Shown here: positions 1 to 64,000 of the stretch, piece by piece
How positions within the stretch are numbered: position 1 is the first letter of the stretch
Layout of the letters: each line of letters begins with the position of its first letter
NCBI RefSeq assembly: GCF_001584725.1
Contig: NZ_CP014606.1
Coordinates: 620,001-684,000 of the forward strand
Reading direction: 5' to 3'
DNA length: 64,000 nt
Origin: an endosymbiont 'TC1' of Trimyema compressum
Lineage (GTDB): Bacteria > Bacillota > TC1
Notes under the pieces: model-generated
What the model was told of the DNA's origin: nothing
The model's input: the letters and a program-made list of their open reading frames with translations, nothing else
The model's database searches: none
Translations under genes and position numbers: made by a program

Positions 1-653
1 AAGCTATTGCTTTGGAAGGTAAAATTGACAGAGTGGATTTATTAGAAGAAAGTGATGTTGTATATTCGAAAATCATTGACTATAAATTAAATGATAAAAA
101 ACTTGATTATGGTAAATTTTATGATGGTATTTCATTACAGCTATTTTTTTATTTAAATGCTTTAATGAAGAAAGGTCAGGCGTTATTTCCTAATAAAAAA
201 TTAAACCCAGGGGCTCTCCTTTATTTTGTCCTTAATGAAGAAAAATCGGTTATAGATGTTAAAGAAGATTTAGATAAAACTTATACTCAGTACCGATTGA
301 AAGGTGAAGTTTTAAATAACAGGGCAATTATTGAAAGAATGCCAGTTGAGTTTCTACCCATAACTTTTACAAAGTCTGATACGCTATCTAAAACCAGCAG
401 TGTTTTAAGTGAGGAAGATTTTTATAATTGTACGGAACATGTGCAAGTAAAAACAGATGAATCACTTAAGGGAATTCTTAAAGGGGACTTTAAGGTTAAC
501 CCGTATTATTACAAGGCAAGGGAAGAAAAGTATTGTACTTTTTGTCAGTTTAATTCAATTTGCAAAAATAAGTTAAAATACAATTATTTGACGCCAAAAA
601 AGAAAGAGATTGTATTGGATAGTATTAAGAAGGATAATGACAATGTGGACTAA
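1..653 (+). CDS. addB: AddB (ATP-dependent nuclease subunit B), C-terminal part
   Basis: The frame is open from the left edge (first full codon at position 3), so only the C-terminal ~217 residues are present. They match the RecB-like nuclease domain of AddB: a GKIDRVD segment, then IIDYKLN with the catalytic Asp and Lys, and later the QLFFYLNAL helix. Near the end CTFCQFNSIC gives the Cys-x2-Cys-x5-Cys part of the iron-sulfur staple that stabilises this nuclease; the first cysteine lies outside the window. AddB works with AddA to resect double-strand breaks for RecA loading. The stop overlaps the start of addA by 11 nt, so the two are translationally coupled. Confidence 0.93.
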   Translation, partial: AIALEGKIDRVDLLEESDVVYSKIIDYKLNDKKLDYGKFYDGISLQLFFYLNALMKKGQALFPNKKLNPGALLYFVLNEEKSVIDVKEDLDKTYTQYRLKGEVLNNRAIIERMPVEFLPITFTKSDTLSKTSSVLSEEDFYNCTEHVQVKTDESLKGILKGDFKVNPYYYKAREEKYCTFCQFNSICKNKLKYNYLTPKKKEIVLDSIKKDNDNVD

Positions 654-3600
654 AGAGCAACAAGAAGTTATTGATTTAAGAGAAAAAAATATTTTAGTTT
701 CTGCGGCTGCTGGTTCTGGAAAGACGGCAGTCTTAATTGAGCGACTTTTTCAGTTAATTTTCAAGGATCGTGTATCAGTAGAAACTATTTTAATGATAAC
801 TTTTACCAACAAAGCCGCTAAGGAAATGGCTGAACGTTTAGAAAAAAAGTTAGAAGAGGCAACACTGTTATATCCAGAAGATATTTTTTTAAGAGAGCAG
901 TTAGAGCTTTTAGAAAATGCTCAGATTAGCACTATGCATAGCTTTTGTAAAAATGCTATTCAAGAAAACTTCAATATTTTAGATATTGATATTGCTTTTA
1001 AAGTTTTAGAAGAAAATGAAGGAGCTCAAATAAAAGATGAAAGTATGGATTTATTATTAGAAAAATATTATGAAAAAAAAGAACCTCTTTTTATTAGACT
1101 TTTAGAAACCTATAGTAGTTTAGAAAATGATAATGGATTACGAGAAACTATAAAAGCGCTTTTTCATTTTAGCCAAGGGGCACCTTATCCTTCAATTTGG
1201 TTAGATGCTGGTGAAGAAAGCCTAAATTGTATTGAAGATGAATTTTTAAATAATCCATTGGGGATTACTTTAAAAGAAATTTTAGAACGAGAACTTTCTT
1301 TAGTAGAAGCATTAATTAGGAAGGGGTCTAAAATTGCAGCATTAGGTGCTACTGAATATTTGGAAACAACCGAAAAAGATTTTGAAATTATGGTGGAGCT
1401 AAAGAATACTTTATTAAGGAAAGGCATTTCCCTATTTATGGAAAATACTCATGCTTCTTTTTCTAAGCTACCTTCTGTAAAAAAAGAAAATCAAAATGAG
1501 GAACATGATTTATTTAAGAAAATTAGAGATGATTATAAGAAGAAGGTAAAAGAAATGGCCTTTGATTTTAAAGCACATTTAGCTTTATTAGGTAGTGTAA
1601 AGGCAAAAACCCATTACTTAATTCAAATGGTTAAGGATTTTGATGAAATTTATAAAGGGTTAAAAAAGGAGAAGGAAGCAGTTGACTTTAATGACCTAGA
1701 ACATCTAATGGTGAATCTTCTAGAAAATGAGGAGATTAAAAAAAGTTATCAAAATTATTTTACTCATGTTTTTGTTGACGAATTTCAAGATAGTAACTTA
1801 GTTCAAGAAAGTATTGTTAAAAGGGTTGCTAAGGAAAATAATCTTTTTTTTGTAGGAGATATTAAACAGAGTATTTATCGTTTCAGATTAGCTGATGCTA
1901 GTATATTTTTAAGAACATTAAATAATTATAGAATTGATTCTTTAAGTGAAACTATATTTTTAAATAAAAATTTCAGATGCAGTAAGAACATTGTCGATGG
2001 TGTAAACTGTGTATTTGATGAATTGATGAATGGCGAAAATTCTTCTATTGAATACAAAAAAGATGGTCGTTTGGTTTTTGGCTCTGGTGTTAACAGAGAG
2101 GAACCTATCGAAGTTTTTGTTGTTGACCGTGATGAAGGTCTATTAACTGAGGAAACCAGTCAGGATAAGGTCTATAGAGAAGCTATGATTTGTGCTGAGA
2201 AGATTAAAACACTTGTGAATCAAGGAGTAGAATTACATGATGTAAATAAAGACGGAGTTAGAAAGATAAAGTATGAAGATATTGCTATTTTAATGTTTTC
2301 AACTAAAGTGACTTTACCTATTTACATGGAAGTTTTTAAAAAAATGGGGATTCCATTATTTGGGGAAATTGACACAGGTTTTTTTGAATCAGAAAGTGTG
2401 CAATTATTTTTGGATCTTTTAAAAGTAATTAATAATTACAAAGAAGATCTTTCATTAATCAATATTTTAAAAAGCCCTGTCTTTCAGTTTACCTTAGAAG
2501 AATTAGGTAAAATCAGAAGTCAAAATCAGCAACACAAAAGTTTTCACGAAGCTTTTTCTGCCTATAGTTTAGAGGATTCTATTCAGGTTAAAAAAGATTA
2601 TTTTTTGACAATTCTCAATGAATTTAAAAAGGATGTAACAGAGCATTCTCTAGTGGGTTTATTAACCCATATTCTAACAAAGACTAACTTTTATTATTTA
2701 CTGTTCAGTAAAAATAATGGTAATCAAGAAGCAGCTAACATTAGAGAACTGTTGTATATGGCTGGCGAATATGAGGTGGATCATAACGATCATTTAAGGG
2801 GATTTTTAGCTTACTTTGAATATTTAAAAAAAGAGGAAATTAATATTGGTGAAGCCAGTATTTTGTCTGATAATGCAGATGTTGTTAAAATTCTAACACT
2901 CCATAAAAGTAAAGGTTTAGAATTTCCAGTAGTATTTTTATGTGGTTTAGGTAATGAGTTTAGACACCCTAAAAAAAGCCTCATAAACTTTCATCCTTAT
3001 TTAGGCATTGGACCTGTATATGCAAGTAAAGGTAAAAAAATTAAAACATTAGCCAATTATATTATTGAAAAGACTAATGAAAGGGAAAAAATTGAGGATC
3101 AGCTTAATCTTCTTTATGTAGGTATGACAAGAGGCAAACACCTATTATATTTAGTAGGTTCTGTTAAGGATTTAGCTAAGAAGAAGAAAGAATGGCTTTT
3201 AGGAACCACTGAAACACTGATAAAACCAAAATGTTTCTATGATTTTCTACTGCCCTATTTATATGGCAATGACAGTATTCGAAGTCGCTATAAGATAATG
3301 GAAACGAATATGGAAACTTATCATTCTGAGCTTGAAAAAAAGTCAGTAAATTTAGTCATTAAAAAGACTGATGGATTACTAACAAAGGATGATTTTTTTG
3401 TTATGAAGACACCTGTTCCTCGTAAAATTTCGGTAACAGAGATGAAGAAAACTACAGTAGCGGATGCCATGACAAAAGATTTCTTAAAAGGAGATTTGAA
3501 AATAAGGCCTGAGTTTATTGAGGGCAAGAAAATGTCAGCTGTAGAAAAAGGTATTCTTTTTCATCTAGCTATGGAGCATCTGGATTTTAAAAAAGTAGTA

Positions 3601-4050
3601 AATGAAACGGATGTTTATGACTATATTAATGGTTTAGTAAATAATAAAATAATTTTACCTAGGGAAAAAGAGGCTATTGATATTGAAGGTATTATTGCTT
3701 TTATTAAGAGTCCGTTAGGTAAAAGAGTTAGAGAGAGTAGTTTAATTGAGCAAGAAAAACCCTTTAACTATTGTTTGAGCCCTAACCGTTTTTTAGAGGG
3801 TTATGAAGGAGTGGATGATACTCTTTTACAAGGGGTAATTGATTTGTTTTTTAAAGAAAGGGACGGTTATGTTCTAGTTGATTATAAGACAGACTATGTT
3901 CGAGAAGACACTCTTGCAAATGATATTGATGAATACAGGAAGCAAGTTTTATTATATAAGGAAGCATTAACTGAGATTAAAAAGGCTAACGTAAAAGAGG
4001 TTTACTTGTATTTTAGTACCCTTAGAAAGTCAGTTAAGGTAGAAGAATAA
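643..4050 (+). CDS. addA: AddA helicase-nuclease subunit
   Basis: UvrD/Rep-type superfamily 1 helicase with a C-terminal nuclease, about 1135 residues, full length for AddA. Walker A (AAAGSGKTAVL) lies near residue 22, motif II (VDEFQDSN) near 376, the DIKQSIYRFR motif near 405, and the RecB-like nuclease site (GVIDLF then LVDYKTDY) near 1065-1085. I chose ATG 643 because an AAGAAGGA site at 627-634 sits 8 nt upstream; the frame is open from 610 and ATG 637 is too close to that site. The gene is intact across 3.4 kb, which contrasts with the many broken accessory genes downstream. Confidence 0.96.
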   Translation: MWTKEQQEVIDLREKNILVSAAAGSGKTAVLIERLFQLIFKDRVSVETILMITFTNKAAKEMAERLEKKLEEATLLYPEDIFLREQLELLENAQISTMHSFCKNAIQENFNILDIDIAFKVLEENEGAQIKDESMDLLLEKYYEKKEPLFIRLLETYSSLENDNGLRETIKALFHFSQGAPYPSIWLDAGEESLNCIEDEFLNNPLGITLKEILERELSLVEALIRKGSKIAALGATEYLETTEKDFEIMVELKNTLLRKGISLFMENTHASFSKLPSVKKENQNEEHDLFKKIRDDYKKKVKEMAFDFKAHLALLGSVKAKTHYLIQMVKDFDEIYKGLKKEKEAVDFNDLEHLMVNLLENEEIKKSYQNYFTHVFVDEFQDSNLVQESIVKRVAKENNLFFVGDIKQSIYRFRLADASIFLRTLNNYRIDSLSETIFLNKNFRCSKNIVDGVNCVFDELMNGENSSIEYKKDGRLVFGSGVNREEPIEVFVVDRDEGLLTEETSQDKVYREAMICAEKIKTLVNQGVELHDVNKDGVRKIKYEDIAILMFSTKVTLPIYMEVFKKMGIPLFGEIDTGFFESESVQLFLDLLKVINNYKEDLSLINILKSPVFQFTLEELGKIRSQNQQHKSFHEAFSAYSLEDSIQVKKDYFLTILNEFKKDVTEHSLVGLLTHILTKTNFYYLLFSKNNGNQEAANIRELLYMAGEYEVDHNDHLRGFLAYFEYLKKEEINIGEASILSDNADVVKILTLHKSKGLEFPVVFLCGLGNEFRHPKKSLINFHPYLGIGPVYASKGKKIKTLANYIIEKTNEREKIEDQLNLLYVGMTRGKHLLYLVGSVKDLAKKKKEWLLGTTETLIKPKCFYDFLLPYLYGNDSIRSRYKIMETNMETYHSELEKKSVNLVIKKTDGLLTKDDFFVMKTPVPRKISVTEMKKTTVADAMTKDFLKGDLKIRPEFIEGKKMSAVEKGILFHLAMEHLDFKKVVNETDVYDYINGLVNNKIILPREKEAIDIEGIIAFIKSPLGKRVRESSLIEQEKPFNYCLSPNRFLEGYEGVDDTLLQGVIDLFFKERDGYVLVDYKTDYVREDTLANDIDEYRKQVLLYKEALTEIKKANVKEVYLYFSTLRKSVKVEE

Positions 4051-4062
4051 AGGAGAATAGAA

Positions 4063-5340
4063 ATGGAAGTGTTAATTGCCCTAATATGCCTATTATTAGG
4101 TGGCATAGTAATGGCTATAATAACCTATGGCGTAATGAAGAAAAAAGTAAAGACTGCTGAAGCTAAAGAAGGAGACCTAGTTATTGCTTTAGCACAGGCG
4201 GAAAATTCTTTAGAACAGGAAAGAAAGCATTGGCTTGAAAAAGAAGCTTATTATAATAAAACCAAGGAAGATATGGAAAGCTCCTTTAGATCCTTATCCT
4301 CTAAAGTGCTCCAGGAAAATAACGAAGTCTTCTTAACTTTGGCAAAAGAAACCTTGGCAAAACAGCAGAGTGAAGGGGCTGGTTTACTAAAAGAAAAAGA
4401 AGAATCTTTCAAACATTTAGTGGATCCTATGAAAATTATTCTCAGTGAAGTCAAAGGTAAAATGGATACTATTGAGAAAGATTATCAAAGTACTTTTACA
4501 GAAGTGAAAGAACAGTTTAAATATTTAAAAGAAGATCAGACTAAATTACAGACGGAAACTGCAAATTTAGTTAAGGCTTTAAGTTTACCGCAAGTTCGAG
4601 GACAGTGGGGAGAACTACAGTTAAAACGTGTTGTGGAAATGGCTGGCATGCTTAATTATGTCGATTTTATTGAGCAAGTGTCTACTGATACTGACGGAGG
4701 CAAGTTAAGACCAGACGTGGTTATTAATTTGCCAGGTAATAAAACTATTGTGATTGATGCTAAAACTCCCTTATCAGCTTATTTAGATGCTACTGAAGCT
4801 GAGACTGATAGCCAACGTAAGGAGTGTTTGAAACACCATAGTAGACAAGTTAAAACACATATTAAGCAATTAGGAGGAAAGGCCTATTGGGATCAATTTG
4901 AAAATAGTCCTGAGTTTGTTGTTTTATTTTTACCAAATGATGCCATGTATCAGAGTGCATTAGAAGGGGATCCAGCATTAATTGAGGCTGGTATTAATGA
5001 TAATGTGCTTATTGCCACACCTACAACTTTAATTGCCTTATTAAAATCAGTTTCTTATGGCTGGAATCAAGCTGCTTTAGCAAATAATGCTAGACAGATA
5101 AGCCGACTAGGTAAGGATTTATATGATAGAATGGCTACTTTTGTTGAGAATATGGCGGGTGTAAAAAAAGGATTAGAAAGGTCTATTGAATCCTATAATA
5201 AGGCAGTCGGTTCTTTTGAATCAAGAGTATTGCCTTCAACAAGACGTTTTAAAGAGCTCGGTATTTCCTCGGACAAAGAGATTAATGAGTTAACATCTGT
5301 AGAAAAATCACCTAAAGATATTAGAAGTATAGAAGACTAG
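4063..5340 (+). CDS. rmuC: DNA recombination protein RmuC
   Basis: 425 residues. An N-terminal membrane segment (about residues 3-25) is followed by a long charged coiled coil (about 30-140) and the RmuC nuclease-like core (about 150-390), recognisable from RGQWGELQL, LRPDVVINLPG and IVIDAKTPLSAY. RmuC limits inversions at inverted repeats and is thought to act on DNA structures near replication forks. An AAGGAG site lies 12 nt after addA, so it belongs to the addBA operon. No lesions are seen. Confidence 0.95.
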   Translation: MEVLIALICLLLGGIVMAIITYGVMKKKVKTAEAKEGDLVIALAQAENSLEQERKHWLEKEAYYNKTKEDMESSFRSLSSKVLQENNEVFLTLAKETLAKQQSEGAGLLKEKEESFKHLVDPMKIILSEVKGKMDTIEKDYQSTFTEVKEQFKYLKEDQTKLQTETANLVKALSLPQVRGQWGELQLKRVVEMAGMLNYVDFIEQVSTDTDGGKLRPDVVINLPGNKTIVIDAKTPLSAYLDATEAETDSQRKECLKHHSRQVKTHIKQLGGKAYWDQFENSPEFVVLFLPNDAMYQSALEGDPALIEAGINDNVLIATPTTLIALLKSVSYGWNQAALANNARQISRLGKDLYDRMATFVENMAGVKKGLERSIESYNKAVGSFESRVLPSTRRFKELGISSDKEINELTSVEKSPKDIRSIED

Positions 5341-5352
5341 AGGAGAATAATT

Positions 5353-6705
5353 ATGGCGTTAAGAGTAGATTTTGAAAATGAGAAAATTAGTAAATTATTG
5401 TTACAACTTTCCTATCCGTCGATTATTGCTATGTTAGCTAATGCCTCTTATAATATTATTTATGGCATATATTTAGGTAATTTTGTTGGTCCAGATGCTT
5501 TAGGCGCAACTAATGCTGTGTTGCCTATACAAATATTCTATATGGGGATTACCACTATGGTGGCCATTGGTATGGCTTCCTTGGTTTCAATGAGACTTGG
5601 AGAAAAGAAACAGGAAGATGCTGCTTTATATGCAGGGACTGCTATAGTAGGAGCATTATTAATAGGTGCTATTCTAGTAGCTTTTACTATTATTTTTAGT
5701 GAACCTCTACTACAAGTAGCTGGTGCAGCTCCAGAAATTATAGGTGAGAGTAAATCATATTTAATAGGTATTATTATTGGATGGATTTATTTTCCACTTG
5801 TTGTTGTTGGCAATAATCTCTTACGCTGTGTTGAAGAAGCTAAGAAAGCTTATTCAATAATGCTAACAAGTATTGTTGCTAATATATTTTTAGCGCCCCT
5901 ATTTATTTTAGTTTTTAAAATGGGTACTTTTGGCGTTGGTTTATCTACTTCTATTTCCCAAGGCTTGTCCTCTATTCTGCTTTTTGTATACTACAGAAGA
6001 GGGGCTCTAGTACTGCCTTTAAATAAAAAACTGTTAGAATGAAATGGGATTACTTTGGTTCAATTTGTGGTCTAGGTTTTTCTTCATTTTTAAGACAGAC
6101 AATAGGCAGTGTAAGCATTTTGTTATATAATCGTTTTTACTTATATATGGTGGTGTAGAATATTTAAATGCTATGGGGATTATTAATAAGCTATATACGT
6201 TAATTACGTTGCCAATATTTGGATTATTACAGGGTATTCAACCTGTAGTTGGCTATAATTATGGTGCTCACAATTATAAAAGGGTTAAGGAAAGTGTCTA
6301 TAAGGGTGCTTTATCCTGTGTTTTATTATCTATAACTAGTCTTATAATTATTTTAGTGTTTATGGATCCAATACTCTCATTATTTACTTCTGATGGTTTG
6401 GTGAAAGACATTACTAAGTACGGTTATATTTTGTGTTTGGTGCATTGCCAATTATTAGTTTTCAGATGGTAGGCACAGCAAGTTATCAATCTTTTGGAAA
6501 AATACGAACAGCATTATTTATAGCAGTTATTAGGCAATTAGTTATTGCCATACCATTGTTATTTATTTTAAGTTTAATAATAGGATTAGAGGGAATTTGG
6601 CTTTCATTTCCAATTTCTGATATACTTTCTGCTATTATTAGTGTTATTATTATAGAATATGGGTTAAGAAAAATAAAAATAAGTTGGGAGCAGAAAGTTG
6701 GATAA
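5353..6705 (+). pseudogene. MATE-family efflux transporter, three frameshifts
   Basis: The product reads as one MATE multidrug/sodium antiporter (about 450 residues, 12 membrane helices) only if three frame changes are allowed: near 6038 (GAATG where GAAATG restores LEMKWDY), near 6145 (before YGGVEYLNAMG) and at the T run 6429-6432 (adding one T gives YIFVFGALP). All three are one-base losses, so the last segment returns to the original frame. The first 229 residues, to 6042, could still be made. Start ATG 5353 follows AGGAG. The 3' end overlaps the next gene by 8 nt. Confidence 0.88.
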
Positions 6706-8389
6706 TAGTAAAGAAAATTTAATGCTTAAAAATGCATTTATATTATCTTTTGCTGCAATACTTTCTAAAGTAGTAGGTGCAGTTTATCAGATATTTTTAT
6801 ATAGAGTAATTGGAGCTGAAGGATCAGCTTTATATGCTAAAGGAATAGCCTTCTATGCCATGTTATTGGCTGTTTCAGCTGCAGGAATTTCTATTGCTAT
6901 CTCAAAATTAATGTCAGAAGAAATTGCCAAAGGTAATACTGGCATTGCTTTTAAAATATTTAAAGTGGCTTCTTTGATTTTAGGCATAATTGGAATTGTA
7001 TTGTCTGTAGGTTTGTTTTTTGGAGCACCTTATATTGCTAGTAACTTTTATGTGGATCCAAATGTTACTTGGATTATTCAGGCAACTGCACCTGCACTTT
7101 TAGTTGTTACTTTTATGGCAGCTTTTAGAGGCTATTTTCAGGGACAACAAAATATGGGACCAACTGCCTACTCACAAATTTTTGAGCAATTAGGTAGAAT
7201 TGTTTTTTCAGTTGCCATTACTCTAGTCTATATTTATTTTGTAGCAGGGACTAACTTAAGTGAGGTAATGGGTGTTACTAGTAGAGATCAATCGTTGGTA
7301 CAGTCTATTGCTGATGGCGTTGCTCTAGGACCTTTTGTTGGTGCCATTATTGGTTTTTTGCCTATTATCTATTTTTACTACAAGAGAAAGAATAGTTTAA
7401 ATAGAAAGATTACTTATGGCAATAGACAATCTAGACGAGAAGCTACTACAGGGTATTTAACTAAAAGAATTCTTTTATTTGCTATTCCAGTAACTTTAGC
7501 TGCATTATTACCTACTTTAATTGATATGGCTGATGCTACACTTATTCCCAATGTCTTAATGGGAGCTGGCTTAAGTTATAAAGCAGCTAATGCTTCTTTT
7601 GGCTATTTTACGAATACGGCAATGATTTTAGTAAATATAATTATTTTAGCTGCATCTTCGTTTGCTGCAAGTTTAGTACCTGCAATTGCAGACGCAAGAG
7701 GAAGAAAGAATGATCAAGAGGTTAAAAATAAAACAGCACTATCCATTAAGCTCGTTACTTTAATTAGCTTGCCAGCAGCAGCCAGTATGTTTTTATTAAG
7801 TAAGCCTATTGTAGCCCTTATATTTAATGAAGTTGATAATGATGTTTACATGGTATTGCAGGCCAGTGTGTTTATGATTCTATTTATGTCTATTTATCAT
7901 AGTACAACAGGTGTCTTGCAGGGTGTAGGGAAAATTTACGTTCCTTTAGTATCGTTGTTTGCTGGACTGCTTGTAAATATAGGATTATTAAATTTATTAT
8001 TACCTATTAAGGGCCTTAATATCCTAGGAGCGCCAATTGCTCATACTGTTGCTTATTTTACTGCTGCAATTATTAATTTTATTGCCGTAAAGCGTATTGT
8101 AGGTTACCGTTCAAAGTGGTTAACATGGTTGCCTCAGGGACTATTAAGTGCCTTGATAACAGGTGCTATAGCCTATGGGGTGTATAGATTATTTAATTTA
8201 ATTATTGGTTTTATTAATGAAGGAATATTAAATCTGTTAATTAGCCTAATTTTTGCAGTTATTGCTGGCATTATTGTTTATTTTATTACTTTAGTCTTGT
8301 TTAGAGCAATTAAAGAAGATGAAGTTAAGAGTATTCCCAAAATTGGTTTTATATTTGGAAAAATATTTAAAAGAATAAGGAGATCATAA
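6698..8389 (+). CDS. MurJ/SpoVB-type flippase (polysaccharide biosynthesis family)
   Basis: 563 residues with about 14 hydrophobic helices, typical of the MOP-superfamily lipid flippases SpoVB/YtgP/MurJ that move lipid-linked cell-wall precursors across the membrane. The N-terminus (KNAFILSFAAILSKVVGAVY) and the FRGYFQGQQNMGPTAYSQI loop are characteristic. Start TTG 6698 is preceded by GGGAG at 6686-6690 and overlaps the broken MATE gene. The family has several paralogous subgroups, so whether this is the MurJ lipid II flippase or a sporulation-type paralogue cannot be decided from the sequence alone. The reading frame is intact. Confidence 0.88.
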   Translation: MDNSKENLMLKNAFILSFAAILSKVVGAVYQIFLYRVIGAEGSALYAKGIAFYAMLLAVSAAGISIAISKLMSEEIAKGNTGIAFKIFKVASLILGIIGIVLSVGLFFGAPYIASNFYVDPNVTWIIQATAPALLVVTFMAAFRGYFQGQQNMGPTAYSQIFEQLGRIVFSVAITLVYIYFVAGTNLSEVMGVTSRDQSLVQSIADGVALGPFVGAIIGFLPIIYFYYKRKNSLNRKITYGNRQSRREATTGYLTKRILLFAIPVTLAALLPTLIDMADATLIPNVLMGAGLSYKAANASFGYFTNTAMILVNIIILAASSFAASLVPAIADARGRKNDQEVKNKTALSIKLVTLISLPAAASMFLLSKPIVALIFNEVDNDVYMVLQASVFMILFMSIYHSTTGVLQGVGKIYVPLVSLFAGLLVNIGLLNLLLPIKGLNILGAPIAHTVAYFTAAIINFIAVKRIVGYRSKWLTWLPQGLLSALITGAIAYGVYRLFNLIIGFINEGILNLLISLIFAVIAGIIVYFITLVLFRAIKEDEVKSIPKIGFIFGKIFKRIRRS

Positions 8390-8857
8390 TGGATGCTGAA
8401 TGGATAAAAATCTATCATATTTTAAAAAACTAGGATTTGATTTAAAATGGGCTAAGACAAATCGTACAACGCTTAGTATACTTACTGGAAGTTTTTGGCT
8501 ATCCAATCCATTTTACCTATGAGGCCTATCATAATGGACCCTATGCTTAACATGTTAATATGGAGGCTATGGAGGTAGAAGCTTTTTTAGTTTCTCAGAG
8601 CATTGAGGTAGTAGATGGCTATACTGAAAAAGAGGTTCAGAGTATTCATGCTTTAGAAAAAGCTGTTGCTATTGAGAAAGAAAAAAGGATTTTTAGATTG
8701 TTTAGTATTAGTTGATTTTTTATTAAAAGAAAACAAGGAGTTAGATTTAGATAATCTCTGGGAAATTATCCAATATTCAACTATTTATGATTTGGATAAA
8801 AATATTATAGAAGAAGGAAGGGCGTTTTTAGATGGATTTAGAAACCCTACAAATTGA
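8389..8857 (+). pseudogene. YwgA/SocA-like small protein, nonsense and frameshifted
   Basis: The ATG at 8389 overlaps the preceding stop (TAATG), as in an intact operon. The frame then has stops at 8431 (TAG), 8443 (TAA) and 8548 (TAA), and a frame change near 8680 joins it to the tail ending at 8857 (KGFLDCLVLVDFLLKEN). Read through, it gives LVYLLEVFGYPIHFTYEAY then HNGPYA, resembling the YwgA / SocA-like (DUF4065) fold. The family call is by pattern only. At least four separate lesions show long-dead coding DNA kept in operon position between the flippase and ogt. Confidence 0.65.
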
Positions 8858-9290
8858 AATCTATACGCTGCCATTTACAATTGTAGGTGACGGGGAGAAA
8901 ATTCTTAGCCTTGAACAAAAAAGCAGTATAGATTCATTAAAGCCTTCAAAAGTTTTATTAGCAGCAAAAATAGAGTTGGAACTCTATTTAAAAGGAAAGT
9001 TAAAAAAGTTTTCAGTACCTTTGAAAATTGGAGGAACACCTTTTCAAAAAAAGGTTTATGAGGCAATGATGAAAATTCCTTATTGTCAAGTGGCAACTTA
9101 TGGTGAATTAGCAATGAAAGTTGGTTCCCAAAAAGGGGCCAGAGCTGTTGGGGCTGCCTGTAACAGCAATCCCTTGCCAATATTTGTGCCTTGTCATAGA
9201 GTTGTTGGTGTAGGTGGCAAATTAACAGGATTCGCCTATGGCTTATCTTTCAAAAAAACTTTATTAGAAATGGAAAAGAGTAATGATTGA
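8832..9290 (+). CDS. ogt: Methylated-DNA--protein-cysteine methyltransferase
   Basis: 152 residues, a usual length for single-domain Ogt. It removes O6-alkyl groups from guanine in one irreversible transfer to its own cysteine. The active site PCHRVVG is present with Cys121, and the DNA-binding winged helix carries PFQKKVYEAM, IPYCQVATYGELA and ARAVGAA. An AAGGAAGGG site at 8814-8822 supports ATG 8832, which lies inside the tail of the preceding pseudogene. The stop overlaps the next gene by 8 nt. Confidence 0.93.
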   Translation: MDLETLQIEIYTLPFTIVGDGEKILSLEQKSSIDSLKPSKVLLAAKIELELYLKGKLKKFSVPLKIGGTPFQKKVYEAMMKIPYCQVATYGELAMKVGSQKGARAVGAACNSNPLPIFVPCHRVVGVGGKLTGFAYGLSFKKTLLEMEKSND

Positions 9291-10461
9291 AATTGTAACA
9301 TTAGAAAATAAGAAGATTATGTTAGTAGGAACAGCCCATGTTTCTCAAAATAGTGTAGAGGAAGTTGCAACTGTGATTAGAGAAAACAATCCTGAAAGTG
9401 TGGCTATAGAACTTTGTGAAGCTCGTTTTAGAAGAATGGATGGCAGAGATTCAGGCTGGGAGAACTTAGATATTGAATCTGTTTTAAAAAAAGGGCAAGG
9501 AATGCTTATGATTGTTAACTTTTTCTTATCTTCCTATCAAAAGAAAATAGGGGAATCTTTAGGAGTAAAACCAGGGGCTGAAATGGCGAAAGCTGTTGAG
9601 GTAGCTAGAGAAGAAGGCGCAACGATTACTTTGGCTGATAGAGATGTTACAGTCACTTTAAGAAGAGTTTTAGTTCATTTGAAGTTTTGGGAAAAAATGA
9701 AGGGACTTTATAAGCTATTAGTTCTTTATTTTACAGCTGAGGATGATGTAGGAACTGAAGATATTAATGAATCAACTATAGAATCTTTAAAAAATCAAGA
9801 AACCATTGCTGCAAGTCTAGATCAATTAGGTTCAGTTTTCCCTTCTGTAAAAAAATATTTAGTAGATGAAAGAGATTCTTACTTAGCTTATAAGATTGGT
9901 AAAAGCCCAGGAGAAACTGTTGTTGCTGTTTTTGGGGCTGCCCATTTAGAAGGCGTTAAGAAACATTTAATTAACAATGATGTTACATCAGAATATATAA
10001 AGGAAATAAGCCAGATTCCTAAAAAGAAAAAGACAGGTTCTTGGATTGCCTTAGGGTTGTTAATTCTTTTTATAATATTGGTAGCTGTTACATTCAGTGC
10101 AAATCCAACTGTTGGGGCATCAAATATTGGTTATTGGCTAATTTTAACCTGTACTTTAGGAGGCTTTGGTGCTTTATTAGCTGGGGGGCATCCATTGACT
10201 ATACTAGCGGCAATTATTGGGTCCCCGATTGGGGCTGCATTGCCTTTTGTGGCCAGTGGCATGATTAGTGGATTAGTTGAAGCTAAAGTAAGAAAGCCTC
10301 AAGTTAAAGATTTTGAAAGCTTGAATACTGCTATTTTCACATTTAAGGGGTGGTGGCAAAATAAGATTTTAAAAATATTTAATGTTTTCTTTTTAACTTC
10401 TATGGGAAGCGCTATTGGAAATATTTTAGGACTTAAAAATATATTGGAAGGCTTTTTTTGA
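9283..10461 (+). CDS. TraB/PrgY-family membrane protein
   Basis: 392 residues. The N-terminal two thirds is the TraB domain (Tiki/EreA/GTPBP2-like superfamily): GTAHVSQNSVEEV near residue 16, then VAIELCEARFRRM, and FGAAHLEGVKKHL near 220. The last third carries about four hydrophobic segments (near residues 255-275, 285-330 and 360-390) that should anchor it in the membrane. The family includes enterococcal PrgY/TraB, which reduce peptide-pheromone activity, but most clostridial and archaeal members have no known role, so no substrate is assigned. It overlaps ogt by 8 nt and is probably cotranscribed. Confidence 0.85.
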   Translation: MIEIVTLENKKIMLVGTAHVSQNSVEEVATVIRENNPESVAIELCEARFRRMDGRDSGWENLDIESVLKKGQGMLMIVNFFLSSYQKKIGESLGVKPGAEMAKAVEVAREEGATITLADRDVTVTLRRVLVHLKFWEKMKGLYKLLVLYFTAEDDVGTEDINESTIESLKNQETIAASLDQLGSVFPSVKKYLVDERDSYLAYKIGKSPGETVVAVFGAAHLEGVKKHLINNDVTSEYIKEISQIPKKKKTGSWIALGLLILFIILVAVTFSANPTVGASNIGYWLILTCTLGGFGALLAGGHPLTILAAIIGSPIGAALPFVASGMISGLVEAKVRKPQVKDFESLNTAIFTFKGWWQNKILKIFNVFFLTSMGSAIGNILGLKNILEGFF

Positions 10462-10485
10462 AATATTTAAGTAAAGGAGTTTTAG

Positions 10486-11213
10486 ATGGAGAAGCGATTA
10501 GTATTACTTGAAGGTGCTTATAATGTGCGAGATTTAGGGGGTTATCCTACTAAAAGTGACAAAGAAACCAAATGGGATCGATTTTATAGGGGGATGGTCT
10601 TCAAGGATTAACCGAAAATGATATTGCTATTTTGAAATCAAAAAATATTCTTTTAGATATTGATTTAAGAAGCCAAAGTGAAATTGATAAAAATATTGAT
10701 AGATTAAAAGGTGTTAAAGGAATGGCTTATGCCTCTATTTCACTATTAAGTATTTTTGAAGATCAAATTAAGGATTTATCCAAGGCTGATTTTTCTAAAA
10801 TACCTAAATCCTTAGGTGAATTTTATATTATGGTTTTACATTATTGTCAGGAGGGATTTAGAGAAGTTTTCAAATTAATAGGAAGTAGAGAAGAGGCGGC
10901 TATTCTGTTTCATTGTTCTGTTGGTAAAGATAGAACAGGTTTAATTGCAGCTTTACTTTTAAATCTTGTAGGTGTTTCAGATAAGGTGATTGTTGAAGAT
11001 TATGCTTATTCAGGAGAAAATATTGGACCTGTCATTAAGAAATACGAAAATATGAATGAAGAATATCTGAAACCTTTTCTAGTTGCAGGACCTGAGGCTA
11101 TGGAAACTTTCCTGAGTGAATTAAATAGAACCTATGGTAACAGTGAAGGTTTTTTAAAGCATTTAGGATTGTCTAATAAGGTGATTCAAAATATTCAAGG
11201 TACATTTGTTTAG
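10486..11213 (+). pseudogene. Tyrosine/serine phosphatase (Y_phosphatase3 type), frameshifted
   Basis: Start ATG 10486 follows AAAGGAG. The N-terminus (YNVRDLGGYPTKS) and the P-loop HCSVGKDRTG near 10913-10945 (Cys-x5-Arg) identify a protein-tyrosine phosphatase of the bacterial Y_phosphatase3 family. The frame breaks in the G run at 10589-10593: with six Gs it would read FYRGDGLQGLTENDIAIL and continue to 11213; with five it stops at once. The catalytic part remains open from about 10632 (193 residues), but without the N-terminal strand it is unlikely to fold. The single mononucleotide-run lesion could be a mutation or a base-call error. Confidence 0.85.
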
Positions 11214-11225
11214 CAGGTTGTTGTG

Positions 11226-11254
11226 TTGACTTTGTTCCTTTTCAAGCGTAAAAT
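11226..11254 (+). promoter_or_regulatory. Sigma-A-type promoter for the amino-acid ABC operon
   Basis: TTGACT at 11226-11231 and TAAAAT at 11249-11254 are separated by 17 nt, close to the vegetative consensus. It lies between the phosphatase stop and the AAGGAG site of the substrate-binding protein gene and points into the operon. Confidence 0.65.
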
Positions 11255-11292
11255 TATAACTAGTTTAGAAAATTTTAAAAGGAGAAAATAAA

Positions 11293-12069
11293 ATGAAAAA
11301 GTTTTTGGTATTAGTATTATTTGGCCTTTTAGGAATAGGCTTATTTGGTTGTAGTAGCCAAAATAAAGAAGAAGGCAAATTAATTGTAGGTGTTGATGAC
11401 GCTTTTCCACCAATGACATATAGAGACCCTAACACCAATGATATAATTGGCTTTGATGTAGACATGGGGGAAGAAATTGCTAAAAGAATAGGGGTTACCT
11501 TAGAATGGCAACCAATTGAATGGAAGGGTATGGTACAATCCCTTAAAACTAAAAAAAATGATATGGTTATTTGCGGTGTAACCATTACGCCTGAAAGAGA
11601 AGAGCAAATCTTTTTATCAGCCCCATATATGGATGCTGGTATCTCTATGGTTGTAAAAAAGGGCTATAGGGGGATTTTATCTATTAAAGATTTAGCAAAT
11701 AAGAAAATTGGCGTTCAAACTGGTAGTTCTGGAGCTAAAGGTTTTACTGAATTAGGATTTACTGAAAATGTTTCTACTTATGATGCTTACCCAGCTGCAT
11801 TTAATGACTTAGGTATTGGTAGAATTGATGTAGTTGCTGTGGATACAGTTGTTGGTGCTTATTTTATTAAGGAAAGAAGCAGTGAGCTTGAATTGTTGCC
11901 AGAAAAAATAATTACAGAAAAATATGGTGTGGCTCTTGCAAAAGATAACACTGACTTACAGAAGAAAGTAAATGAGGCGATTGCTGCTATGAAAGTAGAC
12001 GGTTCTTTAGAGGCTATTGCAGTTAAATGGTTTGGAGCAGAAAATGCCAAGGGAGTTATCCCGCAGTAA
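11293..12069 (+). CDS. Amino-acid ABC transporter, substrate-binding lipoprotein
   Basis: 258 residues. A lipoprotein signal peptide ends in LFGC with Cys20 as the lipidated residue. The mature part is a type-II periplasmic-binding fold of the polar amino-acid family (SBP_bac_3): GFDVDMGEEIAKRIG, WKGMVQSLKTKKNDM, and KKIGVQTGSSG. Permease and ATPase genes follow in the same operon. The ligand could be cystine, glutamine, arginine or another polar amino acid; nothing in the sequence decides it. Confidence 0.92.
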   Translation: MKKFLVLVLFGLLGIGLFGCSSQNKEEGKLIVGVDDAFPPMTYRDPNTNDIIGFDVDMGEEIAKRIGVTLEWQPIEWKGMVQSLKTKKNDMVICGVTITPEREEQIFLSAPYMDAGISMVVKKGYRGILSIKDLANKKIGVQTGSSGAKGFTELGFTENVSTYDAYPAAFNDLGIGRIDVVAVDTVVGAYFIKERSSELELLPEKIITEKYGVALAKDNTDLQKKVNEAIAAMKVDGSLEAIAVKWFGAENAKGVIPQ

Positions 12070-12082
12070 GGAGATATAAACA

Positions 12083-12748
12083 GTGGACTTAGATTTTTTT
12101 AATCTTATTTTCCCTTTCTTATTACAAGGGGCAAAAGTAACAATTATACTAACGCTATTAGCTTTGACTTTTGGTACTGTCATAGGGTTGATTTCTGCAT
12201 TAATGCGCCTTTCGAGATTTAGAATTTTGAGGGGGATTTCCTGGTTCTACACTTGGGTTATTAGAGGAACCCCATTACTGGTGCAACTATTTGTCTGGTA
12301 TTATGGTTTTCCAAGTATTGGTATAGAACTAAATGCTTTTGTAGCTGGCGTCTGTGCCTTAAGCCTTTGTGAAGGCGCCTATATTTCTGAAATCTTTAGA
12401 GCTGGTATTTTGTCAGTGGATAAAGGTCAGAAAGAGGCGGCTTTATCATTAGGCATGACATCTGGCCAAAGTATGAAGCGTATTGTTTTACCACAGGCTT
12501 TTAAAACAATATTGCCACCTTTTAGTAATGAGTGTATAACTTCAATGAAGGATACAGCACTGGTTTCAACAATTACTTTAGTAGAGTTAATGCGACAAGC
12601 TCAAACACTGGATGCTACGCATTTTCGTTCAATGGAAATATATTTATCGGCAGGTGTAATGTATTTATTGATGACATCTGTAATTATGTTAGGCATATAT
12701 TTTCTGGAGAAAAAATTCCAACTTAAAGTACAGAGGGTTAAAAGATGA
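12083..12748 (+). CDS. Amino-acid ABC transporter permease (HisM/GlnP family)
   Basis: 221 residues with about five membrane helices. The EAA loop that contacts the ATPase is present ([21 protein letters not shown]), as is the family motif [10 protein letters not shown]. Start GTG 12083 follows AAGGAG. The stop overlaps the ATPase start in an ATGA junction, a sign of coupled translation. Confidence 0.93.
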
Positions 12749-13509
12749 TTATTGAAGTAAGAAATCTCCATAAAAAATTTGGACACTTAAGGGTTTTGAA
12801 AGGTGTCGATATGTCAGTAGAAAAGGGAGAGGTTCTTGTTATTATTGGACCTTCAGGCAGTGGTAAAAGTACACTTTTACGTTGCCTTAACCAACTTGAA
12901 CACCATGAAGAAGGGGAAATTCTTTATGAGGGACAGCCAGTTGGTCTCCATTATATTAAAGAAAAGAATACATATAAGGAAGTTCCTAAAAGAGATATTA
13001 TTGCCATTCGCAAAAGAATGGGGATGGTTTTTCAACGATTCAATTTGTTTCCCCAAAAAACAGTAATTGAAAATGTTATGGAAGGACCGTCAGTTGTATT
13101 AAAAGAAAAGAAAGAAAAGACTATACTTGAAGCTAGAAAGTTGTTGGATAAAGTCGGTTTACTAGAAAAGGAAAAAGAATTTCCTGGTAACCTTTCTGGC
13201 GGGCAACAACAAAGGGTCGCTATTGCTAGAGCATTAGCCATGCATCCTGATGTAATGCTTTTTGATGAGCCTACTAGTGCACTGGATCCAGAATTAGTTG
13301 GAGGGGTATTAGAAGTTATGAAAGAGTTAGCTCTTGAAGGCATGACTATGGTGGTTGTAACTCATGAAATGGGTTTTGCCGAAGAAGTAGCTGACCGTGT
13401 GATTTTTATGGATGATGGTGTTATTGTTGAAACTGGTACGCCAGAAGCTATTTTTGATTATCCTAAAGAAGAAAGAACAAAACTATTTTTAAGTAAAGTT
13501 TTAAGGTGA
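12745..13509 (+). CDS. Amino-acid ABC transporter ATP-binding protein (GlnQ family)
   Basis: 254 residues. Walker A is GPSGSGKST near residue 35, the Q loop is in [11 protein letters not shown], the signature is [15 protein letters not shown], Walker B is [13 protein letters not shown], and the switch histidine is in [10 protein letters not shown]. It energises uptake through the upstream permease. It overlaps that gene by 4 nt, and its own 3' end overlaps the leader of the ACT-domain gene. Confidence 0.95.
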
Positions 13510-13514
13510 ATGAG

Positions 13515-13946
13515 ATGTTTGAAATAAAACAATTATCTATTTTTTTAGCCAATAAACCTGGAAGACTTCTTTCAATAACCCGTTTATTAAAAGAAGCCAA
13601 TATTAATATTAGAGGTATGTGTATTACAGATACTAGTGAATCAGGTGTGTTGCGTTTAATAGTTGACTATCCTGAGGAAGGTGCTGCCTTATTAAAGGAA
13701 GCTGGAATTTCTAGTCAAACAAGTAATATTATTGTTGTTAAAATTGAGGATAAGCCTGGTGAGCTTTGCCAGTTACTTTTTTATTTGGAAGAAAGTGATT
13801 TAAATGTAGAGTATTTATATGGCTTTTTAAATAAAGAGGGCTATGCTTATTTGGCAATGAAAGTTGAAGATATTAAAGCAGCTATTAATGTAATGGATAA
13901 TAAAAATATTACATTATTAACAGAAGATAATGTATATGGTGTTTAG
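13515..13946 (+). CDS. ACT-domain protein (tandem ACT)
   Basis: About 143 residues consisting of two ACT folds (about 4-70 and 73-143): FLANKPGRLLSITRLL in the first and VKIEDKPGELCQLLFYL in the second. ACT domains bind small molecules, usually amino acids, and control enzymes or transporters. The frame is open from GTG 13506, but AAGGTG at 13503-13508 is better placed for ATG 13515. Sitting between an amino-acid transporter and a former aminotransferase gene, it may sense the imported amino acid; that is inference. Confidence 0.88.
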   Translation: MFEIKQLSIFLANKPGRLLSITRLLKEANINIRGMCITDTSESGVLRLIVDYPEEGAALLKEAGISSQTSNIIVVKIEDKPGELCQLLFYLEESDLNVEYLYGFLNKEGYAYLAMKVEDIKAAINVMDNKNITLLTEDNVYGV

Positions 13947-13956
13947 GAGGTAAGTT

Positions 13957-14759
13957 ATGTCGGAAAAGTGGATAGGTCGTTCAGCATTGGAGAATATTAA
14001 ACCCTATTCTCCTGGTAAGTCAGTTTCATCAGTAGAAAAGGAATTAGGTCTATCTGAAATTTATAAGATGGCTTCAAATGAAAATGCTATTGGTCCTTCA
14101 AAAAAGCTGTTGCAGCAATTAATGAAGAGCTTTTATCAATGCATATTTACCCAGATGGTAATTGCGAACTTTTAAAGGAAGGTATTGCCACTGCAAAAGG
14201 TGTTTTACCTGAACAAATAATTGTGGGTAACGGGTCAGATGAAATAATTAAATTAATTGGAGAAAGTTTTTTAACTGATGGCAGTAGTTTAATTATAGGT
14301 TATCCTTCTTTTTCTGAATATGCATTTGCAGGTCACTTAATGGGCGCTAATGTAGTTAATGTGCCTTTAGTTGACTATACTTATGACTTAAAAGGTATTC
14401 TTGCTGCTATTGATGAAACAACAAAGATGGTGGTTATTTGCAATCCCAATAATCCAACAGGAACAGCAGTGGGTAAGGAGGCTTTAATACAATTTGTTAA
14501 ATTGGTAGCATTCCTTTAATTAAATGGATTCATAGAGTTAAAGAGCTATTTAATGTTAATCATTTAGCCCAAGTAGGGGCTTTAGCCGCTTTGACGGATG
14601 AGAAAGCATTTAAATGCTTCAATAAAGTTAAAGGAAGACATTATTATCCCCGACAAAAGGTAGCGTTTTTGCTTCTCCTGAATACATACGAGTTACCATC
14701 GGGACTCTTGAGCAAAAAGTTTTATTGAAAGTCTAGATAAGGTTTTAAAAGAAATATGA
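13957..14759 (+). pseudogene. hisC: Histidinol-phosphate aminotransferase (HisC), deleted and frameshifted
   Basis: Start ATG 13957 follows AGGAGG. Recognisable HisC blocks are IKPYSPGKSVSSVEKELGL and the N-terminal MASNENAIGPS, then in another frame HIYPDGNCELL, VGNGSDEIIKLIGESFL and NPNNPTGT. After 14519 an internal deletion removes the middle of the enzyme, including the lysine that binds pyridoxal phosphate; the tail resumes as FNVNHLAQVGALAAL and FASPEYIRVTIGTLEQ. The full enzyme is about 350 residues. HisC-like enzymes serve histidine or aromatic amino-acid synthesis; which one this was is unclear. Confidence 0.88.
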
Positions 14760-14806
14760 TATAATAGAAATAAGTGAAAAAATAGAGTGTATTACACTCT
14801 ATTTTT
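14757..14806 (+). promoter_or_regulatory. Extended -10 promoter and symmetric hairpin before murI
   Basis: TGATATAAT at 14757-14765 is an extended -10 element (TGnTATAAT) overlapping the hisC remnant stop. Just downstream a perfect 12-bp inverted repeat (14778-14789 and 14795-14806, loop TATTA) is A-rich on the left and ends in a T run on the right, so it can act as a terminator in both directions. If transcription starts at the -10, the hairpin lies in the murI leader and could attenuate it; otherwise it ends the hisC transcript. Confidence 0.6.
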
Positions 14807-14826
14807 ATGATAAAAATGGAGGAAAA

Positions 14827-15600
14827 ATGGCAATAGGAGTATTTGATTCAGGCATTGGAGGCATTACAGTAGTAAAGGAAATTAGAAAACAATTGCCTGA
14901 CGAAAAAATAATATATTTTGGCGATACAAAAAGAGTTCCTTATGGAGGAAAAGATAAAGAAGAATTAATTAATTTGTCTGAGCAGATTGTAGCTTTTTTA
15001 ATTAGAGAGGGAGCCGATGTGATTATTGATGCCTGTAATACAACCTCGGCATTGGCATTACCTTATTTACAAGAAAAGCATACAGTACCAATTGTAGGGG
15101 TTTTAGTTCCAGGCGCTGATAGTGCTAGCAAAGTTACTAAAGGTAAAGTAGGTGTCATGGGTACGGAAGCAACTATAAAAAGTGGTTGTTATGATGTAGC
15201 CATTAAAGCTCAAGAAAAATCAACGGAAGTAGTTTCTATACATTGTCCAAAGCTTGTAGGATTTATTGAAGATGGTGATTTAAATTCATCTTATTTAAAA
15301 CGCGTTTTACGAGACTATTTAAATCCTCTATTTTTAGCCAACTGTGACACATTAGTGTTAGGCTGCACCCATTATCCTTTTTTAAGCGATACTATTTATG
15401 AACTGATTGGAGATTCAATGACTTTAATTAATCCAGCAGTAGCAGCTGTTAATGAATTAAAGGCGTATGAGTCCTCAAGAGAAGGAGAAGATATTTGCTA
15501 TATTAGTGGTGACTATCATTCCTTCTATAGTGCTTTAACTGCTCTCTATCCAGACCATGGATTTGAGAAAATAGTTACCTATGACCCGATAGAGGAGTAA
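14827..15600 (+). CDS. murI: Glutamate racemase
   Basis: 257 residues, typical length. It makes D-glutamate for peptidoglycan. The two catalytic cysteines are visible in DACNTTSALAL and LGCTHYPFL, and the N-terminal FDSGIGGITVV loop carries the conserved Asp-Ser pair. GGAGG lies 7 nt before ATG 14827. It heads a compact run with rph and rdgB. Confidence 0.96.
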   Translation: MAIGVFDSGIGGITVVKEIRKQLPDEKIIYFGDTKRVPYGGKDKEELINLSEQIVAFLIREGADVIIDACNTTSALALPYLQEKHTVPIVGVLVPGADSASKVTKGKVGVMGTEATIKSGCYDVAIKAQEKSTEVVSIHCPKLVGFIEDGDLNSSYLKRVLRDYLNPLFLANCDTLVLGCTHYPFLSDTIYELIGDSMTLINPAVAAVNELKAYESSREGEDICYISGDYHSFYSALTALYPDHGFEKIVTYDPIEE

Positions 15601-15604
15601 GAAT

Positions 15605-16318
15605 ATGAAAAATAACAGTGCACTAAGAGACGTTAGTATAAAAAGAAATGTTTTGCTTTACCCTGAAGGTTCTTGTTTAATTGAAGTTGGGAATACCAAG
15701 GTTCTTATAACGGCTACTATTGAAGAAAAAGTACCTCCTTTTCTTGAAGGAAAATTAGAAGGATGGGTTACTGCTGAATACAGTATGTTGCCTAGGGATA
15801 ACAAACATAGAACTCTCAGAGGTTTTACTAAAGGCAAACTTGATGGGCGTAGTGCTGAAATAAAGCGATTAATTGGTCGTTCCTTAAGAGCTATAGTAAA
15901 TAGAAAAGCATTGGGACCGAGAACTATAATTCTAGATTGTGTGATGTTTTACAAGGGGGATGGTGGAACTCTTTGTGCTTCTATTACAGGTGCTTTTGTT
16001 GCCTTATATGATGCTTGTGAATATTTACTTGAAAAGGAAATGATTGATGAAATGCCACTTAATGGCTTTTTAGCGGCAGTAAGTGTTGGAAAATCTAAAG
16101 ATGATTATATTTTAGATTTATGCTATGAGGAAGATGTTTCGGCTATTGTAGACTTGAATTTAGTTATGAAGGATGATGGTGAGTTAATAGAGATTCAAGG
16201 CACAGGAGAAGGTGGCACCTTTTCCAGAAATGAGTTGGGTCAATTTCTTGATTTAGGTGAACAGGGTATTAAAATATTAATTGAAAAGCAAAAAGCAGCT
16301 TTAGGAGTAGCGGAATGA
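15605..16318 (+). CDS. rph: Ribonuclease PH
   Basis: 237 residues. It is a phosphate-dependent 3' exoribonuclease that trims tRNA 3' ends. Family marks include LLYPEGSCLIEVG, TAEYSMLPR, GRSAEIKRLIGRSLRA and the C-terminal EIQGTGEGGTFSR. It starts 5 nt after murI and overlaps rdgB by 4 nt. The murI-rph-rdgB order is common in Bacillota. Confidence 0.96.
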   Translation: MKNNSALRDVSIKRNVLLYPEGSCLIEVGNTKVLITATIEEKVPPFLEGKLEGWVTAEYSMLPRDNKHRTLRGFTKGKLDGRSAEIKRLIGRSLRAIVNRKALGPRTIILDCVMFYKGDGGTLCASITGAFVALYDACEYLLEKEMIDEMPLNGFLAAVSVGKSKDDYILDLCYEEDVSAIVDLNLVMKDDGELIEIQGTGEGGTFSRNELGQFLDLGEQGIKILIEKQKAALGVAE

Positions 16319-16914
16319 AGTTTATTTTTACAACTCATAATAATGATAAGAAAAGAGAAATCGAGAAACTCCTTAAAGATACTAGCTTTCAGGTTTATAG
16401 TTTAGCTGATGTAGGTTTCGAAGATGAAATAATTGAAGATGGGAATAGTTTTTTAGAAAATGCTAAAATTAAAGCAACGACTATTTATAAAAAATATGGT
16501 ATTTCAACTTTGGCTGATGATTCTGGTATTTGTATTGATTTTCTAAAAGGAGAACCTGGAATTCATTCTGCAAGATATGGTGGTATAGGTGCAACAGCGG
16601 AAGAAAAAAATAGGCTTATTTTAGATGCATTAAAAAATGTTCCTTATGCTAAAAGAGGTGCTTATTATGTTTTTTGTCTCTATTTTATTAAGGATGAAGT
16701 AGAGTCTTTTTATGTGGAGGAAACATGTGAAGGTGTAATTAGTGAGTCTCCGGCTGGCAAAGGCGGTTTTGGTTATGATCCTATTTTCTATCTCCCAGAA
16801 TATAAGCAATCAATGGCTGAAATTTCATTGACTGAAAAAAATAAAATTAGTCATAGGGGCAAGGTTTTTGAGGCATTTAAGGCAAGAATTCCTATTCTTT
16901 TTCCATATGATTAG
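16315..16914 (+). CDS. rdgB: XTP/dITP diphosphatase (RdgB/HAM1 family)
   Basis: 199 residues. It hydrolyses non-canonical purine nucleoside triphosphates to monophosphates and pyrophosphate, keeping them out of DNA and RNA. Seen here: FTTHNNDKKREIEKLL at the N-terminus, LADDSGICIDFL with the catalytic acidic pair, GIHSARYGG, and GGFGYDPIF. ATGA coupling with rph. The N-terminal motif normally reads T/S-x-N-x-x-K; here it is THNNDKK, which fits. Confidence 0.95.
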   Translation: MKFIFTTHNNDKKREIEKLLKDTSFQVYSLADVGFEDEIIEDGNSFLENAKIKATTIYKKYGISTLADDSGICIDFLKGEPGIHSARYGGIGATAEEKNRLILDALKNVPYAKRGAYYVFCLYFIKDEVESFYVEETCEGVISESPAGKGGFGYDPIFYLPEYKQSMAEISLTEKNKISHRGKVFEAFKARIPILFPYD

Positions 16915-16971
16915 TTAATAGGCATTTTAAGCATATTGTAATGATTATAAAAAGCAATTCAGCTCAAAGTG

Positions 16972-16999
16972 TTCACAATATATTAAAAAAGTGTATAAT
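16972..16999 (+). promoter_or_regulatory. Putative promoter for lepA-hemW
   Basis: TTCACA at 16972-16977 and a perfect TATAAT at 16994-16999 are 16 nt apart, 27 nt before the lepA start codon. The spacing is one short of optimal. It is the only good match in the 110-nt gap after rdgB. Confidence 0.6.
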
Positions 17000-17025
17000 G
17001 ATAAAAAGGAAACTAGAGGTGAAAG

Positions 17026-18831
17026 ATGGCTAAAATTGAGAATATTAGAAACTTTTGTATCATTGCTCATATTGACCATGGTAAGTCAACACTGGCTGAC
17101 CGACTAATTGAGTATACTGGTGCTGTTGAAAAAAGAGATATGTCCTCACAGCTTTTAGATCAGATGGATTTAGAGCAAGAAAGAGGCATTACAATTAAGT
17201 TACAAGCTGTAAAAATGAAATATACAAGTAAAAAAGGAGAGACTTTTTTACTGAATTTAATTGATACCCCTGGTCATGTTGACTTTTCATATGAAGTATC
17301 AAGAAGTTTGGCTGCCTGTGAGGGTGCCCTACTTGTTGTAGATGCTTCACAAGGTATTGAAGCCCAAACTTTGGCCAATGTCTATTTAGCTATCGACAAT
17401 GATTTAGAAATTATTCCTGTAATTAATAAAATAGATTTGCCGAGTGCAGATCCTGAAAGGGTTTGTGCTGAAATAGAAGAGGTAATTGGTCTCGATACAA
17501 GTAATGCTATTTTTACATCAGCAAAAACAGGCCAAGGAACTGAAACAATACTAGAGGCTGTTGTTAAAACTGTGCCCTGTCCAGAAGGGCATAAAGAAGG
17601 ACCATTAAAAGCCCTTATATTTGATTCTCATTTTGATGCTTACAAGGGAGCATTATCCTATGTAAGAGTCGTTGATGGAGTAATTAAAAAGGGCATGGAT
17701 ATTCAGATGATGTCTACAAAACATGAATTTGAAGTTACGGAAGTAGGGGTTTTTGAACCCCGTCCTAAAGTTGTGACTTCCCTTGATACTGGAGAAGTTG
17801 GCTATGTGGCTGCAAGTATTAAAAAAGTAGGGGACACTAATGTAGGCGATACTATAACAGATAGTGAGAACCCTGCAAAAGAAGCTTTGCCAGGCTATAA
17901 AAAAGCAATACCTATGGTTTATTGTGGTCTTTATCCTATTGATACTAAACAATATGATGATCTTAGAGATTCTTTGGAGAAGTTACAGCTAAATGATGCT
18001 TCCTTAATTTTTGATCCTGAGACTTCTGCGGCATTAGGGTTTGGATTTAGATGTGGTTTTTTAGGTCTTCTGCATATGGAGATTATCCAGGAACGATTAG
18101 AAAGAGAATATAATATTCAACTTATTACAACAGCTCCAAGTGTTATTTTTAATATTTATAAGTTGGATGGTTCTGTTATTTCTATTGATAGTCCCTCTCA
18201 GTTGCCTTCTGTAACAGAAATTGATCATATTGAAGAACCTATGGTTAAAGGCTCAATTATGGTACCAAGCGATTATGTGGGAGCTGTTATGGAGCTTTGC
18301 CAGGAAAAAAGAGGCAGGTTTATTAATATGGATTATCTAACCCAAGAGAGAGTACTCATTACTTATAGATTACCATTAGGTGAGATAATATATGACTTTT
18401 TTGATCAGTTGAAATCTAGAACGAAAGGCTATGCTTCCTTTGATTACGAAGTAATTGGTCACGAAAAATCAAATTTAGTTAAATTAGATATTTTACTTGC
18501 TGGAGAAGTTATTGATGCTTTATCCTGTATTGTGCATAAAGATAAGGCTTACTATAGAGGACGCTCTTTAGTTGCAAAATTGCGTAAGCTGATTCCAAGA
18601 CAATTATTTGAAGTGCCTATTCAAGCCGCAATAGGAGCCAAAATTATTGCTAGGGAAACTGTTAAGGCAATGCGTAAAGATGTTCTAGAAAAATGCTATG
18701 GTGGGGATATTTCAAGAAAGAAAAAATTACTTGAAAAGCAAAAAGAAGGTAAGAAGAGAATGAAACAAGTTGGCAGATTTGAAGTGCCACAAGAGGCATT
18801 TATGGCTGTTCTGAGTCTAGATGACGAATAG
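17026..18831 (+). CDS. lepA: Elongation factor 4 (LepA)
   Basis: 601 residues, standard length. It is a ribosome-bound GTPase that acts during translation stress and ribosome maturation. GTPase motifs: AHIDHGKST near residue 14, [11 protein letters not shown] near 81, [10 protein letters not shown] near 134. The LepA-specific C-terminal domain ends with [19 protein letters not shown] and [19 protein letters not shown]. No lesions. It overlaps hemW, its usual neighbour in Bacillota. Confidence 0.97.
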
Positions 18832-19960
18832 AGAAATGCTAGGATTATATATACATATTCCTTTTTGCAAGGAAAAGTGCCATTACTGTGACTTTTTTTC
18901 CTTTAGAGGAAAAGCTGAATTAATGGTTCCCTATGTTGAGGCGCTGATTCATGAAATCGATTCATTTAATAATGAAGATTTAGATATAGATACCATATAC
19001 ATAGGGGGAGGGACTCCCTCTATTTTGATGTTGTCCTCTATTGAGTCAATTATGGCTCATGTTAGGGCGGCTTTTAGAATAAAAGACAATGCAGAGATTA
19101 CAATTGAAGTTAATCCAGGCACTGTTAAGTTTGATGCTTTAAAAGCCTATAGCGCTATGGGCATTAATCGTTTATCTATGGGGGCTCAATCTTTTAATGA
19201 AAAACATTTGAAAAGACTAGGTAGAATTCATTTAGCAAAGGATATTAGTTCTACTGTAAAGGCAGCAAGAGCAGCTGGTTTTGAAAATATTTCTTTAGAT
19301 TTAATTTATGGTCTGCCTGATGAAACTTTAGAAGAACTTATTACAGATATAAAAGCCGGTATTGAATTAGGTGTGGACCATCTATCTCTTTATGGCTTAA
19401 TTATAGAAGAGGGAACTCAGTTTTTTGCAGAATATGAAAAAGGAACCCTTAATTTACCTGCTGAAGAATTACTTCTTCAAATGAGGGAAACGGGTACCAT
19501 TTTATTAGAGAAAGCTGGATTTAGACATTATGAAATATCCAATTATGGAAAAAAAGGTTTTTTTTCAAAACATAATTTAATCTATTGGCAAAATAAAAAT
19601 TATTTAGGTTTAGGGGCTGATGCTAGCAGTTATTGGCAGGGAGAGCGCTATAAAAATATGGATAGTATTTCAGGCTATATAGCTGAAAAAAAAGAAAATA
19701 AAAGCAGTAAATTAGACTGCTATAAAATTGGAAATAAGGAAGCTATTGAAGAAGAAATCCTTTTAGGATTACGATTAATAGATGGCATTAATATATATGA
19801 ATTTAAGAAAAGATATGACATAGATTTGCTAGAGATGTATAAAGAGCCCATTAGGCTTTTAAAAGAAGAAGGTTGTCTAAAAATTGATAATGGACAGCTA
19901 TACTTGACGCTGAGAGGACTAGCCATTTCCAACTATTGTTTGGGAATGTTTTTATGCTAA
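18821..19960 (+). CDS. hemW: HemW, radical-SAM heme chaperone-like protein
   Basis: 379 residues. The radical-SAM motif CKEKCHYC (Cys16, Cys20, Cys23) binds a 4Fe-4S cluster and S-adenosylmethionine. [29 protein letters not shown] and [15 protein letters not shown] are typical of HemW, once annotated as oxygen-independent coproporphyrinogen oxidase. HemW lacks a fourth cysteine just after the motif and is thought to deliver heme to membrane proteins. The start could be 18821 or ATG 18836; the latter begins directly with LGLYIHIPF. It overlaps lepA by 11 nt. Confidence 0.92.
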
Positions 19961-19978
19961 GGAGGAAACTAAAACAAA

Positions 19979-22900
19979 ATGAAAACTAAATGCTTAGGAA
20001 TAGATGTAGGTTCTACTACTGTTAAAGTAGTTGTAGTAGATGAGAATGATAACTGTTTATATAAAAACTACACAAGACACTATTCTGAATTACTTAAAAC
20101 AGTGTTATCAATGTTACGTGAAGTTGATGAGGCTTTACCTGGTGAATCATTTAAAATTATGGTAACTGGTTCAGGTGGTCTTGGTGTTTCAGCAAAATTA
20201 CACCTACCTTTTGTCCAAGAGGTTGTTGCATTAGTAGAAGCCATTGAAAAATATATTCCGGAAACAGATGTGGCTATTGAATTAGGTGGTGAAGATGCTA
20301 AAATCACCTATTTAGGTGCTGGTAGTGAACAAAGAATGAATGGGGTCTGTGCTGGTGGAACAGGTGCTTTTATTGATCAAATGGCACAATTAATGCATGT
20401 GGAGATTAGTGAGTTAAATGAGTTAGCTAAAAATTATGATACAATTTATCCTATTGCATCTCGTTGCGGTGTTTTTGCTAAAACGGATATTCAGCCTTTA
20501 ATTAATGAGGGAGCAGCTCTAGAAGATATTGCTGTATCCATCTTTCAAGCAGTTGTTAATCAAACCATTAGTGGATTGGCTTGTGGCCGTCCAATTAGAG
20601 GTAAAATTGCTTTTTTAGGAGGTCCTTTAACCTTTTTATCTGAGCTTAGGAATCGTTTCATTGATTCTCTTGATTTAGAAGAAGATGAAATTATTTTCCC
20701 TGAAAATTCTCAGTATTTTGTTGCTTTAGGAACAGCTGAAATAGCTGCTCAGAAAAATGAGGGTACTTTTGTTTTAAAGGGGATTTTAGAAGCCTTAGAT
20801 AAAGACGATTTTGAGGACGAGGAAAGGGAATTATTACCACCATTGTTTAAAGATGAAGCAGATTATGAAATTTTTAGAAAACGTCATGATGAAGCTAAAG
20901 TTAGAAAAGTTCCTTATAAAGAGGGTGTTGCACCGTTCTTTTTAGGTATAGATGCTGGTTCTACAACTAGTAAAATTGCTTTAATTGATAGTACAGGTGC
21001 ATTGGTATGGTCTTATTATGGCAGTAATGAGGGGAAACCTCTTGAGAATGTAGTCAAGCATTTAACGAATTTATATGATGAGGTTCCAAATCTTAAAATT
21101 GCTAGAAGTGGTGTAACTGGATATGGTGAAGGTTTACTTAAAGCAGCTCTAAATATTGATGAAGGTGAAATTGAAACAGTAGCTCATTTTAAAGCAGCTG
21201 ATTTCTTTTGCCCAGGAGTTGATTTTATTTTAGATATTGGTGGTCAAGATATGAAGTGTCTGAAAGTCAGTGAAGGAGTCATTACTAGTATTATGCTTAA
21301 TGAAGCTTGTTCGTCAGGCTGTGGATCATTTATTGAAACTTATGCCCAGTCACTTTCTATTCCAGTAAAGGATTTTGCCAAAATGGCCCTATTATCCCAG
21401 GAACCAGTAGACTTGGGAACCCGTTGTACTGTCTTTATGAACTCTAAAATCAAGCAAGCTCAAAAGGATGGAGCAACTGTTGGGGATATATCAGCAGGGG
21501 TATCTTATTCCGTTATTAAAAATGCTTTATATAAAGTTATTAAAATTAAAAATCCAAATGATTTAGGAGAAAAAATAGTTGTTCAAGGAGGAACCTTTTA
21601 TAATGAAGCAGTACTAAGAAGTTTTGAACGCATTACAGGAAGAGAGGTTATCCGTCCAGATATTGCTGGTATTATGGGTGCTTTTGGAATGGCTTTAGTT
21701 TCTAAAGAACGTTATTTTGAAGGTGAGGAATCAACCTTATTACCAAAGGAAGAATTAAATTCATTTGAATATGAAAATGATATGAGACGTTGTGGTTTAT
21801 GTGGAAATAACTGCTTATTAACAATTACCAACTTTACTGATGGTAAATTTTTTGTCTCAGGTAATCGTTGTGAAAGAGGTTCGGGCTTAGTTGAAAAGGA
21901 TAAAAAACAATTGCCTAATCTTTATACGTATACCTATGAGCGTTTGTTTAAAGAATACCGTTCTTTGGACAAGCCTCAAGCAATCCGTGGTGTAATAGGT
22001 ATACCTAGAGGGTTAAATATTTATGCCCATTATCCATTATGGCATACTTTTTTCACAGACTTAGGATTTAGAGTAGAATTATCCGGTAGAAGTTCAAAGA
22101 AGCTTTATGAATCTGGTATGGAATCTATTCCATCGGAGTCACTATGTTATCCCGCTAAAATTGTTAATGGACATATGATTAATTTATTAAAAAAAGGTGT
22201 TAATACAATTTTCTATCCATCAATACCTTATGATATTAAGGAGCAAGAAAATGCTGAAAATCAGTATAATTGCCCTATTGTTACTAGCTATCCAGAAGTA
22301 ATTGAAAATAATATGGAAGAAGTTAAGGCTGATGCCATTAATTTCATTCATCCTTTTTTACCAATTTATGATGAAAAGAAAATGGCTAAAAGACTGTATG
22401 AAACTTTTAGACCTTATTACCCTGACTTAACAAAAAAAGAAGTGAAAGTGGCTTTGGAAAAGGGCTATAGTGCTTTATATAAATACAAAGAAGATATACG
22501 TGAAAAAGGCAGAGATACTCTTAACTATATTCACGAAAATAACTTAAAAGGTGTTGTTTTAGCAGGCAGGCCTTATCATGTGGATCCGGAAATTAACCAT
22601 GGTATTCCTGAAATGATGAATCAATTGGGATTAGTTGTTCTTTCAGAAGAGGCTGTTGCCCATATTCCGGAAGAAGTAAGCAAAGATAAACTTAGAGTAG
22701 TTAACCAGTGGGTTTACCACTCAAGGCTCTATAATGCTGCTGAATTTGTGAAAGATGAGCCGAATATTGAATTGGTTCAATTAACTTCATTTGGTTGTGG
22801 TTTAGATGCTATTACATCTGATCAGGTTTTTGAAATTTTAGATCGCTACGGTAAAATCTATACTTTAATTAAAATTGATGAAATCAATAATCTAGGTGCT

Positions 22901-24250
22901 GCTAGAATTCGTGTACGTTCTTTATTAGCAGCAATGGAAGAGCGAGAAAAAAAAGGGATTATACCTGTAAAGAGAAAAGAGAGACTTGATACGCCTGCTT
23001 TTGTAGAGGGGATGGAAGATTACACATTGCTTTGCCCAGAAATGTCTCCAATTCATTTTCAGTTTTTCTCACAGGCTTTTAAGGCTCAAGGGTATAATTT
23101 AAAAGTACTACCCCATGTGAGTAAATATGCAATGGATTTGGCACTGCAATATGTGAACAATGATGCTTGTTATCCAACACTAGTTGTAATTGGACAAATA
23201 CTAGAAGCCATTAAAAGCGGAGAATATAATACCGATAAAGTTGCAATTTTAATGACTCAGACAGGTGGTGGTTGTAGAGCAACAAACTATATTGCTCTCT
23301 TAAAGAAAGCTTTAATTGATTCAGGTCATCCAAATATTCCAATTATTCCTGTAACGGCAGCAAGTAATTTAGAAAAATCAACTGGTTTTAAAATTAGCTT
23401 AGGCTTCTTAAATCGTATTTTAATGGCTGTTATTTATGGTGATGTCCTATTGCGTATTTTAAGAGCAACAAGGCCATATGAGAAAGAAGGAGGCTCTACT
23501 GATGTTCTTTATCAGCATTGGATAGACAAATGTAATAAGAATGTCTATAATGGTAAATTTAGACAGTTTAATGATGATTTGAGAAATATGATTAAAGACT
23601 TTGATGAACTGGCTAGAAATAATATAGAGAAACCAAAAGTCGGTGTTGTTGGAGAGATATTGGTGAAATTTCATTCTTATGCTAATAACAATGTAGTTGA
23701 GTTTCTTGAAAAAGAGGGAGCAGAAGTTGTTGTTCCTGACTTGCTAGATTTTATGCTATACTCCTTGTATTCTAATGTTTTTAGATCTGATGAGTTAGCT
23801 GGTAAGAAGAAAGATAAGCAAGTAGGCTACTTTATGATTAATATTTTGGAAATTTACAGAAAAGCAGCTAGAAAAGCTTTAAGAGCATCTAAGCATTTTA
23901 CAGAGCAAGCTACAATAAAATCATTAACAGAAGGAGCAAAGCCAATTTTATCCTTAGGGAATAATATGGGTGAAGGATGGTTCCTAACAGGAGAAATGGT
24001 AGAATTAATTGAAAGTGGTGTTAATAACATTGTTTGTGTGCAACCATTTGCTTGCCTACCAAATCATATTACAGGTAAAGGTATTATTAAAGAACTAAAG
24101 AGACGTTTTGAATTTGCTAATATAGTACCAGTAGACTATGACCCCGGTATTAGTGAAGTAAATCAGGTTAATCGTTTAAAGCTTATGCTCTCTAAAGCCT
24201 ATAAGAATATAGGTAAGGAAAGTGAAGATAGAGTGGAGCGTAACAAGTAA
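19979..24250 (+). CDS. Giant double activase, acyl-CoA dehydratase activase-related protein
   Basis: 1423 residues in one intact frame. Two ASKHA ATPase domains lie in tandem: the first (about 1-300) starts LGIDVGSTTVKVVVVD and has GVCAGGTGAFIDQMA and ASRCGVFAKTD; the second (about 318-590) starts FLGIDAGSTTSKIALID and has NEACSSGCGSFIE and GTRCTVF. The paired cysteines match the cluster ligands of HgdC-type activases. A CGLCGNNC motif follows near 602, then a DUF2229-type region (about 670-860) and an HgdB/BcrC-like domain (about 1000-1400) with NNDACYPTLVVIG and QTGGGCRATNY. Family members are widespread in anaerobes but their substrate is not established. No dehydratase subunit genes are adjacent. 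Confidence 0.9.
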   Translation: MKTKCLGIDVGSTTVKVVVVDENDNCLYKNYTRHYSELLKTVLSMLREVDEALPGESFKIMVTGSGGLGVSAKLHLPFVQEVVALVEAIEKYIPETDVAIELGGEDAKITYLGAGSEQRMNGVCAGGTGAFIDQMAQLMHVEISELNELAKNYDTIYPIASRCGVFAKTDIQPLINEGAALEDIAVSIFQAVVNQTISGLACGRPIRGKIAFLGGPLTFLSELRNRFIDSLDLEEDEIIFPENSQYFVALGTAEIAAQKNEGTFVLKGILEALDKDDFEDEERELLPPLFKDEADYEIFRKRHDEAKVRKVPYKEGVAPFFLGIDAGSTTSKIALIDSTGALVWSYYGSNEGKPLENVVKHLTNLYDEVPNLKIARSGVTGYGEGLLKAALNIDEGEIETVAHFKAADFFCPGVDFILDIGGQDMKCLKVSEGVITSIMLNEACSSGCGSFIETYAQSLSIPVKDFAKMALLSQEPVDLGTRCTVFMNSKIKQAQKDGATVGDISAGVSYSVIKNALYKVIKIKNPNDLGEKIVVQGGTFYNEAVLRSFERITGREVIRPDIAGIMGAFGMALVSKERYFEGEESTLLPKEELNSFEYENDMRRCGLCGNNCLLTITNFTDGKFFVSGNRCERGSGLVEKDKKQLPNLYTYTYERLFKEYRSLDKPQAIRGVIGIPRGLNIYAHYPLWHTFFTDLGFRVELSGRSSKKLYESGMESIPSESLCYPAKIVNGHMINLLKKGVNTIFYPSIPYDIKEQENAENQYNCPIVTSYPEVIENNMEEVKADAINFIHPFLPIYDEKKMAKRLYETFRPYYPDLTKKEVKVALEKGYSALYKYKEDIREKGRDTLNYIHENNLKGVVLAGRPYHVDPEINHGIPEMMNQLGLVVLSEEAVAHIPEEVSKDKLRVVNQWVYHSRLYNAAEFVKDEPNIELVQLTSFGCGLDAITSDQVFEILDRYGKIYTLIKIDEINNLGAARIRVRSLLAAMEEREKKGIIPVKRKERLDTPAFVEGMEDYTLLCPEMSPIHFQFFSQAFKAQGYNLKVLPHVSKYAMDLALQYVNNDACYPTLVVIGQILEAIKSGEYNTDKVAILMTQTGGGCRATNYIALLKKALIDSGHPNIPIIPVTAASNLEKSTGFKISLGFLNRILMAVIYGDVLLRILRATRPYEKEGGSTDVLYQHWIDKCNKNVYNGKFRQFNDDLRNMIKDFDELARNNIEKPKVGVVGEILVKFHSYANNNVVEFLEKEGAEVVVPDLLDFMLYSLYSNVFRSDELAGKKKDKQVGYFMINILEIYRKAARKALRASKHFTEQATIKSLTEGAKPILSLGNNMGEGWFLTGEMVELIESGVNNIVCVQPFACLPNHITGKGIIKELKRRFEFANIVPVDYDPGISEVNQVNRLKLMLSKAYKNIGKESEDRVERNK

Positions 24251-24259
24251 AGATATATT

Positions 24260-24302
24260 AGGCCCATTAAATACAAATTGTATTTAATGGGCCTTTGTTT
24301 GA
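24260..24302 (+). terminator. Strong intrinsic terminator after the activase gene
   Basis: A perfect 15-bp stem (24260-24274 with 24280-24294, loop AAATT) is followed by a T-rich tract. It lies 9 nt after the activase stop and closes the intact left part of the window. Confidence 0.88.
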
Positions 24303-24309
24303 TTTTAAT

Positions 24310-24910
24310 TTAAAACTGAATAATGCCTTGTTCTACTTTGCCAATTATTTGAACTGAGAATTTTTCTAAATCATCTTCATTATAAAAGAAAGCTTCAGCT
24401 CTGGGATTTATTCCTGCAAAGTTAATACCATTATCTAAATATTTTATTAATCTTACATTAACTTCTGTTTTCTTTTTCCTTTTGCAGAAAAGACTACTAA
24501 GTCACCATTTTTAATTTGTGTTTTTGAGGCCTTTCTAACAATTACGATATCGCCGACTTTTAGTCTAGGTTCAAGGGAATTTTTAATGACTGACATGGCA
24601 AAATAATTTTTATAATCATCACCATTAGAGGCTACATTTATATAACCTAAAACATCTTTTTGATTTTCAATGGGTGTATTGGGAAGAAGAATTTTAAAGG
24701 TTGGAATTTGATATTTAGTATTATTTTTAGGACATAAAAGAGGGTTATCTGATAAATATTAATGTCTTTTTTTATTCTCTTAAATTCTTATTCTAATTTT
24801 GCATGTCTTTCTTCTAAGTCTTTTTCTCTTTCTTCAAGATCTTTTGAATTTGACTGTCTTAAATCTATATACGTCACATCACCATCGTTAGCAAAGTAAT
24901 TATCACTCAT
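24310..24910 (-). pseudogene. S24-type (LexA/CI-like) repressor, decayed
   Basis: Read on the minus strand, ATG 24910 follows AAAGGA and gives MSDNYFANDGDVTYIDLRQ, then a charged helix ending in a TAA stop near 24789. A later frame gives KDVLGYINVAS, SLEPRLKVGDIVIVRKAS and KNGDLVVF, the core of an S24 peptidase domain with the Glu-Pro-Arg block that follows the catalytic serine; the serine itself appears replaced (KNSLEP). The C-terminal half runs to a stop at 24310. No helix-turn-helix is visible. It is probably a degraded paralogue of the intact regulator just upstream. Confidence 0.72.
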
Positions 24911-24927
24911 TTTTCAATCCTTTCGAA

Positions 24928-25569
24928 TCATAGGTTACCAATAATTTTTATGGCTTTTCCTATTACTTTAATTTCCAGCGCTTCTATTTCTTTCAATGTA
25001 TAAAAAGTAGTATTCCATGAAATTAATTGAATACCTTCTGGATGTTTTCTATATTCCTTAATAATCATTTCATTTTGGACAGAGAGAAGTGCAATGTCTC
25101 CATTGTTAACTTCTGACTGTTCTTTTATTATTAGTATATCTCCTGGTAAAATTCTTGGTAACATGCTGTTTCCTTCAACGAGTACAGCAAATATATTGTT
25201 GCCATATTGACTGTAGTAATCTAAATCTAAAGAAACGATTTTAACATTAATTTGTTTAGGCTCTTTAAGTCTAGCGAATGCAGTATTGCAAATGGGTATT
25301 AAATAGTTATTTTTCTGATTGTTACTTGTATTATTAGAAGTTGAGTATTCAGAAGTTAAATCAGTTTCCAGAAGATCATGGATACTGAATTCAAATAGGG
25401 AAGCCAGTTGATAAAGAGTACCACTTCTAGGAATATTTTTACCATTTTCCCATTCAGAAATAGCAGTTGCTTGTTTAGCTATTAATTCACCCATTTTTGT
25501 CTGAGTTAGTTTATTTTTATTTCTTAAGTATTTTATATTATTTGCAAGTATTTTTCTCAACTGTATCAC
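24928..25569 (-). CDS. XRE-family regulator with S24 peptidase domain (CI/LexA-like)
   Basis: 213 residues. The N-terminal helix-turn-helix (about 5-60) has LRNKNKLTQTKMGELIA and ISEWENGKNIPR. The C-terminal S24 domain (about 125-205) has GNSMLPRILPGDILII with the serine nucleophile and IIKEYRKH with the likely catalytic lysine. Such proteins are phage or ICE repressors that cleave themselves after RecA activation. The frame starts at GTG 25569 or TTG 25560. It is intact in an otherwise decayed neighbourhood and stands next to a symmetric operator-like site, an integrase remnant and a second S24 relic. Confidence 0.9.
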   Translation of the reverse strand: MIQLRKILANNIKYLRNKNKLTQTKMGELIAKQATAISEWENGKNIPRSGTLYQLASLFEFSIHDLLETDLTSEYSTSNNTSNNQKNNYLIPICNTAFARLKEPKQINVKIVSLDLDYYSQYGNNIFAVLVEGNSMLPRILPGDILIIKEQSEVNNGDIALLSVQNEMIIKEYRKHPEGIQLISWNTTFYTLKEIEALEIKVIGKAIKIIGNL

Positions 25570-25590
25570 CTATCTTTCGATTAATTAATA

Positions 25591-25603
25591 GTATACACTA
25601 TAC
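25591..25603. promoter_or_regulatory. Dyad operator candidate for the S24 repressor
   Basis: GTATACACTATAC is an inverted repeat (GTATA and TATAC arms, 3-nt centre) 22 nt upstream of the repressor start codon, where an autoregulatory operator would be expected. No binding data can be read from sequence. Confidence 0.45.
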
Positions 25604-25623
25604 AAGATTAAAATTGAAGTTTC

Positions 25624-25674
25624 TTGACAAAGCTCATTTTAAATGATTAAATATAGGTAACTTCATTTAAAATG
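25624..25674 (+). promoter_or_regulatory. Rightward promoter and 11-bp inverted repeat opposite the S24 repressor
   Basis: A perfect -35 TTGACA lies at 25624-25629; TTAAAT at 25647-25652 is a weak -10 at 17 nt spacing. CATTTTAAATG (25635-25645) and CATTTAAAATG (25664-25674) are exact reverse complements flanking the presumed start. Together with the GTATAC dyad this resembles the divergent control region of a temperate element. Confidence 0.45.
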
Positions 25675-25818
25675 AATCTAATAATTAAAAGCTCAAATAT
25701 AAGTAATGAAGGAATTATTATTATTGAGCCAGAACATATATTTTGTAATCTACGTGGGGTACTCTATGGGATGGACGCACTATACAATAATAATTCTTCC
25801 GCCTATATGAAAATCTAA
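25672..25818 (+). CDS. Possible 48-residue small protein
   Basis: An ATG-to-TAA frame encodes 48 residues beginning MNLIIKSSNISNEGIIIIEP and ending YNNNSSAYMKI. It starts just after the rightward promoter and inverted repeat beside the S24 repressor. The only ribosome-site candidate is AGGTAA about 12 nt upstream, which is poor. I do not recognise the protein. The same DNA also has strong pairing potential (25706-25725 with 25786-25801), so it may be an untranslated RNA instead. Confidence 0.25.
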   Translation: MNLIIKSSNISNEGIIIIEPEHIFCNLRGVLYGMDALYNNNSSAYMKI

Positions 25819-25909
25819 GAGTTGTTTTGCAAGCTTTAACAAAGTTAACTCTTTCCTTGTAAGGAGCTATAGGCATTCCTTAGAGTATCCAATTAGGCGA
25901 TTTTTGTGA

Positions 25910-25938
25910 TAGATGGTTAGTTTTGACCATCTATTTTT
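25910..25938 (+). terminator. Intrinsic terminator ending the 25.6-25.9 kb unit
   Basis: TAGATGGT and ACCATCTA form a perfect 8-bp stem (25910-25917 with 25926-25933, loop TAGTTTTG) followed by TTTTT. It closes a promoter-to-terminator unit of about 290 nt that contains at most one small reading frame. Between 25819 and 25909 I see no gene. Confidence 0.7.
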
Positions 25939-26059
25939 CCTTATTAAGTGAATTAACAACTGCTATAATTATTATTAATTTTCAGTCAAAAAAATTATCA
26001 AAATGAGAAAAATTAAAGTTATAATTAGAATATTAAAGACACAAAGTGAGGTAGCAATT

Positions 26060-27654
26060 ATGGATCTTAATGTTAAAGAACTTATAAACTGTCAGTATTT
26101 TTCAAATATAAGGATATTAGCTGGTAAAGAAGGGGTTAATCGACTTGTTAAGCGCGTGAGGATTCTTGAATCCTTAGAAACTAATTTATGTTTTGAAAAT
26201 GGTTAAGTAATTTTAGCTAATAATGAAGGCGTCTTTAATATCCAGATATTTAGTAAAGAGAATATTCGGAAAATGGCAATGAGCAATGTGGCTGCATTAG
26301 TTTTAAAAACAAACTTTAGTGACCATATATTAACTGAAGAGGTGATAAAAGAGGCTAATAATATGAAGATACCAATTATTTATCAGTTTTGGCACTAATG
26401 TATCTACTTTTGATATTAAGCAGTTTATTCATGAAAAATTTATATTTAATAGTAATTGTGAAGCTGAAAGTTATAATCAAGTTTATAATGAGATTGCCGA
26501 AATTGCCTATCAATCTGGGTATGATGGTCTTGTTAAATGCTTTATCAGTGGACTGGACTAGAGGTTATGATTGTAGTAGAAAATAGTATTTATGGGGTTC
26601 CTAAGTCAATAGAGAGCCTGCCATTTAATCCTGAATTTTGGATAAAAAGAATTGTAGTTGGAAAAATGGAAATGAGAATATTCATTGTTACACCCACAAA
26701 AATAATTAGGTAGCACTTGAGTGGATTGGTTTTGATATTGCATATGAGGGGAAAACTGTTGGTTATATTTTTTTATTTACAAATGTTTGTGAAAATATAG
26801 GGGAGGATATATTTTGGCTTTTAAATTATGTTGGCATTCTTTGTAACCTTGAAGTTAGAGGGAAAAAGAAAACTATGATAATGAAGCGTAAATATAAAAG
26901 TGTTTTTTCAAAAAAATCTTTTTAAAAAATAGTAGCACAGCGGATATTGAAAAAGAAGCCCTTGATTTACATTGGACTTTGCCTCCAAGGGCAAGGGTTG
27001 TGCTAATTAAGGGTGTTGACGATTTAACAACGTTAGAAGATGCTGTAGCTATTGTTTATCAAAAAAATTTAATTTCAGGAATTCTTAAGAAAAATTTAGG
27101 GGTTTTAATTATGGATGAAAAAGTAGAAAGTGAATTGAGTATAGAAAAACTCTATCATCAATTGGCTTTGGGCTTTCAGAAATCCCCATTAACTATTGGT
27201 GTAGGCGAGATTATATCCTTTTAGCGAAATTAAAGAAAGTTATTATGAGGCTTTAAAGGCTTTAATAATTAATGATGTAATGGAGATGAAAGCTATTATT
27301 AGGTTTTCTGAATTAGGTTTTTTTAAATTAGTGAAGATTGGACTTGATAATTCTGTAGAAATTAATAGAGAGTTATTTAATTATTACATTCGTTATTTAA
27401 AATCACTTAAAGAGTATAATAATGAAGAGACCTTTGATGTTTTGGTAGAAACGCTAGAAAAATTAATTGCTAATAATTTTAATTATAGTGAAACTGCAGA
27501 AAATCTTTTTATACATGGAAATACTGCTCGTTACAGAGTAGCTTTAGTTGAAAAATTTTGTAAGATAAACTTTAAAAACAGTGAGGATCAATTTAATATG
27601 ATGATTGCACTTAAATTATTACCACTTTTTAAGAAAGTGGAAAGCCTAACATAA
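26060..27654 (+). pseudogene. PucR/CdaR-family transcriptional regulator, multiply broken
   Basis: ATG 26060 follows GAGGT, with an extended -10 (TGCTATAAT, 25961-25969) upstream. The start (LNVKELINCQYFSNIRI, LVKRVRILESLE) matches the PucR N-terminal domain. Stops at about 26204 and several frame changes follow; readable pieces include VAALVLKTNFSDHILTEEV, IAYQSGYDGLV and PPRARVVLIKGVDDL. The last piece (27280-27654) carries the PucR-type C-terminal helix-turn-helix: LIANNFNYSETAENLFIHG then NTARYRV. The family senses purines or sugar acids; the original target is unknown. Confidence 0.82.
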
Positions 27655-27742
27655 AAAACAAAAAGCCTATAGATACGTACTTTTTAACTATTAAAATAGC
27701 TTTTAATTCCATCTTTTTCTTTATTTTCCATAGATTTTGTTA

Positions 27743-27950
27743 CTAAAATGTTACTTTTTTATTAATATTTTCATTAACTTTAATAACATAATTATTATAT
27801 TTTCCCTTATACAAATGATTATAAACTTTTAATATCATGCTTGGGTCGCTATGATCTATGAATTTCGCTATTGAATATATTAATTAAGTATGATATACAA
27901 TAGTGCCTAAGACCGTGTATTGAAATACTAGGAAATAACCTTTTAAGTCT
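27743..27950 (-). pseudogene. Tyrosine recombinase (phage integrase) C-terminal remnant
   Basis: On the minus strand, from about 27944, the DNA reads KRLFPSISIHGLRHYCISYL, which carries the Arg-x-x-His box of tyrosine recombinases. After a frame change it reads AKFIDHSDPSMILKVYNHLY, matching the GHSD...T..VYxH box with the catalytic tyrosine, and ends at a TAG at 27745-27743. Only the last ~65 residues of a ~370-residue integrase remain. The rest of the 27655-28017 gap holds nothing else I can support. It fits a decayed prophage or integrative element shared with the nearby S24 repressors. Confidence 0.7.
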
Positions 27951-28017
27951 TATCTGAATACTTTGTCTTAATATGTTACTCATGATTTAAAGCTACTTAA
28001 TCTTAAATTTTGTTATG

Positions 28018-28618
28018 TTAAAAAGTATCAGTCTAAAAGGTTAAAATCAACCGACGAAAATTGCGTGAATTTTCTTTTAAATGAAGCCATAACAAAACCG
28101 CATATTCATATTGCAACAGACATAACCTATCTTCATATAAAAAAGGATGACTGGATTTATCAGCTGACTTTCTTGGATCTTTATACCAGAAAAGTATTGC
28201 ACTTTGATGTTGCTAGAAAAATGGATAGCTACTTTGTTGATCCTAGTACAGAAAAACTTCTAAAAAAGTATCCTGATATTTAAAATGATTCATAGTGATA
28301 GAGGCAGTCAATATACCGCTAATTCTTACAGGAAACTGCTGTCACAATACAAGTATATCCTTCTTACAGTGCTAAAGGATACCCGTATCACAATGTCATT
28401 ATTGAATCCTAACATGCTGTACTAAAAAGAGAATGGCTTGTCGAATATCCTTAAAAGATTTGGAAGAGGTCTATATCCAGTCTTTTGAATACAATTATGG
28501 TTTTTACAATATCAAAGGCATTCATCAATCTTTAGGTTACATGACACCTAATGATTTTGAGACCTATTCCTTTCATTCTGTCTAACTCTTTTGGTCCGTT
28601 TTCTTGACTGTATATCAA
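28018..28618 (+). mobile_element. IS3-family transposase fragment (orfB part), broken
   Basis: The readable part starts near 28018 (KKYQSKRLKS) and contains the DDE integrase core: IATDITYLHIKKDDW with the first Asp, then LDLYTRKVLHFDV, and, after an extra T near 28279, MIHSDRGSQYTA with the second Asp. Several further frame changes and stops follow, then YMTPNDFETYSF and a stop at 28583. The tail to about 28618 (GGTCCGTTTTCTTGACTG) looks like an IS3-type right end. The orfA part and the left end are missing. Confidence 0.75.
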
Positions 28619-28795
28619 AAAATACTTTAAACCATTAAAATAAAATCAAAGATATAATTTTTTCTCCTTGCATTATATCATTATATATTTTTCATCCAAT
28701 CATATATTTTTTATTTTCTAGTTTTACTAAGACATATATAAAATATTATAATTTATTCGATATAAATATAATACATATAGTAAATAAATAAGAGA

Positions 28796-28890
28796 ATTTT
28801 AGGCGTTATGAAAGCCAAAGAGGGTAGAAATCCCGCTTGGTTTTAGTAAGCAATGTTTTTGATAAGGCTGCGTTTGTGACCGCCTATGCA
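28796..28890 (+). other. Unassigned structured region in a 455-nt gap
   Basis: Between the IS3 fragment and the surface-protein remnant there is no reading frame. From 28801 the DNA is less A+T-rich and foldable: AGGCG (28801-28805) pairs with CGCCT (28881-28885), enclosing a hairpin in which CCAAAG-GGG (28815-28824) pairs with CCC-CTTGG (28832-28840) around TAGAAAT. It lies in the leader position of the WxL-type gene at 29054. I do not recognise it as a known riboswitch. It could be an RNA element or chance folding. Confidence 0.3.
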
Positions 28891-29053
28891 AATGGACTAT
28901 AGATTATATTGTCTTATTAACGGTAATGGTCATAGAGTATCCTAATAATTGAGAAGACAGCCAATGATGCTATCGATATTGAATTAAATTTATTGTAGTC
29001 CTAGTTATAGGTCATGTTCAAATCCTAAATAAAATTATATGATGAGAAGTAAT

Positions 29054-29269
29054 ATGAAAAAGTTGTTTATATTTTTCTTAATATCAGCATGTTGTTTATT
29101 TATGGTTGCAACAATTTATGCAGAAGACAAAACAGTAACATCAGACGCAACAGTAATATTTATTGCGGATACGGATTCCACAAATCCAGTTAATCCAGAG
29201 AATCCAGATCAAACAAGCTACTGGAAGAATGTCAATAGAGTAGATAGAAAAAGTGAAATTAAGTTTTAA
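29054..29269 (+). pseudogene. WxL-type secreted surface protein, cut off by an IS element
   Basis: A signal peptide (KKLFIFFLISACCLFMVA, cleavage after IYA) is followed by SDATVIFIADTDS and the Pro/Asn-rich NPVNPENPDQ, the typical start of a WxL-domain wall-bound protein of about 200 residues. The match ends at 29221, where the IS3-type element begins; the frame runs on to 29269 in IS DNA. The 3' part was not found on the far side of the IS. Confidence 0.65.
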
Positions 29270-30065
29270 TAGAAGTGAAAAAATAGTCTTCTTTGGAATT
29301 AGGAGAAAGAATGTTATTAGCAGAGTGGGGACGTATAGGGGGTTGTAGAAGCCCTCAATGTGTTCAAAGCAGGAAAGCTTAATTTGAGCAAAGGAAGAAA
29401 AAGACCTACGAAGAATTTCTTCTTTTTTCATATATTTAAAAAGGACTCAACGACAGCATTGTCCCAAGGATGAGAAAGCTTAGAAAAAGATTGAATGATA
29501 CCAAAAGAATCAAGGAGCTTTCTAAAGATAAAAGAAGTATATTAGGAACCTCTGTCAGAATGAAAAATAAGAGAAGTAGAAGGTTTTTGAGAATAAAAGG
29601 CTTTGATAAAAGTATCCTTAACAAGAGAAGTATCAATTTTAAGAGAGAGCTTCCAAGCAATAATTTTACGAGAAAATAAATCCATAATAACACAGAGATA
29701 AGCAAAAGAGGCATTTAAATTAATATAGGTAATGTCACTAGCCCAGACTTGATTGGGCTGAGGAACATTAAAATTTTGATTTAGGTAGTTAGGGCAATCA
29801 AAATTGGGAATAGACCTCGGATGAATAAACCGAAGTTTGATAGTAGGCATTTTAGGAAGATTCATGTCAGTCATCAGGCGGCTCGCTCTACCAATACTGA
29901 TGTTGATGCCATAGTCATAGGAAAGAAGAGCCTTAATCTTAGATGGGCCAATACGTCTCTTAGTAAGATGACAAATCTCCGAGAATAAGCTGACGGAGTT
30001 TTTAATTCTCAATAGTTCTAGGAGAAAGTTTTTCCGAAAAGTATTTGTAATAGGAGCTGCGGTTC
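29259..30065 (-). pseudogene. IS3 orfB (DDE transposase), frameshifted
   Basis: The longest open piece (30012-29542) has a HTH_21-like segment (KRRIGPSKIKALLSYDYGI) and the integrase core: VWASDITYINLNA with the first Asp, MDLFSRKIIAWKL, and FHSDRGS with the second. Frame changes then separate FSKLSHPWDNAVVESFFKY (with the catalytic Glu) and EILRRSFSSFAQIKLSCFE from the tail RPHSANNILSPNSKED, which stops at 29259. All catalytic residues are still readable, so inactivation is by frameshift alone. Confidence 0.78.
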
Positions 30066-30124
30066 ACTTTAAGGACATGACAAAGAAAAGAGATAGCGTG
30101 CTGAAAACGAAGGGTATGAACAGC

Positions 30125-30408
30125 CATTAATCTTTGTCTGAGTGAGGCGTGAATATGGCAATTGCTTTTTTTAAAATGATATTTTCCTCCTAGAGTCGAG
30201 CATTACGCTTTTGAAGATCCTTAATCTGCTTAGCGGTTAGAATAGTATCATCATCAATTCTAACCTGAGAATAAAGTTTAATCCACTTGTGTAAAGCAGA
30301 CATGGAGACACCATATTCTTTAGAAAGTTGGGATTGAGTTTTACCGTTTTGGTGTAAATTAACAATACTTTTTTTAAATTCTTCATCGTATTTCTTGTAA
30401 TTATTCAT
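30125..30408 (-). pseudogene. IS3 orfA (transposase DNA-binding subunit), nonsense
   Basis: Start ATG 30408 gives NNYKKYDEEFKKSIVNLHQ with a helix-turn-helix (SQLSKEYGVSMSALHKWIK). A TAG at 30192-30190 interrupts the C-terminal leucine-zipper region, after which the frame still reads EENIILKKAIAIFTPHS. In active IS3 elements this region carries the -1 slippage site that fuses orfA to orfB. Confidence 0.78.
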
Positions 30409-30489
30409 AATTTTATCCTTTCTTATGTGTCTACTTATTTAAAACATGTTTCACTTTTTCCTGTCTACTTTTTTAGTATATGTCCATGC

Positions 30490-31085
30490 ATTTGCAAGTA
30501 AGCGACAATGTCGCCTGAAAAACTACCGTTGTACGGGTGAGATTAAGACTTATAGAAAGAAATTCACCAAACCTTTGATATAATGATGATGTTCAAGCCA
30601 TCAAAATCAAAGAGAAGAGGTGAATTTCTATGAATCAAAAAAAATAAAAAAAATGTACGAGAAATAATAAGGGATTTATGCAAATGGAAAGGAATGGAAA
30701 TAATAGAAGGAAATGTAATGCCAGAGCATATCCATTTGCTAGTATCAAGCCCTCAAAAAACAAGTGTATCAAGTTTTATGGTATATCTGAAGGGAAAAAG
30801 GTGCCATGATGATATTTGATAGACACAGCAATTTGAAATATAAATTTGGTAACAGTCATTTTGGGCAACGGGTTATTATGTAAGAACCGTAGGATTAAAT
30901 GAGCAAACGATAGCAAAATATGTAAGAGAACAAAATACTTATGATCAAGTGATAGATAAGGTGAGTGTAAAATCAGTGCACAATGGCTTGAATAAAATGA
31001 AAGCCAGCACTTTTAGGTGCTGGCAAGTGACAAGCCCTTATAGGACTAGAGTATGCCACCCGTTTTACGAGTGGTCATGACTAAA
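30490..31085 (+). mobile_element. IS200-type element with deleted Y1 transposase
   Basis: The transposase starts at ATG 30630 after AGAGGTG but hits a stop after five codons and lacks about 40 N-terminal residues. The rest reads REIIRDLCKWKGMEIIEGN, then MPEHIHLLVSS with the His-x-His (HUH) motif, SSFMVYLKGKRC and, after frame changes, ATGYYVRTVGLNEQTIAKYV with the catalytic tyrosine region. Hairpins near both ends (about 30522-30538 and 31059-31077) resemble the subterminal hairpins these elements recognise. Exact ends are uncertain. No tnpB is present. Confidence 0.72.
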
Positions 31086-31150
31086 TGCTATATTGACAAC
31101 TACTATAAAGTATAGTAATGTTTTTATACAAATATTAAGGAGGTTATCAA

Positions 31151-31465
31151 ATGAATAATGTAAGCGATAATTTTAAGTTTTTTATGGAAGAATCAGGTGA
31201 TGCTGGAGAGGCATTTATGGAAGCAGTTATGAGAATATCCAATGCCAGTGCTTTAGATAAGAAAACTGGAAAGTTAGCCTATATTGCCGTTTTAGCTGCA
31301 ACGGGAATTTTAGGAGGTTTGCCTTTTCATGTGAAATCTGCCAAGCTTCTTGGAGCATCAAGAGCTGAAATTAAAAGTGCACTACTTGTGGGAATGCCTG
31401 TAACTGGATTGAAAGTAACTGAGGCCTTATTAATTGGCTTAAACAGTTATGATGAGGAAGAATGA
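31151..31465 (+). CDS. Carboxymuconolactone decarboxylase-family (AhpD-like) protein
   Basis: 104 residues, starting after AAGGAGG. The CMD/AhpD helical core is seen in KTGKLAYIAVLAATGILGG and GASRAEIKSALLVGMPVTG. The usual Cys-x-x-Cys redox pair is absent and there are no cysteines, so a thiol peroxidase role like AhpD is unlikely. Its neighbours are a lactoylglutathione-type (VOC) fragment and a dead PadR regulator, suggesting a former small detoxification operon. The gene itself looks complete. Confidence 0.85.
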   Translation: MNNVSDNFKFFMEESGDAGEAFMEAVMRISNASALDKKTGKLAYIAVLAATGILGGLPFHVKSAKLLGASRAEIKSALLVGMPVTGLKVTEALLIGLNSYDEEE

Positions 31466-31676
31466 AGAACCAGCTATTATCTTAAAAGATAAAAATAAAT
31501 TTCCCAATATTAAAGAAACAATATGGTTTGTTGTTGATGATGTTCTTGAGGAATATGAGTTGCTGAAAAAGAGAGGGGTTGATTTTATTTCAAGACCCTT
31601 TAAAATGAGCACTGGAATGGCAGCTGAATTTGAAGATGACTTTGGCAATCGCTTTGGCATTGCAGATTATACTTAA
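31449..31676 (+). pseudogene. VOC/glyoxalase-fold protein, C-terminal half only
   Basis: An ATG inside the CMD gene opens 75 residues that match only the second half of a VOC (glyoxalase/bleomycin-resistance) domain: ETIWFVVDDVLEEYELLKKR, MSTGMAAEFEDDFGNRFGI. The first half with its metal ligands is missing, so the fragment was probably joined to the CMD gene by deletion. Confidence 0.7.
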
Positions 31677-31705
31677 ATAAACATAGTTGAAAGGAGTTTT
31701 GAAAA

Positions 31706-32255
31706 ATGTCTACAGTAGATTTAATACTATTAGGGCTGGTATATGACTATCCCCAAAGTGCTTATGCTATACAAAAAGATATAGAGTACAGAAATCTTTC
31801 AAACTGGGTTAAAATTAGTGCCCCTTCAGTTTATAAAAAGGTAATTAGACTTGAGGGAAAAGGTTATCTTTCTAGAGTACTTTGACTAAAGAAGGGAATA
31901 TGGCTGAAAAGGCGGTCTATTCAATTACTGAAAAAGGCAAGGACTATTTTATGGATTTAATGAAAAAATTGGTTCAAACCCTATTCAGATTTTATTTGAT
32001 TTTAATGCTGTGGTTGTCAATTTAAACAAAATGGAAAAAGAGAATGCTTTTTTACTAATTAAAAAAATTGAATCTAATATTAATGTGAGTGTGGATTATC
32101 TCAAACTTATGGCGCTTCAAAGAGAACATATTCCTTTAGTGGGAAGAACTATTATTCAACAGCAAATCGGTGTTTTGGATTCTTTAAAAAATGGGTTGTT
32201 TCTTTTAAAGATAAAGAGGTGTACAAGAAGGACAAAGAAAATCAGTAGAGATTAA
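31706..32255 (+). pseudogene. PadR-family transcriptional regulator, frameshifted
   Basis: ATG 31706 after AAAGGAG begins STVDLILLGLVYDYPQSAYA, the PadR winged-helix start, and continues VYKKVIRLEGKGYLSR before a frame break near 31880. The tail (AEKAVYSITEKGKDYFMDLM, then from 32010 VVNLNKMEKENAFLLIKKI) is in other frames. PadR proteins repress detoxification genes; the CMD/VOC pair upstream would have been its natural target. Confidence 0.8.
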
Positions 32256-32287
32256 AGGTATAGCCAATCGGCTATACCTTTTTTTGT
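32254..32287 (+). terminator. Intrinsic terminator after the PadR remnant
   Basis: A 12-bp perfect stem (32254-32265 with 32270-32281, loop AATC) is followed by a T run. The converging pdxS remnant ends at 32288, immediately beyond it. Confidence 0.82.
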
Positions 32288-32742
32288 TTATCTTTGAGCC
32301 ATTAATATTTCAATTTCCTCTTCATTTATACCAATAATTGCTTCACCTAAATTTCTTGCGCTACATACAAATGGGGATTTAAAGTTTGTTTTGTCAATGT
32401 GAAAAGTATCATCTGCAGGTGATAGTACTTCACTTTCATCAATATAGTCTATTTTAAGAGACTCTAGTATTTGCGCTTCTATAAAATAAAATGACCAATT
32501 CGGACTTTGGCCATGACAGGAATAGAAACTGTTTTTTGGATTCCTTTTATCATTTTAGGATCACTCATTCTAAAAACCCCGCCAGCAACTCTAATGTCGG
32601 CAGGAATTCTTTCTAGTGCCATGACAGAGTAAGCGCCGGCCTGTTCAGCAATCTTACCTTGATCAGGTGTTGTTATTTTAACTGGTTGGCTAAATCTTCA
32701 GTTAGATAGATTTGTTTTTTTAATTGAATTACCTCTTTTCAT
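32288..32742 (-). pseudogene. pdxS: PdxS, pyridoxal phosphate synthase lyase subunit, truncated
   Basis: On the minus strand the DNA reads [11 protein letters not shown], then [54 protein letters not shown] (with the active-site lysine), and in another frame [17 protein letters not shown] and [13 protein letters not shown]. The segment between QLK and ITTPDQ lacks the usual GGVIMD with its catalytic aspartate. Everything after about residue 140 of ~290, including the second lysine site, is gone. PdxS with PdxT makes pyridoxal 5'-phosphate. No pdxT is visible. Confidence 0.88.
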
Positions 32743-32952
32743 TTTAAGTTTTTATCTATTAATAGCATAATTAATTAAAAATTGGATGCCTTTGTAGTCC
32801 TAGAATTTATTTATTGATTAGGAACCAGATTTGAAATAATCCCTTGAATCATAGGATATGAAAAAGGCTATTGTTGTGCTATAATTTAATAAATTGGATG
32901 TATTATTGATACCAGTTTTGCTAAAATTGATGATATCAGATTGGAGAGGATT

Positions 32953-34348
<1,396 letters not shown>

Positions 34349-34459
34349 AATAATTGGGGGAAATTAAGTTTAAAGGAATAAATAGTAGTTATTTTGCCTT
34401 AAATACTTTCCTAAAGGTGGAAATTTTGGTAGAATTAACAGTAAGTGTGAAAAGGAATT

Positions 34460-34486
34460 ACAGGTGAAAACCTGTCTTCTTTTTTA
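34460..34486 (+). terminator. Small terminator in the pdxR-pycB gap
   Basis: ACAGGT-GAAA-ACCTGT (34460-34475) is a 6-bp stem with a GNRA tetraloop, followed by CTTCTTTTTT. It may end the pdxR transcript. The 230-nt gap shows nothing else I can name; it may hold the pycB promoter. Confidence 0.6.
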
Positions 34487-34578
34487 GTGACTGAAATGAT
34501 TGAATAGATGTAATAAATTGGCAGCAAAACTTTTTCTTTAACTGCTTTCAATCAGATAAAAGAAAATGAAGGAGGATT

Positions 34579-36456
34579 ATGATGCATAATATAAAGATTA
34601 CTGATACAACCTTTAGAGATGCACATCAAAGCCTTTGGGCTACAAGGATGCATACTGAAGATATGTTGCCAATTGCAGAAGCTTTGGATAATGTTGGCTA
34701 TCATGCATTAGAAGTGTGGGGTGGAGCAACATTTGATGTGTGTCTACGGTTCTTAGGGGAAGATCCATGGGAGCGATTACGAACCCTTAAAAAGCATATT
34801 AAAAAGACACCATTACAAATGTTGCTAAGAGGTCAATCATTGGTTGGCTATCAGCACTATCCTGATGATGTTGTAGAAGCTTTTATTACAAGAGCTGTTC
34901 AAAACGGTATTGATATTATTCGTATTTTTGATGCTTTAAATGATATTAGAAATATGGAAGTGGCGATTAGAGTAGCAAAAAGAGAAGGTGCTCATATTCA
35001 AGGGTCTGTTGTTTATACAATTAGTCCAGTGCATACACTAGAGAGCTATTTAGAAAAGGCATTAGAATTAGAAGTATTAGGCGTTGATTCTCTATGCATT
35101 AAGGATATGGCTGGTCTTTTAACTCCTTATAAAGCATACGAAATGGTGAAGCTGTTTAAGGAGCATTTAAGAATGCCTGTTGAGCTTCATAATCATTATA
35201 TTGGTGGTTTAGCAGTTGCTACTTGTATGAAAGCAGCTGAGGCAGGTGTAGATGTTGTAGATACTGCAAGTGGACCTCTTGCTTTTGGTGCATCACAACC
35301 TCCTGTAGAAACCCTAGTAAGAGCATTTCAGGATACTCCTTATGAAACAGGATTAGATTTATCTCAGCTATTTGAAATTGACCAGTACCTAGAAGGATTA
35401 AGAGTAAAGCTAGGCCATGAAAGAGGGGTCACACGTATTAGTGATATGCGCGTATTCCAACATCAAGTACCTGGTGGCATGATTTCTAACTTAGTCAGTC
35501 AATTGAAAGAGCAAAAAGCTGGTAATAGATTAGATGAAGTATTAGATGAGATTCCTAAAGTAAGGGCAGAGTTTGGTTACCCACCATTAGTAACACCAAC
35601 TAGTCAAATTGTTGGCACACAAGCAGTTCTCAATGTCTTAACCGGGGAACGCTATAAATTAGTGCCTGGTGAAGTAAAGGCCTATATGAAAGGTTTATAT
35701 GGTCAACCAGCAGGTCAGGTTTCAGAAGAAATTCGTAAAAAAATTATTGGTGATGAAAAACCAATTGAATGCCGTCCAGCAAATTTATTAGAGCCTGGAA
35801 TGGAAAAAGCGAGAGAAGATATTTCTTATTTAACTGATGATATTGATGATATAATTTCATATGCGCTTTTCCCACAAGTTGCTAAAAAGTTTTTAGAAGC
35901 ACGTGAAAAAGGCATTGTTATCAGAGAATCAAATTTAGATGATGTTCGAAAAGCAAAGAAAGATCGTGCTGAGAATATTCAGAAAATGAATGTTAGTAAG
36001 GATGTGGATAGTATGAATGTAAATGAAATTAAAGCTTTAATCAGCGAAGTAAGCAACTCGGATATTGCTGAGTTAAATGTTAAAACAGATGGTGTTGAAT
36101 TAAGCATTAAAAGAGATAACTCAACTTATAGCATACCAAGGCAAACAAGCAAACAAAGTCGTATTATTGAAGAGATTGTTGAAACTATTTCAGAAGTCGA
36201 AAATGAAGTAGATGGCGTAGCTGTAAAGTCGCCGATGGTTGGTACATTCTATAAATCACCATCTCCTGATGCTCCTTCTTATGTTGAAGTTGGTACAAAG
36301 GTAGAAGTTGGACAAACTCTTTGTATTGTTGAAGCTATGAAATTAATGAATGAAATTCAAGCAGAGGTTGCTGGTACTGTAGCGAAAGTTCTTTTAGAGG
36401 ATGCTACACCTGTAGAGTATGGACAGGACTTATTTATTATTGTAGAGGATGAATAA
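34579..36456 (+). CDS. pycB: Pyruvate carboxylase subunit B / oxaloacetate decarboxylase alpha-type carboxyltransferase with biotin domain
   Basis: 625 residues. The carboxyltransferase domain (about 1-460) starts [18 protein letters not shown] and has [25 protein letters not shown] with the metal-binding region, ELHNHYIGG and [11 protein letters not shown] linker follows, then a biotinyl domain whose EAMKLMNEI carries the biotinylated lysine near residue 590. Followed at once by a biotin carboxylase gene, it most likely forms a two-subunit pyruvate carboxylase making oxaloacetate. Without the carboxylase it would be called an oxaloacetate decarboxylase alpha subunit; no membrane beta or gamma subunits are nearby. 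GGAGGA precedes the start. Confidence 0.9.
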
Positions 36457-36458
36457 GA

Positions 36459-37799
36459 ATGCTTAAAAAAATATTAATTGCAAATCGTGGTGAAATTGCA
36501 CTGCGTATAATAAGAACCTGTAAAGAAATGGGCATACAAACTGTGGCGGTTTATTCTGAAGGAGATATAACTAGTCAACATGTGATGCAAGCAGATGAGG
36601 CAATTTGTATTGGTCCAGCTCCTTCAGTAAAAAGTTATTTAAATGTTTCCAATATTATTGCAGCGGCTAAAATCACAGGAGCAGAAGCAATTCATCCTGG
36701 TTATGGCTTTTTAGCTGAAAATGCAGATTTTGCGAGAACTTGTGCCAATGAAGATATTATTTTTATTGGTCCATCTCCAGATGCTATTGAGAGGATGGGC
36801 GATAAGGCGAATGCTAGAGATGCTATGGTAGCTGCAGGTGTTCCTGTTGTGCCAGGGACTGATGGCATTGTAAATGATTGTAAAAAAGCATTAAAGGAAG
36901 CTGAAAGAATTGGCTATCCAATTATGATTAAAGCTTCAGCTGGTGGTGGTGGTAAAGGTATGAGAGTAGCAAATTCTAAAGAAGAATTTGAAAATGCTTT
37001 TACAATGGCTCAAAATGAAGCTAAGGCGGCTTTTGGCAATCCGGATATTTATCTAGAAAGATGTATTATTGAACCTCGTCATATTGAAATGCAAATTGTT
37101 GCTGATAACTATGGCGAAGTTGTTTATTTAGGCGAAAGAGATTGCTCTTTACAGAGAAGACATCAGAAAGTCTTAGAAGAAGCGCCATCAGTTGCTGTCA
37201 CTCAAAAAATGAGAGAAGCTATGGGGGATGTTGCTGTAAAAGCAGCTAAAGCAGTTAATTATCATAGTGTTGGTACTATTGAGTTTCTTTTGGATAAGTC
37301 AGGTGAATTCTATTTTATGGAAATGAATACTAGAATTCAAGTGGAACATCCTGTAACTGAAATGGTAACTCAAATTGATTTAATGAAAGAGCAAATAAGA
37401 ATTGCTGCTGGAGAAAAATTAGGTTATAAACAAAAAGACGTGTGTATTAAAGGCTATTCAATTGAATGTCGTATTAATGCAGAGGATTCAGATAATAATT
37501 TTTGTCCTTCTCCAGGTACCATAACAGCATATCATGTACCAGGTGGCTTTGGCGTGAGAATGGATAGCGCTGTTTATGAGGGCTATTCTATTCCCCCATT
37601 TTATGACTCAATGATTGGAAAACTAATTGTTTGGGGACAAACTCGTGAAGAGGCAATTGAACGTATGAAACGAGCATTAGGAGAGTTTGTAATAGAAGGG
37701 GTTAAAACAACAAAACCATTTCATTTAAAAGTATTGGATAATGCTTACTTTAGAAAAGGTGATGTTGATACAAGTTTTATGACAACTAGAATGAAATAG
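36459..37799 (+). CDS. pycA: Biotin carboxylase (pyruvate carboxylase subunit A / AccC type)
   Basis: 446 residues, 2 nt after pycB. ATP-grasp enzyme: N-terminal KILIANRGEIALRIIRTCKE, EAIHPGYGFLAENADFA, KASAGGGGKGMRVA (glycine loop), EHPVTEMVT and GYSIECRINAED. It carboxylates biotin using bicarbonate and ATP. By position it serves the PycB biotin domain; it could also serve acetyl-CoA carboxylase, since family sequence alone does not separate AccC from PycA. Confidence 0.92.
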   Translation: MLKKILIANRGEIALRIIRTCKEMGIQTVAVYSEGDITSQHVMQADEAICIGPAPSVKSYLNVSNIIAAAKITGAEAIHPGYGFLAENADFARTCANEDIIFIGPSPDAIERMGDKANARDAMVAAGVPVVPGTDGIVNDCKKALKEAERIGYPIMIKASAGGGGKGMRVANSKEEFENAFTMAQNEAKAAFGNPDIYLERCIIEPRHIEMQIVADNYGEVVYLGERDCSLQRRHQKVLEEAPSVAVTQKMREAMGDVAVKAAKAVNYHSVGTIEFLLDKSGEFYFMEMNTRIQVEHPVTEMVTQIDLMKEQIRIAAGEKLGYKQKDVCIKGYSIECRINAEDSDNNFCPSPGTITAYHVPGGFGVRMDSAVYEGYSIPPFYDSMIGKLIVWGQTREEAIERMKRALGEFVIEGVKTTKPFHLKVLDNAYFRKGDVDTSFMTTRMK

Positions 37800-37801
37800 T
37801 T

Positions 37802-37835
37802 AAAACCCTTCCTGCTTAATCAGGAAGGGTTTTTT
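37802..37835 (+). terminator. Terminator of the pycBA operon
   Basis: A perfect 13-bp stem (37802-37814 with 37821-37833, loop CTTAAT) begins just after the pycA stop; its 3' arm runs into TTTTTT at 37830-37835. Confidence 0.9.
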
Positions 37836-37851
37836 AAAAGAGGTGTTATTA

Positions 37852-38690
37852 ATGTATTGTGTTAGTAAAATGTTTTTAGAAACAATTTTAAAAGAAGATG
37901 TTCCTTATTTAGATTTAACTACAGAGCTTTTAGGTATTGGGAATGCTATGGGAGAAATATCATTTGCAGCTAGACATAATATGATTTTAGCTGGTTCAGA
38001 AGAAGTTACTCACATGGGTGAACTTTTAGACCTTGAAACCGTTTGTGCCAAACCTTCAGGAACAAAAATTGAAAAAGGTAGCAATTTCCTTACTTTGAAT
38101 GGGCAGGTATCCCAGATTCACAGTCTTTGGAAAGCAGCCTTAAATATTTTGGAATACGCTTCAGGAATTGCAACGTATAGTCGAGGATTACTAGATAAGG
38201 GACAACAATATAATAAAGATTTTTTTGTTGTTTCAACGAGAAAACACTTTCCTAATATAAAAGAGCTGGCTCTTAAAGGGGTTCTTTCAGGAGGGGTTTA
38301 TCCCCATCGATTAGGCTTATCAGAAACAATACTGGTCTTTGATCATCATAGAATATTTTTGGAAGGATCTTTGGAAGAGAAGCTTTATTCTGTAAGAAAG
38401 ATGGCTCCAGAAAAAAACTAATTATTGAGGCAGGTACTAAAGAAGAGGCTTTAGAATTTTCTAAAATGTCAATAGATGGTTTACAATTAGATAAAATACC
38501 TATTGAGGATTTAAAAGAACTAGTTCACTCAATTAAAGAACACAATAATGATTTATTGCTAATTGCCACAGGAGGTATAAATATTGAAAACATTGGCTTA
38601 TATGCTCAAACTGGTGTCCATGGTGTAGCTACGTCAGCTATGTATTTTGGTAAACCCAGTGATATTAAAGTGGATATTAAGCCCCTCTAA
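37852..38690 (+). pseudogene. modD: ModD-like nicotinate phosphoribosyltransferase-fold protein, frameshifted
   Basis: ATG 37852 follows AGAGGTG. It resembles ModD, a QPRTase-fold protein often beside molybdate genes: EDVPYLDLTTELLGIG, FAARHNMILAGSEE, VVSTRKHFPNIKELALKG, GGVYPHRLGLSETILVF. The frame breaks in the A run 38411-38417; one more A restores EKKLIIEAGTKEEA and joins the tail (LIATGGINIENIGLYAQTG, VHGVATSAMYFG) to the stop at 38690. Apart from that base the ~280-residue protein is complete. No molybdate transporter is adjacent. Confidence 0.84.
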
Positions 38691-38730
38691 TTAAAATATA
38701 TAGTTTGTACTCTATATTTGTTATTTTCCT

Positions 38731-38775
38731 ATAATATGATAAGATTAATTGTAATGATTAATCTTATCATATTAT
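38731..38775. repeat. Perfect 19-bp inverted repeat before corA
   Basis: ATAATATGATAAGATTAAT (38731-38749) and its exact reverse complement (38757-38775) flank the loop TGTAATG. There is no T run after it, so it is a weak terminator candidate; it could be an operator or an mRNA leader hairpin for the gene starting at 38795. Confidence 0.75.
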
Positions 38776-38794
38776 ATTGTGCTAGGGGTGTAAA

Positions 38795-39730
38795 ATGATA
38801 TTTTGTAAAATTAATAGTGGAGAATATATTCATCAGTTTCAGGAATTAACTGAAACTAATAGTTATTTAATTATAGTAAATAAGGAAGAATCTCAAAGCG
38901 TTTTAGAAAAGTTGAATATCCAAATTACAGCAGATAATTCTTTTAAAGACTCATCTGAAGATATTATTTTCGAAAGTAAAAAATATTAAGATGAAATTAG
39001 CTTTTTTTATATTAGATTTCATAAGGAGGATTTTGTTTTCGAGAAAATTAGTATCATTTATAGTAAATACTTTTTATTGTTAATTGTTGAAGATAAGGAA
39101 GAACTCCATAATAAGCTATTGTCATGTCTGGATTTTAATAATATTAAAAGCCAAAATGACAGCAATGTATTAAGCTATGTTTACTATAAAATATTCAGTC
39201 AAATTTTAAGCGATATGTTTGATTCACTTGTTCAATTTGAAGAGTTCCTAGTTAAAATTGAATTGTCTTTGATTGAGAATATTGAAAGTTACAGTTTTGA
39301 AAAAATTGTGACTTTAAAGAGTAAATCATTTCAAGTTAAAAAGTATTTAAGGCTTCTTTTATATGTAGGTGATCAACTTTTAGTTAATGAAAATGAGTTA
39401 ATTCCTCAAGATGATTTAAAATATGTTAGAAATATTGATTTGAATATTAATCGTCTATATGAGTCTTCTGAATCAATTCATGAAATGTGTGAGCATTTAA
39501 TGGGTTTGTATGATTCAACAATTTCTTCGAAAACCAATAATTTAATTAATAAATTAACGATATTCACTGTTTTTGCAACACCATTAACAGTTATATCGGG
39601 TATTTATGGTATGAATTTTATTGATATGCCGGAATTACAACATGAATACGGCTATTTTATAGTTTTAGGTATTATGCTTACTGTTTCACTGATTATCTTT
39701 TTTGTCTTAAAGAAGATTAAATTGCTATAA
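38795..39730 (+). pseudogene. corA: CorA-family Mg2+ transporter, single nonsense codon
   Basis: One frame runs from ATG 38795 to 39730 (about 311 residues) with a single TAA at 38987-38989 after ESKKY; it continues without a shift as DEISFFYIRFHKEDFVF. The C-terminus has the two membrane helices and the CorA filter motif YGMNF. This is a clean nonsense lesion, not a homopolymer indel. A restart at TTG 39077 would give 217 residues, including the pore helices but not most of the cytoplasmic funnel. Confidence 0.86.
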
Positions 39731-39782
39731 GAGTGTATCTTAGTCAGTTTCGTGTAAGGGATATTGTAAAGGAGATACATCT

Positions 39783-40684
39783 GTGTCATACAAAGAAATT
39801 CAATGTAAAAATGCTTTAAATAATGTTTCAGGACGTCTCCCTTATAAATGGGATTTAAATATTTTTTATAGAGGCTGTGTTCATCAATGTCAATATTGTT
39901 TTGCCCTATACTCTCATCAGTATTTAGAAGTTAATACAGGTGACTTTTTCAAGGATATTTTTGTTAAAACAAATATTGTTGATAAATTAGAGGAAAAGTT
40001 AAGTTCTCCGAGCTGGAAAAGAGAAGTTGTTAACATAGGCGGTGTTACAGATAGCTATCAAAAAGCAGAGGCTAATTATAAATTAATGCCTGATATTTTA
40101 AAGCTTTTTATTAAATATAAAACACCTATCATTATATCTTTAAAATCTGATTTAATATTAAGAGATTATGATTTAATCGATGAGCTTTCACAAATTACAT
40201 ATGTAAACATTGCAGCAACAATCACAACTACAGACGAAGGCGTTAGACAAAAGCTTGAACCAGGTGGTGTTTCTTCAGCTAGACGTTTTGAGATGTTAAG
40301 AACATTTAGAAAGACCAATGCCTCAATTGGTTTGCATATGATGCCTATTGTACCTTACTTAACAGATGTATATGAAAGTGTAGATAATTTATTTTTCCCT
40401 GCAAAAGATATTAATACCCATTACATATTACCAAGCGTTCTCTATTTAAGGGGACCAACACGAAAAAGTTTTTTAGTTTTATTGCAAAAGAATATCCTTT
40501 TTATTATACTATTTTTAAAGAACTTTATAAAAAGGGTGGCTTGGATAAAAACTATAAGGACCGCTTATATGTTATGATAAATTTTCTGTTAAAGAAATAC
40601 GGTCTCTCAACTTCCTTTAGTAAAGTTATTTCAGAAAAAATGAGTTTAAGTGAAGCGGAAAGTAAACAATTGTCATTGTTTTAA
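39783..40684 (+). pseudogene. Radical-SAM protein (SPL/Rv2578c-like), frameshifted
   Basis: The cluster motif is CVHQCQYC near residue 34. VNIGGVTDSYQKAEANYKLM, IIISLKSDLILRDYDLI and ATITTTDEGVRQKLEPG are typical of the group annotated as SPL-like radical-SAM proteins of unknown function. The frame breaks in the T run 40469-40474: a seventh T gives KSFFSFIAKEYPFYY and runs to the stop at 40682, ending MSLSEAESKQLSLF. Start GTG 39783 follows AAGGAG. Confidence 0.84.
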
Positions 40685-40759
40685 ATACAAGGGATTATGA
40701 AACTATACATTACTTATTGATTAAAACTAATAATAGATTCCTAGAAGTGGGGAAAGTAA

Positions 40760-41062
40760 ATGCTAATTAAATTTAAAAAGTTTATTCATTATTTTTTATA
40801 TATTCTTTTGACAAATGTTATTTTTGGGTTTATTTATTACTTTGCGTTTATATGGCTAGCTCAATATTCACTATTACTTGCCTATATAGGTTCTCTAACA
40901 CTTATTATTATTGGAATATTATTAGACAAACACTCACTTTCGTTTGCATATAGAGTATATCGCTTTTTCATGGTTGCTGGCTCAATATTAGATAAATATT
41001 ATAAAAAATTTTTATCTCTGAAGAACACGGATAACTTAAATGAAAAAAACTCAGAAACATAA
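40760..41062 (+). CDS. Small membrane protein, function unknown
   Basis: 100 residues with two or three hydrophobic segments (about 8-30, 34-52 and possibly 62-75) and a basic, Asn/Lys-rich C-terminus. A GGGGAAAG stretch precedes ATG 40760. I do not recognise a family. It overlaps the next small membrane gene by 23 nt, so the two are probably made together. Both are intact among broken genes. Confidence 0.6.
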   Translation: MLIKFKKFIHYFLYILLTNVIFGFIYYFAFIWLAQYSLLLAYIGSLTLIIIGILLDKHSLSFAYRVYRFFMVAGSILDKYYKKFLSLKNTDNLNEKNSET

Positions 41063-41357
41063 TCATCGAGTAATTTTATGGATAATGGATAGTTATGTTT
41101 CTTTTAAGACAGTTTTATTTATATTTTATTTTTTAATATTAATTATTTCACAAGTTATCAATATTTTTCCTTCGATTGCTGGAGAAACTCTTACAAATTT
41201 TATTTTAGCAAATAATTCAGGATTGGTATTAGTAGTTGTATATGACCGAATTCTTAATCAATTTTCAAAAGATAGGCAAGCAATGAAAGAGAGATCGGAA
41301 AAAACAAAGAATTATTTACAGGATAATGATTTTTTACCCATTGTTAATCTCCTTTAA
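41040..41357 (+). CDS. Small membrane protein, function unknown
   Basis: 105 residues: a basic N-terminus, two hydrophobic segments (about 22-45 and 50-75, the second weaker) and a charged tail (KDRQAMKERSEKTKNYLQ). No recognised domain. The pair with the gene upstream resembles small two-component membrane modules, but this is only shape. It converges on ccdA, whose stop is at 41358. Confidence 0.55.
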   Translation: MKKTQKHNHRVILWIMDSYVSFKTVLFIFYFLILIISQVINIFPSIAGETLTNFILANNSGLVLVVVYDRILNQFSKDRQAMKERSEKTKNYLQDNDFLPIVNLL

Positions 41358-42028
41358 TTAAAATGTCAGCAGTGATAAAAAGTATCCCATTAAGCCTGTC
41401 ATCATCAGAACACCTACAATAACTAAAAGGATACCAGATAAAGTAGTAATTATTTTATAGTTTCTTTTAATAAAATCAAAAGTGCTTTTTAATTTTTGAA
41501 TTAGAAGGGCACTTATAATAAAAGGTATTCCTAATCCTAAAGAATAGGCCAGAAGCATTAATATTCCTTGGATAATAGAACCTTGTTGGCTGGCTAATAA
41601 AAGGGCGGAACCTGAAAAAGCACCAACACAGGGAGTCCAACCTATTGAGAAAACAAGTCCAAATAACATACTTTTAAAAAATCCAGTTTGTTTTAGGCCA
41701 TGGTTCTTTGCAAAAGTTTTATTAAGAATTTTAATTTTTAATAAGCCTAAGTAGTTTAAACCAAATAGGACAACAATTAAGCCTGTGGTTATATTAACAA
41801 TTACTGTATATTCTTTAAGTAGTCTTCCTATGGTTCCTGCAAAAGCACCTAGTAATATAAAGATTAATGTGAATCCCGCCACAAAACCCAATGCATTTAT
41901 TAATGTGTTTTTAGTAGATTTTTTTCTTTATCTCCAGCAAAATAGGAAACATAGACAGGAAGCATTGGTAGTAGGCACGGTGATATAAAAGTAATAATGC
42001 CTTCAAGAAATAGTAGTAAATATGTCAA
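41358..42028 (-). pseudogene. ccdA: CcdA-type thiol-disulfide membrane transporter, frameshifted
   Basis: On the minus strand TTG 42028 follows AGAGGTG and gives YLLLFLEGIITFISPC then LLPMLPVYVSYFAGD, the CcdA start with its first redox cysteine. The frame breaks at the run 41908-41912 (five A in the coding strand; six restore LKNTLINALGFVAG). The remaining 177 residues have GWTPCVGAFSGSALLL with the second cysteine and six predicted helices in total. CcdA passes electrons outward to extracytoplasmic thioredoxin-like proteins; no partner gene is adjacent. Confidence 0.86.
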
Positions 42029-42153
42029 AAAGCTCACCTCTTTTTTACTTCATTATACTTATTTTACTAAAAAAACGCGCAAGACGCTACCATAGATTAT
42101 AAAGCATGAATATGTTACTATTTATAATATATAAATAAAGAAAGGAAAATATT

Positions 42154-42582
42154 ATGGAAAGTTCAGTAAAAGAAAAAAATGCTTGGGACCTTTTTAAAAA
42201 TTGTGAATATGGCGTAGTTGCAGTAATTGACCAGGACGCTCGTCCATATAGTATTCCTATTTCACCTGTTGTTTTGGATAACAATATTTACTTTCATACT
42301 TCAAATAAAGGGAAGTTAAAATAAATTTTTGAATTAAAACCATTTGTTTCAATTAATTGCATTGGTAAAACAAGATTAGTACCTGAAAAATTTACGACTG
42401 CCTATGAATCTGCTATTGCTTTCGGCGTAGGTGAAGTTTTAAAAGATGATAATGAAAAACTAAAAGTTTTAGAATAAATTTGTATAAAATATGCTAGTAG
42501 CAATCTCGATAATTTAGATAGTGCTATTGAAAAATCATATAATCGTACAGCTATCATGAGAATAACTGTAGAGAAAATATAG
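42154..42582 (+). pseudogene. Pyridoxamine 5'-phosphate oxidase-family flavoprotein, two nonsense codons
   Basis: A single unshifted frame from ATG 42154 (AAAGGA upstream) to TAG 42580 encodes a ~142-residue NimA/PNPOx-like FMN protein: CEYGVVAVIDQDARPYSIPI, IYFHTSNKGKLK, FVSINCIGKTRLVPEKFTT, YESAIAFGVGEV. Two TAA codons interrupt it at 42322 and 42475. There is no frameshift, so this is decay by substitution. The first stop sits where relatives have a lysine or glutamate. Confidence 0.85.
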
Positions 42583-42673
42583 ATTAAAGTAAGGCGTTAT
42601 TGATAGTGCTTGACTCATCCCTAGGAGGAGATTTTATAATGAGAACAACTATTATTATTAAGGAGTGATGATT

Positions 42674-43533
42674 TTGTATAGAACAGGTATGTTTTCTAAA
42701 ATGAACAGAGTAACTATAAAGGCACTGAGATATTACGATGAAATTGGATTATTAAAGCCTGCTTATATTGATGAGATGACTGGTTATCGCTATTATACTT
42801 CAGAACAACTGCCTATTATCCACAAAATTATGGCATTAAGACAAATGGGTTGTACTATAGATGAAATTATAAAAATACAAAAGGATGAAGACTTGCATAA
42901 AATTCTTTTACAGAAAAAACAATTTTACTAAAGACTATAGATGATACTATTGGTCAACTATCACAGGTTGTTCATTATCTAGATAAAAAAGGAGATGCTA
43001 AGATGGCCTATACTATTCTTATTAAATCTTAAATCACTGCCTGAAATTGAAATTATTGTAGCTTATAGGAGATTGGTTATCCCATATCATCAGATATTAT
43101 TTGATTCAATGACTGAAATGGATCAAGAGTTAGATAGAATAGGTTGTATATTTTCTGATCCTAATTATTGTTTTAATATTTACCATGATGGGGAGTATAA
43201 AGAGGAGAATATTGATGTTGAAATTTGCGAGACAGTAATAGAAGCTAAAGAAGGGAACAAATTACTGAATTTTAAAGTTTTGCCAGCAATAGATGAAGCA
43301 GTTTGTGTACTTCACAAAGGTCCTTACACTTCTTTAGGTGAAGCTTATGGCGCTGCATTTGAGAATGGATTGAGAATAATGGCTATACCTTAAAAGATAA
43401 TCCTAGGGAATCCTACATCGATGGGATTTGGAATAAAGCCAATGAGGAGAATTGGCTAACTGAGATTCAGTGTCCAGTTGCAAAAAGATATAGTTTTAAA
43501 AAATCACTATTATTAATAGTGATTTTATTTTAA
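42674..43533 (+). pseudogene. MerR-family regulator with GyrI-like effector domain, frameshifted
   Basis: Start TTG 42674 (AGGAG 8 nt upstream) gives YRTGMFSKMNRVTIKALRYY and DEIGLLKPAYIDEMTGYRYY, a MerR helix-turn-helix. The frame breaks near 42925; the linker helix and the GyrI-like ligand-binding domain continue in other frames (MTEMDQELDRIGCIF, VLHKGPYTSLGEAYGAAFEN, GYTLKDNPRESYIDGIW). The last frame reads into the terminator hairpin and stops at 43531. Full proteins of this type are about 270-280 residues and sense cationic drugs. Confidence 0.82.
43500..43530 (+). terminator. Terminator after the MerR remnant
   Basis: AAAATCACTATT and AATAGTGATTTT form a perfect 12-bp stem (43500-43511 with 43515-43526, loop ATT), followed by ATTTT. 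Confidence 0.75.
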
Positions 43534-43550
43534 TTATATGCTAGAATGTA

Positions 43551-43573
43551 TTAAACAGTGTTCAATTGTTTAA
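43551..43573. promoter_or_regulatory. TetR operator candidate
   Basis: TTAAACA (43551-43557) and TGTTTAA (43567-43573) form a perfect 7-bp dyad with a 9-nt centre, 17 nt before the TetR remnant start. TetR-family genes usually bind such sites in front of themselves. Confidence 0.5.
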
Positions 43574-43590
43574 TATAAAGGGAGTTTGAG

Positions 43591-44174
43591 ATGCTAAAAG
43601 ATAAACAGTTTAAGTAGCATGAAATCGTTAAACAGAAAATTCTTAGTACTGCAAAGAAAATAATGGAAGAAAAGGGACTAGAAAAAGTTTCTATTAGGTA
43701 GGGTTATTACTAACAGAATGGGCTATTCACCAGGCATTATTTATCACTACTTTAATAATAAAGATGAAATTATTGAAGCAATTTTATTTGAGAGTTATGA
43801 AAAATATTAAAGACAATTACTATTAATGAGACTGCTTTGTTACCGGATCAAAAAATAAAAGTAGCTTTTAAAAGGTATGTTATAGGTGCATTAGAGTGGT
43901 CTGATATATATAAAGTAATAATGACAAGCAGTAAACAAAATGTGTTAAAAGTAACAGGTGTTTTATCTAAATCATTCAGTTATCAAAGCAAAGGATTGGG
44001 GATTTTAAAGGAGACTATAAACGAAGGTATGGAGTCAAAATTTTTAGAAAAGGAAATACTTTATTAGTAGCGCAATGCATTTGGTCTTCAGTTTTTGGTT
44101 TGGTTATGAAAATGATAATATAAAAAGATTATCTTATTGATGAAAAGGAAGTATTTATAGACTGCCAATTATAA
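43591..44174 (+). pseudogene. TetR-family transcriptional regulator, nonsense and frameshifted
   Basis: ATG 43591 follows AGGGAG. Read through, it gives KQKILSTAKKIMEEKGLEKV then ITNRMGYSPGIIYHYFNNKD, a TetR DNA-binding domain, with TAG codons at 43615 and 43696 and further frame changes near 43700, 43825 and 44065. The ligand-binding half reads FKRYVIGALEWSDIYKVIM, LGILKETINEGMESKF and LLVAQCIWSSVFGLVMKMI, ending at 44172. It precedes a flavodoxin gene, a common pairing. Confidence 0.82.
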
Positions 44175-44197
44175 ATATTAATAAGGGGGATTAGTAA

Positions 44198-44653
44198 TTG
44201 AAAACATTGATTTTATTTAGTAGCAAACATGGTGTAGCAAAATTAATAGCTGAAAAAATAGGTGATAGTATAGGTAATGTTACTATTATGAATGTAAAGA
44301 CTAGTAATCCGAACTTAAATGAATATGATACTATTATCATGGGAAGCAGTATTTATGCAGGCTCTATAGGCAAGGAAATGAAAAATTTTCTAACTGTAAA
44401 CGAAGCGTTATTACTAACAAAAAGAATTGGTTTATTTCTATCAGGTCTTGCTGGTGAAGCTGTCAGCAAGTATTTTGACAATAATTTTCCACAGGACTTA
44501 ATAATACATTCAATAATGAATTCTTTTATGGGTGGTTCTTTTGATCCATCAAAAGCTAACTTTATAGAGCGCTTAATAATTAAGGCAGTCGTTGGAAAAA
44601 AGAAATGCCTAGTATTTCTGAAGAGGCAATTGAAACTTTTTCAAAAGCAATGA
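44198..44653 (+). CDS. Flavodoxin-domain protein with altered C-terminus
   Basis: 151 residues. The FMN-binding start is LILFSSKHGVAKLIAEKIG, then YDTIIMGSSIYAGSIGKEMK and GLFLSGLAG, like the flavodoxin-domain (HemG/protoporphyrinogen oxidase-related) group of Bacillota. The last ~20 residues are out of frame: one more A in the run 44596-44601 would give GKKEMPSISEEAIETF and a stop at 44659. The FMN site is complete, so partial function is conceivable; it may equally be a pseudogene or a base-call error. GGGGGA precedes start TTG 44198. Confidence 0.72.
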   Translation: MKTLILFSSKHGVAKLIAEKIGDSIGNVTIMNVKTSNPNLNEYDTIIMGSSIYAGSIGKEMKNFLTVNEALLLTKRIGLFLSGLAGEAVSKYFDNNFPQDLIIHSIMNSFMGGSFDPSKANFIERLIIKAVVGKKKCLVFLKRQLKLFQKQ

Positions 44654-44693
44654 TGGAATAATAGATATAATAAACAATGAAAAGGATATTTTA

Positions 44694-44956
44694 ATGAGTA
44701 AAAAATATGAATTTGAGGCAATTATAAAAAAGGTGACAGATATTAATGGTGCTTATGTAGAGTTCCATTTGATGTTAAAGTAGTATTTGGTAAGGGTAGA
44801 GTTCCTGTAAATGCTACATTTGATGGAGAGCCTTATAAAGGCAGTATTGTAAAAATGGGATTGCCTTCTTATATTATTGGCATTAGAAAAGATATTAGGA
44901 AAAAAATAGGCAAAGAACCTGGTTATTTAATTATTGTTACAATTGAAGAACGATAA
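44694..44956 (+). pseudogene. DUF1905-family protein, one-base deletion
   Basis: ATG 44694 gives [20 protein letters not shown], then the frame breaks at about 44762 where GAGTT should be GAGGTT. The rest reads [20 protein letters not shown] and [19 protein letters not shown], ending at 44954. This ~87-residue beta-barrel family has no established function. One lost G is the only lesion. Confidence 0.84.
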
Positions 44957-44996
44957 GCTTATTAGCAATGAATTTGATTCACTTTATGATTGTTAA

Positions 44997-45037
44997 AAGG
45001 AGTCTCTTAGAAAAAACTAAGAGACTCCTTAATTTTT
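44997..45037 (+). terminator. Strong terminator before the zur-znu operon
   Basis: A perfect 14-bp stem (44997-45010 with 45017-45030, loop AAAAAA) is followed by AATTTTTT. Confidence 0.9.
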
Positions 45038-45047
45038 TGTTAGCTCC

Positions 45048-45100
45048 TTTACATCAGTAAGTATTCGTGTTAATATTTGATAAAGAGACTCAATATCAAC
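45048..45100 (+). promoter_or_regulatory. Promoter with overlapping dyad before the Fur-family gene
   Basis: TTTACA (45048-45053) and TAATAT (45071-45076) are spaced 17 nt. GTTAATATTTGA (45069-45080) and TCAATATCAAC (45090-45100) form a near-perfect inverted repeat across the -10 and start region. The position suits repression by the Fur-family protein encoded just downstream (zinc autoregulation), which is inference. Confidence 0.5.
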
Positions 45101-45116
45101 AAGCGGAGGTGGAAAT

Positions 45117-45536
45117 ATGTCTACAGCATACAATAAAAGAAAAACTAAACAAAAAATTACCATAGATAAATGGCTTGAGAATAATAAAGAGCAATATTTT
45201 ACTGCTGAAGAACTATTTTTTTTACTAATGAAAGGCGATACACCAGTTGGCCGTGCAACTGTTTATCGCTATTTAAATACTCTTGAAGAAGAGGGTGTTC
45301 TGAGACGCTATACATTAAAGGGAGAGTTATCTTGTTGTTATCAATACATAGGAGATGAAAAGAATTATAAAGAGCATTATCATTTGCTCTGTGATAATTG
45401 TGGAAGAATTATTCATTTTAGCAGCGAGGAACTGGAAGTAGCTTTTAAATCATTAGAAGAAAATGGTTTAAGCTTTGATCAACAAAGAACTGTATTTTAT
45501 GGTAAATGTAAGGTTTGTACTAGTGATGAAGGATAG
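45117..45536 (+). CDS. zur: Fur-family metalloregulator, probably Zur
   Basis: 139 residues. The winged helix covers about 10-80 (YFTAEELFFLLMKGDTPVGR, ATVYRYLNTLEEEGVLRRY). The dimer domain has HYHLLCDNCGRIIHF and a final CKVC, giving the two Cys-x-x-Cys pairs of a structural zinc site, plus the His cluster EHYHL. It sits 9 nt before znuA in the same direction, so control of zinc or manganese uptake by Zur is the best reading; PerR or Fur cannot be excluded by sequence alone. GGAGGTGG precedes ATG 45117. Confidence 0.85.
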   Translation: MSTAYNKRKTKQKITIDKWLENNKEQYFTAEELFFLLMKGDTPVGRATVYRYLNTLEEEGVLRRYTLKGELSCCYQYIGDEKNYKEHYHLLCDNCGRIIHFSSEELEVAFKSLEENGLSFDQQRTVFYGKCKVCTSDEG

Positions 45537-45545
45537 GGTGAAGGA

Positions 45546-46475
45546 ATGAAAAAGATTATTATAAGTGTTTTAATAGGCTTAGTTTTAGCATTAGGAGTAG
45601 TGGGTTGCAGTGGGGACAGTGCTGAGGATAAAAGTAAGTTATCTGTTGTAGCGACTCTCTTTCCTCAATATGATTTTGACAAAGCAATTGGTGGGGATAA
45701 AGCTGAGGTAACACTATTGCTTTCTCCAGGAGTTGAAAGCCATTCTTATAAACCAACTCCAGGGGATATCTTAAAAATAAACAAAAGCGATTTGTTTATT
45801 TATACAGGAGCGTATATGGAGCCTTGGGCCCATCGGATAATTGAAGGTAACAAGGGGAAGAGTATTGTTGTTGATGCTTCGAAGGGAATTCCTTTAGAAG
45901 TAAGCTATGAGGAAGTTGGTCATGAAGACCATAGTCATGACAATCATAGTTTTGATCCTCATATTTGGCTGGATTTAACCCTTGCTGCTAAAATGGTGGA
46001 TAATATAGTCGATGGTTTTATTGAAAGAGATTCTGAAAATGAAGCTTATTATAGAAGTAATGGAGAAGCTTATAAAAAAGAATTGTCTGCCTTAGATCAG
46101 GAATTTAAAAGTGCTGTAGAGGAAGGAACTAAAGACACACTTGTTTTTGGCGGGCGATTTGCCTATCAGTATTTTTTAGATCATTATGGCTTAAATTATG
46201 TAACTGCTTATGATTCTTGTTCTAGTGAAGGTGAGCCCAGTGTTAAGACAATAAGTGAGATTATTAAATATATTAATGATAATAAGATTAATGTAATCTA
46301 TTATGAAGAGTTTGTTGATCCTAAAATTGCTAATTCCATTGCAGCTGAAACGGGTGTAAAACCACTTCTCTTTACAACAGCCCATAATGTGACTAAAGAT
46401 CAATTTAACTCAGGTATCTCTTTTATGGAATTAATGAGAGAAAATTTAGCAAATGTAAAAGAAGGTTTAAAATAG
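45546..46475 (+). CDS. znuA: Zinc ABC transporter, substrate-binding lipoprotein (ZnuA)
   Basis: 309 residues. The lipobox ends at Cys21 (LGVVGC). It is a cluster A-I metal receptor: VATLFPQYDFDKAIGGDKAE, PGVESHSYKPTPGDI with a metal His, then a short His-rich loop (HEDHSHDNHSFDPHIWLD) typical of zinc-binding members, and later FGGRFAYQYFLDHYGL and EEFVDPKIANSIAAETG. It delivers zinc to the ZnuB/ZnuC pair that follows directly. Confidence 0.93.
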   Translation: MKKIIISVLIGLVLALGVVGCSGDSAEDKSKLSVVATLFPQYDFDKAIGGDKAEVTLLLSPGVESHSYKPTPGDILKINKSDLFIYTGAYMEPWAHRIIEGNKGKSIVVDASKGIPLEVSYEEVGHEDHSHDNHSFDPHIWLDLTLAAKMVDNIVDGFIERDSENEAYYRSNGEAYKKELSALDQEFKSAVEEGTKDTLVFGGRFAYQYFLDHYGLNYVTAYDSCSSEGEPSVKTISEIIKYINDNKINVIYYEEFVDPKIANSIAAETGVKPLLFTTAHNVTKDQFNSGISFMELMRENLANVKEGLK

Positions 46476-47156
46476 ATGACAGTTTTGAAATTAAGTAATA
46501 TTACAATGAAATATGGTCAGTATAAGGCTGTTGATGATGTTAGTTTTAAACTTGAAAAAGGTGATTTTACATGTTTAATAGGTCCTAATGGCTCTGGTAA
46601 AAGCACATTAATAAAAGGCATTATGGGTCTTTTACCCTATGAAGGAACTATGGATTTCAGTGTTAAAAAGGAAGCAATTGCCTATGCGCCTCAACAAAGT
46701 ACAGCTGTTTCAGATTTTCCTGCTACAGTTAAAGAAATCGTTTTAACTGGTACTATGAAAATAGGGGATTTAAATCCTTTTTATTCAAAAGAGCAAAAGG
46801 TAAGATGTGAAGAGGCCCTGGGGGTGTTTGGCATTGAAAATTTAGCTAATAAGCGGACTGGAGAACTGTCAGGTGGCCAGCAGCAGAGAGTGCTGCTAGC
46901 AAGGGGCTATAGCCGTAATCCTCTTTTGTTTATTTTAGATGAACCCGATGCTGCTTTAGACACGGAAATGGGAAATAATCTTTATAATATATTAGGCAAT
47001 CTCAATCAACAAAAAGGGATTACATTATTAATGATTTCTCATGAATTTCAGAAGGCTCAAAGTGTTTGTAATAATGTAATTGTTATTAATAAAAAGCTAT
47101 TGTATAGTGGTACTGTCAAGGATTACATAAAAGAGGAGGTGTGTAATGTCTTTTGA
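46476..47156 (+). CDS. znuC: Zinc ABC transporter ATPase (ZnuC)
   Basis: 226 residues, starting immediately after the znuA stop. Walker A GPNGSGKST near residue 37, signature [15 protein letters not shown], Walker B LFILDEPDAALD, switch His in MISHEFQ. It overlaps znuB by 11 nt. Intact. Confidence 0.93.
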   Translation: MTVLKLSNITMKYGQYKAVDDVSFKLEKGDFTCLIGPNGSGKSTLIKGIMGLLPYEGTMDFSVKKEAIAYAPQQSTAVSDFPATVKEIVLTGTMKIGDLNPFYSKEQKVRCEEALGVFGIENLANKRTGELSGGQQQRVLLARGYSRNPLLFILDEPDAALDTEMGNNLYNILGNLNQQKGITLLMISHEFQKAQSVCNNVIVINKKLLYSGTVKDYIKEEVCNVF

Positions 47157-47967
47157 AACCCTTTTTGAGTTATTTACCTATCCTTTTGTGTACAGAGCTT
47201 TAGTTGTAGGTGTTTTAGTTTCTATTTGTGCTGCATCATTAGGTGTGATTCTTGTATTAAAGCGGTATTCATTAATAGGCCACGGATTGGCAGATGTTGG
47301 ATTTGCAGCTTTGGCTATTGCTGTTGTTCTTGGTTGGTCACCAATGGCTATTTCTATGCCTATTGTAATATTAGCTTCCTTTCTGATAATGGGCATTAGT
47401 CAAAATAAAAAAGTCAATGGGGATATTGCTATTGGAATGATTGCTACTGGCGCTTTATCAGTAGGGGTTATTGTTACGGCTCTAGGCAGTGGATTTAATG
47501 TTGATGTTTATAATTATATGTTTGGCAGTATATTGGCTATGAACGATGGTGATGTTATTTTAAGTCTAGTTTTGTCAGTTGTAGTTATCAGTTTATTTAT
47601 TATCTTCTATAAACCATTATTTATGATTACCTATGATGAGGAGTATGGCAAGGCATTAGGTATTCCTGTTATTCAATATCAATTTCTATTGTCTTTTTTA
47701 ACAGGTTTAACTGTTGTTATTGGGATGCGTATGATGGGGACACTGCTCATATCCAGTTTGATAATTTTTCCAGCAATTATTGCCAAAAAACTAGTTAAAA
47801 GTTTTAGAATGTTAATTGTAGTTTCTGGTATTCTTTCTGTTTTTGCTTTTGTCATTGGAATGATTTTTTCTTTTATTTTAGATTTGCCGACAGGAGCCTG
47901 TATCGTATTTGTAAATATTATTCTTTTAATATTATCGACTGTTTTTAAAAAGTTAATTAAAGAATGA
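47146..47967 (+). CDS. znuB: Zinc ABC transporter permease (ZnuB)
   Basis: 273 residues with about eight membrane helices, ABC-3 family: YPFVYRALVVGVLVSICAAS, GHGLADVGFAALAIA, SVGVIVTALGSGFNVD, and GMRMMGTLLISSLIIFPA. Start ATG 47146 follows GAGGTG within znuC. An imperfect hairpin at 47973-48004 follows but has a weak T tract. Confidence 0.93.
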   Translation: MSFETLFELFTYPFVYRALVVGVLVSICAASLGVILVLKRYSLIGHGLADVGFAALAIAVVLGWSPMAISMPIVILASFLIMGISQNKKVNGDIAIGMIATGALSVGVIVTALGSGFNVDVYNYMFGSILAMNDGDVILSLVLSVVVISLFIIFYKPLFMITYDEEYGKALGIPVIQYQFLLSFLTGLTVVIGMRMMGTLLISSLIIFPAIIAKKLVKSFRMLIVVSGILSVFAFVIGMIFSFILDLPTGACIVFVNIILLILSTVFKKLIKE

Positions 47968-48080
47968 ACTTAAAGAAGCATTTCACTATGTTGATATGCT
48001 TCTTAATAATGTTATTGAGAACCTCGACACTAGAGATAGATACTGCTAAAATGAGAGTATCTATATTATGGAGGTAAACC

Positions 48081-48631
48081 ATGAGTAAAACTAGATGTAA
48101 ATGGGCTAAAGACCCATTAGAAATAGAAAACCATGATTAACGTTTGGGGACGAGCAATTTATGATGACAGAGCTTTATTTTGAAAGGCTAGTACTAGAAG
48201 GTATGCAAGCAGGACTAAGTTGGCTGACCATACTGAAAAGAAAAGAAGGCATGACTGTAGCATTTGATAATTTTAATCCTGAGATTATAGCGGTATTATA
48301 TAGTCAAGAAAAAATTGTGGAACTTTTAAAAGATGAACGTATTATTAGAAATAAGTTAAAGGTAAATGGGCTGGTTCTCAATGCTCGAAGTTATTTAAAA
48401 ATACAGCATGAATTAGGTTCTTTTAGTGACTATATTTGGTCATTTGTAGGGCATCAACCTATATATAATCAGTTCCGGTCTTTAGAAGATGTTCCAGGAG
48501 AAACTGCTATATCAAAAGTCATGAGCAAAGATTTAAAAAAGAGAGGTTTTGAATTTGTAGGACCAACAATTTGTTATGCATTCATACAATTTGTAGGTAT
48601 GGTTAATGATCATACTATAGATTGTTTTTGA
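48081..48631 (+). pseudogene. tag: DNA-3-methyladenine glycosylase I (Tag), nonsense and frameshifted
   Basis: ATG 48081 after GGAGG reads KTRCKWAKDPLEIENHD, then TAA at 48138 where relatives have Glu in the HDEEWG motif, and frame changes near 48155. The rest is open from 48161: TELYFERLVLEGMQAGLSW, LNARSYLKIQHELGSFSDYI and FEFVGPTICYAFIQFVGMVN, the Tag helical core. The N-terminal zinc-binding Cys and the Glu-Trp base pocket are separated from the body, so the enzyme is probably dead. Confidence 0.86.
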
Positions 48632-48632
48632 T

Positions 48633-49133
48633 ATGAGGCAGTTAAAAATGGCTAGAGCGGCTAATAGAGAAGATGGTTTAGTAATTAGTAAAGTGCTATA
48701 TAAATCATGGCTTCTTACTTATCAAAATGTTTTTAGAAAAGCATTTTTTGAAGCACTTAAGGAAAACCGTTGGGTTCCCTTTTTAAATACTATGTTTGAA
48801 AATAAAATGGGAACTATTTTAGTTGTTGAAGATAAGGAGACCATAATTGGCGCTTCCATATTTGGTAATAGTAGAGATGGAATTTAGGACCATGGCGAAG
48901 TCTATTCATTTTATATTAATCCTAAATTTTGGCAGACAATTAATGGAAAGTACTTTTAATTGTCTTCAAGAAAAGTATGATGTAGTAGATGTTTGGGTAT
49001 TAAAGGAAAATAAGAGAGCTATAGATTTTTACGAAGCACAGGATTTATTAAAAGCGGAAAAGAAAAAAATATAGTTGAGGATGATACGCTATTACCCCAA
49101 CTATTATTAAACTATAAATTAGAGGAGGCTTAA
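48633..49133 (+). pseudogene. GNAT-family N-acetyltransferase, broken
   Basis: ATG 48633 gives ARAANREDGLVISKVLYKSW and ILVVEDKETIIGASIFGNSR, then TAG near 48885; the frame still reads DHGEVYSFYINPKFWQ. After a change it reads LMESTFNCLQEKYDVVDVWV and NKRAIDFYEAQ, and after another IVEDDTLLPQLLLNYKLEE, stopping at 49131. This is the beta-strand/acetyl-CoA loop order of a ~165-residue GNAT protein. It starts next to the tag stop. Confidence 0.8.
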
Positions 49134-49136
49134 TAA

Positions 49137-49506
49137 ATGTTTCAGAGAAATGACTATATTATAAGGCAAATCAACATTCTATCTCAATTTTTAACACATG
49201 TTTTGTTTAGAGAAAAAGAACAGGAAATTGAAATTCCTAAAGAGTAGCTTATAGCTTAAATTGCCTTTAAGGAAAAATTGAAAGAGATGATTAACTCAGG
49301 TGAAATAAATGAAGCAGAAAATATTTTATTTGATAAAATTTACAGAATTTCAAGTGAGAGTAATTTAAAGGCAGCTTTATTTTTCTATACAGAGCTTTTG
49401 AAATTACCACCTGAGTATTTAAAGAAGTGTAACTATACAATAGAAGAAATAGAAGAAGGTTTTAGAGGCTGTGAGGGAACGGTATGGCGTAATTGATGAT
49501 ATTTAG
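49137..49506 (+). pseudogene. DUF6483-like protein, two nonsense codons
   Basis: ATG 49137 gives FQRNDYIIRQINILSQFLTH, a start typical of the DUF6483 group of Bacillota, then TAG at 49245 and TAA at 49257 in an otherwise continuous frame (FKEKLKEMINSGEINEAEN, LKAALFFYTELLKLPPEYLK). A late frame change near 49470 leads to YGVIDDI and a stop at 49504. The family function is unknown. Confidence 0.7.
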
Positions 49507-49530
49507 CAATTTAGAAAAGAGGTGCAATCT

Positions 49531-50946
49531 ATGGACCAAATTAAAGATGTGGCAACAAATCTAAAAAACTATTTTAAAAGTGGCAAAACTATTCCTTATT
49601 CTTTTAGAATAGAGGCTTTAAAGAAACTTAAAAAAGCTCTTGAAAAGTCATATTTGAAGCATTAGAAAAAGATTTAAGTAAAACAGCTTTTGAGCCCTAT
49701 ATAAGTGAAATACTTTTAGTAATTGAAGAAATTGATTATAGTATAAAACATTTAAAAAATGGATGAATTCTAAGAGGGTAAGGGGTGTTAATGAATTTTC
49801 CTTCAAAAGGGAAAATATATTCTGAACCTTATGGTACTGTTTCAATAATTGCGCCATGGAATTATCCTGTTCAGTTAACATTATTGCCACTTGTTGGAGC
49901 GATAGCAAGTGGTAATACAGTACTGATTAAACCAAGTGAACTTTCTCTTTATACTTCTGAAGTATTAAAAACCATTATTGAGGATACGTTTGATAGAGGT
50001 TTTGTAGATGTAGTTTTAGGTGATGCTATAGTAGCAGCTAAAGTTTTAGAAGAGCGTTTTGACATGATATTCTTTACAGGTAGTACTCAGGTAGGGGAAA
50101 TTGTAATGGCTTCAGCTGCGAAGAATTTAACGCCTGTCATTTTAGAGTTAGGGGGAAAAAATCTTCTTGTATTGTAGATGAAACAACTAACATCTCTTTA
50201 GCTGCAAAAAGAATTGTTTGGGGTAAGTTAATTAATTCTGGACAAATTTGCATTGCTCCTGACTATTTACTAGTGAATAAAAATATTAAAAATGAGTTGA
50301 TTGAATCCCTAAAAAATGGATTAAATTTTTTTATTATGAAGGTGAACTAATTAGTGCTGAATATCCTTCTATAATTAATGAAAGTCATTTTAATCGGCTC
50401 CTAAAATTAATGGAAGATGGAACTATTATTTTTGGTGGTCAAAGTAATTTCAATAAAAGAATTATTGAGCCTACATTATTAGAAGACGTCCCTTTAGATT
50501 AAACGCTTATGAAAGAAGAAATATTTGGCCTATTACCTATTATATTTACAGATACATTAGAAGAAGCTATAGCCTTTATTAATTAAAGAGAAAAACCGCG
50601 TTGGCTTTGTATTGTTTTACTGAAGTCCCTGAGAACGGGCAAAAACTACTCTCTGAGACGTCATCTGGAGGTGCTTGTATCAATTTTTGATACCATTATG
50701 CATATTTCCGCTAATAGATTACCTTTTAGTGGCGTTGGAGCAAGTGGCATGGGGAGTTACCATGGGAAAAAGAGTTTTGAAGCATTTTCTCACTATAAAA
50801 GTGTTTTATTTAAATCAATAAAAATCGATTTAAATTTAAAATATCCACCAGCAGCTAATAAGCTAAAGGCTGTTAAGAAGTTGCTAAGAAAAAATAGACT
50901 ATTAGCTTATTATTTCAAAGAAGATGCTGAAAAAGGGTATAGCTGA
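49531..50946 (+). pseudogene. Aldehyde dehydrogenase (class 3-like), nonsense and frameshifted
   Basis: ATG 49531 after AGAGGTG. The protein (~455 residues) reads IPYSFRIEALKKLKKALEK, then in shifted frames GTVSIIAPWNYPVQLTLLPL, GNTVLIKPSELS, FFTGSTQVGEIVM, VILELGGKN, NSGQICIAPDY with the catalytic Cys, EEIFGLLPIIFTDTLEEA and FSGVGASGMGSYHGKKSFEA. In-frame TAA codons lie near 50500 (after PLD) and 50584 (after FIN). Active-site residues remain, so decay is recent. This family oxidises medium and long-chain aldehydes with NAD(P). Confidence 0.86.
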
Positions 50947-50962
50947 ATGCTATACCCTTCTT
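50933..50962. terminator. Bidirectional terminator between aldehyde dehydrogenase and catalase genes
   Basis: AAGGGTATAGC and GCTATACCCTT (50933-50943 with 50949-50959, loop TGAAT) form a perfect 11-bp stem. An A run on the left and CTT on the right let it serve both converging genes. Confidence 0.75.
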
Positions 50963-50974
50963 ATATTACTATAT

Positions 50975-52482
50975 TTATCTCATTGTTTTGGCTACTCTTT
51001 CATCCTGAGTCATCTCTGAAAGTTTTATGACCTTTTTTAAATCAAGGGTTAAGGATTCGGCAATCTTTTCTCCCCAGTCTCTGTCGGCTTTGTAAAAAGG
51101 GGTTGTTTGTCTGTATTGAATCCGTTCTTCTGCTTGACCTAAATGATTTGCAATATTCTTTAAAAAATCCTCTTTTTCTTTACTGAGTAGTACACGTCGA
51201 TAGAATTCTCCTGGTTGTTCAAAATCAATATCAGCTATTTCCATGAGATGTTTTTCTCCAGACCCATTTATAGGAAATGCTGGAGGGCTGTAAGAAGAAT
51301 TAGGCGTTGCAACTCCCGTTGTAGTATTTGGGTATTAGTTTGCTTCTTCTCCTCCGTTATTACCGTAAGCCGTATAACCATCTCTTTGATAGTTATTAAC
51401 TGTACTGTGTTTTGGTGAATTAACAGGAAGCTGTTCAAAATTAGGACCTAAGCGACGTCTCTGTGTATCAGGGTATGAAAACCAATCTTCCTCTTGAAGT
51501 AATTTATCTGGAGAGGCATCAATACCATAGACGAAATGGGAAGGTGCAAAAGCAACTTGTTCAATTTCAGCAAAAAAATTGTTGGGTTTTCATTTAAAAC
51601 CATTTTGCCTACTGGTCGTAGAGGGAAATCTCCATGATACCAAACTTTCGTTACATCGAAAGGATCAAATTTGTATGTTTTAGCTTCTTCTGGTGTCATA
51701 ATTTGTGCATTTAATGTCCAACTTGGATAGTTTTTTCTTCTATAGCTTCATATAAATCTCTTACTGCAATATCTGGGTCTATACCTCTCATGGCATCCGC
51801 TTCTGGTCCAGTGAAGCTTTTAATTGGTTGATTACAGATCCAATGATACTTGACCCACACATAGTTTTTCTTATTTGTATACCACATAAAGGTATGACTA
51901 CCAAAGCCATGCATGTGGCGGAATCCATAGGGAGTGCCTCTATTGCTAAATAGGAAAGCTGCTTGGTGAAGTGACTCTGGATTTAGCGAAAAGAAATCCC
52001 AGACCATGTTAGCATCTTTTAAGTTGTTTTTAGCTAAATGTTTTTGGGTGTGAATGAAGTCAGGAAATTTAATAGCGTCTCTAATAAAAAAGATAGGTGT
52101 ATTATTTCCGACTAAATCATAGTTACCATCTTCCGTATAAAATTTAACTGCAAAACCTCGCGGATCTTGCTCTGAATCAGCACTGCCTCGCTCACCTCCA
52201 ACTGTGGAAAAAAGGACTATAACATCAGTTTTTACCTACTTTTTAGAGAAATTTTGCTGCTGTAAATTCAGTAAAATCATGGGTTACAGTAAATGTACCT
52301 AAAGCACCCCCGCCTTTAGCATGGACGACTCTTTCCGGAATTCTCTCTCTATCAAAATGTGCTAGTTTATCTAATAGCTGCACATCTTGAATTAAAGTTT
52401 GTCCTGGTATACCAGTTGACATGGATTGGTTGTCATTAGAAACTGGTGCTCCCTGAGTTGTTGTTAAATCTTTCTTTTTCAT
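50975..52482 (-). pseudogene. katA: Heme catalase (KatA, clade 3), nonsense and frameshifted
   Basis: The minus strand encodes nearly all of a ~485-residue catalase: [20 protein letters not shown] with the catalytic His, FYTEDGNYDLVGNNTPIFF with the catalytic Asn, [30 protein letters not shown], and [15 protein letters not shown] with the heme-ligand Tyr. Lesions: TAA after AAKFL near 52244, base losses near 52230, 51710 and 51590, and a TAA in NGGEAN-YPNT near 51337. The final 89 residues are open. It would break down hydrogen peroxide. Start ATG 52482 follows GGAG. Confidence 0.9.
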
Positions 52483-52529
52483 ATTCTCCATTCCTTTCAG
52501 AACAAAGTTTTTAGTCTATGTTTAACTAT

Positions 52530-52569
52530 CCTATAGATTAAGTATATAGGATATAAAAAAGAGTGTCAA
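52530..52569 (-). promoter_or_regulatory. katA: katA promoter with operator dyad over the -10
   Basis: On the minus strand TTGACA (52569-52564) and TATACT (52546-52541) are spaced exactly 17 nt, an excellent vegetative promoter. TATCCTATA (52527-52535) and TATAGGATA (52545-52553) form a perfect 9-bp inverted repeat with a 9-nt centre across the -10, a repressor-type site. It survives although the gene is dead. Confidence 0.7.
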
Positions 52570-52673
52570 TTTTATTGATATGCTATTAGTTACTACTTGT
52601 GGTAATTTTTAAATTGGGGAAGTAGAATAGAGAAAAATAGGTTAAAATTATGTAATGAAAGAGTGAATTACTT

Positions 52674-52830
52674 ATGAAAAGTAAAATGACAGAAAAAGGC
52701 ATTAATAAGGTAGGTGCATTTGGATTATCAATGCCTATGGTTATGGTATCAATGGGCCTAAGTTAAAGATATTCTTTCTTTAGACAGCCATGATATTTTC
52801 ATTTGCCAAGTTATAGGGATTCAATTTGAT
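52674..52830 (+). pseudogene. Short protein-coding remnant, possibly flavin reductase-like
   Basis: ATG 52674 opens about 30 codons (KINKV-like start, GAFGLSMPMVMVSMGLS) ending in TAA near 52764; another frame then reads DILSLDSHDIFICQVI, which resembles a strand of flavin reductase-like FMN proteins. Most of such a gene would be missing. The call is weak. The rest of the 52492-52835 gap holds only the katA promoter. Confidence 0.3.
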
Positions 52831-52835
52831 GCCCA

Positions 52836-53522
52836 TCAGCTAAGAATATTTTGTAATTTTTTTAAATTAATAATTTTAAAAGAATTACCGCTATAGTCAA
52901 GAATGCCTTCAGCTTTTAGGTTACCGAGCTCTCTGGAGAGGGAGGGTTTCGTAATATTTAAAAATTCTGCAAGTGTATTCCTATTCATAGAAGCTACAAA
53001 AAGTGCTGTATTATTTTTATTGTATTCTTCTAAAAGATAGAGTGCTATTTTCTCTCTTATTGTTTTTAAAAACAGATAGTTCAAACGTTTGTTTAAATAG
53101 AGTGCTCTATTAGACAAAATAGAGAGCATATTATAGATTAGCTTTTCTCTTAGAAAAGTTAATGGTTTTTCTTCTGTAAAAAAAGCCTTAATATTAATAA
53201 ATAAAACGGTTGAATCTGTTTTAGATTGAACACTGGCTGGCCATTTTTTATTTGCTGAGAATATTGCCATTTCACCAAAAATATCTCCCTGATGGAGACT
53301 TCGTAAAATAGATAGATTACCTGATGCACTTTCTTTAATAATTTGTACTTGGCCTTCAATTAGGATGCCAACACTTTCGCAAGGGGCATCTCCTACAGCA
53401 ATGGTACTGTTTTTAGTAAATGTTTTTAAATAGGTTTGATTGTCTATTAATATTGCTTCAATATCTTGATTTGAAAAACCTTTAAAAAGGTCTGAAGTGG
53501 CTAATATTTTAATTTTTTTCAT
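52836..53522 (-). CDS. Crp/Fnr-family transcriptional regulator
   Basis: 228 residues from ATG 53522 (GGGAG 9 nt upstream; the frame is open from 53537). A cyclic nucleotide-binding-like beta barrel (about 15-115, SILRSLHQGDIFGEMAIF) is followed by a dimer helix and a Crp-type helix-turn-helix (MNRNTLAEFLNITKPSLSREL). There is no N-terminal Fnr-type cysteine cluster. It diverges from an iron-sulfur protein gene, an arrangement common for Crp/Fnr regulators of redox or nitrosative stress in anaerobes. Intact, although its likely target is broken. Confidence 0.9.
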   Translation of the reverse strand: MKKIKILATSDLFKGFSNQDIEAILIDNQTYLKTFTKNSTIAVGDAPCESVGILIEGQVQIIKESASGNLSILRSLHQGDIFGEMAIFSANKKWPASVQSKTDSTVLFINIKAFFTEEKPLTFLREKLIYNMLSILSNRALYLNKRLNYLFLKTIREKIALYLLEEYNKNNTALFVASMNRNTLAEFLNITKPSLSRELGNLKAEGILDYSGNSFKIINLKKLQNILS

Positions 53523-53545
53523 TTTTAAAACTCCCAATATTTAGC

Positions 53546-53555
53546 AACATATGTT
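53546..53555. promoter_or_regulatory. Crp/Fnr-type operator candidate
   Basis: AACATATGTT is a perfect palindrome, extended to GCAACATATGTTACC, in the 99-nt divergent gap between the regulator and the iron-sulfur protein gene. It fits a shared or autoregulatory site. Confidence 0.5.
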
Positions 53556-53620
53556 ACCGATTATTTTCCTTTATTATATTAGAATAAGGTGAGTAAAGCA
53601 AACACTTAGGAGGAATAACA

Positions 53621-54239
53621 ATGATAAGGAAAATTATTAAAATTAATGAAGATAAATGTACTGGTTGCGGAATTTGTATTTCAGCTTGTCATGAAGAGGC
53701 ACTTGTAATAGTTGATGGTAAAGCTAAGTTAATTTCCGATGAATACTGTGATGGACTGGGAGATTGTTTGTCAGGATGTCCAGAAGGGGCTATAGAAATT
53801 ATCGAAAGAGAAGCAGAAGCTATAATGAGGTGCTAGTAGAAAATAAAATTACTGAACGAAAATATAAAGAAAGGATAAGTCAGTTAACCCAGTGGCCCAT
53901 CCAAATTAAGCTTGCGCCAATAGAAGCAGACTATTATCAAAAAAAGTCATTTGCTTCTGGCTGCAGATTGTACTGCTTATGCTTATGGAAACTTCCATAA
54001 TGATTTTATGAAAAATAGGGTTACATTAACAGGCTGTCCTAAATTAGATGAAGGAGATTATAGTGAAAAAATCAAAGGCGATTATTGAGAGCAATAATTT
54101 AGCTTCTATAACGGTTATTAAAATGGAAGTGCCTTGTTGTAAGGGTTTATCAAGAGCTGTAGAAGCAGCTGTCAATAATACTTCAAAGAATGTGCCTTTG
54201 AAAATTATTACACTTTCACGTAAAGGTCAAGTAATATAA
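53621..54239 (+). pseudogene. 4Fe-4S dicluster-domain protein, frameshifted
   Basis: ATG 53621 follows AGGAGG. The first 65 residues are a ferredoxin-like domain: [17 protein letters not shown] and [15 protein letters not shown]. In intact relatives (~200-280 residues) a second domain follows; here it is split by frame changes near 53820, 53945 and 54055 but reads [49 protein letters not shown] and IKMEVPCCKGLSRAVEAAV to the stop at 54237. The ferredoxin part alone could still be made as a 71-residue protein. Divergent from the Crp/Fnr gene. Confidence 0.82.
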
Positions 54240-54249
54240 TTTAAATAAG

Positions 54250-54279
54250 TTGACAAGTTAGAATTATTTCTAGTATAAT
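54250..54279 (+). promoter_or_regulatory. Consensus promoter for the riboswitch and P-type ATPase
   Basis: TTGACA (54250-54255) and TATAAT (54274-54279) both match the vegetative consensus exactly, with an 18-nt spacer. The predicted start, about 54286, falls at the 5' end of the riboswitch. Confidence 0.8.
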
Positions 54280-54285
54280 CAAATT

Positions 54286-54420
54286 AGTTAAGAGGGAGTA
54301 GTTGGAATGATAAAGTCAACAACCTGATGCAAATTGAGTTGCATCTGGCTTTATCACCTTTGAAAGGTAGCGAGACTTTTAGCATAATCATTTTATTGAT
54401 TACGCTAAAAGTCTTTTTTA
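54286..54420 (+). promoter_or_regulatory. yybP-ykoY (Mn2+) riboswitch with terminator
   Basis: The leader contains the conserved blocks of the yybP-ykoY class: GAGGGAGTAGTTGGAATGAT at 54292-54311, TCAACAACCTGATG, a variable hairpin, then GGCTTTATCACCTTTGAAAG and GTAGCGAGACTTTT. The conserved CACC/GAAAGGTAGCGAGA is the metal-sensing junction. The expression platform is a terminator: AGACTTTTAGC (54373-54383) pairs with GCTAAAAGTCT (54404-54414) followed by a T run. In this class Mn2+ binding favours read-through, here into a cation ATPase. Confidence 0.9.
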
Positions 54421-54445
54421 GTAATAAGTATGAAGGAGGAGGCAG

Positions 54446-57133
54446 TTGAAAGCATTTAAGGAATCCTCCAGAGAGACTCTGGAAAGATTAAATAGTAATC
54501 TAAGTGCTGGCCTAAGTGATGATGAGGTAGCAAAGAGTAAAGAAATTTATGGTGAGAACAGTTTTACTAAAGGTAAAACTAAATCACTGTTACAAAGAAC
54601 TTGGGATGCGGCAAAAGAGCCTATGATTATTCTCTTAATTATAGCTGCATTAATTACATTTGTAGTGAATTTAATTCATTTTCTCCAAACCGGGATAGCT
54701 GATTTTATTGAATGCATTAGTATTGTTGCTGCAGTAGCTATTTCAGTTATTATAACAGTTGCTATGGAAGGTAGAAGTGCTAAGGCATTTGATGCTTTAA
54801 ATAAAATTAAAGAAGATATTGATGTTAAAATAATTAGAAATGGTCAGATTCTACTCATTCCTCAAAACGAAATTGTAGTAGGGGACATTGTTGAATTAGA
54901 AACAGGTAATAAAATACCAGCCGATGGTAGAATGCTGGAGTCAGTTGGACTAACAGTTGATGAATCTGCTTTAACAGGTGAAAGCCATCATGTTGAGAAA
55001 CAAGTTGATGTCGTATTTGAAGATGATAAGACACCATTAGCTGAGAGAGTTAATATGCTTTATTCTGGCTGTTTTATTACAGGCGGTAGAGGTAAAATTA
55101 TTGTTACGGAGGTAGGGGATCAAACTGAATTTGGTTTAATTGCTAGAGAACTATCTGGTGATGAAACGTGGACAACGCCTCTGCAAGAAAAGCTGGCTCG
55201 TTTAGGTAAAATTATTACTATATTTGGCGCAACTGCAGCAGCTTTAGTTTTTATCTTTCAAGTAGTCATAGCTGTTATGAATGGTAATGCAACTTTTGAA
55301 ATTATCTCACAAGCTTTTATTACAAGTATTGTATTTATAGTTACGGCTGTTCCAGAGGGATTACCAACTATTGTGGCCATATCTTTAGCCCTTAATATAA
55401 TAAAGATGTCTAAAGAAAATGCTCTTGTAAAAAAATTAGTTGCCTGTGAAACTATTGGTAGTATTAATGTAATTTGTTCGGATAAAACAGGTACCTTAAC
55501 AGAAAATAGAATGACTGTAACAGGTGTCTTTATTGATGGCAAAATTATTAAACCAGAAGATTTAAATCTAAATCGTTTGGCTTATAATATGCTGGTTAAC
55601 AGTACTGCTGATGTGGATTATAGAGGGGAATCACCAAAATTCATAGGTAATCCAACAGAATGTGCCATGTTAGTTGCTTATGGCAAAGGTAAGGATACTA
55701 CTGATTCTTATGAAACTGTAAGGGAGGATGCTGAAATAGCTCACTCATATTCTTTTTCATCTGAAACAAAAAATATGACTACAGTAGTTAGAGATGGCAA
55801 TGAATATGATGCCTATTCTAAAGGTAGTCCAGAAAAAATATTGGCTCAATGTACGCATATTCTAATTAATGATAAGGTTAAACCTTTAACAGATGACATT
55901 AGAAAAGAAATAGAAGATGCAATTATTGGTTTCCAAGAAAAAGCCAATAGAGTACTAGCGTTTGCCCATAAAGAATTTTCAGAGGTTTTGGATTTTGAAT
56001 CAAGCCGTTCAATAATTGAATCTGAAATGATTTATGATGGTTTTGTAGCAATTACAGATCCTGTCCGTAGTGATGTTTATGAGGCTGTAATAAGGTGTCG
56101 GAATGCTGGTATTGATTTAAAAATGCTAACAGGAGATAATATAGTAACTGCAAGAGCAATTGCCGATGATTTAGGTATATTAGATGATGATCATATGGTC
56201 GTTGAAGGCAAAGATGTAGAGGATTTAACTGATGAAGAGTTAAAATCTAGAATTCCTTTAATTCGAGTAATAGCAAGAAGTACACCTGTTATCAAAATGA
56301 GGGTAGTAAATGCTTTAAAAGAATTAGGTCATGTTGTTGCAGTAACGGGAGATGGTATTAATGATGCTCCTGCTATTAAAAATGCTGATGTAGGCATAGC
56401 TATGGGGATATCAGGTACTGAGGTTTCTAAAGAAGCTAGCGATATTGTTTTGCTTGATGATGCTTTTTCCATTATTGTTAAGGCAGTCCAGTGGGGCCGT
56501 GGCATCTATGAAAACTTCCAGCGTTTTATTCAATTTCAATTAACAGTTAACTTATCAGCAGTAATTGTTATTATTGCATCTTTGTTTGCTGGTATGGGAG
56601 CGCCTTTTTCAGCTCTTCAAATACTTTGGATTAATTTAATTATGGATGGACCACCAGCAGTAACACTGGGTCTTGAGCCAATCCGTGAAGATTTAATGAA
56701 ACGAAAACCTATTTCCAGAAAAGCTAATATTGTGACTAAAAGTATGTTAGGCAGAATTATTGTTAATGGCTTATTTATTTCCGTTATCTTTATGATTCAG
56801 AATTTCTTTAATATTATTGGGGGGGTGGCTGAACAGCAAGGCACAATCCTCTTTACATTATTTGTTGCATTCCAATTATTTAATGCTTTTAATAGCAGAG
56901 AACTAAGCAATACAAGTATTTTTAAGAATCTCTTAAAAAATAGAATGATGGTTATTGTGTTTGTATTTACATTTGCATTGCAAATTTTCATTGTCCAAGT
57001 TGGGGGGGCTGTTTTCAAAACGGTTCCACTTTCCCTAGACATATGGTTGAAAATAATTGGTGTTGCATTTACTGTTGTGTTAGCATCTGAATTAATAAAA
57101 TTAATAAAAAGAATTTTTGTGAAAAACAATTAA
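54446..57133 (+). CDS. P-type cation-transporting ATPase (calcium/manganese type, PacL-like)
   Basis: 895 residues, P2 type. Actuator loop LTGESHHVEK, transmembrane PEGLPT motif near residue 304, phosphorylation site CSDKTGTLT with Asp346, hinge TGDGINDAPA, and GRGIYENFQRFIQFQLTVNL before the C-terminal helices. About ten membrane segments. Such pumps export Ca2+ or Mn2+. Control by a Mn2+ riboswitch points to manganese export or to a dual Ca/Mn pump. Start TTG 54446 follows GGAGGAGG. Intact. Confidence 0.93.
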   Translation: MKAFKESSRETLERLNSNLSAGLSDDEVAKSKEIYGENSFTKGKTKSLLQRTWDAAKEPMIILLIIAALITFVVNLIHFLQTGIADFIECISIVAAVAISVIITVAMEGRSAKAFDALNKIKEDIDVKIIRNGQILLIPQNEIVVGDIVELETGNKIPADGRMLESVGLTVDESALTGESHHVEKQVDVVFEDDKTPLAERVNMLYSGCFITGGRGKIIVTEVGDQTEFGLIARELSGDETWTTPLQEKLARLGKIITIFGATAAALVFIFQVVIAVMNGNATFEIISQAFITSIVFIVTAVPEGLPTIVAISLALNIIKMSKENALVKKLVACETIGSINVICSDKTGTLTENRMTVTGVFIDGKIIKPEDLNLNRLAYNMLVNSTADVDYRGESPKFIGNPTECAMLVAYGKGKDTTDSYETVREDAEIAHSYSFSSETKNMTTVVRDGNEYDAYSKGSPEKILAQCTHILINDKVKPLTDDIRKEIEDAIIGFQEKANRVLAFAHKEFSEVLDFESSRSIIESEMIYDGFVAITDPVRSDVYEAVIRCRNAGIDLKMLTGDNIVTARAIADDLGILDDDHMVVEGKDVEDLTDEELKSRIPLIRVIARSTPVIKMRVVNALKELGHVVAVTGDGINDAPAIKNADVGIAMGISGTEVSKEASDIVLLDDAFSIIVKAVQWGRGIYENFQRFIQFQLTVNLSAVIVIIASLFAGMGAPFSALQILWINLIMDGPPAVTLGLEPIREDLMKRKPISRKANIVTKSMLGRIIVNGLFISVIFMIQNFFNIIGGVAEQQGTILFTLFVAFQLFNAFNSRELSNTSIFKNLLKNRMMVIVFVFTFALQIFIVQVGGAVFKTVPLSLDIWLKIIGVAFTVVLASELIKLIKRIFVKNN

Positions 57134-57146
57134 TAATACTAAATTA

Positions 57147-57178
57147 AAAAGAATACCTCTAGCAGGTATTCTTTTCTC
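57147..57178 (+). terminator. Terminator after the P-type ATPase
   Basis: AAAAGAATACCT and AGGTATTCTTTT (57147-57158 with 57164-57175, loop CTAGC) form a perfect 12-bp stem whose 3' arm supplies the T run. Confidence 0.85.
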
Positions 57179-57237
57179 TAAAGGAGGCTAAGTATAGAAT
57201 GATATTATGAAAATGGAATAAAGGAGATTTAGAATCG

Positions 57238-57702
57238 TTGATAAAGTATGCTAATAATGAGAAAATATATAGAAATTTGAGAAATGTTTTTCCCATGCCC
57301 TATATAAAAGAAGATGGTAAATTATTTTTGGAAATTGTTGGCAATACGCCAAATAAAGAGGAGTTTGTGAGAGCTATAGATTGGGAGGGAGAAGCAGTTG
57401 GTACGATTAGTCTGTTAAGAGAATCCGACATTTATTCTTTGTGTGGTGAAGCGGGTTACTGGTTAGGTGAGCCTTTCTGGGGCGAAGGTATTATGACAAA
57501 AGCTCTTAAAGACATAGTAGCTTATGGGTTTGAAACAATGGGTTTAGTACGAATCTGGGCTGAAGTTTTTGCTTTTAATAAAGGCTCTGCTAGAGTATTA
57601 GAGAAAGTAGGTTTTTTAAAAGAAGCAACACTTAAAAGCAGGATTTTTAAAAATGGAGTAGTGAGCGATAGCTATATTTATGCTATAGTTAAGGAAAAGT
57701 AA
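57238..57702 (+). CDS. GNAT acetyltransferase (RimJ/RimL type), original start lost to a TGA codon
   Basis: The open frame gives 154 residues with AVGTISLLRESDIYSL, AGYWLGEPFWGEGIMTKAL (acetyl-CoA loop), and ARVLEKVGFLKEATLKSRIF. The usual first strand is upstream in the same frame: ATG 57199 (AAGGAGG 11 nt before it) reads MIL, then TGA at 57208 where relatives have Arg, then KWNKGDLES into LIKYANNEK. So the gene probably began at 57199 and was hit by a CGA-to-TGA change. Restart at TTG 57238 is possible using AAAGGAG at 57221-57227. Confidence 0.75.
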   Translation: MIKYANNEKIYRNLRNVFPMPYIKEDGKLFLEIVGNTPNKEEFVRAIDWEGEAVGTISLLRESDIYSLCGEAGYWLGEPFWGEGIMTKALKDIVAYGFETMGLVRIWAEVFAFNKGSARVLEKVGFLKEATLKSRIFKNGVVSDSYIYAIVKEK

Positions 57703-57723
57703 TTATTGCTTGGAGGAATCTAA

Positions 57724-58680
57724 ATGGTTGTATTATATGTAGTGCTTATTGTGCTAATTATTTTAGTAGCATTGTATTTTATTATAGGATATGTATTTTA
57801 TTCTTATGCCATGAAACCAAAAAGAGAAAATTTAGATAGCAGGAAGAAAGAAAATCCTGATAACTCTGCATGGTCTGGCAAAAGTGAAAAATTGATTTCA
57901 TGGAAAAATGATGCTAAAAAATGGGCTGAAAGTCATTTGAGTCAATCTTGGTATACGAATTCATTTGATGGATTGAAGTTACATGGAGAATATTATTTAC
58001 AGCAAAATACTACCAATAAATGGGCTTTGCTTGTCCATGGTTATGGAAACAGAGCTAGTCAAATGAGTGGGTTTATTAAACCTTATTTTGAAAGAGGCTA
58101 TAATGTTTTAGCACCAGACTGTAGAGGCCATGGCAAAAGTGAAGGGAATTTTATTGGTATGGGTTGGTATGATCGTCTTGATATGGTAGGCTGGATAAAT
58201 AAAATTATAGAAACTGACCCTGATGCAGAAATTATTCTTTTTGGCGTTTCCATGGGTGCTGCTACCGTTATGATGACGAGAGGTGAATCCTTGCCTAAAA
58301 ATGTTAAGGCAGTAATTGAAGACTGTGGTTATACTAGTATTTGGGATGAATTTTCATATCAATTAAAAAAAATGTATAAATTACAACCATTTCCTGTTGT
58401 ATATGCAGCTAATAGTGTATGTAAAATACGCAATAAATTTGGTTTTAGGGAGGGTTCTGCACTAAAACAATTAGAAAAAGTTGGTGTTCCAATACTGTTT
58501 ATTCATGGCATAAAAGATACCTATGTACCTTATGGCAATATGCCTATTCTCTATACTGCTGCCTGTGGTGAAAAAGATTATTTAAGTGTTCCTGATGCAT
58601 TACATGCAATATCTGCTGTAGAGCATCCAGACTTATATTATACAAAAGTAGATGAATTTTTGGCTCAATATATACATTAA
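57724..58680 (+). CDS. Membrane-anchored alpha/beta hydrolase
   Basis: 318 residues. A single N-terminal helix (about 3-25) anchors a serine hydrolase: WALLVHGYGNRASQM (oxyanion region), APDCRGHGKSEGNFIGMGWY, GVSMGAATVMM with the nucleophile Ser, FIHGIKDTYVPY with the Asp, and PDALHAISAVEHP with the His. It resembles the YqkD/BAAT-like hydrolases of Bacillota. Substrate unknown. GGAGG lies before ATG 57724. Intact. Confidence 0.88.
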   Translation: MVVLYVVLIVLIILVALYFIIGYVFYSYAMKPKRENLDSRKKENPDNSAWSGKSEKLISWKNDAKKWAESHLSQSWYTNSFDGLKLHGEYYLQQNTTNKWALLVHGYGNRASQMSGFIKPYFERGYNVLAPDCRGHGKSEGNFIGMGWYDRLDMVGWINKIIETDPDAEIILFGVSMGAATVMMTRGESLPKNVKAVIEDCGYTSIWDEFSYQLKKMYKLQPFPVVYAANSVCKIRNKFGFREGSALKQLEKVGVPILFIHGIKDTYVPYGNMPILYTAACGEKDYLSVPDALHAISAVEHPDLYYTKVDEFLAQYIH

Positions 58681-58697
58681 TATATTTTGATTATTAT

Positions 58698-59363
58698 TTG
58701 GATATGAGGTGTTCTGATGAGTTTTTTAGTTTACTAATTGATTTATATGTTGACAAGGCTTCCTTTTTCTTGAAATTATTAGGGGAACATATTTTCCTGT
58801 CAGTTATTTCAATTGTTATTATAACTGTAATTGGTATTTTATTGGGTATTATTATTCGTAATAATAAGAAGCTTGCTACATTTATAATTGGGATCTGCAA
58901 TTTGTGTTATACTATTCCTTCTATTGCTTTATTTGGCATATTATTAGCCATAACAGGTATTGGTATAAAAAGTGCTTTAATAGCCATTGTTCTTTATGGT
59001 TTGTTGCCTGTGGTAAGAAATACCTATATTGGTATAAAAGAAGTTGATCCTATGATTATTGAAGCTGCAATAGGTATGGGGACAACCAATAGACAATTAC
59101 TGTTAAAAATTCAGTTACCGCTGGCATCTCCTGTAATTATTGCCGGTTTAAGAACGATGATTGTAATGACAATCGCTATGGTGGGGATTGCATCTTTTAT
59201 AGGGGCAGGAGGTTTAGGTGTAGCTATTTGGAGAGGTATTACTACTAACAATGCTTTGATGACTGTAGCAGGTTCTATTTTAATTGCTATTGTAGCAATT
59301 ATTGCTGATTTAATAATGGGCTGGATTGAAAAGAAGATTAGGCAAAAAGTGTTGGGTAATTAA
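58698..59363 (+). CDS. Osmoprotectant-type ABC permease (OpuCB/ProW family), start codon out of frame
   Basis: About 215 residues with five or six helices: ALFGILLAITGIGIKSALIA, YGLLPVVRNTYIGIKEVDP, and the EAA loop IEAAIGMGTTNRQLLLKIQL. The frame is open from TTG 58698, which has no ribosome site. The natural start is ATG 58717, 5 nt after GAGGTG, but the T run 58722-58727 puts it out of frame; seven Ts would give MSFFSLLIDLY and continue correctly. So translation may be lost or weak. The ATPase gene follows. Confidence 0.78.
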   Translation: MDMRCSDEFFSLLIDLYVDKASFFLKLLGEHIFLSVISIVIITVIGILLGIIIRNNKKLATFIIGICNLCYTIPSIALFGILLAITGIGIKSALIAIVLYGLLPVVRNTYIGIKEVDPMIIEAAIGMGTTNRQLLLKIQLPLASPVIIAGLRTMIVMTIAMVGIASFIGAGGLGVAIWRGITTNNALMTVAGSILIAIVAIIADLIMGWIEKKIRQKVLGN

Positions 59364-59372
59364 GGAGAAATT

Positions 59373-60325
59373 ATGGACGAGAAGATAATAATAAAGTTTG
59401 ATAATGTGACACAATATTATACTGAAGGTAAGACCATATTACACAACATTGATTTAACTATTAATAAAGGTGAATTTGTAGTACTAATTGGACCATCAGG
59501 TTGCGGTAAAACTACCCTTTTAAAATTAATTAATGGGCTTGTTCAACCAAATGAGGGCTATTTATCCATTAAAGGACGGTATTTAAAGGACTGGAATATT
59601 ATTAAGTTAAGAAGAGATATTGGCTATGTTGTTCAGCAAGTAGGCTTATTTCCTCATATGACAGTTAAGAGGAATATTGAATATGTTCTTGATTTGGAAA
59701 ATGAAACTCAAGATATCATGACTGAAAAAGTGAGGCGTTAATCAAAATGTTAGGTTTAGATGTATCTTACTTAAGTCGATATCCAAGAGCTTTAAGTGGC
59801 GGACAACAGCAAAGAATAAGCTTAGCTAGAGCTTTAGCAAGAAATCCTGAAATAATATTAATGGATGAACCTTTTAGTGCTGTAGACGAAATTACTAGGC
59901 GGAGTTTGCAAAATGAAATAAAAAAAATATATGAGGAGTCTGGGAAGACCATTGTTTTTGTTAATCATGATATTGAAGAAGATTTTAGGCTAGGGACTAA
60001 AATTGTTTTTCTTAAAGATGGAAAAATCAAATACAATGGTGACAAAAACCATTCTTTTTTACAAAGGAGATTCCTTTTTTGAAATTTTTTTGGTTTGAAA
60101 ACTTTTTCAAGCTATTTGTCTATTACACCACTAAAAGATGTGATGAAACCAATTTTCAAAGAAGATGATTGTGTTACAATGGAGGTTATGGAAGATGCTT
60201 CAATTTTAGAAGGATTAAAAATACTTTTAGAATATCAATTACCTTATTTGTATGTTGTCGATGATGAAGTAGGTATAAGAAAAGGCATGTTTTCTTTTGA
60301 GGATTTAAATTATGTACTATATTAA
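59373..60325 (+). pseudogene. OpuCA/ProV-type ABC ATPase with CBS tail, frameshifted
   Basis: ATG 59373 after AAGGAGA. Walker A GPSGCGKTTLL, then YVVQQVGLFPHMTVKRNIE; a one-base loss near 59731 (GTGAGG) breaks the frame before EALIKMLGLD. The rest reads [32 protein letters not shown] and FVNHDIEED. Further shifts near 60055-60095 precede the CBS-like tail (MKPIFKEDDCVTMEVMEDAS, YLYVVDDEVGIRKGMF) ending at 60323. No glycine-betaine binding protein is nearby, so the transporter is incomplete here as well as broken. Confidence 0.84.
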
Positions 60326-60351
60326 TATAAAAATATTTAAGGGTGGTTATT

Positions 60352-61211
60352 TTGAGCAATTATAAAAGAAAAGTAAGAACATCATTTTTATCTATTATGT
60401 CTAATGCATTTATAATTGTTATAAAAATTATAGAAGGTATACTAACAGGTTCTATTAGTATTATTTCTGAAGCAATTCATTCAGCAATGGATTTATTGGC
60501 AGCTATGTTGGCTTTTTTCAATTCGGATTGCTTCTAAACCTGCAGATGAGGGACATCCCTACGGCCATGGTAAAGTTGAAAATGTAGCAGCTGTAATAGA
60601 AGGTGGACTCATTATATTGGCTGCTTTTTTAATTATTAAAGAAGCAGTCGATAAATTAATTCATTCAGTTCCTATTAAAGCGAGTTATATAGGCGTTAAT
60701 TGTTATGCTTATATCAGCTGCTGTTAACTTTTTCATATCTACTTATATGTTGCGGGTTGCTAGAGAAGAAGATTCCATTGCTTTAGAAGGAGATGCTCTT
60801 CATCTGAAAACTGATGTCTATACTTCTCTAGGAGTTGCTTTAGGATTATTCTTATTCAATATAACAGGTTTAACATTTATTGACCATGTTGTAGCAATTT
60901 TAGTTGCTTTATTTATTTTAAAAGAAGGTTGGCATTTAATTAAAAATGCTTTTAATCCTATTCTTGATAGTAATTTGGAGAAAGAATCCTTAGATAAAAT
61001 AAAAAAAGTAATTAGCCAATATATTACGGATAAAGTTGGTTACCATGCATTGAAAACCAGAAAATCAGGCTATATGAAGTATATTGAGTTCCATTTACTC
61101 GTACCAGGAACAATGTCAGTGAAAAAGGCTCATGACTTAAGTGAAATTATTGAGAAAGAGTTAGAGCAAGAATTGAAGAACACAGATGTAATTATATATA
61201 GAACCTTTTAA
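60352..61211 (+). pseudogene. Cation diffusion facilitator (CDF), frameshifted
   Basis: TTG 60352 after GGGTGG starts SNYKRKVRTSFLSIMSNAFI; the first metal-site region SISIISEAIHSAMDLLAA follows. A frame change at the T run near 60512-60517 leads to SKPADEGHPYGHGKVENVAA, another near 60704 to MLISAAVNFFISTYMLRVAR and ALEGDALHLKTDVYTSLGVA, then the cytoplasmic domain to the stop at 61209. All CDF metal ligands (Asp/His sets) are readable. It would export Zn2+, Fe2+ or Mn2+. Confidence 0.85.
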
Positions 61212-61245
61212 TGAATAATTTAAGTAAATAATTCTAGCCATATAA

Positions 61246-61274
61246 TTGAATCTTAAACTAAAAGATGTTAAAAT
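61246..61274 (+). promoter_or_regulatory. Putative promoter for the T-box-pheST unit
   Basis: TTGAAT (61246-61251) and TAAAAT (61269-61274) are spaced 17 nt; the expected start near 61281 matches the beginning of T-box stem I. Confidence 0.55.
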
Positions 61275-61280
61275 TAGAGC

Positions 61281-61523
61281 AATGACGATGAATAGAAAGA
61301 GTACATATTCCGCTATTCTGAAAGGGAGATAGAGTCTTGACTGAAAGCTCTATAGTATATGAGTATGGAAATTCCTCTAGGAGTCGCAACCTGAAATTAT
61401 GTAGGGCTTGCGCCGGTTAGTTGCCGTTAGAGACTATTTAAGATAGCTTAATTATGAGATTAGGTTAATTAAGGGTGGGTACCGCAAACAAAGCTTTCGC
61501 CCCTTTTGGGGAGAAAGCTTTTA
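61281..61523 (+). promoter_or_regulatory. T-box leader (phenylalanine) with terminator
   Basis: The diagnostic T-box AAGGGTGGGTACCGC lies at 61471-61485, 70 nt before pheS. Upstream is a long stem-I-like region; the likely specifier is TTC at 61372-61374, read by tRNA-Phe, followed by CTCTAGGAG as in other stem I ends. The terminator pairs AAAGCTTTC (61490-61498) with GAAAGCTTT (61513-61521) around a GC-rich CCCC/GGGG core, followed by TATAT. Uncharged tRNA-Phe would favour the antiterminator and pheST expression. Confidence 0.92.
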
Positions 61524-61554
61524 TATATTCAGGAGATTATTTGGAGGTGTTTAT

Positions 61555-62652
61555 ATGAGTTTGATGGATGAGGCTAAATCGTTTTTTGAACAGCTAAAAA
61601 AAGATACACTTGAAGCCCATAAAAAAGCTTTAGAAGGTATTGTTAATGAAGCAACTGAAGAAGCTTTAGAGGATATTGAAAATGCAGATTCATTAGAGAA
61701 AGTAAAAAAAATACAAGTAGGTATATTTGGCAAAAAAGGTCATATGACAGAATTGCTAAAAAATATGGGGAAAGTAAGTGCAAATGATAGACCTGTATTA
61801 GGAAAAGTGCTTCATGAATCCAGACAGATTATAGAAAAAAAATTAGAAGCTAAAATTATTTTTTTTGCAGAGCAAGAAGAAGAATTGAAGTTGCAAAAAG
61901 AAATGGTGGATATTACATTACCGGGACAGAAAGTTTATGAAGGTCACAAACATCCAATTACACTTATTCAAGAAGAAATTTTATCTATTTTTAATAAGAT
62001 TGGTTACACTGTTGTTGAAGGTTATGAGATTGAGGAGGATTACTATAACTTTGAACGTCTAAATATTCCTAAAGACCATCCGGCTAGAGAAATGCAGGAT
62101 AGTTTTTATATTAATCAAGAGTTAGTTTTGAGAACACATACTTCTCCAGTTCAAACTAGAACTATGGATAAAATTACACCTCAGTTGCCAGTGAAAATTA
62201 TATCACCTGGTAAGGTGTTTAGAAGGGATGATGACTCTACTCATTCACCTATGTTTCATCAAATAGAAGGTTTGCTGGTTGATAAAAATATAACATTCGC
62301 CCATTTAAAAGGGACATTGCTTCACTTTTTAAGAAAGATTTTTGGTGAGGATAGGGAAATACGTTTACGTCCAAGCTATTTTCCATTTACTGAACCTAGT
62401 GGCGAAGTAGATGTGTCCTGTGGCAACTGCGGTGGTACAGGTTGTCGTGTCTGTAGCTACAGTGGATGGCTAGAAATATTAGGCAGTGGCATGGTCCATC
62501 CAAAAGTATTAGAAATGGCTGGTTATGATCCTGATGAAGTTCAAGGATTTGCTTTTGGCTTAGGTGTAGAAAGAGTTGCTATGTTGAAATATGATATTAA
62601 TGATATTCGATTATTCTATGAAAATGATAATCGATTTTTAAAACAATTTTAG
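61555..62652 (+). CDS. pheS: Phenylalanyl-tRNA synthetase alpha subunit
   Basis: 365 residues, slightly longer than the usual ~340. The N-terminal coiled coil (about 5-100) precedes the class II catalytic core: ARDMQDSFY-like [61 protein letters not shown] and [31 protein letters not shown] adds four cysteines near residue 283-294, a possible zinc-like site found in a subset of PheS proteins. GGAGGTG lies 7 nt before ATG 61555. Confidence 0.95.
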
Positions 62653-62663
62653 GAGGTGCTTTA

Positions 62664-64000
62664 ATGTTAGTAAGTAAGAATTGGCTTAATGAATATGTTA
62701 CAAATACTCTTGAAGCATCAAGCTTAGAAAAAGAGTTAACGGGTTTGGGTTTGGAAGTGGAAAGTGTCTCATCTCTTAGAAATGGCATTTCATCTATTGT
62801 GGCAGGAAAAATTGTTACAATTGAAAAGCATCCAGATGCTGATAAGTTAGTCATTTGCCAAGTCGATGTAGGTAAGGAAGTTTTAACTATTGTGACAGGG
62901 GCTAATAATGTATATGAAGGAATGGTTGTACCAGTAGCACTAATCGGTGGAAAAGTTATTCAGGGACCTATTAAAGAAAGTAAATTAAGAGGTGTAAGCT
63001 CTTTTGGAATGTTATGTTCAGGAGAAGAATTAGGTATAGATTCAAGTGTCTTAAATGATTTTGAAAAATATGGTATTTTGCCATTACCTGAAACAACTGT
63101 ATTGGGAGCGGACATTGAATTAGTGTTAGGTCTAGATGATGATATTTTAGATATTGATTTAACACCTAATAGATCCGATTGCTATGGTATTTATAATGTT
63201 GCTCGTGAGGTAGCCATTGCCTACGATACCAATATTAAACCTTTAGAGATTAAAGAGGGTGTAGAAGATGCCTCTTTAATTACTGTTAACATTGAAGAAG
63301 AAGAGCTCTGTCATCGCTATATTGCCAGAGTCATTCGAAATATTAAACTCGGTCCATCCCCTTTATGGTTTCAAAACTTTTTAAGAAGTGCAGGTGTAAG
63401 ACCTATTAGTAATTTAGTTGATATTACAAACTATGTAATGTTGGAATTAGGACACCCAATGCATGCCTTTGATTTAGATACATTGGCATCTAATAGGATT
63501 CATGTTAGAAAAGCAAAAAACAATGAAATTTTTGTTACTTTAGATGGTGTAAAAAGAGAAGTAACTGAGGAAATGTTGGCAATTTGTGATGATGAAAAAA
63601 CAGTGGCTTTAGCAGGGGTTATGGGTGGTTTGAATTCCGAAGTTACAGAGAATACTAAGAATGTTCTATTAGAAGCTGCTCATTTTAATGGTGCTAATAT
63701 ACGAAAAACAAGTAGAAAATTAGGCTTGCGATCAGAGGCTTCTAGCCGTTTTGAAAAAGGCTTATCAGAAGATAATACTTTAATTGCAATGAATAGGGCT
63801 GCCTATTTAATAGAACTTTTAGATATGGGTGAGGTTGAGGAGGTTTATGCCGATTCATACCCTGTTAAACAAAATATACCTGTAATTTATGTTGAAGTCG
63901 ATTGTGTGAACAAAGTATTAGGCATGTCAATTTCTAAAGAAGAAATGATTAATATTTTTGAAAAACTTGATTTTAAAGTTGAAGAAAGAAATAATATATT
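62664..64000 (+). CDS. pheT: Phenylalanyl-tRNA synthetase beta subunit, N-terminal part
   Basis: ATG 62664 after AGGAGGTG; the frame is open to the window edge (about 445 of ~800 residues). Seen: VSKNWLNEYV, the EMAP/tRNA-binding domain (IEKHPDADKLVICQVDVG, LIGGKVIQGPI), the B3/B4 editing region (ISNLVDITNYVMLELGHPMH, AFDLDTL, LAGVMGG) and the start of the B5 domain. No lesions. Cotranscribed with pheS. Confidence 0.95.
   Translation, partial: MLVSKNWLNEYVTNTLEASSLEKELTGLGLEVESVSSLRNGISSIVAGKIVTIEKHPDADKLVICQVDVGKEVLTIVTGANNVYEGMVVPVALIGGKVIQGPIKESKLRGVSSFGMLCSGEELGIDSSVLNDFEKYGILPLPETTVLGADIELVLGLDDDILDIDLTPNRSDCYGIYNVAREVAIAYDTNIKPLEIKEGVEDASLITVNIEEEELCHRYIARVIRNIKLGPSPLWFQNFLRSAGVRPISNLVDITNYVMLELGHPMHAFDLDTLASNRIHVRKAKNNEIFVTLDGVKREVTEEMLAICDDEKTVALAGVMGGLNSEVTENTKNVLLEAAHFNGANIRKTSRKLGLRSEASSRFEKGLSEDNTLIAMNRAAYLIELLDMGEVEEVYADSYPVKQNIPVIYVEVDCVNKVLGMSISKEEMINIFEKLDFKVEERNNI

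Follow-up and report, generated by a model that had tools for sequence, protein, structure and literature searches.

A probable divergent control region opposite an S24-domain repressor in the Trimyema compressum endosymbiont TC1: probably a relic switch with a short orphan transcript

An intact CI-like repressor gene of the endosymbiont TC1 lies opposite a short stretch that holds a promoter-like sequence, two perfect 13-bp palindromes with no other exact copy in the genome, and an intrinsic terminator, and the genes around it are broken. It is probable, in our judgement, that a phage-type S24 repressor has its divergent control region here, within a decaying mobile island, and that the short transcript is likely a leftover. 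The window, that is, the whole stretch of DNA analysed (64,000 nucleotides), covers 620001-684000 of the 1.59 Mb main contig; the genome comprises 1.62 Mb in two contigs. Positions are those of the window unless stated otherwise, and the features are listed in Table 1.

Table 1. Features of the unit and its surroundings (ribosome-site, folding and search results are given in the text)
Feature	Position	Strand	Remarks
Second S24-domain gene, in pieces	24453-24910	-	directly downstream of the intact repressor
CI-like repressor, intact, HTH and S24 domains	24928-25560, or to 25569 if GTG start	-	Pfam and PHROG
Palindrome GTATACACTATAC, 5-bp arms around 3 bases, holding GTATAC (25591-25596)	25591-25603	.	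read from sequence
Candidate promoter of the unit: TTGACA (25624-25629), 17 bases, TTAAAT (25647-25652)	25624-25652	+	read from sequence
Operator candidate 1, perfect 13-bp palindrome TCATTTTAAATGA	25634-25646	.	between -35 and -10
Operator candidate 2, perfect 13-bp palindrome TCATTTAAAATGA	25663-25675	.	just past the expected transcription start
48-codon ATG frame	25672-25818	+	probably not a gene
28-codon TTG frame	25724-25810	+	register other than that of the 48-codon frame; hydrophobic by eye; weak candidate
Folded domain: closing stem of 10 bp, then an inner stem and a three-way junction that carries two hairpins and the stem GCCTATA/TATAGGC	25757-25890	+	
Intrinsic terminator with a 12-pair stem, a 4-base loop and a T tail	25908-25935	+	only one in 24400-26400, expected 0.5
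PucR-like regulator, several broken frames	26003-27654		C-terminal part 2.8e-15, N-terminal part weak match
Integrase-like scrap with HGLRHY motif	27849-27983	-	phage integrase PHROG, E 0.025, weak

Promoter, operator candidates and terminator

The GTATAC dyad, the TTGACA box and the T-tailed terminator named in a preliminary description of this DNA are all present as described. The compact promoter-to-terminator unit that it recognised opposite the S24 repressor stands as well, and in view of the twin operator candidates and the terminator it is likely to be controlled by the repressor. The palindrome that holds the dyad overlaps a minus-strand TATACT (25590-25595), which is likely the -10 box of the repressor gene. 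The -10 box of the unit itself is poor and matches the consensus at four of six positions; because it has no A at position 2, the TTGACA promoter is missing from the list returned by the promoter scan. Promoter-like matches in 2 kb, both strands pooled, occur at chance density (13 found versus 11.3 expected). The poor -10 box and this density count against the switch reading. From this promoter to the terminator, a transcript would measure approximately 280 nt.

The strongest feature of the unit is the pair of palindromes. They lie 29 bp apart, bracket the -10 box, and are mutually exact inverted repeats; no exact inverted repeat of 13 arose in 500 dinucleotide shuffles of the unit. In the whole genome (1.62 Mb), the pattern TCATTTWAAATGA has these two exact sites only, while 23 places match it with at most one mismatch and 12 places match the pattern read backwards. 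Among the 44 13-base palindromes of the window, the two are the only pair with the same arms within 80 bp. Repeated palindromes thus placed over a divergent promoter-like sequence make a candidate operator layout of the CI/LexA type, and from their place and form we infer that they are bound by the neighbouring repressor. Their perfect state could reflect recent or continuing use, a point to be counted against a relic. Around operator candidate 1, the sequence AAAGCTCA...AATATARGTAA occurs twice (25629-25660 and 25688-25706), the second copy lacking 13 intervening bases that hold most of that operator candidate; this may perhaps be an old local duplication.

Repressor, surroundings and relatives

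The repressor combines HTH and S24 domains in one intact protein, as do CI/LexA-type repressors (HTH_3, 2e-9; Peptidase_S24, 2.6e-18), and matches the PHROG family of transcriptional repressors phrog_4 at 6.2e-33. Its start is most likely TTG 25560, giving 210 residues, rather than GTG 25569, with ribosome-site energies of -12.8 and -5.1, respectively. In an alignment with homologues, the segments GNSML and IIKEY fall on GxSM and VK, and the Ser and Lys, which we take to be the catalytic residues, are kept. At the position of the cleavage pair, however, the protein has Ala-Arg, with Arg where the Gly of Ala-Gly or Cys-Gly is expected. The 29 aligned homologues have Ala-Gly (21), Cys-Gly (2), Thr-Gly (1) or no pair (2), and three are unscorable. 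Because Ala-Arg replaces the pair, the protein is classed with the CI-like repressors rather than with the self-cleaving ones. Since Ala-Gly is missing, self-cleavage after DNA damage is less likely than the preliminary description assumed, and the premise that DNA damage governs the unit appears weakened. A search with the repressor protein matched 132 of 149 genomes, including its own, the best-scoring other match being 32% identical. Five matches fall in its own genome; among the three listed, one (genome positions 94345-94923) runs across a stop and another (1168471-1168743) covers the S24 part only, in a frame of 107 residues. No relative of the repressor was confirmed in the species-genome (genome_contigs) or viral-contig (viral_contigs) collections.

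The family is represented by five other genomes, all of another genus, and the class by ten, own included. In a nucleotide-level comparison with five stretches from the family genomes, and for those stretches only, similarity ends at the end of an activase gene (approximately 24.2 kb) in all four that extend to this point; the fifth stops within the activase gene itself. The 7 kb beyond this point contain broken genes and transposase pieces beside the intact repressor. After the PucR-like pieces come transposase pieces with rve and HTH_Tnp_1 domains, presumably of IS3 type, and the same 7 kb also hold an IS200-like scrap. The integrase-like scrap, which has no Pfam match, is a possible trace of the integrase of the element. 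The neighbouring genes are broken remnants of mobile DNA, probably in a decaying mobile island. A mobile palindromic element was considered and rejected, since a 601-base query from the locus has only one match in the genome.

Relatives of the unit were sought in several collections. A DNA search of 101 genomes, including its own, returned the locus itself and, in three others, weak matches 33-36 bases long; two of these cover 25937-25970, past the terminator, and around the third, where the sequence was read, no similar unit was seen. Among the ten class genomes, own included, two others matched over 20 and 24 bases (E 0.003 and 0.009). The phage collection gave seven records (E 0.1-0.4), none convincing, and the plasmid collection gave no match. 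With a covariance model, no homologue was found in the nine other class genomes or, under stricter filters, in 397 other genomes of the phylum, where one match (22 bits, E 0.07) was taken as chance. The twin-operator pattern is absent from the viral-contig collection and occurs once in the species-genome collection, in a Desulfobacteraceae genome, at a site that looks hairpin-like by eye and beside which no repressor was recognised by eye in the frames of the first 3 kb. That no convincing relatives turned up would fit a young element as well as a decaying one.

The second contig (35795 bases) encodes Phage_portal, Phage_capsid, terminase, a DnaB/primase-like protein and two Rep3 initiators, with a third Rep3-like protein recognised by eye, and looks like a phage-plasmid. 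Its minus strand carries at 9278-11023 a 581-codon frame that opens with many tandem repeats of the INIYLC type. Even with one mismatch allowed, TCATTTWAAATGA does not occur on this contig. A 39-column similarity between the unit and this contig, considered as a target or shared site, was dropped because 76 of 500 shuffled queries match its score.

Open frames and folding of the transcript

The 48-codon frame, which the preliminary description offered as a small antirepressor-like protein, is present, but its length is near chance, since 72 of 1000 shuffles contain a frame of at least 48 codons. The energy of its ribosome site is -3.8, whereas 21 of 22 long plus-strand genes picked for comparison reach -6.3 or better, and it has no family match in Pfam, NCBIfam or PHROGs. 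Because of the chance length, the weak ribosome site and the lack of a family match, a gene of 48 codons is unsupported, and the proposed antirepressor is not borne out. The 28-codon TTG frame has the best ribosome site (-6.4) among the frames of at least 10 codons in the transcript, a value at the weak end of real genes, and PHROG gave no match to the 34-codon form that begins at ATG 25706.

The 11-bp inverted repeat pointed out earlier (25712-25722 with 25786-25796) is exact, but equal or longer ones occur in 21 of 500 dinucleotide shuffles, which is near chance. The pairing also proposed there (25706-25725 with 25786-25801) can be drawn, and it forms part of the minimum-energy fold of 25659-25805 by itself, but that fold does not beat its shuffles (z 0.22), and the minimum-energy structure for the complete transcript lacks the pairing. 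A different domain departs further from its shuffles. The stretch 25756-25891 has z -3.23, and none of 200 shuffles is as good, with boundaries picked after the fold was seen; in a window search that allows for the choice of boundaries, the observed energy is attained by four of 400 shuffled versions of the 249-nt body.

The fold is at best mild evidence, because this domain is equalled by 11 of the 124 stretches of matched GC content taken from the window, because plain 160-base windows from 25700, 25720, 25745, 25757 and 25780 rank 418, 561, 67, 153 and 14 of 639 (the last of these includes the terminator), and because the opposite strand of the unit departs slightly further from its own shuffles (z -3.33) than does the transcribed strand (z -2.66). 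Elsewhere in the window, 160-base windows near 30501, 50801, 26901, 24201 and 38701 are much more stable than their shuffles, with z from -5.8 to -4.3. Rfam gave no match at gathering score in the window, hence no known RNA family, and eight sub-threshold matches in 24300-26200 (E 0.38 to 5). An antisense action on the repressor mRNA was also rejected. Among 80 start regions (frames of at least 110 codons in the window and the second contig, plus the TTG start), the two possible repressor starts rank 62 and 75 for pairing with the whole transcript, 15 and 14 with the hairpin loop, and 80 and 79 with the 5' part, the ranks of TTG 25560 for the whole transcript and the loop being 75 and 14.

Explanations and meaning

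In temperate phages, a CI-like S24 repressor is laid out with a divergent early promoter. The present locus resembles such systems (phrog_4 repressors) in the HTH and S24 domains, the divergent promoter-like sequence and the repeated palindromes over the promoter, and differs from them in that a short unit alone stands opposite, with neither a cro-like nor an early gene, in that the repressor lacks the Ala-Gly pair, and in its broken surroundings. Under the relic reading, the repressor, read leftwards, would bind the two palindromes that bracket the rightward -10 box and so shut the promoter off. Should repression fail, the promoter would be used and RNA synthesis would run from the expected start to the unit's own terminator. 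The resulting transcript, apparently with no translated protein, would most likely be what remains of the element's early lytic or transfer side, or at most an untranslated RNA. Because neither a protein nor a conserved RNA is demonstrable, the unit looks like a small switch that an old mobile element left behind, and it is probably an ordinary divergent repressor switch, a relic, with a short orphan transcript. A pure relic, on the other hand, need not show a fold that is somewhat better than shuffles, as is the case here.

The regulatory RNA suggested in the preliminary description is possible in view of the moderate fold, and would be a structured RNA that is freed when the repressor is off and acts on mRNAs in trans. 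It would account for a promoter-like sequence, a fold (z -3.23; four of 400 shuffles) and a terminator occurring together where no gene is supported. Nevertheless, the equally good folds of the GC-matched stretches, the ranks of the plain windows (14 to 561 of 639), the ranks of pairing with the repressor start at TTG 25560 (75 of 80 for the whole transcript, 14 of 80 for the hairpin loop), the lack of an Rfam match at gathering score, and the lack of a convincing homologue in the nine class and 397 phylum genomes make it unlikely. Still less likely is a small peptide, of 48 codons from 25672 or of 28-34 codons from 25724 or 25706, that would serve as a membrane toxin, an antirepressor or a corepressor. 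There are small genes that face an S24 repressor, such as ddrR opposite UmuDAb in Acinetobacter (PMC7273328), where a LexA-like repressor and a small divergently transcribed unit likewise share a promoter region. DdrR is conserved, about 80 residues long and provided with a ribosome site, whereas the unit here has no supported protein: the 48-codon frame is not of this kind, and for the 28-34-codon frame the analysis covered PHROG and the ribosome site. The SOS-controlled type I toxin system tisB/istR is similar in having a repressor-controlled, structured short transcript and a possible small hydrophobic frame, but a conserved peptide was not found in this unit. As to an antisense RNA against a toxin mRNA, promoter-like matches on the two strands together do not exceed chance density. 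The hydrophobicity of the 28-codon frame and its ribosome site speak for a peptide; against it are the chance length, poor ribosome site and missing family matches of the 48-codon frame, and the lack of convincing homologous DNA in the 101 genomes, the class, and the phage and plasmid collections. A chance assembly of promoter-like and stem-like matches in AT-rich intergenic DNA, without any regulation, would agree with the density of promoter-like matches, the chance level of the frame and the 11-bp repeat, and the moderate fold, but it is very improbable in view of a genome-unique palindrome pair placed over a promoter-like sequence and next to the gene of a repressor.

It is improbable that an S24 repressor unable to self-cleave at Ala-Gly holds down a structured, untranslated RNA of approximately 280 nt as its effector, in place of a Cro or an antirepressor. 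If the transcript were a real RNA effector, an RNA output would be added to a type of switch normally tied to proteins. If the unit is a relic, which is more likely, it would show a repressor and its operators outlasting the element from which they came.
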